Below are positions 1-64,000 of a stretch of 64,000 bases of DNA, piece by piece. The notes below the pieces were generated by a model. It made no database searches and was not told where the DNA came from. It saw nothing but the letters and a program-made list of their open reading frames with translations. Source of the DNA: Candidatus Chloroploca sp. Khr17 (GTDB lineage: Bacteria; Chloroflexota; Chloroflexia; Chloroflexales; Chloroflexaceae); assembly GCF_004138165.1 (NCBI RefSeq), contig NZ_RYFF01000004.1, positions 1-64,000 of the forward strand, in the 5' to 3' direction. The translations under genes were made by a program, and so were the position numbers. Numbering within the stretch: position 1 is the first letter of the stretch; every line of letters starts with the position of its first letter.

Positions 1-1
1 G

Positions 2-49
2 CGCACCTTCGATCGTCCGCTGCCGGTATTCTGGTTTGTGTACGTTTGA
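2..49 (+). CDS. Possible C-terminal end of an upstream gene (partial)
   Basis: The window opens inside a possible reading frame that gives the 15 residues RTFDRPLPVFWFVYV and then TGA at 47-49. Nothing identifies a family, and the other two forward frames also stay open for a similar distance. It is listed only because a gene cut by the window edge is plausible here. Confidence 0.25.
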   Translation, partial: RTFDRPLPVFWFVYV

Positions 50-340
50 CACCATAAAAAAGTGACACCTGGTGAGGGGCTATACCCCTAGAAGCCCAGG
101 GCTGTTGCAACGTCCGCCGGTAGCGGTGGGGTATGGAGCGGCTTCGCCGCTCCATGAGAGTTTTTGGTTCGTTGTGGCGGCTTCGCCGCCACAACGAACC
201 AAAAACTGAGGTTTGGGGCGCAACCCCAACGACTTTACATCAGCCCTACACAAAGCCCGTATACGCATCAACCCAACGGAAGATGCGGTATACTATGATA
301 CATATCTGTGTGTTGCATAACCACAGGCCATGAGTTGAGG
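50..340. repeat. Hairpin-rich intergenic region
   Basis: No gene is visible. The stretch holds a chain of inverted repeats: GGAGCGGCTTCGCCGCTCC at 135-153; a perfect 22-bp stem (159-180 with 186-207) closed by CTTCG; and GGGGCGCAACCCC at 215-227. The large palindrome is too long and lacks a T-run, so it is not a standard terminator. It looks like a palindromic intergenic repeat. A TATACTATGAT stretch near 290 could be a -10 element for the next gene, but no matching -35 is seen. Confidence 0.7.
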
Positions 341-1108
341 ATGGTTATGTTTGAGATTGAAGTTGCTGTTGCCAAAGTTGCCCATCACGGCAGTGGTGAG
401 AGTGGCGATACACTAGAGATGATCGAGCGCCCTGGCGGGGGGTTCTCGTTTGTGCTGGTTGATGGTCAAGGGACTGGCCGAGGGGCCAAAACGCTGAGCA
501 ATTTGCTCGCGACACGGGCAATCTCCCTCTTGAAAGATGGTGCCCGTGATGGGGCCGCTGCCCGCGCTGTCCACGATTACCTCTATACCTACCGGATGGG
601 GCAAGTCGCCGCAACCTTGAATATTCTTTCGGTCGATTTTCAAAGTGGCAAGATTTTGATGTCCCGCAATAATCCTGCCCCTTTCTTTGTGATTGACCGG
701 CGCGGCTTGCATTCGTATAGTGAACCTTCAACGCCGATTGGCTTGCAGCCAATGACCAAGCCGATTATCTCTGAGTTGCCCGTTGCACCATATACCTACG
801 TCGTTGTCTTTACCGATGGCTTGCTGCGGGCGGGTGAACGCTCGGGCGAAGATGTCGAGATTGGCAATTTCCTCTCGGGGTGGCCGGCTGAACTCGGGCG
901 GAGTGCGCAAGAATTGACTGATACGCTGCTGCGCCGGGCGCTTGAGCTCGATGTCGGTGAGCCGAGTGATGATATGAGCATTGTCACGCTCGCGGTGTTG
1001 CCTGCTGCCACAACTCATAGTGTGCGGCGCCTCCGCACGGTCGTTCCCTTTGAGGCACCAACGTGGCCGACCCCCGATCCACGTGGCCTCGACAGCGATG
1101 AGTTGTAA
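341..1108 (+). CDS. SpoIIE/PP2C-type serine phosphatase
   Basis: A 255-aa protein consisting of little more than a SpoIIE (PP2C-like) phosphatase domain, the kind that dephosphorylates anti-anti-sigma factors in partner-switching cascades. Metal-binding motifs are visible: VLVDGQGTG with D41, VVFTDG with D159, and SDDMS with D210/D211. No PAS, GAF, HAMP or membrane segment precedes the domain, so any input must come from a partner. I chose ATG 341 over an upstream in-frame ATG at 308 because the family similarity starts about there and a GAGG lies just before it. The stop is 3 bases before the next start, so it should be co-transcribed with the LCP gene. The family call is firm; the target is unknown, and no anti-sigma or STAS gene lies in this window. 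Confidence 0.88.
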   Translation: MVMFEIEVAVAKVAHHGSGESGDTLEMIERPGGGFSFVLVDGQGTGRGAKTLSNLLATRAISLLKDGARDGAAARAVHDYLYTYRMGQVAATLNILSVDFQSGKILMSRNNPAPFFVIDRRGLHSYSEPSTPIGLQPMTKPIISELPVAPYTYVVVFTDGLLRAGERSGEDVEIGNFLSGWPAELGRSAQELTDTLLRRALELDVGEPSDDMSIVTLAVLPAATTHSVRRLRTVVPFEAPTWPTPDPRGLDSDEL

Positions 1109-1111
1109 GGT

Positions 1112-2521
1112 ATGCGTCCTCCTGTTCCACCACGACCAGCCTATCAAACAGCACGTGAGCGTGTTGCAGTCCGCCGTGGGGTGACCCAGCGCCCTCCACG
1201 CCGCCAGCGACACGGGTGTCTCTCGTTGCCAGTTCTTACGCTCGCCGTGCTCGTGGTTGTCAGTGGCCTGCTGGTGCTGGGTGTTGGCCGCTGGGTTACG
1301 GGGGCGTTGGGCGGGCTCGAAGGCGATGATCCACGGCGTGCCCAGACAGCCCTGGCCGGCGATGTGCTTCAGTTACCCGCTGACCTGCGCCAACCGTTCA
1401 ATGTGCTGCTCATTGGCGTTGATCGCCGTGATGATCCCGAAGATGGGGTGCGCTCGGATACGCTGATCCTGACCCACGTCAATCCGGTCGATGGGTGGGC
1501 CGGCATGCTCGCGATCCCCCGCGATTCGATGGTGACGATCCCGAACCTTGGTGTGCAAAAGGTCAATACGGCCTATACCTATGGCTTCAACAATGCCACA
1601 ACGCTCTATGGTGAGGGCACTCGGCCTGAGGATGGGGGCGGGGCGCTCGCGGCGGAAACGGTGGAGGCGTTTCTCAATCTGAGCGTTGACTATATTGCGC
1701 AGATCGATTTTCAGGGCTTTGAGTATCTGGTCAAAACGCTTGGTGGCGTGACGATTGATGTCGAGCGGCCACTCCTCGATCCGGCCTATCCAACTGAGGA
1801 TTATGGCTACGAACGGCTCTTCATTCCTGCCGGGTTACAGATAATGGATGGGCCGACGGCGCTCAAGTATGCCCGTTCACGCCACAGTTCAAGCGATTTC
1901 GACCGTTCGGCCCGCCAGCAACAGGTCTTGCGTGCGTTCCTCGCCGAGCTGCGTGGTCGCAATCTGCTTGCCCAGGCCGCCCTGTTGCCCGATCTCGTCC
2001 GTGACCTCGAAGCGAGTGTCACGACGACGCTGCCCATCAGCGATCCGGCCACCATCCGCGGTCTGGCTGCCTTCGCACAGGGGCTCGATGGCGGGCGGAT
2101 CATCAGTTTGAGTATCAACCCGAGTGATGTTACGGTCGTCGCTGAGGATGGCTCGAATATTTACTGGGACCCGGCAGGCGTTGCAACCCAGGTCGCCCGC
2201 CTGCTCGCCGGGCCAACCGGTGGCGATGAACTCGCCCGTATCCAGGTGCTCAATGGGGCAGGCGTTCGCGGGCTAGCTGGACGGGTCACGGCGCGTCTGA
2301 CAAGCCAGGGCTTTGATCTCAACCAGCCGACTGATGCGCCTGCCCCAAGTGCGCAGACAATGCTGATCGATTATACCGGTCGTCCCGAGTCGCTGCGGCG
2401 CCTTGCCGAAACCCTCGGGCTTGGGCCTGATCAGGTCTATGCAACACCCCCTGCCAGTGCGCCACCACCGCTCTTTCAAACCGATATTGTGCTGATCCTC
2501 GGGGAAGATTTTGTGGAATAG
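1112..2521 (+). CDS. LCP (LytR-CpsA-Psr) transferase with LytR_C domain
   Basis: 469 aa. A basic cytoplasmic tail (1-36) and one membrane segment (about 37-59) lead to an extracellular LCP domain (about 95-290). A LytR_C domain (about 373-467, starting ARIQVLNGAGVRGLAG) follows. LCP enzymes move undecaprenyl-linked glycopolymers onto the cell wall or other acceptors. Hallmark residues are visible: the GVDRR motif (D104, R105), RSDTL (R114, D116) and IPRDS (R137, D138), plus KYARSRHSSSDFDRSARQQQ later in the domain. It starts 3 bases after the phosphatase stop. A second LCP protein of different architecture lies at 39775. The exact polymer transferred cannot be read from sequence. Confidence 0.93.
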   Translation: MRPPVPPRPAYQTARERVAVRRGVTQRPPRRQRHGCLSLPVLTLAVLVVVSGLLVLGVGRWVTGALGGLEGDDPRRAQTALAGDVLQLPADLRQPFNVLLIGVDRRDDPEDGVRSDTLILTHVNPVDGWAGMLAIPRDSMVTIPNLGVQKVNTAYTYGFNNATTLYGEGTRPEDGGGALAAETVEAFLNLSVDYIAQIDFQGFEYLVKTLGGVTIDVERPLLDPAYPTEDYGYERLFIPAGLQIMDGPTALKYARSRHSSSDFDRSARQQQVLRAFLAELRGRNLLAQAALLPDLVRDLEASVTTTLPISDPATIRGLAAFAQGLDGGRIISLSINPSDVTVVAEDGSNIYWDPAGVATQVARLLAGPTGGDELARIQVLNGAGVRGLAGRVTARLTSQGFDLNQPTDAPAPSAQTMLIDYTGRPESLRRLAETLGLGPDQVYATPPASAPPPLFQTDIVLILGEDFVE

Positions 2522-2801
2522 GTTGTCCCCGAGTTGACGCAAAGGCGCAAAGACGCAAAGGTTGGATGCAGCTCTGTCTAACGAGTGTGTAACGTACGTT
2601 TTCTGCTCTGCTGCCAAAGGGAGTGCCGGCTTCAGCCGGCTAATGGTCTTCCAGAAATTAATCCGATAGAGCCCACGAAGGTGGGCTTCGCTTCCCATAG
2701 CCGAGGGCTTCAGCCCCACGGCATCGGGTTCATAGCGGATCATTTACTGAAAGACCATAAGCCGGCACTCCAGCATACCAGGAAATGTACGTTACACACC
2801 C
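2522..2801. repeat. Composite intergenic repeat with terminal inverted repeats
   Basis: The gap between convergent LCP and treZ holds two repeat modules. At 2536-2560 lies CGCAAAGGCGCAAAGACGCA and its continuation, a G/C/A tract also seen near 41590 and 55300. From 2585 to 2799 lies an element bounded by GTGTGTAACGTACGTTTTCT (2585-2604) and its inverted copy (2780-2799, 18 of 20 matching). Inside, GGAGTGCCGGC and ATGGTCTT recur inverted at both ends, and three small hairpins sit between. No gene is seen. Confidence 0.75.
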
Positions 2802-4628
2802 CTAACGCTGAGGCGCATGCAGGATCATCGCCCGCGGCCCGTTGAGGGTGAGGCTCGCGCCAGTGGTGATGGTCACACCGTTACCTCCATAACGGGGGTC
2901 TTCGCTGTCCAACAAGAGTTCCCAATTGCCGCGCGGCAGGGCTTCCAGCGTCTGTGGCTTGTCACCGAGGCAGATAATGATCAAGAGATCAGTGCCGTTG
3001 GGAGCCCAGCGATGCATAATCAGTGTTGTCAAACCAAAGGGCGTGACGCTATAGGCGTCGCGCCGACGCAAACGGAGTGCCGGATGGCTGTGGCGCAGCG
3101 CCAGCAGATCCTGATAGAGGGTCAGGACTTCAGTATGAGGCGACACTGCACGTTCATGCCAGCGGAGCTGTGAGGCCGCAAAGGTTGTCGGATCTTGCGG
3201 ATCGGGAATCGTTGTGCCACTAAAGGCGGTAAAGGCGGCAAACTCCTTGCGGCGACCTTCCGTCACCATGTGACCCAACTCGGGATGATGATCGGTAAAA
3301 AAGAGAAACGGCGTCGAGGCTGCCCACTCCTGGCCCATCCAGAGCAACGGCGTTTGGGGGGCCACCAGCAGCAGCGTCGAAGCAGCCCGATAGGCGGCCA
3401 GGCTCACCGTATGGTTGAGCCGCTCACCCAGGGCGCGGTTGCCCACCTGGTCGTGATTCTGGATGCAGTAGACAAAGCTCGGTGGGGTCAGATCACGGGC
3501 CGGTGCCCCCCGTGGATGCCCCAGATGGGGCGAGACCTGGCCCTGGTAAAACCAACCCTGCGCCATCGTCGCGGCTAGATCGGTCGCGTTCCCCGTATAA
3601 TCGCCGTAGTAACCATCCTGCTCACCAGTCAAGGCCACCCGCACTTGATGATGAAAATCATCCGACCAGACCGCATCAAGGTTCCAGCCAGTCGACCGGA
3701 TCAACGCAGGATCGTTGCCCTCATGCTCGGCAATGAGCAAAAAGTGGCGCTCAGCAGGCAATGATGCACGAACCCGCGCCGACATCTCGGCCATCAAGTG
3801 GGTCGGGCTATCATCAATGATCGCGTGGGTTGCATCAAGACGCAGGCCATCAAGGTGAAACTCGTGCGCCCAGTAGAGCACATTGTTCACAAAAAAATCA
3901 CGCACCGGCTGCGTTCCCGGGCCATCAACATTCACCGCATCCCCCCACGGGGTCTGGTGGCGATCAGTGAAATAGTCACGGCTAAACTCGCGCAGATAGT
4001 TGCCATCTGGCCCAAAATGGTTATAGACCACATCAAGCAAGACAGCCAACCCCCGACGGTGCGCCGCATCAACAAGCCGCCGCAGGCCCTCGGGACCGCC
4101 ATACGCCCGTGACGGCGCATAGAGATTGACGCCATCGTAGCCCCAGTTGTGGGTGCCGGGGAAATCGGCCACGGGCATCAACTCAAGCGCCGTAACCCCG
4201 AGCGCTTTGAGCACATCGAGTTTGTCAATCAAGGCGTCAAAGGTACCCTGGGGCGTGGCCGTACCAACGTGCAACTCGTAGATCACCAGATCTTCGAGCG
4301 GCAAGCCGCGCCAGTCCGCATCACTCCAAACAAACGCAGCGGGATCAACCACCTCTGACCAACCATGAACCCCCTCGGGCTGGAAGCGCGAGGCCGGATC
4401 AGGCCGTGGATCGCCGCCATCAACCCGATAGGCATAACGCATCCCCGGACGGACGTCGGCGACATGGGCCGCAAAATAGCCGTCAGCCTCACGGGTGAGC
4501 CTGAACGTCTGCTTGCCCTCGGGGAACGCATCGATCATCACCGCAACCTCGCGTGCCGCTGGTGCCCAGACGCGAAACAGCGTACCCTCTGGATCGGGTG
4601 ATGCTCCTATCGAAAGTTGCCAATGCAT
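2802..4628 (-). CDS. treZ: Malto-oligosyltrehalose trehalohydrolase
   Basis: 608 aa, the usual size for TreZ (GH13). It hydrolyses maltooligosyl trehalose to release trehalose. The N-terminal Ig-like CBM48 region begins GTLFRVWAP, and the GH13 signature regions follow in order. These are DVVYNHFG (about 199-206), GLRLDATHAI with nucleophile D265, IAEHEG with acid/base E301, and QNHDQVGN. Residues around EDLVIYELHVG and the C-terminal beta domain also fit TreZ. ATG 4628 follows AAAGGAG at 5-base spacing. Its normal partner TreY (maltooligosyl trehalose synthase) is not in the window, so it stands alone here, about 53 kb from the GlgE cluster. The gene converges on the LCP gene across a repeat. 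Confidence 0.95.
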   Translation of the reverse strand: MHWQLSIGASPDPEGTLFRVWAPAAREVAVMIDAFPEGKQTFRLTREADGYFAAHVADVRPGMRYAYRVDGGDPRPDPASRFQPEGVHGWSEVVDPAAFVWSDADWRGLPLEDLVIYELHVGTATPQGTFDALIDKLDVLKALGVTALELMPVADFPGTHNWGYDGVNLYAPSRAYGGPEGLRRLVDAAHRRGLAVLLDVVYNHFGPDGNYLREFSRDYFTDRHQTPWGDAVNVDGPGTQPVRDFFVNNVLYWAHEFHLDGLRLDATHAIIDDSPTHLMAEMSARVRASLPAERHFLLIAEHEGNDPALIRSTGWNLDAVWSDDFHHQVRVALTGEQDGYYGDYTGNATDLAATMAQGWFYQGQVSPHLGHPRGAPARDLTPPSFVYCIQNHDQVGNRALGERLNHTVSLAAYRAASTLLLVAPQTPLLWMGQEWAASTPFLFFTDHHPELGHMVTEGRRKEFAAFTAFSGTTIPDPQDPTTFAASQLRWHERAVSPHTEVLTLYQDLLALRHSHPALRLRRRDAYSVTPFGLTTLIMHRWAPNGTDLLIIICLGDKPQTLEALPRGNWELLLDSEDPRYGGNGVTITTGASLTLNGPRAMILHAPQR

Positions 4629-4647
4629 ACAAACTCCTTTATCACAA

Positions 4648-4676
4648 CAGAGGCACCAGGAGTACTGGTGCCTCTG
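4648..4676 (-). terminator. 12-bp hairpin between the GNAT gene and treZ
   Basis: CAGAGGCACCAG and CTGGTGCCTCTG form a perfect stem with a 5-base loop (GAGTA). It lies 48 bases past the GNAT stop and just before the treZ ribosome binding site. There is no long T-run, so it may be a weak terminator or a processing site that separates the two genes. Confidence 0.55.
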
Positions 4677-4723
4677 CTATGAATTGCAGACATGGAAGAG
4701 ATCCTGGTGCCGGTGGCGTAATA

Positions 4724-5794
4724 TTACACCACTGGATTGAGAATGTGCGCCTGCACGGATGGGTCAAGCAGAGCACCAGAGGTAGCTGGCGTCAACGGAA
4801 TGGCGGGGACAACCGAGCGCTCAAGGAGGACAAGGCCAGGCTGTCGTTCGAAGCCATGGCTGAGGTTGATCCTGAGCATCCCGGCATTCGTATTTTCGAC
4901 CCAGGTAACAATGCGGCGAAAGCCCTGCCGCTGGGCATAGTCAATCGTCAACAACTTCATCACGCGGGCCAGACCCTTGCCACGATACGCAGGCAATGTC
5001 CCGGTCAATTCCTGATAGAGCGTATCGGGGGTATCGGCGCGACCTTGGAGAAAACTGAGGCCAACATACTGGTCGCCATCGCGAATGACAAAGAAGGCAT
5101 CAAAGAGTGCCTGGGGTGCTTCAATCGCAAAGGCCGCGAACTCCTCACGCGTCGTAAAGATTTTTTCAGGGATTGGCACCTCGCGGGTTAAAGCAGCGTG
5201 GAGCGCATAGATCTTATCGAGCCAGTCGGGATCTTCGGCCCGACACTCGTCTAGGGTCATAATCCGCAGGCCATGATCGGCCTTCATCCGTTCAAGACGC
5301 CGGGCGAGATCGACCGGTGCGGTGTGTGCAACCTCAAGCACAAAGGGGTTGCTGCGCATCTGCTCGGTGAAGCCATGCCGCTCAAAAGCTGCGCTCAATT
5401 CAGAGGCTTGTTCAGGTACAAAAATCCAGAGCGCACGCCCGCCAAGTTCCGCCAGGTCTGCCTCCATCTGACGAAGGAGGGCTGTGCCGATACCACGGCG
5501 ACGCAGGGCGTGATGCACCCGAATCACAAGCCAGTAGGTCCCAGGGTTTTGCAGCCAGGTCACGGGGAAGAAGTGGCCGACGCCGATGGTGGCGCCGCTT
5601 GCATCCTGGGCGAGGTAGCGCCACGAATGGGCACCGCTGCGCTCACAGGCGCGGTCGAAGGCGTGCAGATCATCAAGGCTCGGGGCCTCGTTGTCAAAGG
5701 GCTGTTCAACACCTGCCAGCCGATAGAGATCGGCAAACGCTTCATAGTCGGCAGGGGTCATCGTTGCACGCCGAATGGTCAAGCCAGGTAACAT
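4724..5794 (-). CDS. GNAT acetyltransferase with two GNAT domains
   Basis: 356 aa. The N-terminal half (about 1-160) carries a GNAT fold with the acetyl-CoA loop HHALRRRGIGTALLRQME. The C-terminal half (about 175-330) carries a second one with PAYRGKGLARVMKLLTIDYA followed by TWVENTNAGMLRINLSHGF. Tandem-GNAT proteins of this kind include small-molecule and antibiotic acetyltransferases such as mycothiol-synthase-like enzymes. The substrate is not evident. An upstream in-frame start at 5929 exists, but ATG 5794 has GAAAGG 8 bases ahead and begins the first domain. It follows purD on the same strand with a 162-base gap. Confidence 0.85.
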   Translation of the reverse strand: MLPGLTIRRATMTPADYEAFADLYRLAGVEQPFDNEAPSLDDLHAFDRACERSGAHSWRYLAQDASGATIGVGHFFPVTWLQNPGTYWLVIRVHHALRRRGIGTALLRQMEADLAELGGRALWIFVPEQASELSAAFERHGFTEQMRSNPFVLEVAHTAPVDLARRLERMKADHGLRIMTLDECRAEDPDWLDKIYALHAALTREVPIPEKIFTTREEFAAFAIEAPQALFDAFFVIRDGDQYVGLSFLQGRADTPDTLYQELTGTLPAYRGKGLARVMKLLTIDYAQRQGFRRIVTWVENTNAGMLRINLSHGFERQPGLVLLERSVVPAIPLTPATSGALLDPSVQAHILNPVV

Positions 5795-5956
5795 AGAAGG
5801 CCTTTCTCGCTTTGACTGGGCGCGCCAACCGGCAAGCGGGTGAGGGTCGCACTCCCTTCCGCACATCAGTTGACACATCACGGCGACCAGTTCACAGGAT
5901 AGGTGTGATGTCCACCAATACAGTAGCATGCATACGCACGTCTGGCAAGAGGGTTT

Positions 5957-7201
5957 TCATCCTGCACCAATATCAGTGCGATAGTATTTGCCGTCAAACT
6001 TGATTCGTTCAGCATACTCATACGCACGGTTGCGCGCTCGGGCCAGGGTGGTGCCTACACCGGTGACGCCAAGCACGCGCCCGCCATTGGTGCAAAGCCC
6101 GCGCCCACCCAGGGTCGTGCCGGCGTGAAAGATGATGACTTGGTCGTCGTCGATTGCTTCGACCCCGCTGATCTGGTCACCCTTGCGTGGTTTGCCAGGG
6201 TAGCCCTGAGCACAGAGCACAACACAGACAGCGTAGCCCCGTCGGCGCTTCAGTTTCTCGGGGTTGAGCCCGCCCACGGCACAATCGTAGAGTACCTCAA
6301 GAAAATCGCCTTCAAGCAGCGGCAGGATCGCCTGGGCTTCGGGATCACCAAAACGTGCGTTGAACTCAAGCACCTTTGGACCGGCATCGGTCAGGATCAG
6401 GCCACCATAGAGCACGCCGCGGAAGGGGGTTTCACGGGCAGCCAGTTCGTTCACCACCGGCTGCAAGCATTGCTGCACGATCTGATCGAGCAGCGCTGGT
6501 GGCACATCATCAACGGGGGCCACCACACCCATCCCCCCCGTATTTGGGCCTGTGTCGCCCTCACCAAAACGCTTGTAGTCACGGGCTGACGGCAGGGGCA
6601 AGAGCCGCTGCCCATCACAGAGGGCCATTACCGATACTTCCCGCCCAAACAGGCGCTCTTCGAGCAATAAATGGCTGCCCGCCGGTGTTGCGGCGAGGTG
6701 ATGGATCGCATCAATTGTTTCGCCAATCGTTTCAGGCACGACGACACCCTTGCCCAGGGCAAGCCCATCAGCCTTGACAACCCAACTTCGCCCGCTCGCG
6801 AAGACAAAAGCCTCGGCATCAACAGGGTTGGTAAAGACGTGCGCCGCCGCCGTTGGCACACCGGCTGCCGCCATAATCTCTTTGGCAAACGCCTTGCTAC
6901 TCTCGATGCGTGCCGCTGCAGCCGTTGGCCCAAAGGCCGGAATGCCCGCAGCAAGGAAACGATCAACAATACCATCGGCAAGCGGATTATCTGGGCCGAC
7001 AACGAGCAGATCAATGCCTTCGCGTTCGGCAAGATCAACGAGTGCCCCAATGTCGGTCAGTGGAAAGGGGACATTTTTGCCATAGACGCCTGTGCCAGCA
7101 TTGCCAGGAACACACAGCAGCGTGCGCAGATGTGGTGACTGGGCAATCTTCCAGGCCAGAGCATGTTCGCGCCCCCCCGAACCAATGAGCAAAACCTTCA
7201 T
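5957..7201 (-). CDS. purD: Phosphoribosylamine-glycine ligase (GARS)
   Basis: 414 aa, the standard bacterial PurD length. It joins glycine to 5-phosphoribosylamine with ATP, the second step of purine synthesis. The start MKVLLIGSGGREHALAW is the diagnostic N-terminal nucleotide-binding loop. ATP-grasp features follow, including VVKADGLALGKGVVV, LLEERLFGREVSVMALCDG, DYKRFGEGDTGPNTGGMG and EFNARFGDPEAQ. It starts 15 bases after the CHAT-protein stop, so it probably belongs to the same transcript. No other purine gene is nearby. Confidence 0.97.
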   Translation of the reverse strand: MKVLLIGSGGREHALAWKIAQSPHLRTLLCVPGNAGTGVYGKNVPFPLTDIGALVDLAEREGIDLLVVGPDNPLADGIVDRFLAAGIPAFGPTAAAARIESSKAFAKEIMAAAGVPTAAAHVFTNPVDAEAFVFASGRSWVVKADGLALGKGVVVPETIGETIDAIHHLAATPAGSHLLLEERLFGREVSVMALCDGQRLLPLPSARDYKRFGEGDTGPNTGGMGVVAPVDDVPPALLDQIVQQCLQPVVNELAARETPFRGVLYGGLILTDAGPKVLEFNARFGDPEAQAILPLLEGDFLEVLYDCAVGGLNPEKLKRRRGYAVCVVLCAQGYPGKPRKGDQISGVEAIDDDQVIIFHAGTTLGGRGLCTNGGRVLGVTGVGTTLARARNRAYEYAERIKFDGKYYRTDIGAG

Positions 7202-7216
7202 AGCACAACCTGAGCC

Positions 7217-10200
7217 CTATAGACGTGAGCCTGACCCAAGTATAACATACTGGCGCTGTTGGATCGTGGCAACGGTCTGATACCAATGTTCGCGTAGTTC
7301 GGGCGGCCAGCCAGGTACGCGATGGCCCAGGTCGCGAATGGTCGTCGCATCACCGATCCACGCAAGCGCCTCGATGGCTTTGCGTCGTAAGTAGAGGTCA
7401 TGGTCGGCACGGTCGGGTCGCCGCGCTGCCACGGTAAAGTTGCCTAGCGCCAGTGGCGGAACAGGCTCGGCAGCAGCAAGGGTCTGGATCAGTTGTTTGA
7501 GCGTAGGCCCCTGGCTGCCATCAACCAGCGGCACATGGCGTTCGGCAATGCCAACCCCGATCCAGGCCAGCGATTGCAAGGCTTTCGCTTTGATCACCTC
7601 CCCCGGATTGGTGACAAGCAACCGAATCAACCAGTCAACAACCTCGCTGTCGGTTGCCCGTAGACGCCCCGCAAGATAGGCCAGTTGCTGTGCGGCACTG
7701 TCGGCAACTGTCGGGTTGTACCGGATCAAGACCCTGAGCAGTCTGATCACATCCTGTGGGTGAAAGAGGGTTAGCGCATCAGCCGCAGCCCACATCGTAT
7801 CCTGCCAATCTTCGCTGATGACCTGCTCGGCGGTGTCGTCAGGGCTCAGAATAACCCGCAGCAAATGTCGCGCATCAAGCATCCGATACAGGCGGGTATC
7901 AATCATGTCGCCCAGCGCAAAGGCCGCCAGCGCCCGTTCCGGGGCCGAGGGCGATGTATGCAGCAAGGTGTGCAATTCTGTGCGACCGGCACTCCCCCGC
8001 CGCCAGATCGCCATAAAACGGAGCAAGGTCTGGTCGTCGCGCAACTCGCGCAACGTCGGGGGGCTGACGCCTGCCCCAGGCAAGGCATTGTTGAGCGATC
8101 CTGCTACGATTGGCAACCCGGCTGAACGTGGCGCCGCCGGTGCGCCCGCCACGTCGGGCGTTGCCTCGGCCTCATCAGCGAGCGCAGCAAGATAGATGGT
8201 GCGCAAGGCGCGTGCGGCGGCAATGCGCACATTCGTGTACTCGTAGCGCGGCCCCGAGGCACTCGGGCGGACCCGTTCAATCACAAGACGATGCAACTCG
8301 TGACGTACCTGGGGGTACTGCAAGCGTCCCAGCGCCACCACCAGTTGCTCGCGTCGCTCGGCTGACGGCTCACGCGTGCTGCGTAACCTGAGCACACACG
8401 CATCCAGCAACTCAGCGCGCAAGGTCGGATCAAGCCGCGCCTCTTGCTGCGGCACGAGCGCTTCGAGGCAACGTGCCGCCATAAGCGCATGGCCGTCACT
8501 GCCCTCACGAATGGCCGAGGCAAGCAACCTGAAGAGTGACGTCGGATCGTTGAGCATCCCGACTAGGGCGTAGATGACCTCTTCCCACCAGAGCATAAGC
8601 TCTTGGTTGGCACACATCGCGATGATATCAGCCAGGCGTTCCTGGCGATCCGCACGGCTCGCCAGGGCGACAGCGGCACAGTAGGCTTGCAGGTGACTAT
8701 TGACAAAGCGGGCAGCACTGTTGCCGACGCCGGTCAACAGACGTGCCGCCCGCAACAGGTCGTACAATTCTTCGAGGCTATAGTCGCGCTGATGGCGCAC
8801 CTGTGCCAGCGTGCGAAAGATTGTTGCCAGACTCAGGTGCTCGCGATGCTCCCAGCAACTCTGCCAGGCCAGGGCGATCAGGCTCGTGCGGGCAGCGGCC
8901 CCCAGGCTAAACCGCCGATCAAGGGTGCCAAGCATGCGATCGAGATAGCTCTGTACCAGTTGATTGCGGGTAAAGCCATCGGGTGTGGCACTCGTCAGTT
9001 GCTCGATCAGCAAGGTCAAGAGACTCGGATCACTGGCGAGATTGAGGAGCCGTTTCTCGCGGATCTGGCGATAGAGGAGGTCGGCGGTCGGCGCATCACG
9101 CCCCTGCAGGTAGCCAAGGATCTGGCGTTCGCCAAGCGGCTGGATCACCAGCACAGACGCCCTGCTGAGATGGGGGCCAGGATAGCTGTCTTGCGCCGAG
9201 GTAACGATAAAGTGTTCGTTGGGCAGCCGTTGGGCCAGGCGCGTCAGTTCGCGGGCGGCTTCGCTGCGCGCTCGTTCGGGGAGCGTATCAAGGTCGTCGA
9301 GCAGCAGGACAAACCGTGGTGGGCCTTCGGGTTCGCGGGCCGTGTGAGCGTGACGCATCGTTGTCCCGAGAAACTCGCCGAGGGCAGGCGCGATCACACT
9401 CGCCTGCTCGACAATCTGTCGTTCCAGCCGCTGCTGACCGCGCTGCTGATCATAGCCAATCAGCGAAATGAAGATGCCGGGGGGCCGCGTGACATCCTGG
9501 GTCACCGCCTCGGCCAGTTGGTAGGCCAGACGGCGCAAGACCGTCGTTTGCCCAGAGTGAGGCGGCCCAATCAACGCGACGAGATTTGTGCCTTGTGACC
9601 GGATGGGCCGCCGTTGTGAGCTCAGATGCAAGCCCAGGGCCTGATCAAGTGTCTCGATCGCCCCAATTGCTGCTGGCGCATCTTCGGGTCGCACACGCAA
9701 CAAATGCCAATCTTGCCCAGCAGCAACCTGCATCACCGCAACGTCAATATAGGCTTCGCCACGCCAACGCGCAAACTCAGGCTCACGCAAAATAGCCGCC
9801 ACATACTCCAATTGCGCATTGGGCAGAAAGATCTGTCCGGTGGCATAGCGCATATAGAGCACCGGCGTGCTCCACCCGGTTGCCTCGGGGTTGAAGATAC
9901 GGCGGCGGGCACTATTGACGGCAAGATCAACGATGCCATCACGCAGCAAGGCGTCACTCAGGTGATGGGTAAAACTCCGGGCCAGCACCACCTCGATCAA
10001 GCGTTGCATCGCAAGCACAGCAGGAACCCCGCTCTCGATCAACAGACGGGTTGCCAGGCTATGCAATGCCCCCGCAACGGCACTATTGCAGGCGACCATC
10101 AAGACCAGTGAAAGCCGATGGCTCACGGGCAAGGCGCGGAGCAGGCTCACCAGCGCATTGCTATCATAAAGCAAGGCACGGCGGTTCTGAGGATCTTCAA

Positions 10201-10936
10201 GCACGAGCCGGGTGCCCAGTTCAGGATGAAACAGACCGTGCCCATAATAGAGCAGCACATCGTACCCCGTCTCAGCAGCGGGAGCCTCGGCATCGAGGGT
10301 TCCACGGAGCAACGCCGTGCGCAGCGCTTCAGGCGTCGCCAAGGGCAAGACATCGCAACGCAACTGACCAGCGGCCATCGCGGCACTAAAGCGCGTCTCA
10401 AAATCACGCTGCTCGGCCTCACGATCAAGCTCGGCGAGCTGCCAGCGGGCGAGATCGACGGGTGACGCAAGTACCATCAGCATCCGAATGGGGCGACGGG
10501 CCAGGGGGCGACCTTCGTCCAGTTCCGCACTTTCGACATACCGCGAAAAGAGAATGCGTGGATCAACCGCCAGCGGACGTGGAGGTTCCAGGCCGCTGCT
10601 ATCATCAAAATGCATCAACTCCCAGGGGAGTGCGTGCAACGCGGGGGCTGCCGGATCGAGGGCCAGACGGAGCCGAAGCTGGTCGTTCCGCGCATTGATG
10701 GCCGCCCAGGTCTGTTGAAACATCAGCGCCAGCGGCCCACTGAAAAGTTGATGAAAAAGGCGCAGACCGGTCGCAACGAGGGTTTGTGGATCGGATGCAT
10801 CAGCCACCGTCGCGGGTTCAAGCGTCAGCGTTGTACGCTCACGCCGACCACTAGCAAGCCAGAGATCGATGGAATAGCGTTGCGGCACACCATCGGGATG
10901 GCGTTGCACACGGATAAACATATCCTCAATTGCCAT
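7217..10936 (-). CDS. CHAT protease-like / P-loop NTPase / HEAT-repeat protein
   Basis: 1239 aa, apparently cytoplasmic. Residues about 100-370 form a CHAT (caspase-like) domain: LPWELMHFDD, then the likely catalytic His in YYGHG (H233) and Cys in VACNSA (C283). Residues about 430-700 form a STAND-like NTPase with P-loop GPPHSGQTT (457-465) and Walker B FVLLLDDLDTL. The P-loop lysine is Gln (codon CAA), so nucleotide hydrolysis is doubtful. The C-terminal half is helical HEAT-like repeats, for example AIEALAWIGDATTIRDLG near the end. CHAT-NTPase proteins are known as signalling or death effectors. ATG 10936 follows AAGGA and overlaps the GGDEF gene by 11 bases; a TTG at 10942 is less well spaced. 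No substrate gene is recognisable next to it. Confidence 0.88.
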   Translation of the reverse strand: MAIEDMFIRVQRHPDGVPQRYSIDLWLASGRRERTTLTLEPATVADASDPQTLVATGLRLFHQLFSGPLALMFQQTWAAINARNDQLRLRLALDPAAPALHALPWELMHFDDSSGLEPPRPLAVDPRILFSRYVESAELDEGRPLARRPIRMLMVLASPVDLARWQLAELDREAEQRDFETRFSAAMAAGQLRCDVLPLATPEALRTALLRGTLDAEAPAAETGYDVLLYYGHGLFHPELGTRLVLEDPQNRRALLYDSNALVSLLRALPVSHRLSLVLMVACNSAVAGALHSLATRLLIESGVPAVLAMQRLIEVVLARSFTHHLSDALLRDGIVDLAVNSARRRIFNPEATGWSTPVLYMRYATGQIFLPNAQLEYVAAILREPEFARWRGEAYIDVAVMQVAAGQDWHLLRVRPEDAPAAIGAIETLDQALGLHLSSQRRPIRSQGTNLVALIGPPHSGQTTVLRRLAYQLAEAVTQDVTRPPGIFISLIGYDQQRGQQRLERQIVEQASVIAPALGEFLGTTMRHAHTAREPEGPPRFVLLLDDLDTLPERARSEAARELTRLAQRLPNEHFIVTSAQDSYPGPHLSRASVLVIQPLGERQILGYLQGRDAPTADLLYRQIREKRLLNLASDPSLLTLLIEQLTSATPDGFTRNQLVQSYLDRMLGTLDRRFSLGAAARTSLIALAWQSCWEHREHLSLATIFRTLAQVRHQRDYSLEELYDLLRAARLLTGVGNSAARFVNSHLQAYCAAVALASRADRQERLADIIAMCANQELMLWWEEVIYALVGMLNDPTSLFRLLASAIREGSDGHALMAARCLEALVPQQEARLDPTLRAELLDACVLRLRSTREPSAERREQLVVALGRLQYPQVRHELHRLVIERVRPSASGPRYEYTNVRIAAARALRTIYLAALADEAEATPDVAGAPAAPRSAGLPIVAGSLNNALPGAGVSPPTLRELRDDQTLLRFMAIWRRGSAGRTELHTLLHTSPSAPERALAAFALGDMIDTRLYRMLDARHLLRVILSPDDTAEQVISEDWQDTMWAAADALTLFHPQDVIRLLRVLIRYNPTVADSAAQQLAYLAGRLRATDSEVVDWLIRLLVTNPGEVIKAKALQSLAWIGVGIAERHVPLVDGSQGPTLKQLIQTLAAAEPVPPLALGNFTVAARRPDRADHDLYLRRKAIEALAWIGDATTIRDLGHRVPGWPPELREHWYQTVATIQQRQYVILGSGSRL

Positions 10937-12164
10937 GGGCAACTGTCCTTGTGACTAGCATATGTTCGACATGGTTCTTCCCACCTGCTTTGGCCTTGTA
11001 GAGCGCGAGATCGGCCAGTTTGACCACATTCGCCAGGGTCTTTTCATCGCCAGTATAAGTTGCAATGCCGATACTAATCGTCACATACGCACTGGCCTCG
11101 CTCGCCTTATGGGGAATGCGCAGGGCCTCGACATTTGCGCAGAGCAAGGCACCGATTTGGAGGGCACCTTCGACGCCAGTGTAGGGCAAGAGAATGCCAA
11201 ACTCCTCACCGCCATACCGGGCCACCAGATCACCAGGGCGTTTCAAGACCTGCTTGAGCACCTGGGCCACCTGTTTCAGACACTCATCGCCTGCGGGATG
11301 ACCATAGGTATCATTATACGCCTTAAAATTGTCGATATCACAGATCGCAATCGAGAGAGGCACCTTATTGCGTTTGCTATGCAAATATTCGCGCTTGACC
11401 TGCTCATCGAAATACCGGCGGTTATGGATACGCGTCAACCCATCGAGATCCGAGAGTTCTTCCAGGATCTTGATACTATGGCCTAATTTTGAGCCAAAGA
11501 CCATAATCAGGCTGCTTCCTACGACACCAAAAAAGAGATGACTGAGGAGCAGCGCCCACGGCATCGTGAAGGCCACCGGAAACGAGACACTGATCCCGCC
11601 ACGGATATCACCAACCTGGTAGCCCTGTTTTTCGTGGCACTGCAAACAACTCTCCTGCGTGATCAGGGGGGCCATATACTGAAAGAAGAGCGTGTCGCCA
11701 TTTTGCGCATAGCCTGTATACTCGGTCTTGACACGCTCTTCAAAGATTCGCAGCGCTTCGGCTTCCCAGGCTTCGGGGGCATTCGCCGGACGAATCGGGT
11801 TCAAACTGGTAATATGCAGATTGATATTGTCTTGTTGATTCGCAAGTTCGGCAATCAAGCGGGTCATATAGGCTGGATTGATCAGGGTCAACATCATGCC
11901 ATCAGTCGTCATCAGATCACGATGGGCAACCTCAAGGTAAGGGTTCGGTTCTACCTGATCTGAGACCGGCATATAGACCCCGCCATGCTGTGAATTCCAC
12001 GCTCGGGTAGTGACAATCAAGTCAAAGATAACCCGGCCATTTTGTAGATAAATGTCGTGCTGCTTTTGGCGTACCTGGACAATATTCCAGGCAGCCGAGA
12101 GGCTGATGAGAACGAGCCACCCGATGACTCCGGCAATGATGTACGGTCTGGCTTTGCTTGTCAT
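10926..12164 (-). CDS. Membrane diguanylate cyclase with heme-type DUF3365 sensor
   Basis: 412 aa. A membrane segment at 8-27, a periplasmic DUF3365/Tll0287-like domain (about 35-195), a second segment at about 200-224, and a GGDEF domain (about 235-405). The sensor carries CLQCH (C173, C176, H177), a c-type heme attachment motif, so redox, gas or light input is plausible. The active site GGEEF (318-322) is intact, and RPGD (309-312) five residues ahead is a proper inhibitory I-site, so the enzyme should make c-di-GMP with product feedback. ATG 12164 follows GGAG at 8 bases. Its last codons overlap the start of the CHAT gene, which implies translational coupling. The heme assignment is by motif only. 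Confidence 0.92.
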   Translation of the reverse strand: MTSKARPYIIAGVIGWLVLISLSAAWNIVQVRQKQHDIYLQNGRVIFDLIVTTRAWNSQHGGVYMPVSDQVEPNPYLEVAHRDLMTTDGMMLTLINPAYMTRLIAELANQQDNINLHITSLNPIRPANAPEAWEAEALRIFEERVKTEYTGYAQNGDTLFFQYMAPLITQESCLQCHEKQGYQVGDIRGGISVSFPVAFTMPWALLLSHLFFGVVGSSLIMVFGSKLGHSIKILEELSDLDGLTRIHNRRYFDEQVKREYLHSKRNKVPLSIAICDIDNFKAYNDTYGHPAGDECLKQVAQVLKQVLKRPGDLVARYGGEEFGILLPYTGVEGALQIGALLCANVEALRIPHKASEASAYVTISIGIATYTGDEKTLANVVKLADLALYKAKAGGKNHVEHMLVTRTVAHGN

Positions 12165-12251
12165 AGCGCTGCTCCGTGTGTGCGTGAACGTATGGCTCTG
12201 TCCCTGCTACGCAGGGAGGGGAGTTGGAGGCCCTGAGGCCTCAGGAATCTT

Positions 12252-12300
12252 TCATTCGCTGGAAAAAAGCCAGCGTAGCTGGCTTTTTTCCAGCGAATGA
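12252..12300. terminator. Bidirectional terminator hairpin
   Basis: A perfect 23-bp inverted repeat (12252-12274 with 12278-12300, loop GTA). The core is AAAAAAGCCAGC-GTA-GCTGGCTTTTTT, so each strand has a G/C stem followed by T6. It lies 100 bases past the LuxR gene stop and 88 bases before the GGDEF start, so it should stop leftward transcription and isolate the GGDEF operon. The nearby CCTGAGGCCTCAGG (12228-12241) is a further small palindrome. Confidence 0.88.
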
Positions 12301-12399
12301 AGCCGGGGTTGAGTGAACCTATTTGTTGGTATCTAGTTAAAATAAGGATAACAACAACGGATTACCACGCTATTACCAGCGCAGGGTGGGTGAAGGAGG

Positions 12400-15153
12400 T
12401 TAGCGCGTGGCAGGCGCCTCCGGCGCAAGCAGGCCCAGTGCGTGGGCCGTCATCACAGCTTCACGGCGACTATGCACGCCAAGTTTGTCGTAGATGGTCG
12501 TGGTATGCTTCCGTACAGTATTGGGCGCAATCACAAGGTGCCGGGCAATTTCTTTATCAGACCAGCGCAAGGCGAGCAGACCGAGGATTTCGGCTTCGCG
12601 GGTTGTGAGCAACTCGGGGAGACTGCCCCGGGCCAGCACCGGGCTTGCAGGTCTCGTTTCGTCTGGATGGGAGCCATTGGTGGTAAGGAGTTGCTGCAGA
12701 TAGGGCCGCGCAAGGCTCTGCTCGCGCAGGGCATCGAGGAGAGGCCTGAGGCATGAGCCAAGATCGAGCAGCGTGCGGACAAAGCCAGCGGCGGATGCAC
12801 GCTGCAGAGCTTGATCGAGCAGGGTCAGGGCCTGCTCGGTCTGGCCCTGGGCATGGCGCACGACGGCTTGCATCGCAAGACCACTGATCTGCAAGCGCGT
12901 CTGGGGCACCTGGGCAACCTGAGCCAACCATGACGCCAGGAGCAGATCGGCCTGCCTCAGGTTCACCAGATCACCCGCAGCCACCAATGCCTGAACCTTG
13001 CTCAGGCAGGGAATGCTGATCGAAAGCATAAATCCGGGATGCAAATGATCGACATCGATCCCTGCGGCACTGCACAGCGCAGAAGGCACATCACCCCGCG
13101 CCAGTGCCACCTGAACCGCACAACTCAGCGCCTGATGGCGCAAAAAGACCCCACCGACTTCATTGGCAAAGACGAGGGCTTCCTGCGCAAAGACTTCAGC
13201 TTCGGCGAGCGAGCCACGGGCCAGCGCAATCAGGGCCAACCCGATCACCCCATTGCTATACCCAGGGTAAGACACTTTGTATTTGCGCCTGGCGAGCATC
13301 TGAAACTGAGCCTGTGCCGCGGCAAGATCGTTCCGTTCGTAGGCCACCATGCCCAGGCTATACGCCGCATAGCCGAGCCAGAAATCACTTGACTGGTTGG
13401 TGACCACAAAATCATATAACTGTTGCGCATAGTCCTGCTGCGCAGCTAGATCGCCGATCAGATGGGCCATCCAGCAGAGCCCGGTCGCACGACAGAGAGG
13501 CTGTTGCGGGCGCAAAGCGGCGAGCGTAGCGGGCAGATCGGCCTCCAGCAACGCGACCCCCTCAGCAAAGCGGTCGGCACCTGCATAGGCAAGACCGAGT
13601 GCGAGCAGCACCTGTGTACCAAGGGCAGGTGTTGGGCCAAGCTTGAGCGCTACCTCGAACGAACGGATGGCCTCGGTAGCGTCACCCTCCCACAGGGCAA
13701 GGATCCCACGTAAGGCAGCAAGATCAGCCTGAAATCGCTCCGTCGAAGACAACGGATCGTGCGTGCCAGGTGGGGCAAGCAATTGATCAATCTGCGCCAG
13801 ATGCCGCTGGAGTTGCCACATATCGCGTTTAAAGACCGCGAGGCGAGCCGCGATCAGGATCAAGCCTGGACGACGATCGATCACGTGTGATGGCAGGCGT
13901 TGCAACCAGTAGTCTGGAGAGGTTGGCAACACATCCTGGCCCATCGTCGGCATCAACAACTGTTCAATCAGCCTGGCGGCCCCATCCTCATTGCCAGCAG
14001 CGAGCAAATGACGCAGAGCCTCTTCATTCAACCCGTGGGCATAAAACCAATCGGCAGCACGCTGGTTCAGCAGTGCAAGCTGTGTCTCATCAAACTCAGA
14101 CTGCGCATAGCGCACGAGGAGATCGCGAAAGAGATGATGAAACCGGTACCACTGGTGGGCCTCATCAAGCGGGATCACAAAGAGATTGGTGCACAGCAAC
14201 GTCTGAAGACGACCTTCGGCAGCATAGATCGCCTCAGGTTTCCCAAGCAAGGCCGCACACAAACTGGCACAAAAACGCTCAGGGATAGCCAGAACCAGCA
14301 AGGTTTGCTGGATCTCGGCAGGTTGCCGCACCAGCACCTCATCGGCCAGATATTCGGCGATCTGGCGTGTGGCAAGGGCAAAAGACTGTGCCGGTGCCAT
14401 CGAGTCGCGCCAGGCCAGGGCTGCCATCTGTACCGCAAGCGCCCAGCCTTCGGTCTGTTCTTGTAACGCATCAACATAGGTTGATGGTGGTGGCGAACCC
14501 TGCAGGTTGGTCAGCAACGCCCTCGTCTCGGCAGGCGTAAAGCGCAACGCATCGGCGCGAAGCTCAACAAGTTGCTGCTCAGCACGCAGACGTGCCAGTG
14601 ACAGCGGCGGATCAGTGCGCGAGATCACCACCAGACGGCACAAGGCGGGCAGATGGCGCACAAAATAGGCCACGGCCTGATGGATTGGCTCAGACGTAAG
14701 CATGTGGTAATCATCAAGCACCAGGGTTACTTGGTCGGTGAGCGCATTCAGATCGACCAGCAGTGCCTGCAAGAGCACATAGGGCGGCGGGAGTTTTGGT
14801 GCGGTAAAGAGATCGCGTATGGTCGTAAGGGGTTGCTCGATGGCCTCTTCGATCGCACCGGCAACCAGGGCCAGGAAACGCTCACTCGCTTGATCATATT
14901 CATCGAGGGTTACCCAGGCAAACCGTGAACGAGCATGTCCATCCCGTTTTGCCTGCGCTTCCTGGTGGGCAAGCCACTGGGCCACCAGGGTTGACTTGCC
15001 AAAACCCGTCGGAGCCACGACCAGCACCAACTTTGCATCAGGTAGGGCTTCCACAGATGGAAACAATCGTGTACGCTCAACCCACACCTCAAGTTTCTGC
15101 GGAGGGCGCAGTTTTGTGGGCACGACAAGCCCGAATGGATTGACAGCCAGCAT
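12400..15153 (-). CDS. MalT-type LuxR-family transcriptional regulator
   Basis: 917 aa, the size of MalT-like (LAL/STAND) activators. The N-terminal NTPase has P-loop APTGFGKST (47-55) and Walker B LVLDDYHML near 150. A winged-helix region and a long TPR-like superhelix (about 400-830) follow. The LuxR helix-turn-helix spans about 850-905, from LTTREAEILGLLALRWSDKE to NTVRKHTTTIYDKLGVHSR. Such proteins bind an inducer and ATP, oligomerise and activate transcription. ATG 15153 has GAGGAG ahead and a TATAAT on the same strand at 15201-15196. It is divergent from the MFS/peptidase cluster, which makes that cluster a candidate target. The inducer is unknown. Confidence 0.93.
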   Translation of the reverse strand: MLAVNPFGLVVPTKLRPPQKLEVWVERTRLFPSVEALPDAKLVLVVAPTGFGKSTLVAQWLAHQEAQAKRDGHARSRFAWVTLDEYDQASERFLALVAGAIEEAIEQPLTTIRDLFTAPKLPPPYVLLQALLVDLNALTDQVTLVLDDYHMLTSEPIHQAVAYFVRHLPALCRLVVISRTDPPLSLARLRAEQQLVELRADALRFTPAETRALLTNLQGSPPPSTYVDALQEQTEGWALAVQMAALAWRDSMAPAQSFALATRQIAEYLADEVLVRQPAEIQQTLLVLAIPERFCASLCAALLGKPEAIYAAEGRLQTLLCTNLFVIPLDEAHQWYRFHHLFRDLLVRYAQSEFDETQLALLNQRAADWFYAHGLNEEALRHLLAAGNEDGAARLIEQLLMPTMGQDVLPTSPDYWLQRLPSHVIDRRPGLILIAARLAVFKRDMWQLQRHLAQIDQLLAPPGTHDPLSSTERFQADLAALRGILALWEGDATEAIRSFEVALKLGPTPALGTQVLLALGLAYAGADRFAEGVALLEADLPATLAALRPQQPLCRATGLCWMAHLIGDLAAQQDYAQQLYDFVVTNQSSDFWLGYAAYSLGMVAYERNDLAAAQAQFQMLARRKYKVSYPGYSNGVIGLALIALARGSLAEAEVFAQEALVFANEVGGVFLRHQALSCAVQVALARGDVPSALCSAAGIDVDHLHPGFMLSISIPCLSKVQALVAAGDLVNLRQADLLLASWLAQVAQVPQTRLQISGLAMQAVVRHAQGQTEQALTLLDQALQRASAAGFVRTLLDLGSCLRPLLDALREQSLARPYLQQLLTTNGSHPDETRPASPVLARGSLPELLTTREAEILGLLALRWSDKEIARHLVIAPNTVRKHTTTIYDKLGVHSRREAVMTAHALGLLAPEAPATR

Positions 15154-15422
15154 TTTCGCTCCTCTGGCAGAGCATCATAGCCTACAATCTATTCTATTAT
15201 ACCTGAGTTTATGCTGGAACGGTCTATCCGTTAGCAGGTGAGACACCGAGAAAATACTGCACTTTGAGTGATGCAACTGAGGATCTGAGGTACTATAATA
15301 GGTATCGTCTCTAAGAATGCTGTATGTTGATGTTAGGTAACAAGCGATCTGCATGTAACTTCATGGCTCATCGTTTTTTGCCGTGCGTGCCGTAGACCTG
15401 TTCAAGAGAGAAACAAACGTGT
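15154..15422. promoter_or_regulatory. Divergent promoter region (LuxR regulator / MFS)
   Basis: No gene is seen in this 269-base gap. A TATAAT reads leftward at 15201-15196 toward the regulator, and a TATAAT reads rightward at 15294-15299 (within TACTATAATA) toward the MFS gene. Neither has a good -35 hexamer at 16-18 bases, which fits promoters that need an activator. No clear operator palindrome was found. Confidence 0.5.
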
Positions 15423-17102
15423 ATGACTAGTTCTTTAGGCGCAACCACATCAGGTGCCGAGGCAACAGGAAAAGCCTCGTGGTTTCCGATGTTGATCATC
15501 AGTCTGGCCCAGATCCAACTGGCCTTCAATGTGAGTGCCCTCCAGGTTTCAATTGGTGGTATTGTTGAGGATTTCAATACCTCGCCTAGCAGTGTCAGTA
15601 CCGCCCTGGTGGTCTACTCACTCGCCGTAGCTGCCTTTGTGATGCTTGGGGCCAAGCTCGACAAGATGATTGGTTCGCGGTTGATGTTCCAGGGTGGCAT
15701 CCTGGTGCATGGCGTGGCGATGGGCATGATGGCACTGAGTACGACGCCGGATCGGATGATCCAGATCCAGGGCCTAGCCGGACTGGTGGCGGCACTGATG
15801 GTGCCGTCGCTCGTCGTATTGATCGCGACCCACTATCAAGGCAAGCAGCAAGCCCAGGCGCTCGGGTTGCTCGGGGCCGCCCAGGCTTCGGCAGGTGTGC
15901 TCGCCTTTCTGATTGCCGGTGCGCTCGGCACATTCCTTAGCTGGAGGTACGCCTTCGGGCTGCTTGTCTTTGTGGCCGTGGCGATCTTTTTCCTCAGTTT
16001 TCGCCTCAAGCAGGTGCCACGGCAAACAGGCATGAAGATTGATTGGAATGGCGTGATCTTGATTGCCTCGGCAGTTACGCTGCTCAGCCTCGGTTTCAAT
16101 TACCTCAATGCCTGGGGCATCCTTGTTGCTACTTCCAATGCGCCTTTCAATATCCTCGGTCTTTCGCCCGCCCCGATCATGATTGTGTTTGGCATTATAC
16201 TCGGGCAACTCTTCTTTTCCTGGTCGTATCTGCGTGGCAAAAAGGGCAAGCCAACCCTGATTGCCCTGGAAGTACTCGATACCTCCGAAGAACGGTATAC
16301 TACCTATGTGCTCTTGATCATTGGGGCGCTCGGACCGGCGATCAACTTCCTGATTCCGCTCTACATCCAGATTGTGCAGGGGCGAAGTAGCTTGCAAACG
16401 GCCGTCGCGGTGATTCCCTATTCGCTGGCAATCTTCTTTGGGACGGCGATGATCGTTCGCCTCTTTGATCGCCTGACCCCGCGCATGATCGCTCGCTATG
16501 CCTTCGTCACGATTGTGCTTGGCCTGATCATGCTTGCCTTTACGGTCTCGAATGATTGGGGCACGCCGATGGTCATTCTCAGCCTCGTCATTGTTGGTGT
16601 GGCCGAAGGTTCGCTGCTCACCCTGGTCTTCAATGTGCTCGTTTCCGCTTCGCCCAAAGAACTGGCTGGTGATGTTGGGGCCTTGCGCGGTACCGTCAAT
16701 AATCTCTCGACGGCCCTGGGTACGGCGATGGTTGGTGCGCTTGCCGTCGGCATTCTCGGGGTGCTCATCGCCGGTCTCGCGGCGAATCATCCCTCCATTC
16801 CACCTGAGTTGCTCGATAAGGTGAATCTCGACAATGTTGATTTTGTCAGCAACGATCAACTTGAAGAGCTTCTGGCCGCAACCAGTGCGACCCCCGAAGA
16901 GGTTGCCGCAGCCGTTGCGATCAATGAGGATGCCCGTCTCCGTGCGCTCAAAGCGTCCTTCTTGGCCCTGGCAGGGGTTGCAATGCTCGCCATTGTACCC
17001 GCTGGCGGGTTGCCGAATGTCTTGCCTGGTGAAATGCCGGTTGATCAGCCGCAGAAAGGTGCCGCGAGCCGGAAGAAGAAGAAGACTGGTGCCGCTGCAT
17101 AA
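15423..17102 (+). CDS. MFS transporter, DHA2-like (about 14 TM segments)
   Basis: 559 aa. Hydrophobic segments run from about residue 20 to 420. The N-terminal half carries the drug:H+ antiporter pattern, with ALVVYSLAVAAFVMLGAKLDKMIGSR as the TM2-loop-TM3 signature, and the TM5-like AQASAGVLAFLIAGALGTFLSWRYAF. A loop of about 60 residues (roughly 445-500) rich in Glu/Ala separates the last two segments, and the tail ends in a Lys-rich stretch (SRKKKKTGAAA). Substrates of this family range from drugs to peptides and metabolites. The start of an M20 peptidase gene 18 bases downstream hints at peptide or amino-acid movement, but that is inference. Confidence 0.9.
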   Translation: MTSSLGATTSGAEATGKASWFPMLIISLAQIQLAFNVSALQVSIGGIVEDFNTSPSSVSTALVVYSLAVAAFVMLGAKLDKMIGSRLMFQGGILVHGVAMGMMALSTTPDRMIQIQGLAGLVAALMVPSLVVLIATHYQGKQQAQALGLLGAAQASAGVLAFLIAGALGTFLSWRYAFGLLVFVAVAIFFLSFRLKQVPRQTGMKIDWNGVILIASAVTLLSLGFNYLNAWGILVATSNAPFNILGLSPAPIMIVFGIILGQLFFSWSYLRGKKGKPTLIALEVLDTSEERYTTYVLLIIGALGPAINFLIPLYIQIVQGRSSLQTAVAVIPYSLAIFFGTAMIVRLFDRLTPRMIARYAFVTIVLGLIMLAFTVSNDWGTPMVILSLVIVGVAEGSLLTLVFNVLVSASPKELAGDVGALRGTVNNLSTALGTAMVGALAVGILGVLIAGLAANHPSIPPELLDKVNLDNVDFVSNDQLEELLAATSATPEEVAAAVAINEDARLRALKASFLALAGVAMLAIVPAGGLPNVLPGEMPVDQPQKGAASRKKKKTGAAA

Positions 17103-17120
17103 CAACAAAGGAGAGGTGTG

Positions 17121-18503
17121 ATGACGATATCAAGTCAAGAGGCCCGTGCTTTTTCACGCGCACAAGGTGCCAGGTTTGTCGAGGAGTTGTTTGCCTTTTT
17201 GCGCATCCCTAGCCTTAGTGGCGATCCGGCCTATGCGCCTGATGTCCGCCGTGCTGCCGAGTGGCTGGCCGAGCATATGCAGGGCCTCGGTCTCGCCAAT
17301 GTCCAGGTGATGGAGACAGCCGGGCATCCGGTGGTCTATGGCGAGTGGCTCGGAGCTGGCCCCGATAAGCCGACGGTGCTGGTCTATGGGCATTACGATG
17401 TGGTGCCTGCCGAGATGAGTGATGGCTGGCAGACGCCGCCCTTCGAGCCCGTCGAGCGCGATGGCCGCATCTATGCCCGTGGCGCAACCGACGATAAGGG
17501 CCAGCTCTTCATTCACGTCAAAGCACTCGAGGCGTATCTGAAGACGAGCGGGGCTGCCCCCATCAATGTGAAATTTTTGATCGAAGGCGAAGAAGAGGTC
17601 TCGTCACCGAATTTGCGACCCTTTATCGAGGCGCATCTCGATCTTCTCAAGGCTGATGTCTGTGTGATTAGTGACTCATCGATGCGCACCATTGATGAGC
17701 CAGCGATTACCCATAGCCTCCGCGGCATGACCTATCTGGAGATCGAGGTCTCTGGGCCGACCGACGATCTGCATAGTGGCTTCTGGGGCGGCGCAACCCA
17801 TAATCCGGCGCTCGCCCTCGTCGAGATCCTTGGCAAACTCTACCATCCCGACAATACGATTGCGGTGCCTGGCTTTTATGATGATGTGGTGCCCATCACC
17901 GACGAAGAACGGGCGATGATCGCCAAAACCGATCTCTCTGAAGCGCAGTTCAAGCAATCAACCGGGGTTCCGGCGGTCTGGGGCGATCGCACCTATACCA
18001 TCCGCGAGCGCGTCTCGGCGCGTCCAACCCTCGATATCAATGGGCTCTGGAGTGGCTGGAGCGGCCCTGGCCCCAAGACGATCATTCCGGCGAAAGCGTC
18101 GGCCAAGCTCAGTTCACGCCTGGTCGCCAATCAGAATCCACACAAGATCTATGCACAGATCAAAGCCTATATCGAGTCAATCACCCCGCCAACGGTCAAG
18201 GTGGCAGTCAAACTCTTGACCACGGGCGAGCCAGCGCTGATTGATTTCAATCTGCCTGCGATGCAGGCGGCTGCGCGTGCCTACGAAAAGGGGTGGGGCG
18301 CAACCCCGGTCTTTACCCGCGGCGGTGGCAGCATTCCCGTGGTAGCCGATTTTGTTACGCTCATGGGGATCCCGGTCGTGATGATGGGCTATGGTCTCGA
18401 TGACGACGGCTTGCACGCTCCCAACGAAAGTTATAGTATTGAGATGTTCCAGCGTGGCATTGAAACAGCGCTTGTCTACCTGGAAGAATTGGCCGCACTC
18501 TAA
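17121..18503 (+). CDS. M20-family metallopeptidase (CNDP-type dipeptidase)
   Basis: 460 aa, cytosolic. Di-zinc exopeptidase with LVYGHYDVVPAE (first zinc His), GATDDKGQLF (bridging Asp), EGEEEVSSP (catalytic Glu pair) and a dimerisation lid domain containing DDLHSGFWGG. The C-terminal RGGGSIPVV and GLDDDGLHAPNESYS (last zinc His) complete the M20A set. These enzymes cleave dipeptides such as carnosine- or Cys-Gly-like substrates. ATG 17121 has AAAGGAGAGG ahead; the GTG at 17118 would be too close to that site. It is packed between MFS and pepT genes with gaps of 18 and 12 bases, so one transcript is likely. Confidence 0.94.
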   Translation: MTISSQEARAFSRAQGARFVEELFAFLRIPSLSGDPAYAPDVRRAAEWLAEHMQGLGLANVQVMETAGHPVVYGEWLGAGPDKPTVLVYGHYDVVPAEMSDGWQTPPFEPVERDGRIYARGATDDKGQLFIHVKALEAYLKTSGAAPINVKFLIEGEEEVSSPNLRPFIEAHLDLLKADVCVISDSSMRTIDEPAITHSLRGMTYLEIEVSGPTDDLHSGFWGGATHNPALALVEILGKLYHPDNTIAVPGFYDDVVPITDEERAMIAKTDLSEAQFKQSTGVPAVWGDRTYTIRERVSARPTLDINGLWSGWSGPGPKTIIPAKASAKLSSRLVANQNPHKIYAQIKAYIESITPPTVKVAVKLLTTGEPALIDFNLPAMQAAARAYEKGWGATPVFTRGGGSIPVVADFVTLMGIPVVMMGYGLDDDGLHAPNESYSIEMFQRGIETALVYLEELAAL

Positions 18504-18515
18504 AGGAGAAAGACC

Positions 18516-19760
18516 GTGCATACCGCATTTGCTGCCGAACTCGAAGAACGTCTTGTCCGCTATGCTCGCCTTGATACGCAGGCCGACGAAAGCTCGTCAA
18601 CCACACCGAGTACCGCGAAACAGTACGACCTGCTCAACCTGCTCGTCGAAGAATTGCAGGCGATCGGGGCCGAAGAGGTCACGCTGACCCCATATGGGGC
18701 GGTGCTGGCAACCATCCCTGCAACGGTCGCTGATTCGGTACCAACAATTGCCTTTCTTGCGCACGTTGATACGGCCCCTGCCTTCAATGGCACCGGCGTC
18801 AAGCCGCTTATCCATCGCAACTACGATGGCAATCCGATCGTGTTGCCTGATGATCCCCACCAGGTGCTCGCGACTGATCATTTTCCCTATCTCGAAACGA
18901 AGATCGGGGACGATATTATTACGGCGAGTGGCACGACGCTGCTCGGTGCCGATGACAAGGCCGGCATCGCGATCATTATGACGATGGCGCATCATCTGCT
19001 TCAGGAACGAACCGTTCCACATGGGAAAATCCGGATCTGCTTTACGCCTGACGAAGAGATCGGGCGTGGCGTGCATCCCGATCTGCCCAAGGATCTACAG
19101 GCCGACGTGGCCTATACGCTTGATGGTGGCCCACTCGGCGAAGTGGTCTACGAGACCTTTTCAGCCGATAAGGCGACCGTTCACATTACCGGGGTCTCGA
19201 TTCACCCCGGCAATGCCAAAGATGAACTGGTCAATGCGTTGCATCTGGCCGCGAAGGTTATTGATACGTTGCCCCAGGTGACGCTGACGCCCGAAACGAC
19301 TGAGGGCCGCCAGGGTTTTATTCATGTCTATCAGATGACTGGCACGGCTGCCGCCGCCGAACTGCATTTCATTCTGCGCGACTTCGAGCGCGAAGGCTTG
19401 CAGGCCCACGGCGACCTGTTGCAACAGGTCTGCGCGACGATCCAGGCGACCGAGCCGCGCGCACAGATTACCTGTACCATTACGCCCCAGTATCGCAATA
19501 TGCGCTATTGGCTCGAACACGATATGCGTCCGGTTGAGCTGGCGCTCGAAGCCTGCCAGCAACTTGGCATCGAGCCCTTCTCGCCCCCGACCCGCGGTGG
19601 TACCGATGGCTCGCGCCTCACTGAAATGGGTGTGCCGACGCCGAATCTCTTTACCGGGATGCAGAATATCCACGGCCCACTCGAGTGGATCAGTATCCAA
19701 GACATGGTTCACGCAACCGCTGTGTGTGTCAAACTCGCCCAACTCTGGAGCAAAGGCTAA
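18516..19760 (+). CDS. pepT: Peptidase T (tripeptide aminopeptidase)
   Basis: 414 aa, matching PepT of clan MH (M20B). It removes the N-terminal residue of tripeptides. Visible features: FLAHVDTAPAFNG (zinc His and Asp), LLGADDKAGIAIIMTM (bridging Asp), FTPDEEIGRGV (catalytic Glu), and the C-terminal RGGTDGSRLTEMG with NLFTGMQNIHGPLEW. The start is GTG 18516, preceded by AAAGGAGAAA. It sits 12 bases after the M20 dipeptidase and 6 bases before the aminopeptidase gene, so it is part of a peptide-degradation operon. Confidence 0.95.
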   Translation: MHTAFAAELEERLVRYARLDTQADESSSTTPSTAKQYDLLNLLVEELQAIGAEEVTLTPYGAVLATIPATVADSVPTIAFLAHVDTAPAFNGTGVKPLIHRNYDGNPIVLPDDPHQVLATDHFPYLETKIGDDIITASGTTLLGADDKAGIAIIMTMAHHLLQERTVPHGKIRICFTPDEEIGRGVHPDLPKDLQADVAYTLDGGPLGEVVYETFSADKATVHITGVSIHPGNAKDELVNALHLAAKVIDTLPQVTLTPETTEGRQGFIHVYQMTGTAAAAELHFILRDFEREGLQAHGDLLQQVCATIQATEPRAQITCTITPQYRNMRYWLEHDMRPVELALEACQQLGIEPFSPPTRGGTDGSRLTEMGVPTPNLFTGMQNIHGPLEWISIQDMVHATAVCVKLAQLWSKG

Positions 19761-19766
19761 ACCGGT

Positions 19767-21233
19767 ATGAAGATAACGCTTACAACTGGTACGGTGCTCA
19801 ACGAAGCGGCTGAGCTGGCCATCCTGGCCTGCCTCGAAGCTGCACCCCTCCCCGAAGCAGTGGCCGATCTGCTCGAGGTGGCTGATTTCAGTGGCAAAAC
19901 GAGTCAAACCAGGCTCCTCTATCCACGTGGGGCGGTTCTTCCCAAACGCCTGCTCTTACTCGGGCTTGGTCCGGCTGATAAACTCACCACCGAGACGCTG
20001 CGCCGGGCGGCGGCGACTGCGGTGCGTCAGGCCCGGGACTTGCAGGTTGCCAACGTAGCCTTTGGGCTCAATGATCAACTAGAGCTCGCGCCCGCCCTGA
20101 TCGGTCAGGCCCTTGCCGAAGGGGCCGAGCTTGGGGCGTACCGGTATCTGCGCTACAAGACTGGCCTCAAGCCCGAGCAGACCTTTGCGGTCGAGGCGAT
20201 GACGCTGGTGACGCCAGAGGCCACCGATGCGATGCAAGCCGGGGTTGCCGTCGGTCAAACCATTGCGGGTGGCGTTATGTTGGCCCGAAATCTTGTCAAT
20301 ACACCACCAGGTGTCTTGACTCCCGCCGCACTCGCCGACCAGGCTGTCGCCCTCGGAGAGCGCACCGGGGTCGCGGTCACCATCTTTGACAAAGCCCGTC
20401 TGACGGAAGAAGGCTTTGGCGGCCTGCTCGCCGTCGGTCAGGGTTCGGCCAATGAGCCACGGTTGATCGTGATGGAGTATGGCAAAGCAGCCGAAGGGCG
20501 GCCAACCATCTGTCTGGTTGGCAAAGGCCTCACCTTTGACAGTGGTGGCCTCTCGCTCAAACCGGCAGATGCTATGACCACCATGAAGTCTGATATGGGT
20601 GGCAGTGCGGCTGTCCTGGGGGCCATGCAGGTCATTGCAGAACTGCAACTCCCATTGCATGTCGTGGGTCTCGTGCCCTCGGCTGAGAATATGCCAAGCA
20701 GCACCTCGTACCGACCTGATGATGTGCTTACCACCTTGAGTGGAAAAACGATCGAGGTACTCAATACCGATGCCGAAGGACGGATCGTGCTGGCCGACGC
20801 GCTCTTCTATGCCCAGCGCTACAACCCCGCCGCGATCATCGAACTTTCGACGCTCACCGGGGCGATTGTGGTTGCCCTTGGTTCGCATGCAACGGGGATG
20901 ATGGGAACAAATCAGGAACTTGCCGACGCGATCAAGCAAGCAGGGGAAACAACCGGCGAACGCGTCTGGCAATTGCCGCTCTGGGAAGAGTATCACGAGA
21001 TGATCAAGAGCGAGATCGCCGATCTCAAAAACATCGGTGGTCGGCAGGCTGGCTCGATCACGGCCGGGGCCTTTCTTGCGGCCTTTGTTGGTGACTATCC
21101 GTTTGTTCACCTCGACATTGCTGGCACCGCCTATGCCGAAAAACCGGCACAACCTTATAATGTCGCAGGTGGCACAGGGGTAGGGGTACGCTTGCTCACC
21201 GAGTTCTTACGCCAGTATACCGATGGGGTTTAG
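19767..21233 (+). CDS. pepA: Leucyl aminopeptidase (M17)
   Basis: 488 aa. M17 cytosol aminopeptidase that forms hexamers and removes N-terminal residues using two metal ions. The N-terminal regulatory domain spans about 1-160. The catalytic domain has KGLTFDSGGLSLKPADAMT (metal Lys and Asp), MKSDMGGSAAVLGAM and the signature NTDAEGRIVLADAL. It ends with GVRLLTEFL, as M17 enzymes do. Starting 6 bases after pepT, it is the third peptidase of the row. Together they would reduce short peptides to free amino acids. Confidence 0.97.
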   Translation: MKITLTTGTVLNEAAELAILACLEAAPLPEAVADLLEVADFSGKTSQTRLLYPRGAVLPKRLLLLGLGPADKLTTETLRRAAATAVRQARDLQVANVAFGLNDQLELAPALIGQALAEGAELGAYRYLRYKTGLKPEQTFAVEAMTLVTPEATDAMQAGVAVGQTIAGGVMLARNLVNTPPGVLTPAALADQAVALGERTGVAVTIFDKARLTEEGFGGLLAVGQGSANEPRLIVMEYGKAAEGRPTICLVGKGLTFDSGGLSLKPADAMTTMKSDMGGSAAVLGAMQVIAELQLPLHVVGLVPSAENMPSSTSYRPDDVLTTLSGKTIEVLNTDAEGRIVLADALFYAQRYNPAAIIELSTLTGAIVVALGSHATGMMGTNQELADAIKQAGETTGERVWQLPLWEEYHEMIKSEIADLKNIGGRQAGSITAGAFLAAFVGDYPFVHLDIAGTAYAEKPAQPYNVAGGTGVGVRLLTEFLRQYTDGV

Positions 21234-21535
21234 CAGGGTGTAGCCTAAGTTTTCCGGTAGCGCCGCCGACCAGGAATTGGGGCCACGAATAAACGAATAG
21301 CGCATGGAGCAGCCCATATTCGTTTATTCGTTATCAGCATTCGTGGTCGGCTGAGGTCGACTAAAGTCGGCACTACCACTACGTAGGGCGCAAACTGTCA
21401 AGTGCCTACGAACCTTGTCTTAGGAGCAGAGCGCAACAGAGTGAAGGGTTTCTCGCGCTCCCACGGCAGCAAGGCTTCGTTCTACTCAGCATGACACGGC
21501 AAGTTTACGGATCAGATCATCGTTAGGAGGCATCA
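21234..21535. repeat. Composite intergenic repeat upstream of the AbgT gene
   Basis: The 302-base gap has no gene. It starts with GTGTAGCCTAAGTTTTCC (21238-21255), related to the terminal motif of the elements at 2585, 31343 and 55229. A 15-bp inverted repeat (21285-21299 with 21317-21331, ACGAATAAACGAATA) follows, and ATTCGTGG at 21339 offers a second pairing partner. The pair GCCGAC/GTCGGC flanks it. From 21424 a GAGCAGAGCGCAACAGAGTG module ends at AGCATGACACGG (21485-21496), similar to one near 55108-55215. TTAGGAGG just before 21536 is the next gene's ribosome site. Confidence 0.7.
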
Positions 21536-23200
21536 ATGGCTGCAGAAACGGCCAAGTCAAAAGAACCAGGTGAGGGTGGATTTGTGCAGAAATTGCTGGA
21601 TGGCATTGAAAAGGTGGGCAATAAAGTCCCCCATCCAGTCATTATGTTCCTCTATCTGATCGCGATTATTGCGGTCCTCTCGCAGATCCTCTATATGTTC
21701 GGGGTCAGCGTGACCGAAGAGATTGCGGTACCGGTGCCAATTGAGGTCTTGCGCGATGTGCGTGATGCGCTCGGTGGTTCGATCGTTGCCTATGATGTGT
21801 ATACGGGGCAACCTGCCTACATTCCCGAATTCATTATTGAAGAGCAGACGATTCCTATCCAGAGCCTTCTGACGGTTCCTGGGTTACGTTTTGTCTTCTC
21901 GTCGTTTGTCGCCAACTTTGCCGGGTTTGGGGTCGTTGCGGTCACCCTGGTCGCGATGGCCGGCGTCGGTGTTGCCGAACAGGCTGGCATGATGGCGGCC
22001 CTGATCCGCAAGCTGGTCAAGGTGGCCCCACGCAATCTCATCGCCTTCATTCTGATCCTCGTCGGCGTGCTCTCGAGTGTCGCTTCTGATGCTGGGTACT
22101 TGATCCTCATCCCGCTTGGGGCAACGGCCTTCCTCACCCTGGGGCGTCACCCGCTAGCCGGGATGGCGGCAGCTTTCGCTGGCGTCAGCGCGATCTTCGC
22201 GGTCAATCTGCTCATTACGCCCGTTGATAGCATGATCACCGAGATTACCAATGAGGCCATTGGGCTTGCCGGCGGCACGCCGATTACGGTGACGGCCAAC
22301 TACTTCTTCAGTGTGGCCTCAACCCTGATCTTGAGCGTTGTCGCGGTCATTGTCACCGAGCGCATCATCGAGCCGCGACTCGGCAAGTACGAGGGCGAAG
22401 GCTTGATCGGTGATAATGACCTTGATCCCGAGGCTGCCAAAGCTGAGGCACGGGGCTTGCAATATGCGCTCTATGGCTTTCTGATTGTTTTTGGTGGTGT
22501 GCTGTTGCTCTCGCTGCCACCCGGTGCCCCGCTGCGTCACCCCGTGACCGGCAATCTGATCGGTACTACGCCCTTTATGGATAGCCTCATTTTCATTATC
22601 TCGCTCATCTTTCTTATTTCAGGCATTGGCTATGGGCTCGGAGCGAAGACAATCAAGAGCAGCAATGATGTGATTAGTGCCGTTACCAAGACCTTTGCCG
22701 GTCTTTCGGGGCTAATCTTTATGCTGCTGATGATCAGTCAGTTCATCGCCTTCTTCAACTATACCAATCTGCCCCGCGTGATTGCGGTCGTGCTGGCCAA
22801 TGCACTTGAACAAGCCAATATTGGGGCATTGCCCTTGCTTGTTGGCATGATTCTCGTCATTATCATGCTCAACTTTATCATCCCGGGTGTGGTGCCAAAG
22901 TGGGCCATCTTTGCCCCGATCTTTATTCCACTCTTTATTCGTCTTGAAGTAGCCCCACAGACCGTGCTGGCAGCCTATCGCATTGGTGACTCGCCGACCA
23001 ATGTGCTCACCCCTTTGATGGTCTATCTGCCCTTCATTGTCACCGTGGCCCAGAAGTATCAGAAAGACGCCGGCCTTGGCACCGTAATCGCGTTGATGAT
23101 CCCCTATACACTGGTCATCGCCATCACCTGGATCCTGCTCTTTATCATCTGGTTCTTGCTTGGCATTCCCCTTGGCCCAGGCTACCCTGTCAATGTGTAA
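21536..23200 (+). CDS. abgT: AbgT-family transporter
   Basis: 554 aa with many hydrophobic segments from residue 35 to 545. The family mark is the conserved start FVQKLLDGIEKVGNKVPHPV, the VITPVDSMITEI-type hairpin region, and RIGDSPTNVLTPLMVYLPF near the C-terminus. AbgT proteins carry p-aminobenzoyl-glutamate, the folate breakdown product; some relatives export sulfonamides. TTAGGAGG sits 6 bases before the ATG. The upstream M20 and M17 peptidases could in principle split an imported aminobenzoyl-glutamate, as AbgA/AbgB do, but a repeat separates them. The transport direction is not readable from sequence. Confidence 0.92.
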   Translation: MAAETAKSKEPGEGGFVQKLLDGIEKVGNKVPHPVIMFLYLIAIIAVLSQILYMFGVSVTEEIAVPVPIEVLRDVRDALGGSIVAYDVYTGQPAYIPEFIIEEQTIPIQSLLTVPGLRFVFSSFVANFAGFGVVAVTLVAMAGVGVAEQAGMMAALIRKLVKVAPRNLIAFILILVGVLSSVASDAGYLILIPLGATAFLTLGRHPLAGMAAAFAGVSAIFAVNLLITPVDSMITEITNEAIGLAGGTPITVTANYFFSVASTLILSVVAVIVTERIIEPRLGKYEGEGLIGDNDLDPEAAKAEARGLQYALYGFLIVFGGVLLLSLPPGAPLRHPVTGNLIGTTPFMDSLIFIISLIFLISGIGYGLGAKTIKSSNDVISAVTKTFAGLSGLIFMLLMISQFIAFFNYTNLPRVIAVVLANALEQANIGALPLLVGMILVIIMLNFIIPGVVPKWAIFAPIFIPLFIRLEVAPQTVLAAYRIGDSPTNVLTPLMVYLPFIVTVAQKYQKDAGLGTVIALMIPYTLVIAITWILLFIIWFLLGIPLGPGYPVNV

Positions 23201-23257
23201 GAGTTTTTGTCCGCGGGGCGCAGTCGTCAGTTTCGCTGGCTGCTGCGCCAGAGGATC

Positions 23258-23989
23258 ATGACTGAATTTCAACTTGTCCTCATCATTGCCAGTCTTGCCG
23301 CTTTCTTCACCTATCTTGGTGCCCCGCTTGCCGAGGCGCTTGATGTTCCCCATCTGGTCATTAGTGCAACCCTTCAGTTTGCGGCAGGCGTGATTATGGC
23401 GCTCGTCGCCTTTAGTCTGATGCCGCCTGCAATTCGTCTCGGCCCACTGACATGGGTGCTCGGGGCGTTTTTTGTGGGCGGCCTGCTCTACGTTATGCTT
23501 GAATATGTCTCGGCCTGGGCGCTTAGCAAACCTGATCTTGCCCAGGATCATTCTGCTTCGCTCGGTCTCTATATTGGCATTCTCGTTGATCTGCTGATTG
23601 ATGGCATTGTCATTGGCATCGGCTCAACGTTGACCATCAAGACTGGTCTGTTGCTCGCCCTCGGTATGTCAATCAGCACGGCACCGCTTGCGTTTGTCAT
23701 TACGGCGACGGCCAAACGCGAGGGCGTTCCTCGTCAGCGCCGCCGGTTCCTCTCGTTTCTCTTTATTGCCGCCATCATTGGTGGGGCCATGATTGGCTAT
23801 CTGGTCTTGCGCAATCAATCCCTCGAGGTACGACTGATCCTGGTGGCCCTCGCTTCCGGTTTTTTGATCACGACGATTACCCAGGGGATGATCCCCGAAG
23901 CGAATAAAGAGGGCGAACCAGGTTTTGCTGGGGTCTTATTTGTCGGTGGTATTTCGCTCTATGCGTTGATGACGCTCGGTTTGCAATAA
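23258..23989 (+). CDS. ZIP-family metal transporter-like membrane protein
   Basis: 243 aa with about eight hydrophobic segments. The order of segments, with the helix GLYIGILVDLLIDGIVIGIGSTL and the following LALGMSISTAPLAFVITATA, resembles ZIP (zinc/iron permease) TM4 and TM5. The classic histidines of TM4/TM5 are not obvious; Asp residues take similar places. Membership is therefore probable and metal choice is open. ATG 23258 has AGAGGATC ahead; a start at 23207 would add a basic, non-conserved leader. It is 57 bases after the AbgT stop and 9 bases ahead of a tiny membrane gene. Confidence 0.68.
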   Translation: MTEFQLVLIIASLAAFFTYLGAPLAEALDVPHLVISATLQFAAGVIMALVAFSLMPPAIRLGPLTWVLGAFFVGGLLYVMLEYVSAWALSKPDLAQDHSASLGLYIGILVDLLIDGIVIGIGSTLTIKTGLLLALGMSISTAPLAFVITATAKREGVPRQRRRFLSFLFIAAIIGGAMIGYLVLRNQSLEVRLILVALASGFLITTITQGMIPEANKEGEPGFAGVLFVGGISLYALMTLGLQ

Positions 23990-23998
23990 GGAAAAGAT

Positions 23999-24163
23999 AT
24001 GCGTCTCTATGTGCTCTATGTCCTCTTGCTGGCTTCGGTGGTGATCGCTGCAATTGAGGCGACCCCGGGTCTTTCCGATCGCCTACGCCGGTTTCTCGTC
24101 ATTGCGGTGGCTTTGCTGGTGATGTTGCCGTCGGTGATCTATTTGATCTTTGGTGGCGGGTAA
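23999..24163 (+). CDS. 54-aa membrane peptide
   Basis: A short gene starting MRLYVLYVLLLASVVIAAIE and ending LIFGGG. It has two hydrophobic segments (about 3-19 and 32-51) joined by a short basic loop (SDRLRR). AAGGAAAAG lies just ahead of the ATG, and the gene follows the ZIP-like gene by 9 bases. It may be a small subunit or a regulator of that transporter. No known family is recognised. Confidence 0.7.
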   Translation: MRLYVLYVLLLASVVIAAIEATPGLSDRLRRFLVIAVALLVMLPSVIYLIFGGG

Positions 24164-24166
24164 AGC

Positions 24167-24201
24167 TATCACCCAGGCCAGCTACGCTGGCCTGGGTGAT
24201 A
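24167..24201 (+). terminator. Terminator-like hairpin and 40-bp direct repeat
   Basis: TATCACCCAGGCCAGC and its exact complement (24186-24201) with loop TAC form a 16-bp stem 3 bases past the stop of the 54-aa gene. The right half of the hairpin begins a 40-bp unit (24186-24225) that recurs imperfectly at 24259-24298; both contain GATACCAGAAGG and a TGGCACCC ending. The rest of the gap to 24351 holds nothing recognisable. Confidence 0.7.
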
Positions 24202-24351
24202 CCAGAAGGCTAGGGCTGGCACCCATTATGCGCTAAAGTGACAGCAGGGGATGTCGATGCGGGCCTGGTTGATACCAGAAGGGGAGGGTTGGCACCCTAA
24301 CAACCCTTGCTTGTTGTCGCAAAATTCCTGGAGGCTGCGCCCCCAGATCTG

Positions 24352-25257
24352 TTATGAGCGCGAAGCACCAAATTGCTGCTGTACCAAGCGCCACATACCC
24401 CGTACCCGGCGATCAAGCCCAAGCAAGAATAAGCCCAACAACATCAAAGGAAGCGCCGGCCAAAGCAATTCGAAGATCGGCGCATCATGATGAAAATTGG
24501 GTAAATTTGCGACCAGCCAGATGCAGACGCCACCGGCAAAGCCCGCGATGCCGGCACGAATGCCAACCAGCAGACCCAGGGTCAATAGCGCGAGTGGCAC
24601 ACCCGCTGGATGCTCGGGAATGCGCCCCAGCAGCAGGGGTAGGCTCAAAAGCGCAACCCCAGCCACAACCAACAAGAGGGCAATGCGGCGCCGCCAACCC
24701 GTTGGTTGCTCAAAGAGCGGTGCCGCATACGGGTCGGCAGGTGGCGGAGGAACCAGTTGTTCGAGTTGATCAGGGTATGGATAGCCATCGGTTGCCTTGA
24801 TCAGAGCGAGGGCCAGTCCCTGTGTGCGAGCCTCTTCCACAATTGCTTGCATGGCGGGAAGCCCAGCTACTTGATCTGGCAGGGCCGTCAGTTCACCCGA
24901 GGTGGCAGGCAAACACGAGGCGTAGGCAACAGGCACAGATTCGTACGCAACCGTCAGGCCAATGCATATCAACGTATGCACCCGATGACTACGTTGCGCA
25001 TCAACCATCAATGCATCACGCAACGGCATCGCGCCAAGCGCACGCTGCATCCAATCGGTCAGCAGCCGATCAAGCTCACGGGCCTCAATGGCCGAGAGTG
25101 AACTGCCAAAGGTTCCCGACCGCAACGCATCACGTAGCTGCTGGGGCGTCCAATCGCGCAGCATCGTCAAGACCGTCGCACGATCATACGCGACGAGGAA
25201 CATTGACGCCATCAACGAAGATCGTGGTCGCAACCTGCTTCTCACAATGCACACCAA
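24352..25257 (-). CDS. Unknown membrane protein
   Basis: Up to 301 aa. I do not recognise the family. A soluble N-terminal part (about 20-185) contains LRDWTPQQLRDALRSGTFGS and a DGYPYPDQLEQLVPPPP stretch that ends in a Pro-rich linker. Three hydrophobic segments follow (about 192-212, 218-248, 262-284), and the tail is basic. The start is uncertain: TTG 25257 gives the maximum length. A GTG at 25245 would overlap the HAD stop as GTGA, and ATG 25212 or 25203 begin the more plausible MASMFLVAYDRATV. None has a good ribosome site, so coupling to the HAD gene is likely. Confidence 0.72.
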   Translation of the reverse strand: MVCIVRSRLRPRSSLMASMFLVAYDRATVLTMLRDWTPQQLRDALRSGTFGSSLSAIEARELDRLLTDWMQRALGAMPLRDALMVDAQRSHRVHTLICIGLTVAYESVPVAYASCLPATSGELTALPDQVAGLPAMQAIVEEARTQGLALALIKATDGYPYPDQLEQLVPPPPADPYAAPLFEQPTGWRRRIALLLVVAGVALLSLPLLLGRIPEHPAGVPLALLTLGLLVGIRAGIAGFAGGVCIWLVANLPNFHHDAPIFELLWPALPLMLLGLFLLGLDRRVRGMWRLVQQQFGASRS

Positions 25258-26036
25258 CTTGACAATAACGCAGGAAGATCGGCGATGATCACATCAGGCT
25301 TGATCGGGCCTGTTGTGGCTTCTTCGCGTCCACTGACCCCGGTCAACACCAGCACCGAGGGCATGCCTGCGGCGAGCGCACCGGCAATATCCGTATCAAG
25401 GCGATCACCAACGACCAGCGTCTGCTCAACCGCACTTCCAAGCATGGCAGCCCCGATTGCAAACATCGTCGGCTGCGGTTTACCGATCACCACCGGTGCC
25501 ACGTCAGTCGCCGCAACAAGCGCCGCAGTCACCGCCCCTGCCCCCGGAATCAAGCCCTCTTCCGACGGAAATGTCTTATCCGGGTTGGTGGCGATATAGG
25601 TCGCCCCGCCCCGAATAAAGAGGGTCGCCTGACGCAGGGTCTCATAGGTGAGGGCGAAATCGGCCCCCTGCACCACGAGTTCAGGCAAGACGGTATCTTC
25701 CACAAAATAGCCGTCACCAAAAACCGCCTCGCGCAAACCCTCCATGCCCACCACAAACACCCGCGTCCCCAGAGGATAGGTCATACGCAAATAACGACCT
25801 GTCGCCACCGCCGAGGTAATGACGCGGTCGGGCGGCATAGTGATGCCCATCGCCGCAAGTTTATTGGCATACTGCGCCGGGGTCAGCGAGGCATTATTGG
25901 TAATGCAGCCATAGCTAAACGAGCGCTGATCGAGCCAATTCAGCAGTTCGTGTACCCCGGGCAGCACCTGCTTGCCCCGGTAGAGCACGCCGTCCATATC
26001 GAAGAGAACCGCACGGATCGAACGTAGGATATCCAT
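25242..26036 (-). CDS. HAD hydrolase, NagD / phosphoglycolate-phosphatase-like (class IIA)
   Basis: 264 aa. HAD superfamily phosphatase with motif I VLFDMDGVLYRG (nucleophile Asp), motif II CITNNAS, motif III Lys in VIGKPQPTMF and motif IV VVGDRLDTDIAGALAAGM. The C2A cap between motifs II and III places it with NagD, p-nitrophenyl phosphatases and eukaryotic phosphoglycolate phosphatase. Likely substrates are small sugar or nucleotide monophosphates. The ATG at 26036 lies one base after the argS stop, so translation is probably coupled. A longer reading from 26066 would overlap argS and lacks similarity. Confidence 0.92.
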   Translation of the reverse strand: MDILRSIRAVLFDMDGVLYRGKQVLPGVHELLNWLDQRSFSYGCITNNASLTPAQYANKLAAMGITMPPDRVITSAVATGRYLRMTYPLGTRVFVVGMEGLREAVFGDGYFVEDTVLPELVVQGADFALTYETLRQATLFIRGGATYIATNPDKTFPSEEGLIPGAGAVTAALVAATDVAPVVIGKPQPTMFAIGAAMLGSAVEQTLVVGDRLDTDIAGALAAGMPSVLVLTGVSGREEATTGPIKPDVIIADLPALLSSWCAL

Positions 26037-26037
26037 A

Positions 26038-27765
26038 TCACATCCGCTCTGGGGCTTGAATGCCAAGCAAGCTCAGACCATTGTGCAACGCCTGCGCAGT
26101 GGCGGCGACGAGGCTTAAACGGGCACCCCGCAACAGCGGTGTTTCCGCCTTGAGGACAGGGCACTGTTCAAAAAAGACGCCAAACTCACGCGCCGTGGTA
26201 TAACACCAATCGGCTACGACAAACGGCGCATAGCGCGCCCCTGCCTCGCGTACAGCCTCGGGGAGCCGGGCCAGATGTTTAATCAGACGTACCTCAGAGG
26301 GATGTACCAGCAAGGCAAGCTCGCCGCTCGGCCCTTCACCGCCATCCTCACGTGCTCGCCGCAAGAGCGAACGACAACGGGCATAGCTATACTGCAAATA
26401 CGTGGCGCTATTGCCCTCGGTTGCCAGCATCCGCTCCCAATCGAGCGTAATATTGCGCTTGGGATCTTGATAGAGATCATTATAGACCACAGCCCCGACG
26501 CCGACAGCTTCAGCCACAGCATCCTTTTCGGCCTCTGGCAGATCGGGGCTCTTGTGCTCAACCACCGCCCGTGCCCGGCGCACTGCATCATCGAGCAGCG
26601 CTTCGAGATAGACCATATTGCCCCGGCGCGTCGAGAGCGGCTGCCCTTGGGCATCAAAGACCGTGCCAAAGGCGATGTGAGTCAATTCCACTCCTGCCGC
26701 GTACCCCATCGCCCGGATCAACGCAAAGAGCTGACGCAAATGTAGGGCCTGCGGTTCACCAACGACATAGACAATCTTCTGGGGGCTAAACTCGCGCATA
26801 CGAAAGACGATGGTCGCCACATCGCGCGTCATATAGAGAGTGCCGCTATCACTGCGCTGCAGCAAAAAGGTGGGCAGGTTCTGCAGGTTCTCGATCACCA
26901 CCGCCCCACCTGCGTCACGATAAGCCACCCCGCAAGCAAGGGCTTCCTGGATCACCCCGGCCAGCATTGGCTCATAGAAACTCTCGCCATAGGCATGATC
27001 GATCTTGACGCCAAGCCGATCATAGTTGCGCTGGGCTGCTTCCATCGTGAGATCAACGCTCCACTGCCAGAGCTCACGGGCCTGCGGGTCGCCCTGTTCA
27101 AGGCGCAGTGACCATTGACGGGCAAGCTCGTCGAGAGTGAGATCATCTTTAGCGGCAGCGGCAAAACGGGCGTACTGGGCCTCGAGCGCCTCCAACGCGG
27201 CTTCGCCAACACCCTCGGGCTTACCTTCATGCTCAACCGATGCCAACACAACCCCAAACTGTTTGCCCCAATCCCCCAGATGATTATCGCCAATGACCTC
27301 GTACCCCAGGGCACGATAAAGATTGACAATCGCCTGCCCAATGATGGTCGAGCGGATATGCCCAACATGCATGCGTTTCGCAATATTCGGGGCCGAATAA
27401 TCAACCACAACCCGCTGAGCGTGCCCATCGCGATGGGTGCCATAACACGTTCCTGTCGCAAGAATCTCGCTTACCACCGCAACAGCCAGGCGTTCAGGGT
27501 GCATGCTAAAGTTCAAAAATGGCCCGACAGCCTCCACCTTGCCAATGAGACTATTGTCGCCCACCCGGATCGCTGCCGCAAGATCGGCGGCTAATTGTGG
27601 AGCGACCAGACCCCGTTCTTTCGCCAGGCGAAAGGTCGGAAAGGCCAGATCCGCCGGAATATTGGGCCTAGGCGTCGTCAACTCGATCTGGCCCACTTCA
27701 GCCTGACCGGTTGCCGCAATCGCCTCGCGAACCTCAGTTGTAAAGCGTTCTAACGCATAATTCAT
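26038..27765 (-). CDS. argS: Arginyl-tRNA synthetase
   Basis: 575 aa, class I synthetase charging tRNA-Arg. The N-terminal additional domain covers about 1-110. The HIGH motif appears as MHVGHIRST after VVDYSAPNIAK, and GDNHLGDWGKQFG is the typical ArgS element. The KMSKS region is the relaxed LSTRRGN form, usual for many ArgRS, after AFGTVFDAQGQP. The DALR anticodon-binding domain closes the protein at QAPERM. ATG 27765 has GGAGAG 8 bases ahead; a frame start at 27828 is rejected because it adds 21 residues with no family match. It heads a three-gene leftward unit with the HAD and membrane-protein genes. Confidence 0.97.
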   Translation of the reverse strand: MNYALERFTTEVREAIAATGQAEVGQIELTTPRPNIPADLAFPTFRLAKERGLVAPQLAADLAAAIRVGDNSLIGKVEAVGPFLNFSMHPERLAVAVVSEILATGTCYGTHRDGHAQRVVVDYSAPNIAKRMHVGHIRSTIIGQAIVNLYRALGYEVIGDNHLGDWGKQFGVVLASVEHEGKPEGVGEAALEALEAQYARFAAAAKDDLTLDELARQWSLRLEQGDPQARELWQWSVDLTMEAAQRNYDRLGVKIDHAYGESFYEPMLAGVIQEALACGVAYRDAGGAVVIENLQNLPTFLLQRSDSGTLYMTRDVATIVFRMREFSPQKIVYVVGEPQALHLRQLFALIRAMGYAAGVELTHIAFGTVFDAQGQPLSTRRGNMVYLEALLDDAVRRARAVVEHKSPDLPEAEKDAVAEAVGVGAVVYNDLYQDPKRNITLDWERMLATEGNSATYLQYSYARCRSLLRRAREDGGEGPSGELALLVHPSEVRLIKHLARLPEAVREAGARYAPFVVADWCYTTAREFGVFFEQCPVLKAETPLLRGARLSLVAATAQALHNGLSLLGIQAPERM

Positions 27766-28337
27766 GCTTGTCTCTCCAGTTGTACACACGGTGTCAGTAT
27801 AAAGCCGCTCGCCATTTGGCGCAACCATTGCCGAGGCCGGGGGCGCAGCCGCAGACAGGGGCGTTCGGCCAACGGGCGGGCTATGGGCTGCTGCGCCCCT
27901 ACGCCCGGCAACGCATCCATCCCAGCGTCGTGATCCACCACCGCGTTACGCACCCGTAGGGGCGCAGCAGCCCATGCGCCCCGCGTCAATCGCCACGCAT
28001 CCTGTTTGCGGCTGCGCCCCCCGTCAACCACAACGACCTCTGTTTGCTGCTGCGCCCTGCCGTGGGTGCGGGATCGGCCCCGTCGCGATGATCCCCCCGT
28101 GCCCGTCCTGCCGTGGGCGTGGATCGGCTCCGTCGCCGCAATCGGCTGTCATCAGGCGCGGGTAACATCACCGGAGGGCCGGGGGCGCAGCAGCGATGGC
28201 AGGGGCGTTTGGGCAACGGGCGGGCTATGGACTGCCCCGCCGCGCCGTGCCCCCGCCGCCGCCGTACGGGCACGGCTTGCCCGTGCCCCCACCGCCCCGT
28301 ACGGGCACGGCTTGCCCGTGCCCCCACCGCCCGGCAC
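27766..28337. repeat. G+C-rich repeat cluster, no gene
   Basis: This 572-base gap is very G+C rich and repetitive. A perfect 21-bp inverted repeat pairs 27883-27903 with 27955-27975 (arm ATGGGCTGCTGCGCCCCTAC plus G). A direct repeat of about 57 bp links 27836-27892 and 28178-28234 (both contain CAACGGGCGGGCTATGG). CTGCCGTGGG-initiated units near 28062 and 28111 also repeat. A perfect 35-bp tandem pair sits at 28262-28296 and 28297-28331. Open frames across it are low-complexity by-products. Confidence 0.8.
28262..28331. repeat. Perfect 2 x 35-bp tandem repeat downstream of the histidine kinase
   Basis: Two identical 35-bp units, each starting CCGTACGGGCACGGCTTGCC and ending CCCACCGCC. Each unit contains a hairpin, GGGCACGG with CCGTGCCC around CTTG. 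The pair ends 6 bases past the kinase stop codon, so the hairpins may serve as its transcript end. A shorter relative (GGGGCACGGCACCGCCG, twice) occurs at 49024-49060. Confidence 0.85.
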
Positions 28338-31301
28338 TTACTCATTGGTGGCAAATGGCAGGCAAATCCGAAAGCGACTCCCCTGCGCAGGCTCGCTCTC
28401 CACGCTTAACGCCCCGTGGTGCGCCTGCACGATGCCCTGCACCGCAGCCAGACCAAGGCCTCTGCCGGTGAACTTGGTACTAAAAAAGGGGTCAAAAATA
28501 CGACGAAGGGCTCCTGCTTCGATCCCGCACCCGGTGTCGTGAACCTCTAGGTAGGCATAGCGGCCCGGCTCGGCGGCATTGATACTGGCTTGCCTTAGGA
28601 TCGCTTCGGTTACATCCCACTGGCCTGTGCTTACGGTAATCACCCCATGCTGCACTACCTCAAGCGCTTCAATCGCGTTGGTCAGCAGACTCCGCAGCAT
28701 CTGGCGTAGCTGGGTTTCATCGGCGTAGATCATGGGGAGATCAGGTTCGAGGCGGTAGTGGATCGCAATGGTATGTGGGAGCGTGAGGCTGATTAGTTCG
28801 CTCTGTTCGCGCACAATGAGGTTGAGGTCAACCGGGACAAGATGAAATGCCCCACGCCCTGCATACGCAAGCATCTGTGCGGTCAGTTCGGCGGCACGGC
28901 GTGCCCCCAACATAATTGCATTCAGGCTGTCGTGAACCTCACTCCCCGGCGGTGTGTCGAAACGGGCAAGCTCGGCGTAGCCCAGGATGGTCGAGAGGAT
29001 ATTGTTAAAATCGTGGGCAATGCCGCCCGCCAGGATGGCGAGACTCTCGAGCCGTTGCGCTTCCAGCAGCTTGCGCTGGATGAGTTCGCGTTGGGCTTCA
29101 CTCTCCTTGCGTGCGCTGATGTCGAGCGTGACAATGGCCGCCCCCATTCCCGCAACGGGCAACGGTGCGGCGCTGATGCTTGTCCAGCGCAGCTTGCCAT
29201 CCGTCCGGATGATGCCAATTTCGGCGTCACGCACGATCTCACCGTTGGCCGCACGGATCGTTGGAAAAGCGTCGAAGGGTATCGGAGTGCCATCCGGGTA
29301 AATATATTGAATCTGCCGGTAGCCCCCGGCCAGTATTTCGCTCACCTCCATCCCCAGAATCTGTCCAACGGTACGATTAAGCTGAATGGGCCGTCGTCTC
29401 GGGTCAACAATCGAGACGCCAACGGGCAAGATGTCAAAGAGTGTCCGCAACAGACTTTCGCGCTCGCGGAGTTCCTCTTCGTTCTTCCAGCGTCGCAAGG
29501 TACTGCCGATCAGCCCGGTTGCCAGTTGCAACAAGATGTGATCCTGTTCCTGCCAACGCTGGGCGGTCGTGCAATGGTAAAAGCCAAGGGCACCGGCAAG
29601 CTCTTCCCCGGTCTGCATCGCCAAAAAGAGAAACGAGGTGATGCCAAGCGGCTCCATCAACGTCGCTAACTCTGGTGCCTGGGTGCGTAGGCTCTCGATC
29701 GTGCCACTGACCGCTCTGCCCTGACGCGGATCAATCCGGAACTGCGCGGGGATTTTGTTCCAGGGCAGGCGGGGCAACGCTTGATGCGGGGGCAGCAAAA
29801 AGGCAGGGCGCGCTATCGTGATCGTTTGATCAAGGCAAAGGCCTAACGCGGGATCGCGCACGCCCCGTAGCAAGACAATGCGATCAACCTCAATGCCGTC
29901 AAGCAAGCATCCCAGGGCTTCACGCAGCACCTGCTCGCGCTCTGCCGACGTATTGACCAGTCGAATCAAGATCTGCGAGCATGCAAAGAGCGCAGCTTGA
30001 TAGCGCCGATCCTGTTCGACCTTGAGCTGCGCCTGCTTCTGGCTCGTAATATCCATCTCGATGCCATCCCACAGCACATGGTGTGCATCAAGCCGCCGCG
30101 GTCGTTGGCGGATCCGACTCCACCGCTCGCCCCACGGGGTCATTTTCCACACCTCGATATCCACCGGGGCAAAGGCGGCGCGGGCCTGTTGCTCGGCCTC
30201 ATACAGCCGCTGGCGATCTTCGGGAACCAGTAACTCGTAGAGAAGTTCTGGCTTGTTGAGCGCCTGCGCTGGCGTAGAGCCCGACAGTTGCGCAACACCG
30301 GCACTGACATAGGTGAAACGTCCGGGTCCATTGTCAACGACCAGTTTTTGATAGAGCATCACGCCCGGCAGGTTGTCGCCAATCGCCCCAAGCTGCGCTT
30401 CGCGCTCCTCCAGGTCATCGGTACGCTCGCTCACGAGGTACTCCAGGTCGCGATTCAGCACCTCGAGTCGCTTTTCAGCCTGTGTTCGTTCCTGATCGGC
30501 TCGATCAAAGGCGTGCGCCACCTGGTAAAAGAGGATCAGGTTGCCCATGATCACGATGATCAAGCCCAGGATCGCTCCGCTAAAACCTGTCCGCCAGGTG
30601 ATCCAGGCCACGACCCACGCAATTAGCAAGAGGATAAAGCTCCCAGCCACAAGTCGTCGCAGGATCTGTCCACCCTGACTCTCACTGAAGCCCAAAGCCA
30701 TAAACCCACGGTCAGGGGCCATCGTCAGCCCGGCGAGCGCCAGCAACAAGACAGCCACTGAACCATGCAACGACGTGCCACGCGCAAGTGGCCGCATGCT
30801 CATCCCATCGATGACGGGCAGAAAGCTCATAATGGCAATCAGCCCATACGCGGCTAGACCCAGGGCACAGAGTTGCGCCAGCCGAAGGTTGCGCTCGGTT
30901 GCGTTTTCGCGTAAAAACAGTGCTAACCCGACAAGCAGGATCGTCAAGATGACCATCGGCACAAACGCAAGCGGTGAGCCAGTCGAGCCCACCTCAAACA
31001 CTGGCACTAGACCATCCCACAAGAAGGTGCTGAGATAGAGCACGCCAAGGACAACGGCACTGCCAATCATCACACCTGCCAGGAGGCGCGTCAGACGTCC
31101 TGGCACGACCAGCATCAAGGTTGCGATCAGCAACATCCCAGCATTCAACGGTCTCAGTGGGGGTAAGGCCGGGTGCAATTGTGCCAGCAGAGGAAGATCG
31201 GCGATCCAGCCTACTAGCGCGAGTAGGCTGATGCTGATCGCAAAGGCAACGGCGCCGATCTGGAGGTACCGAAGATACCGAAGGATGGGAGACATCATCA
31301 T
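28338..31301 (-). CDS. Membrane sensor histidine kinase (TM-PAS-GAF-PAS-HisKA-HATPase)
   Basis: 987 aa. About eight hydrophobic segments (14-260) form an integral membrane sensor or anchor. A short coiled coil (265-300), PAS (about 303-420), GAF (about 435-605) and a second PAS (about 615-735) follow. The kinase core has phospho-acceptor H763 in AGGIAHDFNNIL, N-box LLTNAIEAL, G1 box DTGCGIE and G2 box GRGLGLAAVQ. The DFNN H-box marks the HPK4-like group, often linked to receiver domains, but no receiver is fused and no response regulator is adjacent, so the partner is elsewhere. Three ATGs overlap at 31301, 31298 and 31295; none has a strong ribosome site. Confidence 0.93.
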   Translation of the reverse strand: MMMSPILRYLRYLQIGAVAFAISISLLALVGWIADLPLLAQLHPALPPLRPLNAGMLLIATLMLVVPGRLTRLLAGVMIGSAVVLGVLYLSTFLWDGLVPVFEVGSTGSPLAFVPMVILTILLVGLALFLRENATERNLRLAQLCALGLAAYGLIAIMSFLPVIDGMSMRPLARGTSLHGSVAVLLLALAGLTMAPDRGFMALGFSESQGGQILRRLVAGSFILLLIAWVVAWITWRTGFSGAILGLIIVIMGNLILFYQVAHAFDRADQERTQAEKRLEVLNRDLEYLVSERTDDLEEREAQLGAIGDNLPGVMLYQKLVVDNGPGRFTYVSAGVAQLSGSTPAQALNKPELLYELLVPEDRQRLYEAEQQARAAFAPVDIEVWKMTPWGERWSRIRQRPRRLDAHHVLWDGIEMDITSQKQAQLKVEQDRRYQAALFACSQILIRLVNTSAEREQVLREALGCLLDGIEVDRIVLLRGVRDPALGLCLDQTITIARPAFLLPPHQALPRLPWNKIPAQFRIDPRQGRAVSGTIESLRTQAPELATLMEPLGITSFLFLAMQTGEELAGALGFYHCTTAQRWQEQDHILLQLATGLIGSTLRRWKNEEELRERESLLRTLFDILPVGVSIVDPRRRPIQLNRTVGQILGMEVSEILAGGYRQIQYIYPDGTPIPFDAFPTIRAANGEIVRDAEIGIIRTDGKLRWTSISAAPLPVAGMGAAIVTLDISARKESEAQRELIQRKLLEAQRLESLAILAGGIAHDFNNILSTILGYAELARFDTPPGSEVHDSLNAIMLGARRAAELTAQMLAYAGRGAFHLVPVDLNLIVREQSELISLTLPHTIAIHYRLEPDLPMIYADETQLRQMLRSLLTNAIEALEVVQHGVITVSTGQWDVTEAILRQASINAAEPGRYAYLEVHDTGCGIEAGALRRIFDPFFSTKFTGRGLGLAAVQGIVQAHHGALSVESEPAQGSRFRICLPFATNE

Positions 31302-31523
31302 CGGGCTTATCTATAAGGGTAGTCTGCGCAATGCTTTCAGTGGTGTGTAACAAAAGTTTTCTGATAGTTCGCGCCCTGGGTACGCGGGCGTCCCGCCCAC
31401 TTTTGCTCGCGAAGCTGGCGGGACGCCCGCGCACCCAGGAAGGTCAGCAAACGTACGTCACAAACCCTTCCGTTCAGCACCAAGCACTGCGCAGAGATCC
31501 AGTAATGTTTAGGCATCGTCAGC
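31302..31523. repeat. Composite intergenic repeat with 22-bp inverted arms
   Basis: The 222-base gap contains GTGTGTAACAAAAGTTTTCT (31343-31362) and an inverted relative at 31446-31465 (17 of 20 to the consensus). These flank near-perfect inverted arms 31375-31397 and 31418-31439 (CCTGGGTACGCGGGCGTCCC onward, one mismatch). This is the same outer motif as the 2585-2799 element but with a different core. No gene is seen. Confidence 0.75.
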
Positions 31524-34500
31524 CTACATGCGCTCCTGCAAGCTATGAACAGTCCAGACATCGTCGGCCAGGGCACGGATAGCCTGCACAGCGGCAGCAG
31601 CCCCCGACAGGGTCGTTAGCATTGGTACCCCATAGGTGATCGCGGCACGCCTGATCGCAACTTCGTCAAAGAAACTCGCTTTGCCGAGGGGCGTATTGAC
31701 AATCAGCGCAATCTCGTTGTTTTTGACATAGTCAACTGCGTTCGGTCGCCCTTCGTTCACCTTGTAAATCGAAGTTACCGTCAGGCCGTGCTCGCGCAGA
31801 GCCGCCGCCGTGCCTCCAGTCGCCAGGAGTTCAAAGCCCATCGCCGCAAGGTCGCGGGCAATCGGCAGCAACGAGGCTTTGTCGCGATCATTGACACTCA
31901 AAAAGGCCTTGCCACTGAGCGGAAGATCCTGACCACACCCCAGTTGCGCCTTGGCAAAAGCCTCGCCAAACGTGGCTCCGCTGCCCATAGCTTCCCCCGT
32001 CGAGCGCATCTCGGGGCCAAGCAGGGTGTCTACCCCAGGGAACCGTGCCCACGGCAAGACAACTTCTTTGACGTGGTATTTCTGGTTGTGTTCACCCGTG
32101 TCAAGCTTGTGACTGATCACCGGCTCGATCTCACCCGGTACCATGACGTGCAGGTGCTGATCATCAAGCCGCAGTTGCGCCCCGCCCGCACATTGCGCCG
32201 CAATCTGCGCCCACGGTGTCCCCGTCGCTTTGGCCACAAAGGGGATCGTGCGTGATGCCCGCGGATTCACTTCCAGCACATAGACAATGCCGTCTTTCAT
32301 GGCATACTGGACATTCATTAAACCGACGACCCCAAGTGCCCGGGCTAGTTGAACCGTATAGGATTGCATCATGGCAACATGTTCCGGGGCCACCATATAG
32401 GTCGGGATGACACACGCACTGTCGCCACTATGCACCCCGGCAAGCTCGATCTGCTCCATAATGCCTGCAATCACAACTTCACTACCATCGGCGACACAAT
32501 CTACATCCATTTCGAAGGCGTCTTCGAGGAAACGGTCGATCAGGACGGGATGCTCAGGTGAAGCGTCAACCGCTTCGCGCATGTAGCGTTCGAGCGTTGC
32601 ATCGTCATAGACAATCGCCATTGCCCGCCCTCCCAGCACATACGAGGGCCGCACAACCACCGGGTAGCTGATGGTGCGGGCAACTTCCAAGGCTTCTTCG
32701 CCCGAGGTGGCACTGCCATGCGCAGGCGCCGGTATGTCGAGCCGCCCAAGCAGCGCCCCAAACCGATCGCGATCCTCGGCAAGGTCAATCGAGTCGGGCG
32801 CGGTTCCCCAAATGGGCACACCAGCAGCCTCGAGGGCCCGAGCCAGTTTCAATGGTGTTTGCCCACCAAATTGTACCAGCACACCATCTGGTTCTTCCAG
32901 ATCAACAATGTTCAGCACATCTTCCAGCGTTAATGGCTCAAAATAGAGCCGATCAGCTGTATCATAATCGGTCGAGACTGTCTCCGGGTTACAGTTGACC
33001 ATAATCGTCTCGTAGCCGATGCTCCGCAAGCCAAAGACGGCGTGGACACAGCAATAGTCAAATTCGATGCCTTGCCCAATGCGATTCGGCCCCGACCCGA
33101 GGATGATCACCTTTTTGCGTGTGCTTGGTTCAGCCTCGTCTTCGCTTTCATAGCTTGAATAGAGATAGGGCGTGAATGCGGGAAACTCGGCGGCACATGT
33201 GTCAACCCGGTGAAACGTAGGAAAAATCCCCACCTCCTTGCGTCGCGCTCGTACGGCAAGTTCAGCGTCCCAGAGATGCCGCAGCCTCGGCGCACGCAGC
33301 AAATAGGCAAGTTGTGCGTCACCGAAGCCCATCCGTTTCGCCTGACGCAGCAGGTCAGCCGGGACATTGCCGAGATCAAAGGCGCGCAGACGCCCTTCGA
33401 GGTTGACGATCTGCTCGAACTGTTCCAGGAACCAGGGGTCGATATGGGTCAGGGCATTGATTTGCGCGACATTCATGCCACTCTGCAGGGCGTAGCGCAG
33501 ATAAAAGTAGCGCTCAGGATTGGGCGTGATCAGCCGCTCGCGCAAGCGCTCGGGGTTGATCTGGTCTTTGCCATCGGCCCCCCAACCCAGGCGTCCCTGC
33601 TCGAGCGAGCGCCAGGCTTTCTGAAAAGCCTCGGCAAAGGTGCGCCCGATCGCCATCACTTCCCCAACCGATTTCATACTTGTCGTCAGGGTCTGATCAG
33701 CCTGCGGGAATTTCTCAAAGGTCCAGCGCGGGATCTTCACCACCACATAGTCAAGCGTTGGTTCAAAACTCGCCGGGGTTTCCCGCGTAATATCATTCGG
33801 GAGTTCGTCGAGCGTATAGCCAATCGCGAGCTTGGCGGCAATTTTGGCAATCGGGAAGCCGGTCGCTTTCGAGGCAAGGGCCGATGAACGCGATACCCGC
33901 GGATTCATCTCGATCACATAGATGCGCCCGTCAGTCGGGCTCACCGCAAATTGCACATTCGAGCCACCCGTCTCGACGCCAACCGCACGCAACACCGCCA
34001 GCGCCTGATCACGCAGTTGCTGGTATTCACGGTCGGTCAGGGTCATCGCCGGGGCAACCGTCACCGAGTCACCCGTATGCACACCCATCGGGTCAATGTT
34101 CTCAATCGAGCAGATGATCACCCCGTTGTCCATCCGATCGCGCATCACCTCAAGCTCGAATTCCTTCCAACCGAGCACGCTCTCTTCGATCAAGACTTGA
34201 TTGACAGGTGAAGCATCGAGGCCACGTTCAACAATCTCTTTGAACTCTTCGAGGTTGTAGGCAATGCCACCACCAGCCCCACCAAGGGTAAACGAAGGGC
34301 GAATGATCGCCGGAAAGCCCACCTGACCGATCAGCGCCATGGCTTCATCAACGCTATGCGCGGTGCCCGAGCGAGGCACCTGTAACCCGATCTCGATCAT
34401 CTTGTCTTTGAAGCGCTGACGATCTTCGGCAATGCGTACCGCCTCGACCGAGGCCCCGATTAACTCAACGCCATAGCGCTCAAGCACGCCGGCCTCGTGC

Positions 34501-34805
34501 AGATCGACCGCCAGGTTGAGCGCCGTCTGACCACCAACCGTTGGCAAGAGCGCATCAGGACGCTCGCGGGCAATAATGCGTTCAACACTCGCCACGGTCA
34601 GCGGCTCAATATAGGTCGCATCGGCCAGCCCCGGATCGGTCATAATCGTCGCGGGATTTGAGTTGACCAGCACAACCCGATAGCCCTCTTCCCGCAAGGC
34701 TTTGCACGCCTGAGCACCCGAATAGTCGAACTCACAGGCCTGACCGATCACAATCGGCCCCGACCCGATAATCAAAATAGTGGTAAGATCGTTACGCTTG
34801 GGCAT
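31524..34805 (-). CDS. carB: Carbamoyl-phosphate synthase large subunit
   Basis: 1093 aa, full length. It makes carbamoyl phosphate from ammonia, bicarbonate and two ATP for arginine and pyrimidine synthesis. The two ATP-grasp halves start with [21 protein letters not shown] (near residue 10) and [20 protein letters not shown] (near 575), with [18 protein letters not shown] and [18 protein letters not shown] in the paired halves. The MGS-like allosteric domain is the last about 150 residues. I chose ATG 34805 ([12 protein letters not shown]); an open frame reaching 34985 runs through palindromic DNA and is not coding. The small subunit carA is not in this window. Confidence 0.97.
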
Positions 34806-34894
34806 TCTCTGGTCTCGCTCCTCTCGCTGATCATAGGCACCCGCTCGTAAGCCCTGTCGAGGCCGATTATACCATTGCGTCTGCCTCGCTTGGC

Positions 34895-34932
34895 GCAAGC
34901 AGAACCAGGGCCGCGGCCCTGGTTCTGCTTGC
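34895..34932. repeat. 38-bp perfect palindrome upstream of carB
   Basis: GCAAGCAGAACCAGGGCCG followed by its exact complement with no loop. It lies 90 bases ahead of the carB start, and just past the terminator of the preceding gene. It could be a repressor site, an RNA hairpin or a REP-like repeat. Nothing in the sequence decides which. Confidence 0.8.
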
Positions 34933-34945
34933 AAACGCTCCTCAT

Positions 34946-34980
34946 CGCAAAAAATGCCAGCAAAGCTGGCATTTTTTGCG
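34946..34980 (-). terminator. Intrinsic terminator after the Gmad2 lipoprotein gene
   Basis: CGCAAAAAATGCCAGC and its exact complement are separated by AAA. Read leftward it gives GCCAGC-type stem followed by a T-run, starting 9 bases past the lipoprotein stop at 34989. The core resembles the hairpin at 12252, including the GCCAGC/GCTGGC stem. Confidence 0.85.
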
Positions 34981-34988
34981 CCCATCCA

Positions 34989-37202
34989 TCAAGGTGCCCG
35001 TGGCTGTGGTGGCGGGGCCACCACTAATCTGATGCTCGTTTCAGCAAGCGGCACCAGCATCCGGTCATTTTGGTCAGCCAGCCGTACCGTGATCTCGCCT
35101 CCCGCTGGTGGCTCCGTAAAGAGCACCGGCCCACTAAAGACAAACCCGCTCCCCGGTACCTCGCGGACACTCAACTCGCCTTTGCCAAGTTCGTTGCCCG
35201 CCGCATCAGTGACCGTGTAGACCAGTCGACTCTGGAAGGGTGCCAGTGCTGTCGTGCCATCAAAAATGGCCGGGCTACCCACAACCGTATCGGTCACCGG
35301 TGAGGTGACCTTGATCACTTGCTGATCCCCCGCTGGCCCGATGCTCGTTGGCGTCGGCGGTTGCGCTCGTGGGTTGACCTGCAACTGCACAATCGCACTC
35401 GCGATGATCTGCCCGGCCCCGTCGCGATCATAGATCTCGACCGCAATCGCCCCGCCCTGCACCGGCTCGGTAAAGTTCAACGAGGCCGCAAAGGGGACAT
35501 TGAACTGCCCCGCCTGCCCCGCGACCGGGAAACTCCCCTGCCCAAGCGTCTCACGGGTCAGGGTGCGTACCACATAGTAGAGCTCGCGGAATTGCGGATA
35601 GAGCGCCGCTCGCCCGGTAATGACGACTGGACTGCCAACAGTTGTCCCGGTTGGCGGGGTCTCAATCGTGATCGCCTGGCGCGTCGGCGGTGGAACGGGC
35701 GTCGCTGTGGGGGCTGGCGTCGCTGTAGGGGCTGGCGTCGCCGTTGGTGTCGGTGGGCCGGCCACATTGAGCGGCAGCGTCACACTCGTCATCACCTGAC
35801 CGTTGTTGGGGTCAAGCTCAAGCACTTCGAGGTTGATCGCCCCACCGCCCGGCGGCAGGTTGAAGAAGATCTGGCTATTAAAACGACCACCACCCTCTTG
35901 CGAGCCGCTGACGCCAAACTGCCCGGTACCAAGTTGCTGTCCATTGACGTCACGTACCCGGAAGGTCAACTGACTGTTGGGTGGCAACTGAACCGTACGT
36001 CCAGCAATCGTCATCGGGCTGCCCACCGTTGTTCCCGCAGGCGGTGACTCGATAATGATCGCCTGCGCCTGCGGTGCGACATTCAGGTCGAGCCGTGCCG
36101 AAGCAATAATTTCGTTGGTGCTTGCATTCTGATCGGCAATTTCAACCGTGATCCGTCCGCCAGTCACTGGCAAATTAAACGTGACTGACGCATTGAAAAT
36201 CGCTGGCCCACCCTCGGCCCCGAGCACCGGGAAGAAGCCATTGCCCAGATCGCGGCCAGCCGCATCAAAGACCCGGTAGAGCAGGTTGCCCTGGAAGGGG
36301 AAACGTGCCGTGCGCCCGGTTAAGGTGACAGGGCTGCCCACAGTTGTTCCAGGCGGTGGTGACTCGATCACGATCGCCTGAGGCGGCGCAACCACCATCG
36401 TCAGTTGCGTGCTTGCCACGGCCGGTGCCCCCGGTGCGCCTGGCTCAAGCACTTCGAGCGTCACTGCCCCACCCGCCAGGGGAGGATTGAAGCCAATGGA
36501 AGCGGTAAAATTGCCCTGTCCCTCGGCGGTAATACTCACCGGGAACACCCCATTGCCAATGATGGTGCCTGCGGCATCACGCATCACAAACGTCAGACTG
36601 TTGCCCGCCGGTGGCACCGTCGTGCGTCCCGCAATTGTTACCGGGCTGCCAACAGTTGTCCCTGGTGGCGGTGAGTCAATCATAATCGCCTGGGCCTGTG
36701 GCTCAGGGGTCGGTTCACCTTCCCCCGTCGAACCATTTGACGGACTCAGATTCACCGAAACCGAGGCAATCGCCATGGTCGAACCATCGGCCATACTAAA
36801 TTCAAGCACCTCGATCCGCCCCGGCCCACCCTGCTCAAGGGTGTAGGGGATTTCACCAGCAAAGACCCCTGGCCCCCCCAGATCTTCTCCACGTGCCTGC
36901 GCCGTAAAGAAGCCCTCGGCCAGCAAACCTCCGCCCGGCCCAAAGAGGCGGTAGTTCAGATTGGCCTCAAAGGGCATGATCGTCACTTCACCAGTGACCA
37001 CAATCGGGCTGGTCACCGTAGCATCTGTTGTCGGGCTCAGAATCGTGATCGTTCGTCGTGGCGGCGCGGGCGTCGTCTGCTCAGGGGTTGGTGTCGGTGT
37101 GCCTCCCCCAAACCCACAACCACTCAGCACCAACACAAGCCCCAGCATCACCATCGTCCATCGCCATTGCCACCAGTTCGCGCATCTGTTCACCTGGCAC
37201 AT
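34989..37202 (-). CDS. Secreted lipoprotein with six Gmad2 (Ig-like) repeats
   Basis: 737 aa. A signal peptide ends in lipobox LSGC (Cys about 29), followed by a Thr/Pro linker. Six repeats of about 100 residues follow, each starting with a variant of I.I.SP..GTTVGSPV.I.GR and a FPF..NL.YRVFDAAG-like strand. These are the Gmad2 immunoglobulin-like domain first noted in spore-germination proteins and common in Gram-positive and Chloroflexota exported proteins. A (TPAPTA)n linker separates repeats 4 and 5. Such domains are thought to bind surface polymers or proteins. ATG 37202 has GAGG 8 bases ahead. It lies 87 bases downstream of the S9 peptidase gene on the same strand. Confidence 0.9.
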   Translation of the reverse strand: MCQVNRCANWWQWRWTMVMLGLVLVLSGCGFGGGTPTPTPEQTTPAPPRRTITILSPTTDATVTSPIVVTGEVTIMPFEANLNYRLFGPGGGLLAEGFFTAQARGEDLGGPGVFAGEIPYTLEQGGPGRIEVLEFSMADGSTMAIASVSVNLSPSNGSTGEGEPTPEPQAQAIMIDSPPPGTTVGSPVTIAGRTTVPPAGNSLTFVMRDAAGTIIGNGVFPVSITAEGQGNFTASIGFNPPLAGGAVTLEVLEPGAPGAPAVASTQLTMVVAPPQAIVIESPPPGTTVGSPVTLTGRTARFPFQGNLLYRVFDAAGRDLGNGFFPVLGAEGGPAIFNASVTFNLPVTGGRITVEIADQNASTNEIIASARLDLNVAPQAQAIIIESPPAGTTVGSPMTIAGRTVQLPPNSQLTFRVRDVNGQQLGTGQFGVSGSQEGGGRFNSQIFFNLPPGGGAINLEVLELDPNNGQVMTSVTLPLNVAGPPTPTATPAPTATPAPTATPVPPPTRQAITIETPPTGTTVGSPVVITGRAALYPQFRELYYVVRTLTRETLGQGSFPVAGQAGQFNVPFAASLNFTEPVQGGAIAVEIYDRDGAGQIIASAIVQLQVNPRAQPPTPTSIGPAGDQQVIKVTSPVTDTVVGSPAIFDGTTALAPFQSRLVYTVTDAAGNELGKGELSVREVPGSGFVFSGPVLFTEPPAGGEITVRLADQNDRMLVPLAETSIRLVVAPPPQPRAP

Positions 37203-37219
37203 CGTGGTACCTCACAATT

Positions 37220-37259
37220 GACAGGTCAACTGTGGCACACTGCGCACAGTTGACCTGTC
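37220..37259 (-). terminator. 15-bp hairpin between S9 peptidase and Gmad2 genes
   Basis: GACAGGTCAACTGTG pairs exactly with CACAGTTGACCTGTC around a 10-base loop. It lies 30 bases past the peptidase stop and 18 bases before the lipoprotein start. No T-run follows, so it may be an attenuator, a processing site or an operator with dyad symmetry and not a full terminator. Confidence 0.6.
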
Positions 37260-37289
37260 CTTCAACGGTTGCCTTTACCAACGACCGAC

Positions 37290-39635
37290 TTAACGCAAGT
37301 ACTGCCGGAACCAACTTACTTGCTCCTGCGCCGCATACAGCTGATTCGCCTCATCACTGAGGCCATGACCCTCACCAATGAACTTGACCATCCGTGCCGG
37401 CACCTTGCGGTTGACCAGTTGCAGATGCAAATTCTCGTTCTGCACAATCGGCAGGAAATCATTTGTACCGTGGAAGGTCAGGACAGGTGTGCGGATACGG
37501 TTGACATTGTACGATGGCGAGTCGTTCTGATACTCTTGCGGGATATTAAAGGGTGGCAACCCCATCAGATGCGGCATCAGCGAGGCATACCCACGATTCC
37601 ACTCGGTGATCGTATCAATCAGCGCACACTGTGGATTGGCCGCACTATAGAGCGTCGGGTAGCGGACAATGCTCTGCAAGGTAAAGTAGCCGCCGTACGA
37701 ACAACCCGTAATGCCCACCTTGCCCTGGCTCGTCCAGCCGCGGCTGATCATCTCGCGCACAATCGCAGCTTGTTCGTCAATATCGGTCGCGCCAAAGTTG
37801 CTACCATCAACGAGACTATTAAAGACGGCAGGTGTATACCCAGGCCGCCCCGCCACTGGGGTCACCAGCAAGGCAAAGCCCATACTCGGTAGCAATGCAT
37901 ACGGATCTTCCACATTCGTCAACCACCGGTTGACCATCGCCACCCCAGGGCCGCCCTGTTGCCACACGATAATTGGCACATTGCGCGGCGGGAAGGCTGC
38001 TCCAGCCGGCTGAATCAGCACCCCAACCCGCGTCTGCCCACTCGCAAGCCGGAAACTGACCGGATCCTGGCGCAGATTCGCAAACTCGCGCAACTCTTCG
38101 CCCGTCCAGGTCAGGCGGGCCAGACCGCGGCCATCCCAACCCATCCGATAGATATCGGGCGGCTCGGTAAACGAGGTGTGCGTAAAGACGATCTGTCGGC
38201 TACGGTTCGTGGTAAAGACATTGTAATAAGCCCCCGCACGATTCGACAGGTTTCGTAGCTCGCCACTGCGCCGATTGTAGTAATAGACATGGCGATCCGT
38301 CCCACGGGCGGCACGGAAGAGAAGTTCGTCCTGCGAAACCATTTCACCGACGACACTCGCAAAGGCCGCGCTGCTAAAGAGGTTATTTTCAAACCGCCCC
38401 AGTTCACTGAGTTGGCGATCATAGAAGCGGTACGAAAGTCGCTCACTGAACTGCAATGCATAGATAGGGTGCGTGCGCCCACGGATCCGTGCCGGGTGCC
38501 AGGCCTCGACCAGCAATACCTGACCATCAGGCGACCAGTCGCTCGCAAAGAGCACCGGTGGCGCGGCAGCCCCTTTGTCGGGCTGCAAAAGCTGCACGGC
38601 ACCACTCACCGTATCCATTACATACGTATTGTTATGCTGCAACACCGGATTGATCGACGGGGGCAAATTGCCGGTCACGTCACGGTAGACCTCTTCTGAG
38701 AGCAGAGCACCATCAAAGATAAAACGCTGATCCTCAAAATCGCCCAACCCGTAAATCGAAAACGCCAACTGGTTGCCATCGGGTGTCCAGACGGCACTTG
38801 CCAGCGCCGAGGCAATATCAATGGTCGTCACATACCGCGAACCCTCATCAACGGTATAGAGCAGCAGATCAAGCGAGGTTGGCGTGACCGCCACCGTCTC
38901 GGTTTCATCACCCTCTTGCATCATCCACATACGCTGCAACGCGACCGCATGCTGGCGCTGCGCCTGAGCAATGCGCCCCTGCATCGCCGCAGGTGCAACC
39001 GGACGATCCGTCACCATCGTACTTGCGGGTCGCGGGTGTCCAATGCGCACCCGTACTGGCTTGGAAAAATTCTCCTCGCCCTCTTCTTGCTCAGGAAAGA
39101 GTACCAGCAAGAAGCGGTTCAGGTCTGGTGAAATTGAGACAAGCCCCGTATTAACAGGCAAACTCAGCGGCATCACACTCAACTCAAGCGTAGACCGATT
39201 GATCCCCAGTTTCACAAACGCATCTTCAGGCTCAAAGGCACGCATGTCCAGCGCAACTGAACCCAGCGTCTCGTTGTCAAGCCAGGCAAAATCAGAAAAC
39301 CCAAGCAAGGGGAGGGGGATAAATGGCCCGAAGATCTCTGGATCAATGACGATGGTCGATCCATCCTGAATGTTCAAAAAGCCGATCGTCTCATTCGATG
39401 TAAAGAGAATGGTCTGATCATCAGGGCTCACTGGACTTGACGGCAAGGTGTAGACAGTCTCACCCTGAAGTCGTGCGATACGTTCAACCTCTTCTTCACT
39501 CAACAGATCCGGCGGCCGTTTCTCATCGAAACGAACTGACACAACATTGTTGGGGCCTGTCTGGGCCTGGACAGGCCCCACACTGGCAGCCATTGCCACC
39601 ATCAGCAGCACAAACACCCATGTCTGGAGACGCAT
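37290..39635 (-). CDS. Secreted S9-family prolyl oligopeptidase-like peptidase
   Basis: 781 aa. A signal peptide (MRLQTWVFVLLMVAMAASVGPVQAQ) starts the protein, so it is exported. A beta-propeller-like region covers about 50-520, followed by an alpha/beta hydrolase domain. The catalytic triad is visible as S646 in GCSYGGY, D726 in HGTNDF and H757 in GEGHGL. S9 enzymes cleave short peptides, often after Pro, Ala or charged residues. ATG 39635 follows AAGGAG at 5-base spacing and begins the signal peptide; an upstream ATG at 39665 is rejected. It probably supplies peptides to importers, in line with the cytosolic peptidases at 17121-21233. Confidence 0.94.
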   Translation of the reverse strand: MRLQTWVFVLLMVAMAASVGPVQAQTGPNNVVSVRFDEKRPPDLLSEEEVERIARLQGETVYTLPSSPVSPDDQTILFTSNETIGFLNIQDGSTIVIDPEIFGPFIPLPLLGFSDFAWLDNETLGSVALDMRAFEPEDAFVKLGINRSTLELSVMPLSLPVNTGLVSISPDLNRFLLVLFPEQEEGEENFSKPVRVRIGHPRPASTMVTDRPVAPAAMQGRIAQAQRQHAVALQRMWMMQEGDETETVAVTPTSLDLLLYTVDEGSRYVTTIDIASALASAVWTPDGNQLAFSIYGLGDFEDQRFIFDGALLSEEVYRDVTGNLPPSINPVLQHNNTYVMDTVSGAVQLLQPDKGAAAPPVLFASDWSPDGQVLLVEAWHPARIRGRTHPIYALQFSERLSYRFYDRQLSELGRFENNLFSSAAFASVVGEMVSQDELLFRAARGTDRHVYYYNRRSGELRNLSNRAGAYYNVFTTNRSRQIVFTHTSFTEPPDIYRMGWDGRGLARLTWTGEELREFANLRQDPVSFRLASGQTRVGVLIQPAGAAFPPRNVPIIVWQQGGPGVAMVNRWLTNVEDPYALLPSMGFALLVTPVAGRPGYTPAVFNSLVDGSNFGATDIDEQAAIVREMISRGWTSQGKVGITGCSYGGYFTLQSIVRYPTLYSAANPQCALIDTITEWNRGYASLMPHLMGLPPFNIPQEYQNDSPSYNVNRIRTPVLTFHGTNDFLPIVQNENLHLQLVNRKVPARMVKFIGEGHGLSDEANQLYAAQEQVSWFRQYLR

Positions 39636-39774
39636 ATGCACTCCTTCTTGCACATCAGTCGGCATTGAAATGTGGTTATCATACCAGATTTTGTCGGAAA
39701 ATGATATACTGAACAGACTCTAAGGTACCTTGCAACCTTGTCTAATCCATCCACAAGCAGCAGGATTGTCAGTT

Positions 39775-41562
39775 ATGGAGTGTCGTGAGGCGCAGAGCTT
39801 GATCGATTCAGGTGTTCGACCTGGATCGACAAACCAACAGCGAAAACAACTTGGTTTTCATATCGCCCAGTGTCCTGAGTGTCGTGCCTATCTTGCACGT
39901 ATCACGCCCCTAGTGCGCCCACGGGTCATGACCCCGCCCGCGCCCACCACCTTGGGTACATCAGTGGCTCACCGCGAAGCGCCGACAGTTCGCCCACTCG
40001 AAACCCCGACACCAACCGCATCACCCCTCAGCCCCGACGGATCGACAACCTACACAGACGTACCCGCCCCTCACACGAATGCGCCGACGACCCGCCCGCT
40101 CGAAAATCCCGTGCCGACACCCGACGTAAACCCAAACGAGCACGATGCCTCCGATCTCCTCACTGCGCTTCTCATGGATAGCCCTGAATCACCGCCACCG
40201 CTCAGGCGCCGTCGGGCAGGGTTGCCGCCAAACCGGCGCCCGCCACCCTGGCTTACCTATGTCGTCATAAGTCTTCTTGGTGCCTTCGCCTTGAGCATGG
40301 GCTTCCTGGCCGGACGAGTGACCCGTGCCGCCTATACGATTCGTGAGAATGTAACAGCCATGCAAGTGGACCCTGCGGCACCTCGTGCAGTCACGCCTCC
40401 CCTCGTTGTTCCTCCCGAGTCCTCGGGCTTCACAGCTCCAACGACCCTTGCCACCACAAACGCGGGTGCCACTGAACCGTTTTTTTCTTCACCAACGCCG
40501 ACCCCTGCGGTTGACATTGCGGCAACCGAAATGGCGATTGCGACCGCCCTGGCACTGATGACCCCTTCGAGCCTCCCCATGCAAGCGACCGCAGTTCCCT
40601 ATCTTGTGCCTTCGCTGGAACCTGATGCCGGGATTGTGATAGTGCCTTCACCAACAACTGATCCGTCACCGCCAGACTTGAGCCCGACCCCCATCAGGCT
40701 TCCAACCATTGATGGCACGGTGCCACTGCCTACCCTGATCCCAACAATCAATGTCGTGCCGGCCAGCACGCAGCCACAGCATATTTTGCTGCTTGGCAGC
40801 GACCGGCGTCCCGGTGAAGGGTGGCAGAATCGTTCTGATGCGATTATGATCGTACGGGTTGAGCCTGATACCCAGCGGATCGCCCTGCTCTCGCTCCCCC
40901 GCGATCTTATTGTGGAAATCCCGGGCTATGGCTGGGCACGCATCAATGCGATGACGGCCTACAGCGATCTTGAACCTGGGGCTGGTTCGGGTATCGAGCT
41001 TGCCCGCAAAACGGTCAGCAACCTCCTCGATCTCCCCATCGACTATGTCGTGCGCGCCGATTTCCAGGCTTTTATGACCGCGATTGATGCAATTGGCGGC
41101 ATTGAGATCAATGTCGAAACGGAACTCTACGATCCAATGTACCCAACCATTGATTATGGTTATATGGTTGCCCATTTCTTGCCAGGGCCACAATGGATGG
41201 ACGGGTATTCGGCTCTAATCTATAGCCGTATTCGGCATTCCGACAGTGACTATGCTCGCTCACGCCGCCAGCAAGAAGTTATTCGGGCGACCATGAGCCG
41301 GGTGCGCGACCAAAATATTATTGTCCAGGCCGAGATGCTTTCTGATTTGAGTACCGCTTTACGTGATCATCTTGTGACCGATTTTTCTCTTGAAGAGATG
41401 ATCGGTCTGGCCTGGGCTTTTCGTAATTTTTCGCCTGAAGATGTTGAGCGCTATACCCTCGACGAAAACCTGACCACCGTCGGGCTTCCCGGCGATCAGT
41501 ATGCCATCACTACCTCATCCTGGGCGCTGCAACTTGTCCGCAGCCAACTCGTTGGGCAGTGA
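39775..41562 (+). CDS. LCP-family transferase with N-terminal anti-sigma-like zinc finger
   Basis: 595 aa. Residues 1-40 form a zf-HC2-like zinc site (C3, H29, C33, C36 in HIAQCPECR), the motif of zinc-binding anti-sigma factors. A Pro/Thr-rich linker leads to a membrane segment (about 159-180), a second Pro/Thr-rich stretch and an extracellular LCP domain (about 335-505). The LCP motifs are LLGSDRRPGEGW, NRSDAIMIV, LPRDLIV and YSRIRHSDSDYARSRRQQEV. No LytR_C follows. The order would place the finger in the cytoplasm and the enzyme outside. ATG 39775 follows AGGA; a start at 39730 adds no conserved sequence. It is divergent from the S9 peptidase gene. Confidence 0.9.
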   Translation: MECREAQSLIDSGVRPGSTNQQRKQLGFHIAQCPECRAYLARITPLVRPRVMTPPAPTTLGTSVAHREAPTVRPLETPTPTASPLSPDGSTTYTDVPAPHTNAPTTRPLENPVPTPDVNPNEHDASDLLTALLMDSPESPPPLRRRRAGLPPNRRPPPWLTYVVISLLGAFALSMGFLAGRVTRAAYTIRENVTAMQVDPAAPRAVTPPLVVPPESSGFTAPTTLATTNAGATEPFFSSPTPTPAVDIAATEMAIATALALMTPSSLPMQATAVPYLVPSLEPDAGIVIVPSPTTDPSPPDLSPTPIRLPTIDGTVPLPTLIPTINVVPASTQPQHILLLGSDRRPGEGWQNRSDAIMIVRVEPDTQRIALLSLPRDLIVEIPGYGWARINAMTAYSDLEPGAGSGIELARKTVSNLLDLPIDYVVRADFQAFMTAIDAIGGIEINVETELYDPMYPTIDYGYMVAHFLPGPQWMDGYSALIYSRIRHSDSDYARSRRQQEVIRATMSRVRDQNIIVQAEMLSDLSTALRDHLVTDFSLEEMIGLAWAFRNFSPEDVERYTLDENLTTVGLPGDQYAITTSSWALQLVRSQLVGQ

Positions 41563-41661
41563 TGCTAGCGCCAGTATCTTGCAAAAAAGGCGCGAAGATG
41601 CAAAGCTTTGGGTGTTGATGTGTCAAAACTTAGAGCCTCTGCGCCTTTGCATCAATACGGG
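41563..41661. repeat. Short inverted GCGC/AAAGG repeat
   Basis: Between convergent genes lie AAGGCGCGAAGATGCAAAGC (41588-41607) and its inverted relative CTCTGCGCCTTTGCATC (41637-41653). The same motif family occurs at 2536-2560 and near 55299. The arms can form a hairpin and may end both transcripts. Confidence 0.6.
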
Positions 41662-42699
41662 TCAACGCACGTACACCCCGAGCGCATCAGGGACGGCGCG
41701 TGGTGAACCGGGCCAGATCGGTTGCCCGCGCCAGGTCGCCTGCGTCGAGGTGTCGTCGTCACCACCAAGGGCATCTCGGCATCCCATCGCCCGCAGTGCC
41801 TGCGCTAGCTCGACCCCGGTGATTCCCCGACTGTTCGCCAAGACCACAAACGAGTGCCCGTTGGGCAGATCACCGACACAGACAGCCGTTTTCGGATAGG
41901 TGCCCTGATAGATCATGATCCGCCAGTCGAGTTGCACAAAATCTTCGTTCAACGGGTTAAACGGAAGCTCGCCGTCACCAGGTTCAATGCGCTCAGGATT
42001 GGCAATCTTGCCCTCCCAGAGGATCACCGGCCCCCCACCGACAGCCTGCCAACACGTGGCAAGTGCCTTCGCATCAAACAAACCAATCAGCGCCCGCTGG
42101 TCATAGGTGACGCACAGCACCCCTCGCCCTGCGTTGACCCGGTGGATCACCCCGTTGATCACGACACTCCCTTCATTGGACGTGCGGGCAGCCCCGTGAA
42201 AGCCAAAGGCCATCGCGGCGAGCAGTTCCAGCCCTTCGCGCTGCGCATACGGGGCATTGGCCATCGTCGCCACCGTGGCAAGGTGGTGTTGCCGATCCAA
42301 CCAGATGGTGTCACCATGCTCATCACTGCCAGGTACCGCACCATCGGCCGTAATCAGTTCGAGATGCACCATCTCGTCAAGCCGCACAACAATGTAGGCC
42401 AGTTCGCCACCACCCACTGGTCGCCGGTACCATTCCACCCGCCCCTCAGCGACCTGCTCTTGCAGGCTGCTGTCACGGTTGAAGGCTTCAAGTTGCTCGT
42501 GCGCTGTCGGTTGCATTATCCCAACCACCGCGTCGGCGCGGCCCACCAGCGCGTCGGCCACGCGCGAACCCTGTTCGGTTGACGCAACCCCCCACCGTGA
42601 GAGGGTCGCTCGGCTGCCTGAAAAAGCTTGCACAACCATGACCAGCACGGCAAGTGGGACAAGCATCAGCGCAAGGTACTGTACACGACGAAGACTCAT
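41662..42699 (-). CDS. Secreted NAGPA-like phosphodiester glycosidase domain protein
   Basis: 345 aa. An N-terminal membrane or signal segment (about 8-26) precedes a domain matching the NAGPA family (PF09992), which uncaps sugar phosphodiesters. The match rests on VGGGPVILWEGKI, the GHSFVVLANSRGITGVELAQALRAMGC stretch and the surrounding strands. The usual C-terminal LDGGGS motif reads ALGGDDDTST here, so activity may differ. ATG 42699 lies 6 bases after a leftward TATAAT (42711-42706) with no ribosome site, so the message may be leaderless. It is divergent from the CapA-like gene. Confidence 0.78.
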   Translation of the reverse strand: MSLRRVQYLALMLVPLAVLVMVVQAFSGSRATLSRWGVASTEQGSRVADALVGRADAVVGIMQPTAHEQLEAFNRDSSLQEQVAEGRVEWYRRPVGGGELAYIVVRLDEMVHLELITADGAVPGSDEHGDTIWLDRQHHLATVATMANAPYAQREGLELLAAMAFGFHGAARTSNEGSVVINGVIHRVNAGRGVLCVTYDQRALIGLFDAKALATCWQAVGGGPVILWEGKIANPERIEPGDGELPFNPLNEDFVQLDWRIMIYQGTYPKTAVCVGDLPNGHSFVVLANSRGITGVELAQALRAMGCRDALGGDDDTSTQATWRGQPIWPGSPRAVPDALGVYVR

Positions 42700-42765
42700 G
42701 GGTGTATTATAGAACAGACACGGATAAGCGGCCTTCCAGTTGAGCCTTGTGGTATTATAGCATGT
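42700..42765. promoter_or_regulatory. Divergent, apparently leaderless promoters
   Basis: A leftward TATAAT (42711-42706) ends 6 bases before ATG 42699. A rightward TATTAT (42753-42758) ends 7 bases before ATG 42766. Both -10 elements sit where transcription would begin at or next to the start codon, and neither start has a Shine-Dalgarno motif. No clear -35 hexamers are seen. Confidence 0.6.
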
Positions 42766-45006
42766 ATGTGCAATAAACACCCTCTCACCAGCCAAAGCCT
42801 TATCTTACTCGTCCTGCTGCTGCTGGTCGCGCCGTATCCTGTGGCGGCCCAGCGCAGCGACGGGCTAGATCGGCCCCTCACGACGGTCAATCAGTGTGGC
42901 CGTGGTGACGAGATCCATTTCACCCTCGCCGCCACCGGTGATACCTTCCCCCACGAGAATATTCAGGCCGTCGGTGAGATGCTAGGGTACGATGTGCTCT
43001 TTGATGCGGTGCGTCCCTTTTTACAGGCCGCCGATCTCGCCTACACCAATTTTGATGGTGCCATGTTGGCTGGCGCTGGCTATACCGGCTATCCCGCCTT
43101 TAACTATAATCCGGCCCTCGCTACAGCCCTCCGCAATGCCGGGATCGATCTCGTCTCGACTGCCAATAATCATATCCTCGATCGCGGACCCCAAGGCCTC
43201 GACGCGACCCTCGATGTGCTCGATGCCAATGGTCTTGCCCATCACGGGGCGGTACAGAGTACGGCGACTGAACGCCCGCCCTATCTGCCGCTGACCTTGA
43301 CCCGTGATGGGGTGAGCATAACTATTGGTTTTATCGCGGCGACCTGGGGTACCAATGGTATTCCCGACCCGTTTCAACAGGTCAATTTACTCTATCAGGG
43401 CAATGCGTATGGTGAGCAAGGCGGGGTGCGCCAGAGTGTCCTTGATGCAGTGGCGCAGGCGGCCCGCGAAACAGATCTGGTGATCGTCGCTCCCCACTGG
43501 GGCTTCGAGTATCAGTTCTATCCCCACGAGAGCCAGATCGAAGCCGCCCGAAGTCTCGCTGCGGCTGGGGCCGATGTGATCCTCGGGGCCCAGCCCCATA
43601 CGTTGCAACCAGTCGATCTGTTGGTCAATGGCGACCGTGCGACCCTGGTAATCTATTCGCTCGCCAATTTCCTGGCGTCACAGGGGGCCTTTCAAGCAGA
43701 GGCGTTTGCCGCTACGTCGGTCATCTTCTATGTCGGCCTCGCCCGCGCTAGCGATGGATCCGTCCGGGTTACCGGGTATCGGTATTTGCCAACGATCCAT
43801 ATCGAAGCCGATACGCGGCCGGCCCCTCTGCGCCCCGGTGAGGACGAGCGGGTGATGGACCATGTGCGCACCATTATGCGCGATCCCACCGGCACACGCC
43901 AGGTTCCTGCCTCGCCACCTGAACCAGGCATGCGCATTGAGGTCTGCCCAGAGGTGCGCCTGGCCGAAGCTCCCATGCATCCCATCGTCGGCGATTTCGC
44001 GCAGCATTATCAGACGCTTGGGGGCCTCGCACCCCGCTCACTGACCGATGCCATTGCCGTTCTGGGCTTGCCTATTGGTGACGTCACGCTTGAGCCAGGA
44101 GGTGATTGCGCCACAACTGTGCCCGTGTTCTACACCGAGCGCCAACGCCTCGAATGGCACGCCCAACAGCCCTGGCCCTATCGGGTCGTCGGTACGCAGC
44201 TTGGTACCGCAATCTTCCAGCGGCGCTATCCTGGTTTGCCGGTCGAGCGTCGCACTGATCTTGAGGCTCGTGATGCGTTTGCTGATCCCCGTTTTCGTGC
44301 TTTTTATCTGGAGTATGGCGGATTGAATATCTTTGGCTATCCAATTAGTGGTTCGCTCAATGAAGACCATCCGACGACCGGGGTTCCGACGACGGTTCAG
44401 TATTTTGAACGTGCCCGCTTTGAATTGGCAACCGGTGTCTCTCCCGATGCCCCACTCTCTGATCAAGTGCGCGCAGGGCTGCTTGGGGCTGAACTTCGTG
44501 CCCTCGGTGGCGCTGCGCTGCTCTGCCCAAAGCTCGGTGAACTGTCCACCCCAGGAGCATTGAGTCAACCTGCCGCCTCTGCTTCACCGTTACCAGAGAC
44601 GGCTGTGGTTCAACCAGGCTCTGATGGGCTTGTTGAAACCCTCGCTCAAGCAACCGCAGGTTCACCCGGTTGGTTTGCCTTTGTGGTGATTGCAGGACTC
44701 GTGATTGCGCTCATCGCCTTGATCGTCATGGCTATCAACGATTGGCAGAACTATCGTCGCCGCCTGAGTCGGCAGGGCTATCGCCATCGCCGCACAGCCC
44801 ACGAACGGTTTGCCGCTTCAACACCACCGCCTGATCCAGCCCAACCTCTGGCTCAAGATGGCTCGCCAACCGTTGAAACTGGGACGACACGCCGTGTTCC
44901 TGTACGCCCATCTTCCTCGAAAGGCACGTCACCGCCCGCGCCGCCGCCTCACTCCAGGGCAGATGATGATGATGATCTCTTGAAGGAGTTGCTTGGACGG
45001 CAATAG
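42766..45006 (+). CDS. Secreted CapA-family protein with C-terminal membrane anchor
   Basis: 746 aa. A signal peptide (MCNKHPLTSQSLILLVLLLL to about 29) precedes a CapA/PgsA-type metallophosphatase-fold domain (about 45-380). It carries LAATGDTFPHE, ADLAYTNFDGAM, STANNHILDRG, VAPHWGFEYQFYPHESQ and GADVILGAQPHTLQPV. CapA proteins take part in poly-gamma-glutamate or capsule export. A middle region holds FYTERQRLEWH and FGYPISGSL...QYFERARFE, a module common in exported Chloroflexota proteins. A membrane segment near 645-668 leads to a basic and Pro-rich tail ending in an Asp run (DDDDDLL). It is divergent from the NAGPA-like gene. No capBC genes are adjacent. Confidence 0.88.
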   Translation: MCNKHPLTSQSLILLVLLLLVAPYPVAAQRSDGLDRPLTTVNQCGRGDEIHFTLAATGDTFPHENIQAVGEMLGYDVLFDAVRPFLQAADLAYTNFDGAMLAGAGYTGYPAFNYNPALATALRNAGIDLVSTANNHILDRGPQGLDATLDVLDANGLAHHGAVQSTATERPPYLPLTLTRDGVSITIGFIAATWGTNGIPDPFQQVNLLYQGNAYGEQGGVRQSVLDAVAQAARETDLVIVAPHWGFEYQFYPHESQIEAARSLAAAGADVILGAQPHTLQPVDLLVNGDRATLVIYSLANFLASQGAFQAEAFAATSVIFYVGLARASDGSVRVTGYRYLPTIHIEADTRPAPLRPGEDERVMDHVRTIMRDPTGTRQVPASPPEPGMRIEVCPEVRLAEAPMHPIVGDFAQHYQTLGGLAPRSLTDAIAVLGLPIGDVTLEPGGDCATTVPVFYTERQRLEWHAQQPWPYRVVGTQLGTAIFQRRYPGLPVERRTDLEARDAFADPRFRAFYLEYGGLNIFGYPISGSLNEDHPTTGVPTTVQYFERARFELATGVSPDAPLSDQVRAGLLGAELRALGGAALLCPKLGELSTPGALSQPAASASPLPETAVVQPGSDGLVETLAQATAGSPGWFAFVVIAGLVIALIALIVMAINDWQNYRRRLSRQGYRHRRTAHERFAASTPPPDPAQPLAQDGSPTVETGTTRRVPVRPSSSKGTSPPAPPPHSRADDDDDLLKELLGRQ

Positions 45007-45123
45007 TTTCTGGTAACATGACGAGCGTCTTTTGTAACACCATCTGGTATGCTAGAATTGGCCTGGCGTTGTGGCCTTGCCGTAGCGCCGGGGTAGTCGC
45101 ATTGAATGCAACGGTCTAATCCT

Positions 45124-46902
45124 ATGTTTGACACAGTACTGATTGCGAACCGCGGTGAAATTGCCATTCGTGTCATGCGTGCCTGCCGTGAACTTGGCAT
45201 GCGCGCTGTTGCCGTCTATTCCGAGGCCGACCGTGATGCACCCCACGTGGCCTATGCCGATGCCGCCTATTTGCTTGGGCCTGCTCCTTCTTCTGAAAGC
45301 TATTTGAATATTCCACGCCTGATCGAGGTTGCACGCGAAGCCGGGGCCGGGGCCATCCATCCTGGTTATGGTTTTCTCGCCGAAAACCCCGATTTCGCCC
45401 GCGCTGTCGCCGAGGCGGGGATGGTTTTTGTTGGCCCACCCCCCGAGGCAATGGAACGCATGGGCGGCAAGACGGCCGCCCGCAGTGAGGCGACCGCCGC
45501 CGGGGTGCCCGTGGTGCCCGGTACGCTTGAACCCCTCGATGACCTCGCCGAGATTAGTCGCCTCGCCGATGAGTTCGGCTATCCCATCGCGATCAAGGCG
45601 GTTGGCGGTGGTGGTGGCCGTGGCCTGCGCGTTGTCCGCGCCGCGAGCGAGATTAGCGATGCCTTCGCGAGCGCGCGCCGTGAGGCGGAAACGTCGTTCA
45701 AGAATAGCGCACTCTATGTCGAAAAATATCTGCCTTCGCCCCGCCATATCGAAATCCAGATCCTCGCTGATACCCACGGCAATGTGGTACACCTCGGCGA
45801 ACGTGATTGCTCGATCCAGCGCCGCCACCAAAAGCTGATCGAAGAGTCGCCCTCGCCCGCCCTCACCCCCGAGCTGCGCCTCGAGATGGGCCAGGCCGCT
45901 GTGCGCCTCGCCAAAGCCGTCAATTATTTCAGCGCTGGCACGCTCGAGTTTCTCTTCCAGGACGGCGAGTACTATTTCCTTGAAATGAATACCCGCATCC
46001 AGGTCGAACATACCGTCACTGAGATGGTCTATGGCGTCGATCTCGTCAAAGCTCAACTCCGCATTGCCCGCGGCGAGTCACTCTGGATGCGCCAGGAAGA
46101 TCTGACGCCCCGTGGACACGCGATCGAGTGCCGCATCAATGCCGAAGATCCTCTCCATAATTTCCGCCCTGCCCTCGGTACTATCACGACGTATCACGAA
46201 CCGTCAGGCCTCGGTGTGCGCGTGGATAGCGGCGTCCGTCCCAACTATACGATCCCTGAGTACTACGACTCGCTCCTGGCAAAACTCGTTGTCTGGGCTG
46301 AAACCCGCCCCGAGGCGATTAGCCGTGGTCTGCGTGCCCTCGCTGAGTATGAGCTTGGTGGCGTCGCGACAACCATCCCGTTCCATCGCGCTGCCCTTGG
46401 GCATCCGGTATTTGCTAGCGGTACCGATATCAGTGTCAATTTCATTGCCCAAAATCCTGAACTTGTTGAAACCGCCCGTGCCTTCAGTGCCTCACTTGAA
46501 CCCGTTGAAGCCGAGGCTGCGGCTGAGCCACGTACCTTTACGGTTGAGGTTAATCATCGCCGCTTTGGGGTCAAGGTCTTTGGGGTCGGCGCACTCGCCG
46601 CTGCCCCGGCCCCCGGTGCGGCACCGACCCGCACTGGCAAACCCGTCGGCAAAGCCAAGAAGGCCACCGGAGGGCCAAAGGTTGATGGCGTGATCAGCCC
46701 AATCCAGGGCCGTGTCGCTGCGGTGCGCGCTGAGCCCGGTCAACAGGTCGAGGCTGGTCAGGTGCTCTTCATTATTGAAGCTATGAAGATGGAAAATGAG
46801 ATCACGGCCCCTCACGCCGGGACAATCGCAGAAGTACGAGTGCAGGTCGGTGCGACGATTGAAACGAGTGGGGTGCTCGCAACCTACGGTGCCCACGCAT
46901 AA
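45124..46902 (+). CDS. accC: Biotin carboxylase fused to biotin carboxyl carrier domain
   Basis: 592 aa. Residues about 1-445 are biotin carboxylase: MFDTVLIANRGEIAIRVMRA, the ATP loop KAVGGGGGRGLRVV, EKYLPSPRHIEIQ and EMNTRIQVEHTVTEMV. A variable linker and a biotinyl domain follow, with the biotin lysine K555 in IIEAMKMENEI. This is the layout of the alpha subunit of acetyl-/propionyl-CoA carboxylases and similar acyl-CoA carboxylases. The carboxyltransferase is not next to it. In Chloroflexota such subunits can serve fatty-acid synthesis or the 3-hydroxypropionate bicycle. ATG 45124 fits the family; an ATG at 45106 adds 6 residues. Neither has a clear ribosome site. Confidence 0.94.
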   Translation: MFDTVLIANRGEIAIRVMRACRELGMRAVAVYSEADRDAPHVAYADAAYLLGPAPSSESYLNIPRLIEVAREAGAGAIHPGYGFLAENPDFARAVAEAGMVFVGPPPEAMERMGGKTAARSEATAAGVPVVPGTLEPLDDLAEISRLADEFGYPIAIKAVGGGGGRGLRVVRAASEISDAFASARREAETSFKNSALYVEKYLPSPRHIEIQILADTHGNVVHLGERDCSIQRRHQKLIEESPSPALTPELRLEMGQAAVRLAKAVNYFSAGTLEFLFQDGEYYFLEMNTRIQVEHTVTEMVYGVDLVKAQLRIARGESLWMRQEDLTPRGHAIECRINAEDPLHNFRPALGTITTYHEPSGLGVRVDSGVRPNYTIPEYYDSLLAKLVVWAETRPEAISRGLRALAEYELGGVATTIPFHRAALGHPVFASGTDISVNFIAQNPELVETARAFSASLEPVEAEAAAEPRTFTVEVNHRRFGVKVFGVGALAAAPAPGAAPTRTGKPVGKAKKATGGPKVDGVISPIQGRVAAVRAEPGQQVEAGQVLFIIEAMKMENEITAPHAGTIAEVRVQVGATIETSGVLATYGAHA

Positions 46903-46922
46903 TCTGGCAGGTTCCTGAACGT

Positions 46923-47555
46923 ATGTTTCACGAGCCTGTAACACTTCAGGTTGCGACCATTGACGATCTTCAGCCGCTGGCCGAACTGGTCGCCCAACTT
47001 CATCAGCATGAACTTCCCGGTTACCTGCACAGCCCTCTGGCTGTGCAGGTGCCGTTGTTTCGTTATCTGCTCGCCCACGAGTTTCAAGATGGGACGCGGG
47101 GGCGTTTTCTCTTTCGTGATGAACACGGTACCCCGGTAAGCACAGCCAGTATCCGGCTGCCTGACGATCCGATCTTTTCGCCGCTGCCCTCGAAGCTCTT
47201 TTCGACGGCCCTGCAGACGTTGGGCGTCGCTGATACGCTGCGTTTCTTCTGGACGATGGTGCGTGGTTCGCTCTTTGCTGATGCACCTTTGCAACAGGGT
47301 GAGAGCTTTATGTATAGTGTGGTGGTAAGCCAGACGATGCGCAACCGTGGCATTGGTACCGCAATGATGCACCAGATGGAAGCCTATGCCCGCGCTGAAG
47401 GCGCAACGTCAACGATGCTCCGTGTTATTATTGGCAATACGCAGGCGCGCCATTTTTACCTCAAGCTTGGCTATGAGGTCGTGAGCCGTACGCCCGCATG
47501 GGCCGACCATGTGATCTTGCCAAGTGAGTTGCTGCGCAAAGACGTAGCCAGTTGA
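46923..47555 (+). CDS. GNAT-family N-acetyltransferase
   Basis: 210 aa, one GNAT domain. The acetyl-CoA binding loop is MRNRGIGTAMMHQMEAYA, and the tail NTQARHFYLKLGYEVVSRT is the usual beta6-alpha4 element. The substrate cannot be named. The start is 20 bases after the carboxylase stop, and its TGA is 14 bases before the proS ATG, so the three genes are probably one transcript. The middle section with RFFWTMVRGSLFAD is unlike common Rim or antibiotic acetyltransferases. Confidence 0.88.
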   Translation: MFHEPVTLQVATIDDLQPLAELVAQLHQHELPGYLHSPLAVQVPLFRYLLAHEFQDGTRGRFLFRDEHGTPVSTASIRLPDDPIFSPLPSKLFSTALQTLGVADTLRFFWTMVRGSLFADAPLQQGESFMYSVVVSQTMRNRGIGTAMMHQMEAYARAEGATSTMLRVIIGNTQARHFYLKLGYEVVSRTPAWADHVILPSELLRKDVAS

Positions 47556-47569
47556 AGGAACCTAACCCT

Positions 47570-49012
47570 ATGCCCAAAGAGACGATTACAACCCGTGCCC
47601 TCGATTATAACCAGTGGTACCTTGATATTGTCCGTGAAGCCGATCTCGCTGAAGTGGCCGAAGTCGTGCGTGGCTGTATCGTCTTTAAGGCGACGGGGTA
47701 CGCGATCTGGGAAATGATGCAACGTGAACTCGATAACCGGATCAAGGCTACCGGTCACGAGAATATCTATTTTCCATTGCTGATTCCCAAGAGTTTTATT
47801 ATGAAGGAGGCCGAGCACGTTGATGGCTTTGCCCCCGAGGTCGCGGAAGTGACCCGCGCCGGCGGTGAAGAATTGGCCGAACCCTATGTGATTCGCCCGA
47901 CGAGCGAGACGATCATTGGCTATTTCTATAGCAAATGGGTGCGCTCGTACCGCGATCTGCCGCTGCTCTATAATCAGTGGTGCAATGTGATGCGCTGGGA
48001 AATGCGCACCCGCCCTTTTTTACGTACCGCCGAGTTCCTCTGGCAAGAAGGCCATACCGCCCACGTTGATGAGGCCGAGGCCGAGGCCGAGACGCTCCGT
48101 ATTCTCTTCGATGTCTATGCCGATTTCGCCGAACAGGTGATGGCGGTGCCCGTCATCCGTGGCCTCAAAACCGAAAAAGAGAAGTTCCCCGGGGCCCTGC
48201 GTTCGTATTGCATCGAGGCTATGATGCAGGATGGCCGCGCCCTGCAGTCCGGTACTTCCCATAACCTCGGCCAGAACTTTGCACGGGCCTTTGAGATTAC
48301 CTTCACCGATCAGCATAATACGATCCAGCATTGCTGGACAACAAGCTGGGGCGTTTCGACCCGCCTCATCGGGGCGCTCATTATGACCCACTCCGACGAC
48401 GAGGGCCTGGTCTTGCCGCCTCGCCTCGCCCCAATCCAGGTCGTGCTGGTGCCAATCTATAAGAATGAGGACGAACGGGCCAAGGTGATGGAAGCCGTTG
48501 ACCGCCTGACCGCCGACTGGCAAGGTCGCCTCCGCTTTAAGGTTGACGACCGCAATAATTTCACCCCTGGCTATAAGTTCAATGAGTGGGAACTCAAGGG
48601 CGTACCGATCCGGGTTGAGGTTGGCCCAAAAGATGTCGAGAAGGGGAGTGTCGCGGTCGCACGACGCGATATGCCCGGCAAAGCCGGCAAGCAATTTGTG
48701 CCCCAGGCTGGTCTGACCGACTATCTGCTCACGCTGCTCGAAGCAATTCAGGTGGCGCTCTTCGAGCGAGCCCTCGCCTTCCGCAGTGACCGTACCGCAA
48801 CGGTTACAACCTATGACGAGCTCAAAGCCCAGATTGAACGTGGGTTTGCCCTCGCCTACTGGGATGGCACCACCGAAGACGAGAAACGCATCCAGGACGA
48901 AACGCGGGCCACGATTCGCTGCATCCCTCTCGACCAGTCTGAAGCCCCAGGGATCTGTGTCTATACCGGGCGACCAACGTCACGTCAAGTCATCTTTGCT
49001 CGGGCATATTAA
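47570..49012 (+). CDS. proS: Prolyl-tRNA synthetase (archaeal/eukaryotic-type, ProS3)
   Basis: 480 aa. Class II synthetase charging tRNA-Pro. The short form without the bacterial editing insertion, with YFPLLIPKSFIMKE, motif 2-like VMRWEMRTRPFLRTAEFLWQEGHTAH and motif 3-like TSWGVSTRLIGALIMTHSDDEGLVLPPRLAP, matches the archaeal/eukaryotic type that many Chloroflexota carry. The anticodon domain holds RVEVGPKDVEKGSV. The C-terminus ends ICVYTGRPTSRQVIFARAY, as in this type. ATG 47570 has AAGGA ahead; the overlapping TTG at 47552 is less likely. Confidence 0.96.
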   Translation: MPKETITTRALDYNQWYLDIVREADLAEVAEVVRGCIVFKATGYAIWEMMQRELDNRIKATGHENIYFPLLIPKSFIMKEAEHVDGFAPEVAEVTRAGGEELAEPYVIRPTSETIIGYFYSKWVRSYRDLPLLYNQWCNVMRWEMRTRPFLRTAEFLWQEGHTAHVDEAEAEAETLRILFDVYADFAEQVMAVPVIRGLKTEKEKFPGALRSYCIEAMMQDGRALQSGTSHNLGQNFARAFEITFTDQHNTIQHCWTTSWGVSTRLIGALIMTHSDDEGLVLPPRLAPIQVVLVPIYKNEDERAKVMEAVDRLTADWQGRLRFKVDDRNNFTPGYKFNEWELKGVPIRVEVGPKDVEKGSVAVARRDMPGKAGKQFVPQAGLTDYLLTLLEAIQVALFERALAFRSDRTATVTTYDELKAQIERGFALAYWDGTTEDEKRIQDETRATIRCIPLDQSEAPGICVYTGRPTSRQVIFARAY

Positions 49013-49020
49013 ATTAACCC

Positions 49021-49065
49021 GTCGGGGCACGGCACCGCCGGTGGGGGCACGGCACCGCCGTGTCC
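49021..49065. terminator. Short G+C-rich tandem repeat between convergent genes
   Basis: GGGGCACGGCACCGCCG occurs at 49024-49040 and again at 49044-49060, and the second copy can pair with the flanking TGTCCC to form a hairpin. It lies between the proS stop (49012) and the methyltransferase stop (49066) and may end both transcripts. It is related to the 35-bp units at 28262. Confidence 0.55.
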
Positions 49066-50244
49066 CTACGATCCTGCCAAAACCCGATACCCCTCGCACG
49101 TTGCCACAACCGTTACCGTGCCAAAATGGGCCTGCATCACGCGCTCGTAGGGTAAAAAACGATTGGCAACAATCAGCAGTGTACCCCCTGGAACCAGCAC
49201 GCTCCGTGCCTCACGCAGAAACGCCTCGGCCATCGCGGTGTCAATCGTTTTGCCCGTGTGAAAGGGTGGGTTGCTCAACACGAGATCGTAGCGTTGCCCC
49301 AACACCGCTTCGAGACCGTCGCTTGGATGTACCTGGATAACCCTCGATAGCCCGAGGCGTTCCACATTCTCACGGGCTGCCGCTAACGCCAGCAGATTCA
49401 CGTCAGCGAGATCGACCTGTTTCGCCCCGAGTTGGGCCGCCGCAAGCCCGATCACTCCATAGCCGCAACCGACGTCAAGCACGCGCTTGCCATGACACCG
49501 CTGCCCAAGCTGGCTCAGCAAAAAGGCCGTCCCAGGGTCAAGGTGTTCTGCACTGAAGACCCCTGGCAAACTGACCAGTTCGCTGGCACCCCCTGGGAGA
49601 TCGACCGTGAGCGGGATCCAACTCCCCGGCCTAATCCCTGGCAACGTCGTCCAGGCCGGTGGCGCGGCAAGAGGTTGGATACAACGTGTCTCAGCGACAC
49701 GACACCCTTTCCCATAACCAAGGATGTGCATCTTCCCGGTCAAGGCCTGCGCATCGGCGATCAGCGAGCGCACCCCGCTCGCCTGCGCTCCGACGATATT
49801 CAGGATGCCCTCGCGCCGCAGGTAGGCTTGCGCTTCGAGCAGCCAGCGCCGCCCCAGGGCGCGACTCTTTGGGCTGAATAGAATGACCCGGTCGAACGCC
49901 TCAGTCACACCGGGGAGCGCATTGTTCGCACCACGTAGCTCACCCCCGCTGATCTGATTAGCTGCGAAGGTCAGCTGCGTCATCCGTAGCGCGATCAGAT
50001 CGCTCTCGATGAGTACCAGGTGCCCTCGGGTGAGGTGACGGGCCAGCCCAACGCCAAGCGCACCATGACCTGCCCCTAGCAGCAAGACGCGTTCCGTCGC
50101 GGCTGGGCGAATCAGATTTGCCGCAAGGTTCGAGGCCTCAAGTAGCAAATGGGCCGCAGCAAGCCCTGGCTTGCTTACCACCTCGACCGTGAGGCCTGCC
50201 AGATCCGCCTGGAAGGAAAAAGTCGCATGGTAGTTAGCCGACAT
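49066..50244 (-). CDS. RsmC/RlmG-like tandem methyltransferase
   Basis: 392 aa with two Rossmann-like halves, as in 16S rRNA (guanine-1207-N2) methyltransferase RsmC and 23S RlmG. The N-terminal half (about 50-190) has a degenerate SAM loop LLLGAGHGALGVGLA. The C-terminal half (about 205-390) is the active one: VLDVGCGYGVIGLAAAQLGA, then DLADVNLLALAAARENV, and the base-methylating motif DLVLSNPPFHTG. Specific rRNA target is not certain. ATG 50244 overlaps the last 11 bases of the fructosamine-kinase remnant. A weak TATATA lies 7 bases before it. Confidence 0.88.
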   Translation of the reverse strand: MSANYHATFSFQADLAGLTVEVVSKPGLAAAHLLLEASNLAANLIRPAATERVLLLGAGHGALGVGLARHLTRGHLVLIESDLIALRMTQLTFAANQISGGELRGANNALPGVTEAFDRVILFSPKSRALGRRWLLEAQAYLRREGILNIVGAQASGVRSLIADAQALTGKMHILGYGKGCRVAETRCIQPLAAPPAWTTLPGIRPGSWIPLTVDLPGGASELVSLPGVFSAEHLDPGTAFLLSQLGQRCHGKRVLDVGCGYGVIGLAAAQLGAKQVDLADVNLLALAAARENVERLGLSRVIQVHPSDGLEAVLGQRYDLVLSNPPFHTGKTIDTAMAEAFLREARSVLVPGGTLLIVANRFLPYERVMQAHFGTVTVVATCEGYRVLAGS

Positions 50245-50416
50245 AACGGTATATAATCTGATCAACCTGAGCCGCATACCCCAACCCAAACAGGTTCAAG
50301 TGGTTGAGCAAATGATAGAGATTGTAGAGATCACGGCGTTCGGCATAGCCTGGTTCGAGCGGCCACGCCGCCTGATAGGCCGCATAAAAGCGCGGCCCAA
50401 AACCACCAAATAACAT
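50234..50416 (-). pseudogene. 5'-truncated fructosamine kinase remnant
   Basis: Only about 60 codons remain: MLFGGFGPRFYAAYQAAWPL and then YNLYHLLNHLNLFGLGYAAQV. This matches the very end of fructosamine-3-kinase/ketosamine kinase proteins (family about 290 aa), whose last helices read LFGGFSPEFY...LYPLLVHLNLFGGGY. The catalytic part (HGDLWSGN, ATP lobe) is absent. Upstream lies the LMW phosphatase stop at 50425, so the missing 5' part has been lost. Full-length partners of LMW phosphatase genes are common in photosynthetic bacteria, which fits a deletion in place. The frame is still open, so the piece may be translated. Confidence 0.75.
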
Positions 50417-50424
50417 AGACACCC

Positions 50425-50916
50425 TCAAAACCCTCGCTCAGCACGAATATGGGCGAGCAGGGCGCGACAGCCTTTCTCCACAAGTTCATAAACATGCTCA
50501 AACGCACCACTATAGTATGGATCAGGCACTTCACCCCCAGAAATATCAGGGCTATCGGTAACATAGTCGAGCAATAGACGGGTTCGTTCGCGCGCTGCAG
50601 GGTGATTTTGTGTGATCGTGGCGATATTTTCACGATCCATCGCGACAATATAATCAAAGGTCGTGCTATCTTCCTTCTTCAGACGACGTGCGCGCTGATC
50701 GCCAACGTCAATGCCGTGCCGCTTCAAGACCGCACTCGTTGCATAATGCGGGGCTTCACCAGCATGCCATCCACCTGTTCCCGCCGAGTCAACCACAAAA
50801 GCCTCCTCTAACCCTGCTTCAACAACAAGGTGGCGAAAGAGCGCTTCAGCCATTGGCGAACGACAGATATTGCCCATACAAACAAATAACACACGCACAG
50901 GCTGCCCTGAACTCAT
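50425..50916 (-). CDS. Low-molecular-weight protein tyrosine phosphatase
   Basis: 163 aa. The P-loop VLFVCMGNICRSPMAEALF (C-x5-R with nucleophile Cys and Arg) starts near residue 9, and the general-acid loop VPDPYYSG lies near 135. Such enzymes act on phosphotyrosine and often control exopolysaccharide synthesis kinases. Here the neighbours are a fructosamine-kinase stub and a methyltransferase. ATG 50916 follows AGGAG at 7 bases; an upstream start at 50943 is less likely. Divergent from the S1 leader. Confidence 0.94.
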   Translation of the reverse strand: MSSGQPVRVLFVCMGNICRSPMAEALFRHLVVEAGLEEAFVVDSAGTGGWHAGEAPHYATSAVLKRHGIDVGDQRARRLKKEDSTTFDYIVAMDRENIATITQNHPAARERTRLLLDYVTDSPDISGGEVPDPYYSGAFEHVYELVEKGCRALLAHIRAERGF

Positions 50917-51017
50917 CGCTGACTCCTGCAAGATATTTGACAACCGGGAATATCTCCCCTATAATTGTCCGTATTGTAAAACATAGTTGTGACATCCGCT
51001 CTGGTTTGACCCTCCAG

Positions 51018-51023
51018 TATAAT
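51018..51023 (+). promoter_or_regulatory. -10 element of the S1 leader RNA
   Basis: TATAAT about 235 bases ahead of the S1 start. Transcription would begin near 51030. No canonical -35 hexamer is found 16-18 bases before it; TTGACC at 51006 is too close. A second TATAAT at 50960-50965 reads the same way. Confidence 0.5.
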
Positions 51024-51029
51024 ACATCA

Positions 51030-51194
51030 TCTTTCTACATGATGAGGACGGAGAGCCAGTCACCTGGTAGAGCCTGCATAAAGGCACTGGCGTGGAGCGT
51101 GCAAAGCTGTTAGCGACAGCTTCCTAGCGTATCCAGGCTCATCTCACGCGATATATATTTCGCGCCTGCCTACATCAGGATGGCGTTTTTTTTT
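51030..51194 (+). ncRNA. Candidate structured leader or small RNA with intrinsic terminator
   Basis: About 165 nt of structure before the S1 gene. Stem a: GCCAGT (51055-51060) with ACTGGC (51086-51091). Stem b: GAGCCTG (51070-51076), inside the loop of a, pairs with CAGGCTC (51134-51140) outside it, making a pseudoknot. Hairpin c: AAGCTGT/ACAGCTT (51104-51122, loop TAGCG). Hairpin d: CGCGA/TCGCG (51147-51164). Terminator: 51163-51171 with 51177-51185 and T9 at 51186-51194. TGATGAGG (51040-51047) can instead pair with CCTACATCA (51169-51177), which would break the terminator. I match no known riboswitch class. A 24-codon frame from 51039 could be a leader peptide. Confidence 0.6.
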
Positions 51195-51252
51195 GGTCAT
51201 GGCGTGCGGAATGCACACAGCTGTGTAAATCTCTTCGAGGAGGCTTTGAAGC

Positions 51253-52485
51253 ATGTCGGTGCAATCGGATCAGATTACATTGGAGGATCAGGAGGATCTT
51301 GACTGGACGTTGTTATTAGATGAGTATGATTATGCCCGTCCGCAGCGCGGTGAGTTGCGTGAGGGCATGGTAATGCAAATTGAAGATAACGGCGTGCTTG
51401 TTTCGATCGGGACGAAGCGTGAAGGTGTGATCCCTTCGCAAGACCTGCGCCAGATGGGCGATGAATTCCTGAGTACACTTCAGGTAGGCGAAACAATTCA
51501 GGTCTATGTCCAGGAACCTGAAAACCGAGATGGTGATCTTATCCTCTCCCTGACGATGGTTCAGGTGGCAAAAGACTGGGAATATGCCGAGCAACTCTTT
51601 AAAGACGGCGGCATTACCCGTTGCAAGGTGATCGGGTTTAATAAGGGTGGCCTTCTGGTGCAGTTTAATCGCATCCGTGGTTTTGTGCCTGCCTCGCAGG
51701 TTGCACAGTTGCACGGACGTACTGCTGCCGAGGAACGCCAGCAGGCGCTGCAAAAGATGGTCAATCAAGAGATTCCGCTCAAGGTGATTGAGGTTGACCG
51801 CGAGCGCAATCGTCTCGTGCTCTCCGAGCGTAGCGCAACGCAAGAGTGGCGCAAGGCGCAGAAGATCCGGCTCTTGACTGAACTCCAGCCAGGTGATGTG
51901 TTGAGCGGGCGCGTCAATCAGTTGACCAACTTCGGGGCCTTTATTGACCTCGGGGGGGCCGATGGGCTGGCTCATATTTCTGAGTTGAGCTGGCAGCGCG
52001 TCAACCATCCCCGCGAGGTGCTCCAGCCCGGCCAGGAAGTCAAGGTGGTTGTGGTCGAAATTGACCGTGACCGCGAGCGCATCGGGCTCTCGATCCGTCA
52101 ACTCCAGGCCAATCCCTGGGATACGATTGATCAGCGCTATACGCTCGGTCAACTGGTCACTGGCCCCGTCACGAATGTTACCCCCTTTGGAGCGTTTGTG
52201 CAGGTCGAAGAGGCCGTCGAGGGGCTTATTCACGCGAGTGAACTCGATGTTGACCCCCAGACCCAGCCACGTGATGTGTTGCAGCCCGGCCAGGAAGTGA
52301 CGGCAAAGGTGATTAGCCTTGATCGTCAGCGCCAGCGGATGGGTCTGTCACTCCGCCGCATCGCTGAAAATGATAAAGAAGGCGAAGAAGCCACTGAGCC
52401 TGAGCCAGTTGAGGCCCAACCTGCGGCAGACACCGAGGCTCCGACTGAGGTCAATGCGACCGCCGAAGCGGCGGCAACTGAATAG
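51253..52485 (+). CDS. rpsA: Ribosomal protein S1-like protein, four S1 domains
   Basis: 410 aa. Four S1 RNA-binding domains at about 32-102, 118-194, 212-283 and 298-369, each with the GxVxxxxxxGxFVxx core (for example VNQLTNFGAFIDLGGADGLAHISEL). An acidic Glu/Ala-rich tail ends the protein. S1 helps load structured mRNAs on the 30S subunit; bacterial S1 proteins have four to six domains. ATG 51253 has GAGGAGG at 9 bases. It has a long structured leader of its own, consistent with S1 autoregulation, and a strong terminator after it, so it is probably monocistronic. Confidence 0.93.
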   Translation: MSVQSDQITLEDQEDLDWTLLLDEYDYARPQRGELREGMVMQIEDNGVLVSIGTKREGVIPSQDLRQMGDEFLSTLQVGETIQVYVQEPENRDGDLILSLTMVQVAKDWEYAEQLFKDGGITRCKVIGFNKGGLLVQFNRIRGFVPASQVAQLHGRTAAEERQQALQKMVNQEIPLKVIEVDRERNRLVLSERSATQEWRKAQKIRLLTELQPGDVLSGRVNQLTNFGAFIDLGGADGLAHISELSWQRVNHPREVLQPGQEVKVVVVEIDRDRERIGLSIRQLQANPWDTIDQRYTLGQLVTGPVTNVTPFGAFVQVEEAVEGLIHASELDVDPQTQPRDVLQPGQEVTAKVISLDRQRQRMGLSLRRIAENDKEGEEATEPEPVEAQPAADTEAPTEVNATAEAAATE

Positions 52486-52500
52486 CTCTATGCGAGCCAG

Positions 52501-52552
52501 AACAGAAACGGGTGAGAAGCGATGAATTGATCGCTCCTCACCCGTTTCTGTT
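52501..52552 (+). terminator. Long terminator hairpin after the S1 gene
   Basis: AACAGAAACGGGTGAGAAGC onward pairs with GATCGCTCCTCACCCGTTTC onward: 23 bp with a single mismatch and a GAATT-centred loop. It starts 15 bases past the S1 stop. TTGTAT follows the stem. Confidence 0.85.
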
Positions 52553-52595
52553 GTATCATAGAGTGCGGTTGTCTGTGTTGAGCAAAGGTACTACG

Positions 52596-53588
52596 ATGCG
52601 CATCCTTTCTGCTGCTGATGTCCAGGCCGCTGTCTCGATGCCCGAGGCGATCAATGCCGTCGAGTCAGCTTTTGTGCGGCTTTCAGCTGGGCACGCCGAG
52701 GTGCCCATCCGTACCCATGTTGATGCGCCGGCATATCAGGCAACCAGCCTCTTTATGCCCGCACGACTTGATGATGCTACCTACGCTGCCCTCGGGATGA
52801 AAGTGGTCTCGATTTTCCCCCAGAATGCCGCTCGTGGCGAGCCGACAATTTATGCGCTGGTAACGTTGCTTGATCCCGCGACCGGGCGTCCGGTGGCCCT
52901 GCTTGATGGTACGTACCTCACAGCCCTGCGCACCGGGGCGGCGTCAGGCGTGGCAACCCGGCATCTGGCCCGTGCTGATGCGCACGTGCTCGCCCTCTTT
53001 GGGGCCGGTGCGCAGGCTCTCCCCCAGGCACTCGCCGTCTGGAATGAACGCCCCCTTGAGCGGATCTGGCTCGTCAATCGCCGTCGTGAACGCGGCGAAG
53101 AACTGGCAAGACGGATGCGTGAGGCTGGCATCACCTGTGAGCTCCAGCTTGCCTCAACTGTTGATGCGGCCCTTGCCGAGGCCGAGCTTGTGTGTACCGC
53201 GACCTCGGCGACCGATCCACTCTTTGCTGATACGGCCCTAGGCAAAGGCGTGCATATCAATGCCATAGGGGCCTATCGCCCGACAATGGCCGAAATTCCC
53301 CTCGCCACGGTGGCCCGCGCCCGGGTTGTGGTTGATCAGCATCAGGCCGCATGGGCCGAGGCCGGTGAACTGGTGCGTGCCCGTGATGCGGGTCTGATCA
53401 CGTCTGAACATATTGTTGGTGAACTCGGCGCCGTGGCCGCCGGGATCGTGGTTGGACGTACGACTGACGAGGAGGTGACGCTCTTTAAGTCGGTTGGCAA
53501 TGCCGTTCAGGATCTTGCGGTTGCTCACCTTGCTTGGCAGCGTGCCTGTGAATTGAACCTTGGCGTTGAAGTTGCGTTGATGGAATAA
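52596..53588 (+). CDS. Ornithine cyclodeaminase / mu-crystallin family protein
   Basis: 330 aa. An NAD(P)-dependent dehydrogenase-like fold of the OCD/mu-crystallin/alanine-dehydrogenase family. Visible features are the N-terminal [37 protein letters not shown], the catalytic-loop [22 protein letters not shown], and the nucleotide loop [33 protein letters not shown] and [19 protein letters not shown] are typical. Members deaminate or reduce various amino and imino acids, so ornithine is not proven. AAAGG lies 8 bases before ATG 52596. Strong packing with ugd (11 bases after the stop) suggests one transcript. Confidence 0.92.
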
Positions 53589-53599
53589 GGAGGAGTCTC

Positions 53600-54946
53600 T
53601 TGAGCAATATTTGTGTGGTGGGCACGGGCTATGTCGGGTTGACGACGGGAGTCTGTTTCGCTGACCTCGGCAATACTGTGAACTGTATCGAGATCGATCC
53701 CGCCAAGCTGGAATTGTTGCGGAGCGGGAAATCGCCGATTTATGAGCCGGGCCTTGAAGAATTGCAAGAACGCAATATGCGTGCCGGACGGCTCCGCTTT
53801 ACCGATAATTACGCGCTTGGCCTCGCTGATGCCCGGTTGATCTTTATTACGGTTGGGACACCAATGGGCGACGATGGCGCAGCCGATCTCTCTTATGTCA
53901 AAGCGGCAGCCCTAGGCATTGGGCAGCATCTGACCCGCGATGCTATTATCATTGATAAAAGTACGGTGCCCGTTGGTACCGGTGATATGGTCTTTTCGAT
54001 TATTGCTGAACATGCCGCCCCGGGCATTCACTTCTCGGTTGTCTCGAATCCCGAGTTTCTGCGCGAGGGCAGCGCCCTGACCGATTTCTTCAAGCCCGAC
54101 CGGATTGTCCTTGGCTCAATGGATCAGAAGGCCGCCGAAGAGGTCGCCGAGTTGCATGCACCCCTTGGCGCACCGATCATTATCACTGATCTCCGTACCG
54201 CTGAGATGATTAAGTATGCGTCAAATGCATTTCTCGCAACCCGGATCTCGTTTATCAATGAAATCGCCCAGATCTGTGAACGTCTCGGGGCCGATGTCCG
54301 CGAAGTGGCCCGTGGCATGGGTGCCGATAAACGCATTGGGCCCCATTTCCTCGATGCCGGGATTGGCTATGGCGGTTCCTGTTTCCCGAAAGATGTTCTC
54401 GCACTGCACCATATGGCCGCTTCCGCTGGCTGCCATCCGCAGTTACTTCAGGCCGTGATGGAGATTAATCAGTCGGCGCGAGAACGGTTTGTCCAGAAGG
54501 TCGAGACGTTGCTTGGTGATCTCGACGGCAAGTATATCGGGGTGCTCGGCCTGTCGTTCAAGCCGAATACCGATGATATCCGCGAAGCTCCGAGCCTTGA
54601 TATCATTCGGGCGCTCCAGGCGAAAGGTGCCCGCGTCAAGGCCTATGATCCGGTCGCGATGGAAAATGCTGGCGAAGTCATGCCCGAAGTCACCTTTTGC
54701 GCAACGGCCTATGATGTCGCCAAAGAGGCCGATGCGCTCCTGCTCGTGACCGAGTGGAATGAGTTCAAGCAGATCAACTGGGATAAGATCCGTAGTTTTA
54801 TGCGCCAACCTATTGTCGTTGATGGGCGCAATCTCTATGATCCTCAGGAGATGGCAAGTCGCGGCTTTACGTACTGGGGCGTCGGTCGTGGTAGTCGTGA
54901 TGATCTCGATCTGAATCCGAAAGATCACGGCCTGCTCACAACATAA
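53600..54946 (+). CDS. ugd: UDP-glucose 6-dehydrogenase
   Basis: 448 aa, the standard size. It oxidises UDP-glucose twice with NAD+ to UDP-glucuronate for polysaccharide synthesis. The N-terminal NAD loop is [20 protein letters not shown], the central helix has [23 protein letters not shown], and the catalytic Cys lies in [12 protein letters not shown]. The UDP-binding C-terminal domain has [19 protein letters not shown]. The start is TTG 53600, preceded by AAGGAGGAG. Glucuronate-bearing glycans fit the several surface-polymer genes in the window. Confidence 0.97.
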
Positions 54947-55386
54947 TGAGTAGTTTGTAAACGATGTTTCCTGGGGTTTGTCACCCTGAGAGGCTGCCTG
55001 GAAAGGGTGGCAGCATCGTTCTACATCACGTGGTATGCCCTTGGAGTGCTGGCTTTAGCCGGCTAAAGCCAGCACTCCAGAGCAACCCGTCGACTTTTCA
55101 GACAGCCTCTGAGCAGAACGAAGGGTTGCAGGCGTCCCGATAGTTTGTCACCCAGAGCGGAGCGAACGGTCTCGGGCGTCCCAACAGCAACGATGCTGAG
55201 CAAAGCATGACAAGGCTGCACGCAGATCAAGAAACTTAGGTTACACACTTGGCACAACCATGCGTCGCACGCCTGGCATCTAGATGGGCGCTAAACGCTC
55301 TTTGCGCCTTTGCGTCAAATCATCGAACGCCTGCCGATTGGGGGTGTGGGGCGCAGCCCCAGGCCTCTCGCTTGTGGAGCCTCTCT
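54947..55386. repeat. Composite intergenic repeat before nadC
   Basis: No gene in these 440 bases. GTTTGTAAACGATGTTTCCT (54953-54972) and AAGAAACTTAGGTTACACAC (55229-55248) face each other as divergent copies of the terminal motif. Between them are a perfect 36-bp palindrome at 55042-55077 (GGAGTGCTGGCTTTAGCC and its complement), GAGCAGAACGAAGGGTTGCA modules near 55111 and an AGCATGACAAGG end near 55205. A GCGCCTTTGCG motif lies near 55300. GGAG at 55375 is the nadC ribosome site. Confidence 0.75.
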
Positions 55387-56235
55387 ATGGAACTGCCCAC
55401 CACCCTGGTACGCGAATTGCTTACGCGTGCGCTGGCCGAGGATCTTGGAAGTGGTGATCTGACGACGCAGGCCGTGATTCCTGCGACGGCACACGTGCAA
55501 GCAGCCTTTGTCTTCCGCGAGGCTGGCCTTGTCTGTGGCCTCGATATCGTTGCCACCACCTTTGCGCTCGTTGATCCCACACTCGTTGTTATGCCCCTAG
55601 TGAAAGACGGCGCACAGGTTGCCCCCGGTACGGTGGTGGCAACGGTGAGTGGATCAGCCCGCGGGGTACTGATCGGCGAGCGCGTCGCCCTCAATCTTTT
55701 TCAACGCATGAGTGGTATTGCAACCCTCGCAGCACGCTATGTCGCTGCAGTCGCTGGAACGAAAGCCCGGATTCTCGATACACGCAAGACAACACCCGGA
55801 CTGCGCCTCCTCGAAAAGTACGCCGTGCGGCTTGGTGGCGCGATAAATCACCGCTTCGGACTGTATGATGGCGTGATGCTCAAAGATAATCACCTCGCCA
55901 TCCTCGCCACTCAGGGCATTGGCATGGGGGCAGCGGTGCAGCAAGCGCGTGCAGCGGTTGGGCCAATGGTGCGCGTTGAGGTCGAAGTTGAAACTGTGGC
56001 TCAGGCTGGTGAAGCCGCCGAGGCGGGGGCGGATCTCATCATGCTTGATAATATGCCCCCCGAGGCGATGCGTGCCGCCGTCAGCCTCGTGCAAGGACGT
56101 GCCTTGCTTGAAGCTAGTGGAGGTGTTACGCTGGAACGAGTACGGGCAATTGCTGAGAGCGGGGTAGACTATATTAGTGTCGGTGCCCTAACCCACGCAG
56201 CGCGCGCCCTCGATATTGGGCTTGATATTGCTTGA
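55387..56235 (+). CDS. nadC: Quinolinate phosphoribosyltransferase (carboxylating)
   Basis: 282 aa, the standard length. It makes nicotinate mononucleotide from quinolinate and PRPP in NAD synthesis. Signature stretches are ALAEDLGSGDLTTQAVIP, ERVALNLFQRMSGIATLAARYV, ILDTRKTTPGLRLLEKYAVRLGGAINHRFGLYDGVMLKDNHLA, VEVETVAQAGEAAEAGADLIMLDNM and the end EASGGVTLERVRAIAESGVDYISVGALTH. ATG 55387 has GGAG 8 bases ahead. No nadA or nadB nearby. A consensus promoter starts 6 bases past the stop. Confidence 0.97.
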   Translation: MELPTTLVRELLTRALAEDLGSGDLTTQAVIPATAHVQAAFVFREAGLVCGLDIVATTFALVDPTLVVMPLVKDGAQVAPGTVVATVSGSARGVLIGERVALNLFQRMSGIATLAARYVAAVAGTKARILDTRKTTPGLRLLEKYAVRLGGAINHRFGLYDGVMLKDNHLAILATQGIGMGAAVQQARAAVGPMVRVEVEVETVAQAGEAAEAGADLIMLDNMPPEAMRAAVSLVQGRALLEASGGVTLERVRAIAESGVDYISVGALTHAARALDIGLDIA

Positions 56236-56240
56236 TACGT

Positions 56241-56269
56241 TTGACACACAGAGAGCGCTCCTGTAGAAT
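56241..56269 (+). promoter_or_regulatory. Consensus sigma-70-type promoter
   Basis: TTGACA (56241-56246), a 17-base spacer and TAGAAT (56264-56269). This is the best promoter seen in the window. A transcript would start near 56276 and run through about 590 untranslated bases to the secreted-protein gene at 56867. Confidence 0.8.
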
Positions 56270-56866
56270 AGCAGTATTACATAGACCTGAAAGTGATCCT
56301 GATCATAACTTGAGAGGTACGCTGAGGAATGTGCTCAGCGTAAGACTATTCCACAGTTTGTTCAGAGGCATGAGCGCCTATTCGATCATGATCTTGCATC
56401 AAAGCTGTGCCCGAGCAAAGTGCTTTCGGTGCGGTAGCACATAGCCCGCAAGATAGTGACGTTCGCGTTGTTGCATCATCAGGCTGAGCCCGTATGCGTG
56501 CAAAAGCCTGCATCGCCAGGCGTCTGCCAGCATTGCCTGATGCACAACCCGATCCTAACGCTCTATGAGAAGGCGAGGCAAGGATCATAGGGGGGCTGAT
56601 GTCTCAAGATGCGGTACATCAGTGGACACATCGCGGCACCGCATTTTTCCCCAATGGTGATGTTCAACGCTGGTTTGCTCTATGTCACTTGCTGCATCAT
56701 CAGTTGATGCACAGAGTCACGCAACCACGAGGACCGCCCTGATGGTCTGTTTGATCGGAAACAACTGTTGAAGCCGATAGATCGGGTAGCTCGTCAGGCC
56801 ACTGGTGGTTGTTCTATTGTTGACACTACCAACGCCTCGTTTTCGCTGCAGGAGGAAGAAAAGTTC
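56270..56866 (+). other. Long stretch without a convincing gene; possible leader RNA
   Basis: About 600 bases between nadC and the secreted-protein gene. A hairpin TACGCTGA/TCAGCGTA lies at 56318-56342 (9-base loop). Frames on both strands are short and low in similarity to anything I know. Repeat modules found elsewhere are absent. With the consensus promoter at 56241 it may be a long 5' untranslated region or hold a small RNA. Confidence 0.45.
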
Positions 56867-57646
56867 ATGGATCGTAACAACAACACAGAAACAGCCGTAC
56901 ACGGAACTTCGACCAACCGCTTGGCCCTGCTGGGTTTTGCGCTGATTAGCGCGGTAGCCGCGTTGCTCTTCTGGGTGCTGGTCACGACGGCCAGTGCTCA
57001 GAGTCTTGCGAATGTCACGTTGAACTGGGTTTCGCCGGGGGCAAGTGCCACGGTGAGCACACCAGTGCCGTTTGAGGTCGGAGCGACCGGCCTTGCCGAT
57101 GGTACCTTTACGTACGCCTGGACGATTGACGGAACAACGACCTTTACGGATAGCGCGACCGCAGCGGCTGGGGCGGCAACGTTTACCCAGACCTACACGT
57201 TCGGCGAGATTGGTCGGTTTGGCGTTGCGTCGCAACTGACCGATGGGACGTCCACGCTGGCTGCTGACTTCCGGCAGGTGCTGGTGACCGGTACCCTCGA
57301 TATCAGCAGCACGGCTGTTTCGACAGGTATCCCGACGACGTTCGTCGTGACGATGCCCGAACTGCGCACCGCTGGTGCCAGCGAGGGTGCGGTCTACAAT
57401 CTCGTGATTGCGTATGGCGACGCCATCAATAGCTTCGAGCGGCTTACGGTCGCCCCAGGCACCACCACGGTGACCACGACCCATCAGTATCTGATCGGTG
57501 GAACCTTCGCGGTTACCGCACGGGTTGAATTGATCGACACCTACAACAACTATGTCTACGAAGATGCCGATGTGTTGGCAACGGGCAGTGTCCAGACCGT
57601 TGTGACGCAGAAGATCTACCTGCCGATCATTGGCAAGAACGAGTAA
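56867..57646 (+). CDS. Secreted protein with PKD-like region and YLPII C-terminus
   Basis: 259 aa of unknown role. The N-terminal segment (about 18-44, ALLGFALISAVAALLFWVLVT followed by TASAQS) is a signal peptide with a likely cleavage near ASAQ. The mature part is Thr-, Ala- and Gly-rich with beta-strand character, including FTYAWTIDGTTTFTDSATA and HQYLIGGTFAVTARVELID, which resemble PKD domains. The last residues KIYLPIIGKNE fit a C-terminal motif I recall from many exported Chloroflexota proteins. ATG 56867 follows AGGAGG at about 11 bases. The signal segment and C-terminus suggest an exported or wall protein. Confidence 0.8.
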   Translation: MDRNNNTETAVHGTSTNRLALLGFALISAVAALLFWVLVTTASAQSLANVTLNWVSPGASATVSTPVPFEVGATGLADGTFTYAWTIDGTTTFTDSATAAAGAATFTQTYTFGEIGRFGVASQLTDGTSTLAADFRQVLVTGTLDISSTAVSTGIPTTFVVTMPELRTAGASEGAVYNLVIAYGDAINSFERLTVAPGTTTVTTTHQYLIGGTFAVTARVELIDTYNNYVYEDADVLATGSVQTVVTQKIYLPIIGKNE

Positions 57647-57829
57647 TAACGGTGCAGGTATCACGGTACCTGGTAACAGGCTAGGCACGTCACGCTGATT
57701 GGTTTACGGTAAACTGGTCAGATCTGTTTTGAGTGAGCCGGGCGCATGGCGCCAGCCATGCGCCCGACTCATTACGTTGTTTTCGCCCCTACCCAACGCA
57801 GGGAAGAGGCGTAATGAGGGGAGCTGGAG
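57647..57829. terminator. Hairpins between the secreted-protein gene and glgE
   Basis: A perfect 12-bp stem CGGGCGCATGGC / GCCATGCGCCCG (57739-57766, loop GCCA) with extra GAGT/ACTC pairing outside. A second inverted pair CTCATTACG / CGTAATGAG lies at about 57768-57820. The first may terminate the secreted-protein transcript; the second could influence glgE. There is no clear promoter. Confidence 0.6.
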
Positions 57830-59863
57830 ATGCCAGCGAAGCTGAAAACGCCCACGAAGGGCACAACGGTGGCCGAAGCCGCCACATCGAATGGGCTCAC
57901 CGCCTTTGGTGAGGGACGGCGGCGCGTCTTGATCGAACACGTTACCCCCCAGGTTGATGCAGGGCATTATCCGATCAAACGGGTTGTCGGTGATCTCGTG
58001 ACGGTCGAAGCCGATATCTTTGCCGATGGTCACGATGTGCTCGCCGCTGTGCTGCGCGTGCGCGGCCCCGCTGATCAGTCCTGGCACGAGATGCCGATGA
58101 CGCTTCTCGGCAATGACCACTGGCGCGGTGTCTTTAGTGTCGAGACGATGGGAACCTATACCTATACCCTGGTTGCCTGGATTGATCGTTTTGCAACCTG
58201 GGAACATCAGTTACACAAACGCGTTGAGGCTGGGCAAGAGGTACAGGTCGATCTGTTGATCGGCGCTGCGCTGGTCGAAGAGGCAGCCACAGCTGCGCCT
58301 GATCCAGTCGCCGCAACGCTGCACAGTTTCGCCGCAGCCTTACGTGTAGGTGACGCCGAGGCTGCCTTTACCCCTGAACTGGCCCGCCTGATGAGCGTCC
58401 ACCTGCCGCGCCAGTTTGCGACAACCTTTGAGCGCGAATTGCATGTCACGGTTGATCGCCCTCTGGCACGCTTTTCGGCATGGTATGAACTCTTTCCCCG
58501 TTCGGCTGCGCTTGAGCCAGGGAAGCATGGGACATTTATGGATGTGATTGCTCGCTTGCCCTATGTGGCCGAGCTGGGCTTTGATATCCTCTATCTGCCC
58601 CCGATTCACCCGATTGGACGCCAGTTCCGTAAGGGCAAAAATAATAGTGTCACGGCGCTGCCTAGTGAACCCGGTAGCCCCTGGGCGATCGGCGGCCCTG
58701 AAGGCGGCCATAAGGCGATCCATCCCGAATTGGGTACCCTTGAGGATTTTCACGAACTTGTCGCTGCAGCACGAAGCTATGGCCTCGAGCTCGCCCTCGA
58801 TATTGCCTTTCAGTGCTCGCCTGACCATCCCTATGTGCGTGAACATCCCGAGTGGTTCCGCGCCCGCCCCGATGGTACCATCCAGTATGCTGAAAATCCA
58901 CCGAAAAAGTATCAGGATATCTATCCCTTCGACTTTGAAACGAGCGATTGGCAGGGTCTCTGGTATGAACTCAAGAGCGTTTTTGAATACTGGATTGTGC
59001 AGGGCGTAACGGTCTTTCGCGTCGATAACCCCCACACCAAGAGTTTTCGCTTCTGGGAGTGGTGCATTGGCAGTCTGAAGCATGACCATCCTGAGTTGAT
59101 TTTTCTCTCTGAGGCGTTTACCCGCCCCAGGGTGACGTATAATCTTGCCAAGCTCGGTTTTACGCAAAGTTATACCTATTTTACGTGGCGCACCGAGCGC
59201 TGGGAACTGGCCGAGTATCTGCTCGAGTTGACCCAGACCGAAATCAAGGATTATTTTGGCCCCAATTTCTGGCCTAACACGCCTGATATCCTGACCCCTC
59301 AGTTCTATCCCGGGCACCGCTCGGTCTTCCTGACCCGTGCTGCCATGGCAGCGACGATGATGGCAAGCTGGGGCATGTATGGACCCGTCTATGAGTTGAT
59401 GCAACACGTACCAGCCCAAGGCCGGGAAGAGTATCTCAATAATGAGAAATATGAGATCCACCATTGGGATCTAGACGACCCGACCAGCCTGCGCACCTTC
59501 ATTGCACGCCTGAACCAGATCCGTAAAACGAATCCGCCGCTTCAGCGCAATGCGAACGTGCGCGTGCATCCAGTCGATCGCAACTTTGCGCTGAACGAGC
59601 ACCTCTTTGCCTATAGCAAAACAACCGATAATGCCACTCATATCATTCTTGTGGTGGTCAATCTTGACCCCGAGCAGGTGCAGACTGGCTGGGTGCATGT
59701 GCCAGTCGATGAGTGGCACCTCGGGGCAACCTATCTTGCACACGATCTGTTGAGCAACGAGCGGTATGTGTGGCAGGGCGAATATAATTATGTCTCACTT
59801 GATCCTGCGACGATGCCCGTCCATATCTTGCGGCTGGAACGCCAGGAGGAGCTGCCTGGGTAG
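57830..59863 (+). CDS. glgE: Alpha-1,4-glucan:maltose-1-phosphate maltosyltransferase
   Basis: 677 aa, the size of GlgE (GH13_3). It extends alpha-1,4-glucan with maltose from maltose-1-phosphate. An N-terminal domain (about 30-210) precedes the catalytic barrel. Visible: DILYLPPIHPIGRQFRKGKNN, LALDIAFQCSPDHPYVREHPEWF, the nucleophile Asp in GVTVFRVDNPHTKSF, the acid/base Glu in LIFLSEAFTRP, and LGFTQSYTYFTWR. The C-terminal beta domain has NLDPEQVQTGWVHVP. The start is the first ATG (GGAGATG). It is followed after 34 bases by treS-mak and then glgB, so the GlgE route is encoded as one unit. Confidence 0.96.
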   Translation: MPAKLKTPTKGTTVAEAATSNGLTAFGEGRRRVLIEHVTPQVDAGHYPIKRVVGDLVTVEADIFADGHDVLAAVLRVRGPADQSWHEMPMTLLGNDHWRGVFSVETMGTYTYTLVAWIDRFATWEHQLHKRVEAGQEVQVDLLIGAALVEEAATAAPDPVAATLHSFAAALRVGDAEAAFTPELARLMSVHLPRQFATTFERELHVTVDRPLARFSAWYELFPRSAALEPGKHGTFMDVIARLPYVAELGFDILYLPPIHPIGRQFRKGKNNSVTALPSEPGSPWAIGGPEGGHKAIHPELGTLEDFHELVAAARSYGLELALDIAFQCSPDHPYVREHPEWFRARPDGTIQYAENPPKKYQDIYPFDFETSDWQGLWYELKSVFEYWIVQGVTVFRVDNPHTKSFRFWEWCIGSLKHDHPELIFLSEAFTRPRVTYNLAKLGFTQSYTYFTWRTERWELAEYLLELTQTEIKDYFGPNFWPNTPDILTPQFYPGHRSVFLTRAAMAATMMASWGMYGPVYELMQHVPAQGREEYLNNEKYEIHHWDLDDPTSLRTFIARLNQIRKTNPPLQRNANVRVHPVDRNFALNEHLFAYSKTTDNATHIILVVVNLDPEQVQTGWVHVPVDEWHLGATYLAHDLLSNERYVWQGEYNYVSLDPATMPVHILRLERQEELPG

Positions 59864-59897
59864 CGTGCGGAACATTTTTGATGCCTTCTAGGAGAAC

Positions 59898-62800
59898 ATG
59901 GCGATAGTAAAGCAGACCCGACCGAGCCGGACGCCGCAGGTTTTTGCGCATGATCCGCTCTGGTATAAAGACGCGATTATTTACGAGGTACACGTTCGGG
60001 CCTTCGCTGATAGTGATGGCGACGGGATTGGTGATTTCAAGGGGCTGACGAGCAAGCTCGATTATCTGCAGGAACTTGGGGTGACCGCCATCTGGTTATT
60101 ACCCTTTTATCCTTCGCCCCTCAAAGATGATGGCTATGACATCGCCGATTACACCGATGTTCACCCATCATATGGCGATATCGCCGACGTGCGCCTCTTT
60201 ATTCGTGAGGCGCATCGGCGTGGGTTGCGGGTGATCACCGAACTGGTGTGCAATCACACCTCTGATCAACATCCCTGGTTCCAGCGTGCGCGCCTTGCCC
60301 GTCCCGGTACCTCCCAGCGCGATTTCTATGTCTGGAGTGATAATCCCCAGAAGTATAGCGATGCGCGCATTATTTTCAAAGATTTCGAGACTTCAAACTG
60401 GACCTGGGATCCGGTTGCCGGGGCCTACTATTGGCATCGCTTCTACAGCCACCAGCCTGACCTGAACTTCGAGAATCCTGCCGTGCATCGGGCAATCTTT
60501 AAGGCCATGGAGTTCTGGCTTGATATGGGCGTGGACGGTCTTCGCCTTGATGCCATCCCCTATCTCTATGAAGAAGAGGGGACAAATTGCGAGAATCTGC
60601 CCCAGACGCATGTCTTTCTGAAAAAGTTGCGCCAGCAACTCGATGCCAAATATCCGGGACGCATGTTCCTCGCCGAGGCGAACCAGTGGCCGGAGGATCT
60701 GATTTCCTATTTCGGGGATGGCGATGAGTGCCATATGGCTTTCCATTTCTCGGTGATGCCCCGCCTCTATATGGCGGTACATCAAGAGAATCGCTTCCCG
60801 ATCATTGATATTATGCATCAGACGCCGACGATTCCTGATACATGCCAGTGGGCGATCTTCCTCCGTAACCACGATGAGTTGACCCTCGAGATGGTGACCG
60901 ATGAAGAACGCGACTATATGTATCGTTTCTATGCCAAAGATCCGCAGGCTCGGATTAATCTGGGCATTCGTCGCCGCCTCGCCCCATTGCTCGGCAATCA
61001 TCGGCGCAAGATTGAACTGATGAATGGCTTGCTCTTTTCGTTGCCCGGCACGCCAGTGCTCTATTATGGTGACGAGATTGGCATGGGTGACAATATCTAT
61101 CTCGGTGATCGCAATGGGGTGCGTACCCCGATGCAGTGGGCTGGGGATCGCAATGCTGGCTTTTCACGCACGAATCCACAACGCCTCTTTCTGCCGGTTA
61201 TTACCGACCCCGAGTATCACTACGAGATGGTCAATGTTGAAAACCAACTTGCCAATCAGCACTCGTTGCTCTGGTGGACGCGACGGCTGATCGCGCTGCG
61301 GAAACGCTATAAGGCGTTTGGCCGAGGCACTCTCGAGTTTCTCCATCCCGAAAACCGCAAGGTGCTCTGCTTTATTCGGCGCTATGAAGAAGAGACGATC
61401 CTCGTCATTGCCAATCTGTCGCGGTTTGTGCAAGGTGTCGAACTTGACCTGTCGGCCTTCCGGGGTATGATGCTGGTCGAGATGTTTGGTCAAGTCGAAT
61501 TCCCTTCAGTGGGCGATCATCCCTACTTTATTACTGTTGGCCCACACAGTTTCTACTGGTTTAGCCTGGTTGCCCAGCGGGCCGAAGGTTTGCGCAGCGA
61601 TGGGGGCGGGCTTGTTGATAGTGTAGATGTGCCGCTGCTCACCATTGAAGCCGGCGGATGGGATGCGATCTTTTATGATGGCCGCCAGGCGCAACTAGAA
61701 CAGGTTTTGCCTAATTATTTGCGCCCACGTCGCTGGTTTGGGGCCAAGGCACGCCGGATTAAAAATGTGCAGATCGCCGATGTGGTGATGGTTCCTCATG
61801 ACGATACGCTTTCGTACCTTGTTCTGGCAACGGTTCAGTATACCGAAGGAAGCGCCGAAACTTATCTCTTGCCAATGGCCTATGCCGAAGGCGAACGGGG
61901 TCGCAATATTCTCGCCGACTCACGTCACGCCGTCATTGCTCGGCTGCGCGTCAACGATCAGCAAGAAGAACCTGGCATGCTCTATGAGCCCCTCATTGAC
62001 CGTGGGTTCTGTGCGATGCTGCTCGATCTTGTCGTTGGGCGACGCCGTCTGCGCAGTGAACATGGGGCCGAGTTGACGGCAGTAACAACACGGGCGCTAC
62101 GGGGCATGGTCGGTGATGGGGCGGGCCTTGAAGCTTCGGTGATGCGTGGCGAGCAGAGCAATACCTCGATCAATTTTGGCGGGCGCATGATCATGAAACT
62201 CTTCCGCAAAGTTGATACCGGGGTCAATCCCGATCTTGAAATTGGACGCTACCTCACCGATGAGGCTGGCTATGCCCATACCCCGCCGCTGGCCGGGGCG
62301 ATCGAGTATACAAGGCCTGGCGAAGAAGCGATCACGCTGGCCTTGTTGCAAGGCTTTGTACCCAATGAGGGCGATGCCTTCGATTTTGCGATTGATGTGC
62401 TCAATAGCTATTTTGATCGCGTGCTGGTCGAGCCTGAGTTGGTCGCACCTGCAACCGAGGTGACCATTGCTGCGCTGCTTGATGCCGACGTTGAACCGCC
62501 AACTCCCGGGGGTGAGTTGATCAGTGCCTATCTCGACTCGGCTCAGTTGCTGGGCAAACGTACCGCCGAATTGCATCTAGCCCTTGCACGCGGCAAGTCA
62601 ACGGCATTTGCGCCTGAACCCTTCTCGCTGCTCTATCAACGCTCGCTCTACCAGTCGGTGCGCAGTTTGACCGCTGAAACTATTCAGGGCTTGCGTAAGG
62701 TGCTGCCAGGTTTGCCCGAAAACGTCCGCGAGGATGCTAGTCAGTTGCTGGCCCTTGAGTCAGAGTTGATGGCTCGCTTCCGACGGGTTAGTGCGACGAA

Positions 62801-63278
62801 GATCGAGGCCTCGCGAACGCGGATTCACGGTGATTACCACCTCGAGCAGGTGCTCTATACCGGCCTTGACTTCATGATTATTGACTTTGAAGGCGAGCCG
62901 ATCCGGCCGATTAGCGAGCGTCGCATTAAACGTTCACCGTTACGTGATATCGCCGGTATGCTGCGCTCGTATCAGTATGCAGCCTATTCAAGTTATTTTG
63001 AACGCCTCCAATCGACTACGCTGTCGCCCGAAGAGACGGCACGTCTGCGTCAGTGGGCCGATTTTTGGGCCTTCTGGGTTGGTGCCGCATTCCTGCGCAG
63101 CTATCGTGAACATACTGAAGGGGCTTCGTTTGTGCCCGCTGCACGTGGTGATCTTGAGACCCTCCTCGAGGTCTTTTACCTCGAGAAGGCGGTCTATGAG
63201 GTTGCCTATGAGATGAATAATCGCCCCACCTGGCTCAGCATTCCGCTTAGTGGAATTTTGCGCCAGATTACAGGGTAA
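59898..63278 (+). CDS. treS: Trehalose synthase / maltokinase fusion
   Basis: 1126 aa. The N-terminal half (about 1-560) is GH13_16 trehalose synthase: YKDAIIYEVHVRAFADSDGDGIGDF, DGLRLDAIPYLYEEEGTNCEN, LAEANQWPEDLI and FLRNHDELTLEMV. It converts trehalose and maltose into each other. The C-terminal half (about 590-1126) is maltokinase (Mak/Pep2): NTSINFGGRMIMKLFRK, RIHGDYHLEQVLYTGLDFMIIDFEGEP, which phosphorylates maltose. The fusion couples maltose release to its phosphorylation for GlgE. AGGAG lies 7 bases before the ATG. The two-domain form is known in many bacteria; here it sits between glgE and glgB. Confidence 0.97.
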   Translation: MAIVKQTRPSRTPQVFAHDPLWYKDAIIYEVHVRAFADSDGDGIGDFKGLTSKLDYLQELGVTAIWLLPFYPSPLKDDGYDIADYTDVHPSYGDIADVRLFIREAHRRGLRVITELVCNHTSDQHPWFQRARLARPGTSQRDFYVWSDNPQKYSDARIIFKDFETSNWTWDPVAGAYYWHRFYSHQPDLNFENPAVHRAIFKAMEFWLDMGVDGLRLDAIPYLYEEEGTNCENLPQTHVFLKKLRQQLDAKYPGRMFLAEANQWPEDLISYFGDGDECHMAFHFSVMPRLYMAVHQENRFPIIDIMHQTPTIPDTCQWAIFLRNHDELTLEMVTDEERDYMYRFYAKDPQARINLGIRRRLAPLLGNHRRKIELMNGLLFSLPGTPVLYYGDEIGMGDNIYLGDRNGVRTPMQWAGDRNAGFSRTNPQRLFLPVITDPEYHYEMVNVENQLANQHSLLWWTRRLIALRKRYKAFGRGTLEFLHPENRKVLCFIRRYEEETILVIANLSRFVQGVELDLSAFRGMMLVEMFGQVEFPSVGDHPYFITVGPHSFYWFSLVAQRAEGLRSDGGGLVDSVDVPLLTIEAGGWDAIFYDGRQAQLEQVLPNYLRPRRWFGAKARRIKNVQIADVVMVPHDDTLSYLVLATVQYTEGSAETYLLPMAYAEGERGRNILADSRHAVIARLRVNDQQEEPGMLYEPLIDRGFCAMLLDLVVGRRRLRSEHGAELTAVTTRALRGMVGDGAGLEASVMRGEQSNTSINFGGRMIMKLFRKVDTGVNPDLEIGRYLTDEAGYAHTPPLAGAIEYTRPGEEAITLALLQGFVPNEGDAFDFAIDVLNSYFDRVLVEPELVAPATEVTIAALLDADVEPPTPGGELISAYLDSAQLLGKRTAELHLALARGKSTAFAPEPFSLLYQRSLYQSVRSLTAETIQGLRKVLPGLPENVREDASQLLALESELMARFRRVSATKIEASRTRIHGDYHLEQVLYTGLDFMIIDFEGEPIRPISERRIKRSPLRDIAGMLRSYQYAAYSSYFERLQSTTLSPEETARLRQWADFWAFWVGAAFLRSYREHTEGASFVPAARGDLETLLEVFYLEKAVYEVAYEMNNRPTWLSIPLSGILRQITG

Positions 63279-63319
63279 ACTTCTCTGGATAGAAGTTTTT
63301 CCCATTTGATGAGGAGTAT

Positions 63320-64000
63320 ATGTCAGAAGAGCTTAAAAAACCACGTCGTAGTCGTACAAAACAAACGACAACGTCACCCGAATCAGTGACAGAAACAACG
63401 GCTACGCCTGAAGTGAACACGCCCGTGGTGCCTGAACCAATTGAGGTAGCCAGCCAGACTGATGAAGCCGTTGTTGCGACGACTGAAGATCACGATTCGT
63501 CCGATGCTGTGGCTGAACCAATGCCGTCAGGGATGCCCTCAATCGCGATCCCTGTGCCGACAGATCCCTATCCCGGATCACCGATTTTGACTGACGATGA
63601 TATCTATATCTTCAACGAAGGCAATCACTTTCGCTTGTACGAGAAACTGGGGGCGCATGTTACCACAGTAGATGGACAGGAAGGCACCTATTTTGCGGTC
63701 TGGGCGCCAAATGCCGAGTATGTTGCGGTGATAGGTGCCTGGAATAACTGGCATTCGGGTCACAATCCGCTCAAGGCTCGGGGTGACTCGGGGATCTGGG
63801 AAGCCTTTGTGCCTGGGGTTGTCAAAGGGGCGAGTTATAAGTTCCACGTCTCGTCGCGCTTTCACGCCTACAAAGAAGATAAGACCGATCCCCTAGGTAT
63901 TATGTATGAGGTTTCCCCTGGTACCGCCTCGATTGTCTGGGATCGCGCGTATACCTGGAATGATGAGGCCTGGATCGAGAGCCGCATGCAGCGTCAGAGC
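63320..64000 (+). CDS. glgB: 1,4-alpha-glucan branching enzyme (N-terminal part, cut by window end)
   Basis: The first 227 codons are present. The N-terminus is a Lys/Arg/Thr then acidic, low-complexity tail of about 90 residues (MSEELKKPRRSRTKQTTTSP onward), longer than in most GlgB. A CBM48-like domain follows, with DDDIYIFNEGNHFRLYEKLGAHV, GTYFAVWAPNAEYVAVIGAWNNW and the region ending VSPGTASIVWDRAY. These are typical of branching enzyme, which makes alpha-1,6 branches. ATG 63320 has GAGGAG 3 bases ahead, 41 bases after the treS-mak stop. The catalytic GH13 domain lies beyond the window. Confidence 0.94.
   Translation, partial: MSEELKKPRRSRTKQTTTSPESVTETTATPEVNTPVVPEPIEVASQTDEAVVATTEDHDSSDAVAEPMPSGMPSIAIPVPTDPYPGSPILTDDDIYIFNEGNHFRLYEKLGAHVTTVDGQEGTYFAVWAPNAEYVAVIGAWNNWHSGHNPLKARGDSGIWEAFVPGVVKGASYKFHVSSRFHAYKEDKTDPLGIMYEVSPGTASIVWDRAYTWNDEAWIESRMQRQS

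Follow-up and report, generated by a model that had tools for sequence, protein, structure and literature searches.

A conserved structured leader ahead of a ribosomal protein S1 gene in Chloroflexales: a putative transcription attenuator

The S1 gene and its upstream signals

The window (the whole stretch of 64,000 nucleotides that was analysed) contains at 51253-52485, on the forward strand, a gene for a bS1-type ribosomal protein S1 of 410 amino acids. Its product matches the NCBIfam model for 30S ribosomal protein S1 with an E-value of 8e-104 and 347.7 bits, a score below the curated cut-off of 368, and PDB bS1 chains also match the protein. The genome carries a second S1 paralogue (G000:C35:62622-63719, also L155 1132-2340), with 402 amino acids and ~43% identity to the S1 of the window, which reaches 373.5 bits with the same model; a copy of the leader described here is absent at this second gene. 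The closest two relatives of the window are Candidatus Chloroploca species. Directly 3' of the S1 stop codon lies a long inverted repeat (ACAGAAACGGGTGAG...CTCACCCGTTTCTGT; 52501-52551), which probably marks where a monocistronic S1 unit ends, though it has no clear T-run.

Upstream of the gene, four signals frame the analysis:

50937-50965, forward strand: sigma-70-type promoter TTGACA-17 nt-TATAAT for the leader and S1 (12/12 match)
50972-51252, forward strand: 5' leader RNA up to the S1 start codon, ~280 nt, its start placed 7 nt after the -10 element
51018-51023, forward strand: a further TATAAT, inside the RNA and present only in three Chloroploca genomes
51238-51243, forward strand: Shine-Dalgarno sequence AGGAGG of S1, read in the sequence and kept in relatives

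The promoter at 50937-50965 is found with equal spacing ahead of nearly all homologous leaders, and the AUUGUA start that follows it is conserved in family f1 leaders. Given this conserved promoter, the leader RNA is expected to start near 50972, as counted from the -10 position. An earlier note on this DNA had described a structured leader before the S1 gene, and such a leader is indeed present, with S1 starting at 51253. The note had taken the TATAAT at 51018 as its promoter. We rejected that motif, which is genus-specific, absent from relatives outside Chloroploca and located within the RNA; the conserved promoter is the perfect TTGACA-17-TATAAT. The 5' end of the RNA lies ~45 nt further upstream than in the note, and the added part holds the most conserved sequence of the leader (AUUGUAAAACAUAGU...UCCGC).

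A conserved core linked to a single gene

The consensus core of the leader comprises P1 (UCCGC:GCGGA), P2 (GGU/GGC:GCC), P3 (CUCC:GGAG), a variable P4, and P5 (GCCU:AGGC), which sits beside P1. The corresponding elements of the window are the following:

50973-50987, forward strand: A/U-rich segment AUUGUAAAACAUAGU, nearly invariant in family f1 (alignments A1/A3), a candidate single-stranded binding site
50995-50999, forward strand: P1 5' strand UCCGC; in the alternative pairing AT2, the terminator 3' arm pairs with 50997-51002
51003-51005, forward strand: P2 5' strand GGU, pairing with 51059-51061
51012-51015, forward strand: P3 5' strand CUCC, pairing with GGAG at 51050-51053
51025-51044, forward strand: P4 hairpin, CAUCAU:AUGAUG in the window, with a sequence that differs between genera
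51050-51053, forward strand: P3 3' strand GGAG, partner of 51012-51015
51059-51061, forward strand: P2 3' strand, partner of 51003-51005
51067-51071, forward strand: P1 3' strand GUAGA (GCGGA in relatives), with 4/5 pairs kept
51072-51085, forward strand: P5 hairpin GCCU...AGGC; in the alternative pairing AT1, its 3' strand (51082-51085) pairs with the terminator 5' arm

A covariance model of helices P1-P5 (R1) was built from 24 aligned leaders, the window's among them. It recovers the window with an E-value of 1e-16, the window being one of the model's own source sequences. Matches to R1 were obtained in 41 of 158 Chloroflexia genomes, exactly one per genome and none elsewhere in those genomes. 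Within the Chloroflexales, an order of green filamentous bacteria (82 genomes), the number is likewise 41, once each, and all matched genomes belong to two families. S1 is immediately downstream in 36/36 fetched loci (tblastn), and the further matched genomes were examined via their S1 loci. The leader therefore occupies the 5' UTR of a ribosomal protein gene and is linked to one ribosomal protein gene only, as r-protein leaders are, and this exclusive linkage to S1 makes S1 autoregulation plausible.

The individual helices differ in how well they are documented. P1 has one C-A mismatch in the window's own sequence, and its complementarity across the alignment is significant in a column-permutation test (p=0.0005). 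For P4, the two halves from one species pair better with each other than with those of other species (p=0.023); its fold z-scores are modest (Stouffer -2.7), and support for this helix is modest only. RNAalifold, applied to the core, recovered P1 and P5 only. The folding energy of the stretch quoted in the earlier note is unremarkable (z -1.47; 16/200 shuffles as good). It is the conservation captured by the model matches, together with the column-permutation tests of the key complementarities, that indicates that the leader is more than a chance fold.

Elsewhere in the genome, the core sequence finds only matches with 2-3 mismatches, near the control level. Similarly, the segment AUUGUAAAACAUAGU has its exact copy only at this locus, the other matches carrying 3 mismatches, and a scan for partners of this segment gave no convincing conserved one.

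The earlier note had suggested looking in homologues for covariation and for conservation of the stems next to S1 genes. The stems are conserved there. No pair reached a significant E-value in a tree-aware covariation test (our own script, with an R-scape-like null), a result explained by stems that are nearly invariant; the paired columns mostly hardly vary, and the power of the test is low.

Terminator and competing pairings

Downstream of the core, the leader contains the terminator-like hairpin with T9 to which the earlier note had drawn attention:

51162-51194, forward strand: intrinsic terminator with a GCGCC..CCU/AGG..GGCGU stem (-9.8 kcal/mol) and T9; a U-run hairpin is also present in the family f1 leaders of A3
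51164-51167, forward strand: terminator 5' arm GCCU; its partner in the antiterminator (AT1) is the AGGC strand of P5

The terminator ends ~60 nt 5' of the S1 start codon, and a terminator of the GCGCC..GGCGC type with a U-run is shared by the family f1 leaders of A3. Between the terminator and S1, no promoter-like site was found on the stretch scanned, spacers included; transcription of S1 must therefore read through the terminator.

A promoter, a discrete RNA of ~220 nt and a terminator, as found in the family f1 leaders of A3, could also belong to a stand-alone small RNA, with S1 receiving leaky read-through only. The constant position of the leader in cis to S1, the missing promoter-like site between terminator and S1 and the missing U-run in Roseiflexus speak against it, and we consider this explanation quite improbable. 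The same promoter-terminator unit resembles 6S RNA (RF00013) in layout and length, a relationship that the earlier note had raised. However, the genome has a separate 6S RNA on another contig (G000:C68, 55.2 bits), above the Rfam threshold, and no 6S match occurs in the window. The leader is therefore not 6S RNA, and the chance that it is a relative is close to nil.

Partners of the two terminator arms were sought by scanning upstream windows across 16 representatives. The best partner of the 5' arm is column 113, which is the P5 3' strand (AT1), with 88% of cells paired and 60% in the next best window. That of the 3' arm is column 25, which corresponds to the P1 5' strand and the following junction (AT2), with 90%. 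For AT1, 0/2000 column permutations were as good; for AT2, p=0.007, both this pairing and the regions compared having been picked once the alignment had been inspected. Because AT1 and AT2 nest, they are compatible with each other, and their joint formation rules out P1, P5 and the terminator.

Chloroflexus has other terminator arms, and the core strands that match them are changed accordingly, with both sides exchanged in two AT1 pairs (A-U to U-A, G-C to C-G) and one AT2 pair (C-G to G-C). These coordinated changes amount to few evolutionary events. Neither AT1 nor the terminator showed significant covariation in shuffle tests, and coevolution of the extended antiterminator flanks is a trend only (p about 0.1).

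The leader might alternatively be a passive structure with a role in stability, processing or thermosensing, its terminator being weak and constitutive and no ligand driving a switch. The absence of significant covariation is compatible with this idea, as are the Viridilinea leaders, which keep a terminator though the middle of the core is lost. It does not account for two terminator arms that are complementary to two core strands beyond chance, nor for the coordinated change of arms and core strands in Chloroflexus, and we judge a passive leader to be improbable.

An intrinsic terminator between promoter and gene and a competing antiterminator pairing are the sequence-level hallmarks of an attenuator, and these features suggest that the leader is very likely a terminator-antiterminator attenuator. 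The earlier note had proposed an attenuator with mutually exclusive pairings; that logic is supported with different strands, the terminator 5' arm pairing with the P5 3' strand and its 3' arm with the P1 5' strand. The segments that the note had paired, TGATGAGG (51040-51047) and CCTACATCA (51169-51177), are complementary as it said, but their helix is not conserved.

This helix of the note, UGAUGAGG:CCUACAUCA, was rejected: it has a probability of 0.12 in the window ensemble and 0-0.01 in the two sister species, and its 5' half falls in the variable P4. A peptide-leader attenuator was likewise set aside, as no conserved ORF with a Shine-Dalgarno sequence, and hence no translated short ORF of a leader peptide, was found in 41 leaders.

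Thermodynamic predictions give a less definite picture. Forced on and off folds lie ~0.3 to 4 kcal/mol apart in 12 leaders. In the window, AT1 has only 4 contiguous pairs, and the predicted ensemble assigns probabilities of 0.07 to the terminator and 0.00 to AT1; neither is favoured, and the prediction is not that of a clean two-state switch. The consensus off fold is shown best, in prediction, by leaders of the Oscillochloris type.

Proposed regulation, related systems and leader variants

Our preferred interpretation, held with moderate confidence, is that the leader is a cis-acting transcription attenuator of S1 in which the folded core leads to termination and free S1 is the likeliest effector. 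The computed support consists of the conservation of the leader, its exclusive linkage to S1, the terminator, the lack of a later promoter-like site, and competing pairings above chance. The anatomy of the switch is well supported, and we infer its direction.

In the proposed sequence of events, RNA polymerase would start near 50972. When P1-P5 are folded and stabilised, their strands would be occupied, the hairpin at 51162-51194 would form, and transcription would stop short of S1 (off). If nothing holds the domain, the terminator 5' arm would be captured by the P5 3' strand, and the 3' arm could be captured by the P1 5' strand; with its arms bound in this way, the terminator could not form and S1 would be transcribed (on). 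Free S1, binding the leader at its A/U-rich 5' end and core, is the likeliest effector and would provide negative feedback. The chance that S1 is the ligand, as its gene association suggests, appears to us evenly balanced. The complete S1-responsive scheme, in which the outer core strands capture both terminator arms and free S1 halts transcription of the gene that encodes it, is put forward tentatively, at somewhat below an even chance.

The same anatomy could serve a ligand other than S1, such as a small molecule, which would make the leader a riboswitch, or another translation factor that reports growth state. The compact, highly conserved core, with its near-invariant nucleotides and attached expression platform, is riboswitch-like in this sense. 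Metabolite riboswitches, however, usually control several genes, and this leader occurs just once in each matched genome, always before S1; we regard a different ligand as unlikely.

Autogenous attenuation by S1 would place the leader beside known regulators of ribosomal protein genes. Leaders that act by transcription attenuation include, for instance, the L20, S4 and L10 types. The leader looks like an r-protein leader of this kind: it shares with them a cis-acting RNA exclusive to one ribosomal protein gene and a terminator/antiterminator output, and differs from them in having no Rfam match. Its membership among autogenous leaders is putative. Under the criterion applied in PMC7247131, linkage to a single ribosomal protein gene identifies that protein as the ligand; the study reports 20 further r-leader candidates, and its main text mentions neither an S1 leader nor Chloroflexi.

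In E. coli, bS1 autorepression at rpsA is translational and needs a weak Shine-Dalgarno sequence, a canonical one abolishing control (PMC10931766). The rpsA initiation region of gamma-proteobacteria is comparable as a structured 5' region of an S1 gene with presumed S1 feedback, whereas the leader described here has a strong AGGAGG, a terminator as its visible output, and no Rfam match. Neither the window nor ten homologous loci gave a credible Rfam match, whether the threshold was the gathering score or a permissive one, in agreement with the earlier note, which had matched no known riboswitch class. Chloroflexi-1 RNA (RF01698) is likewise a structured RNA candidate, reported from Chloroflexus aggregans (PMC2864571), but no Rfam model fits the window or the ten homologous loci, two of Chloroflexus type included. 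No S1 leader of this kind was found in the open literature searched, though one may already have been described.

If the interpretation holds, S1 would be attenuated by termination, a mode unlike the autoregulation of S1 in proteobacteria, which is translational. S1 is known for binding single-stranded RNA with low specificity; here a single folded leader would have to be its target, which offers a compact test of S1 specificity. For a phylum in which few RNA regulators have been studied, the leader adds a candidate r-leader for S1, a protein whose known autoregulation works otherwise.

The output of the leader varies among relatives. Chloroflexus leaders mostly have a different hairpin, followed by UCUUUUU. 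Roseiflexus leaders keep the core and have no U-run, so their output must differ. For instance, in four leaders of the Roseiflexus type (L059, L061, L063, L150), which have no U-run, the P5 5' strand and loop (GCCUUCGU) are complementary to a downstream ACGAAGG(C). Similarly, L152 has the core without a U-run, and there GCCUUCGC occurs with GCGAAGG.

Other leaders depart from the core itself. Two from Candidatus Viridilinea (L040 and L041, with S1 at 3001) have the same promoter and 5' start but lack the middle of the core. They retain a terminator-like hairpin with T9, in whose loop a GCGG could pair with the 5'-strand CCGC. In five mostly freshwater Roseiflexaceae (L067, L069, L070, L071 and L075), the S1 leader lacks the core and is reduced to a promoter and, no more than a few tens of nucleotides downstream, a short hairpin with a T-run that resembles a terminator.
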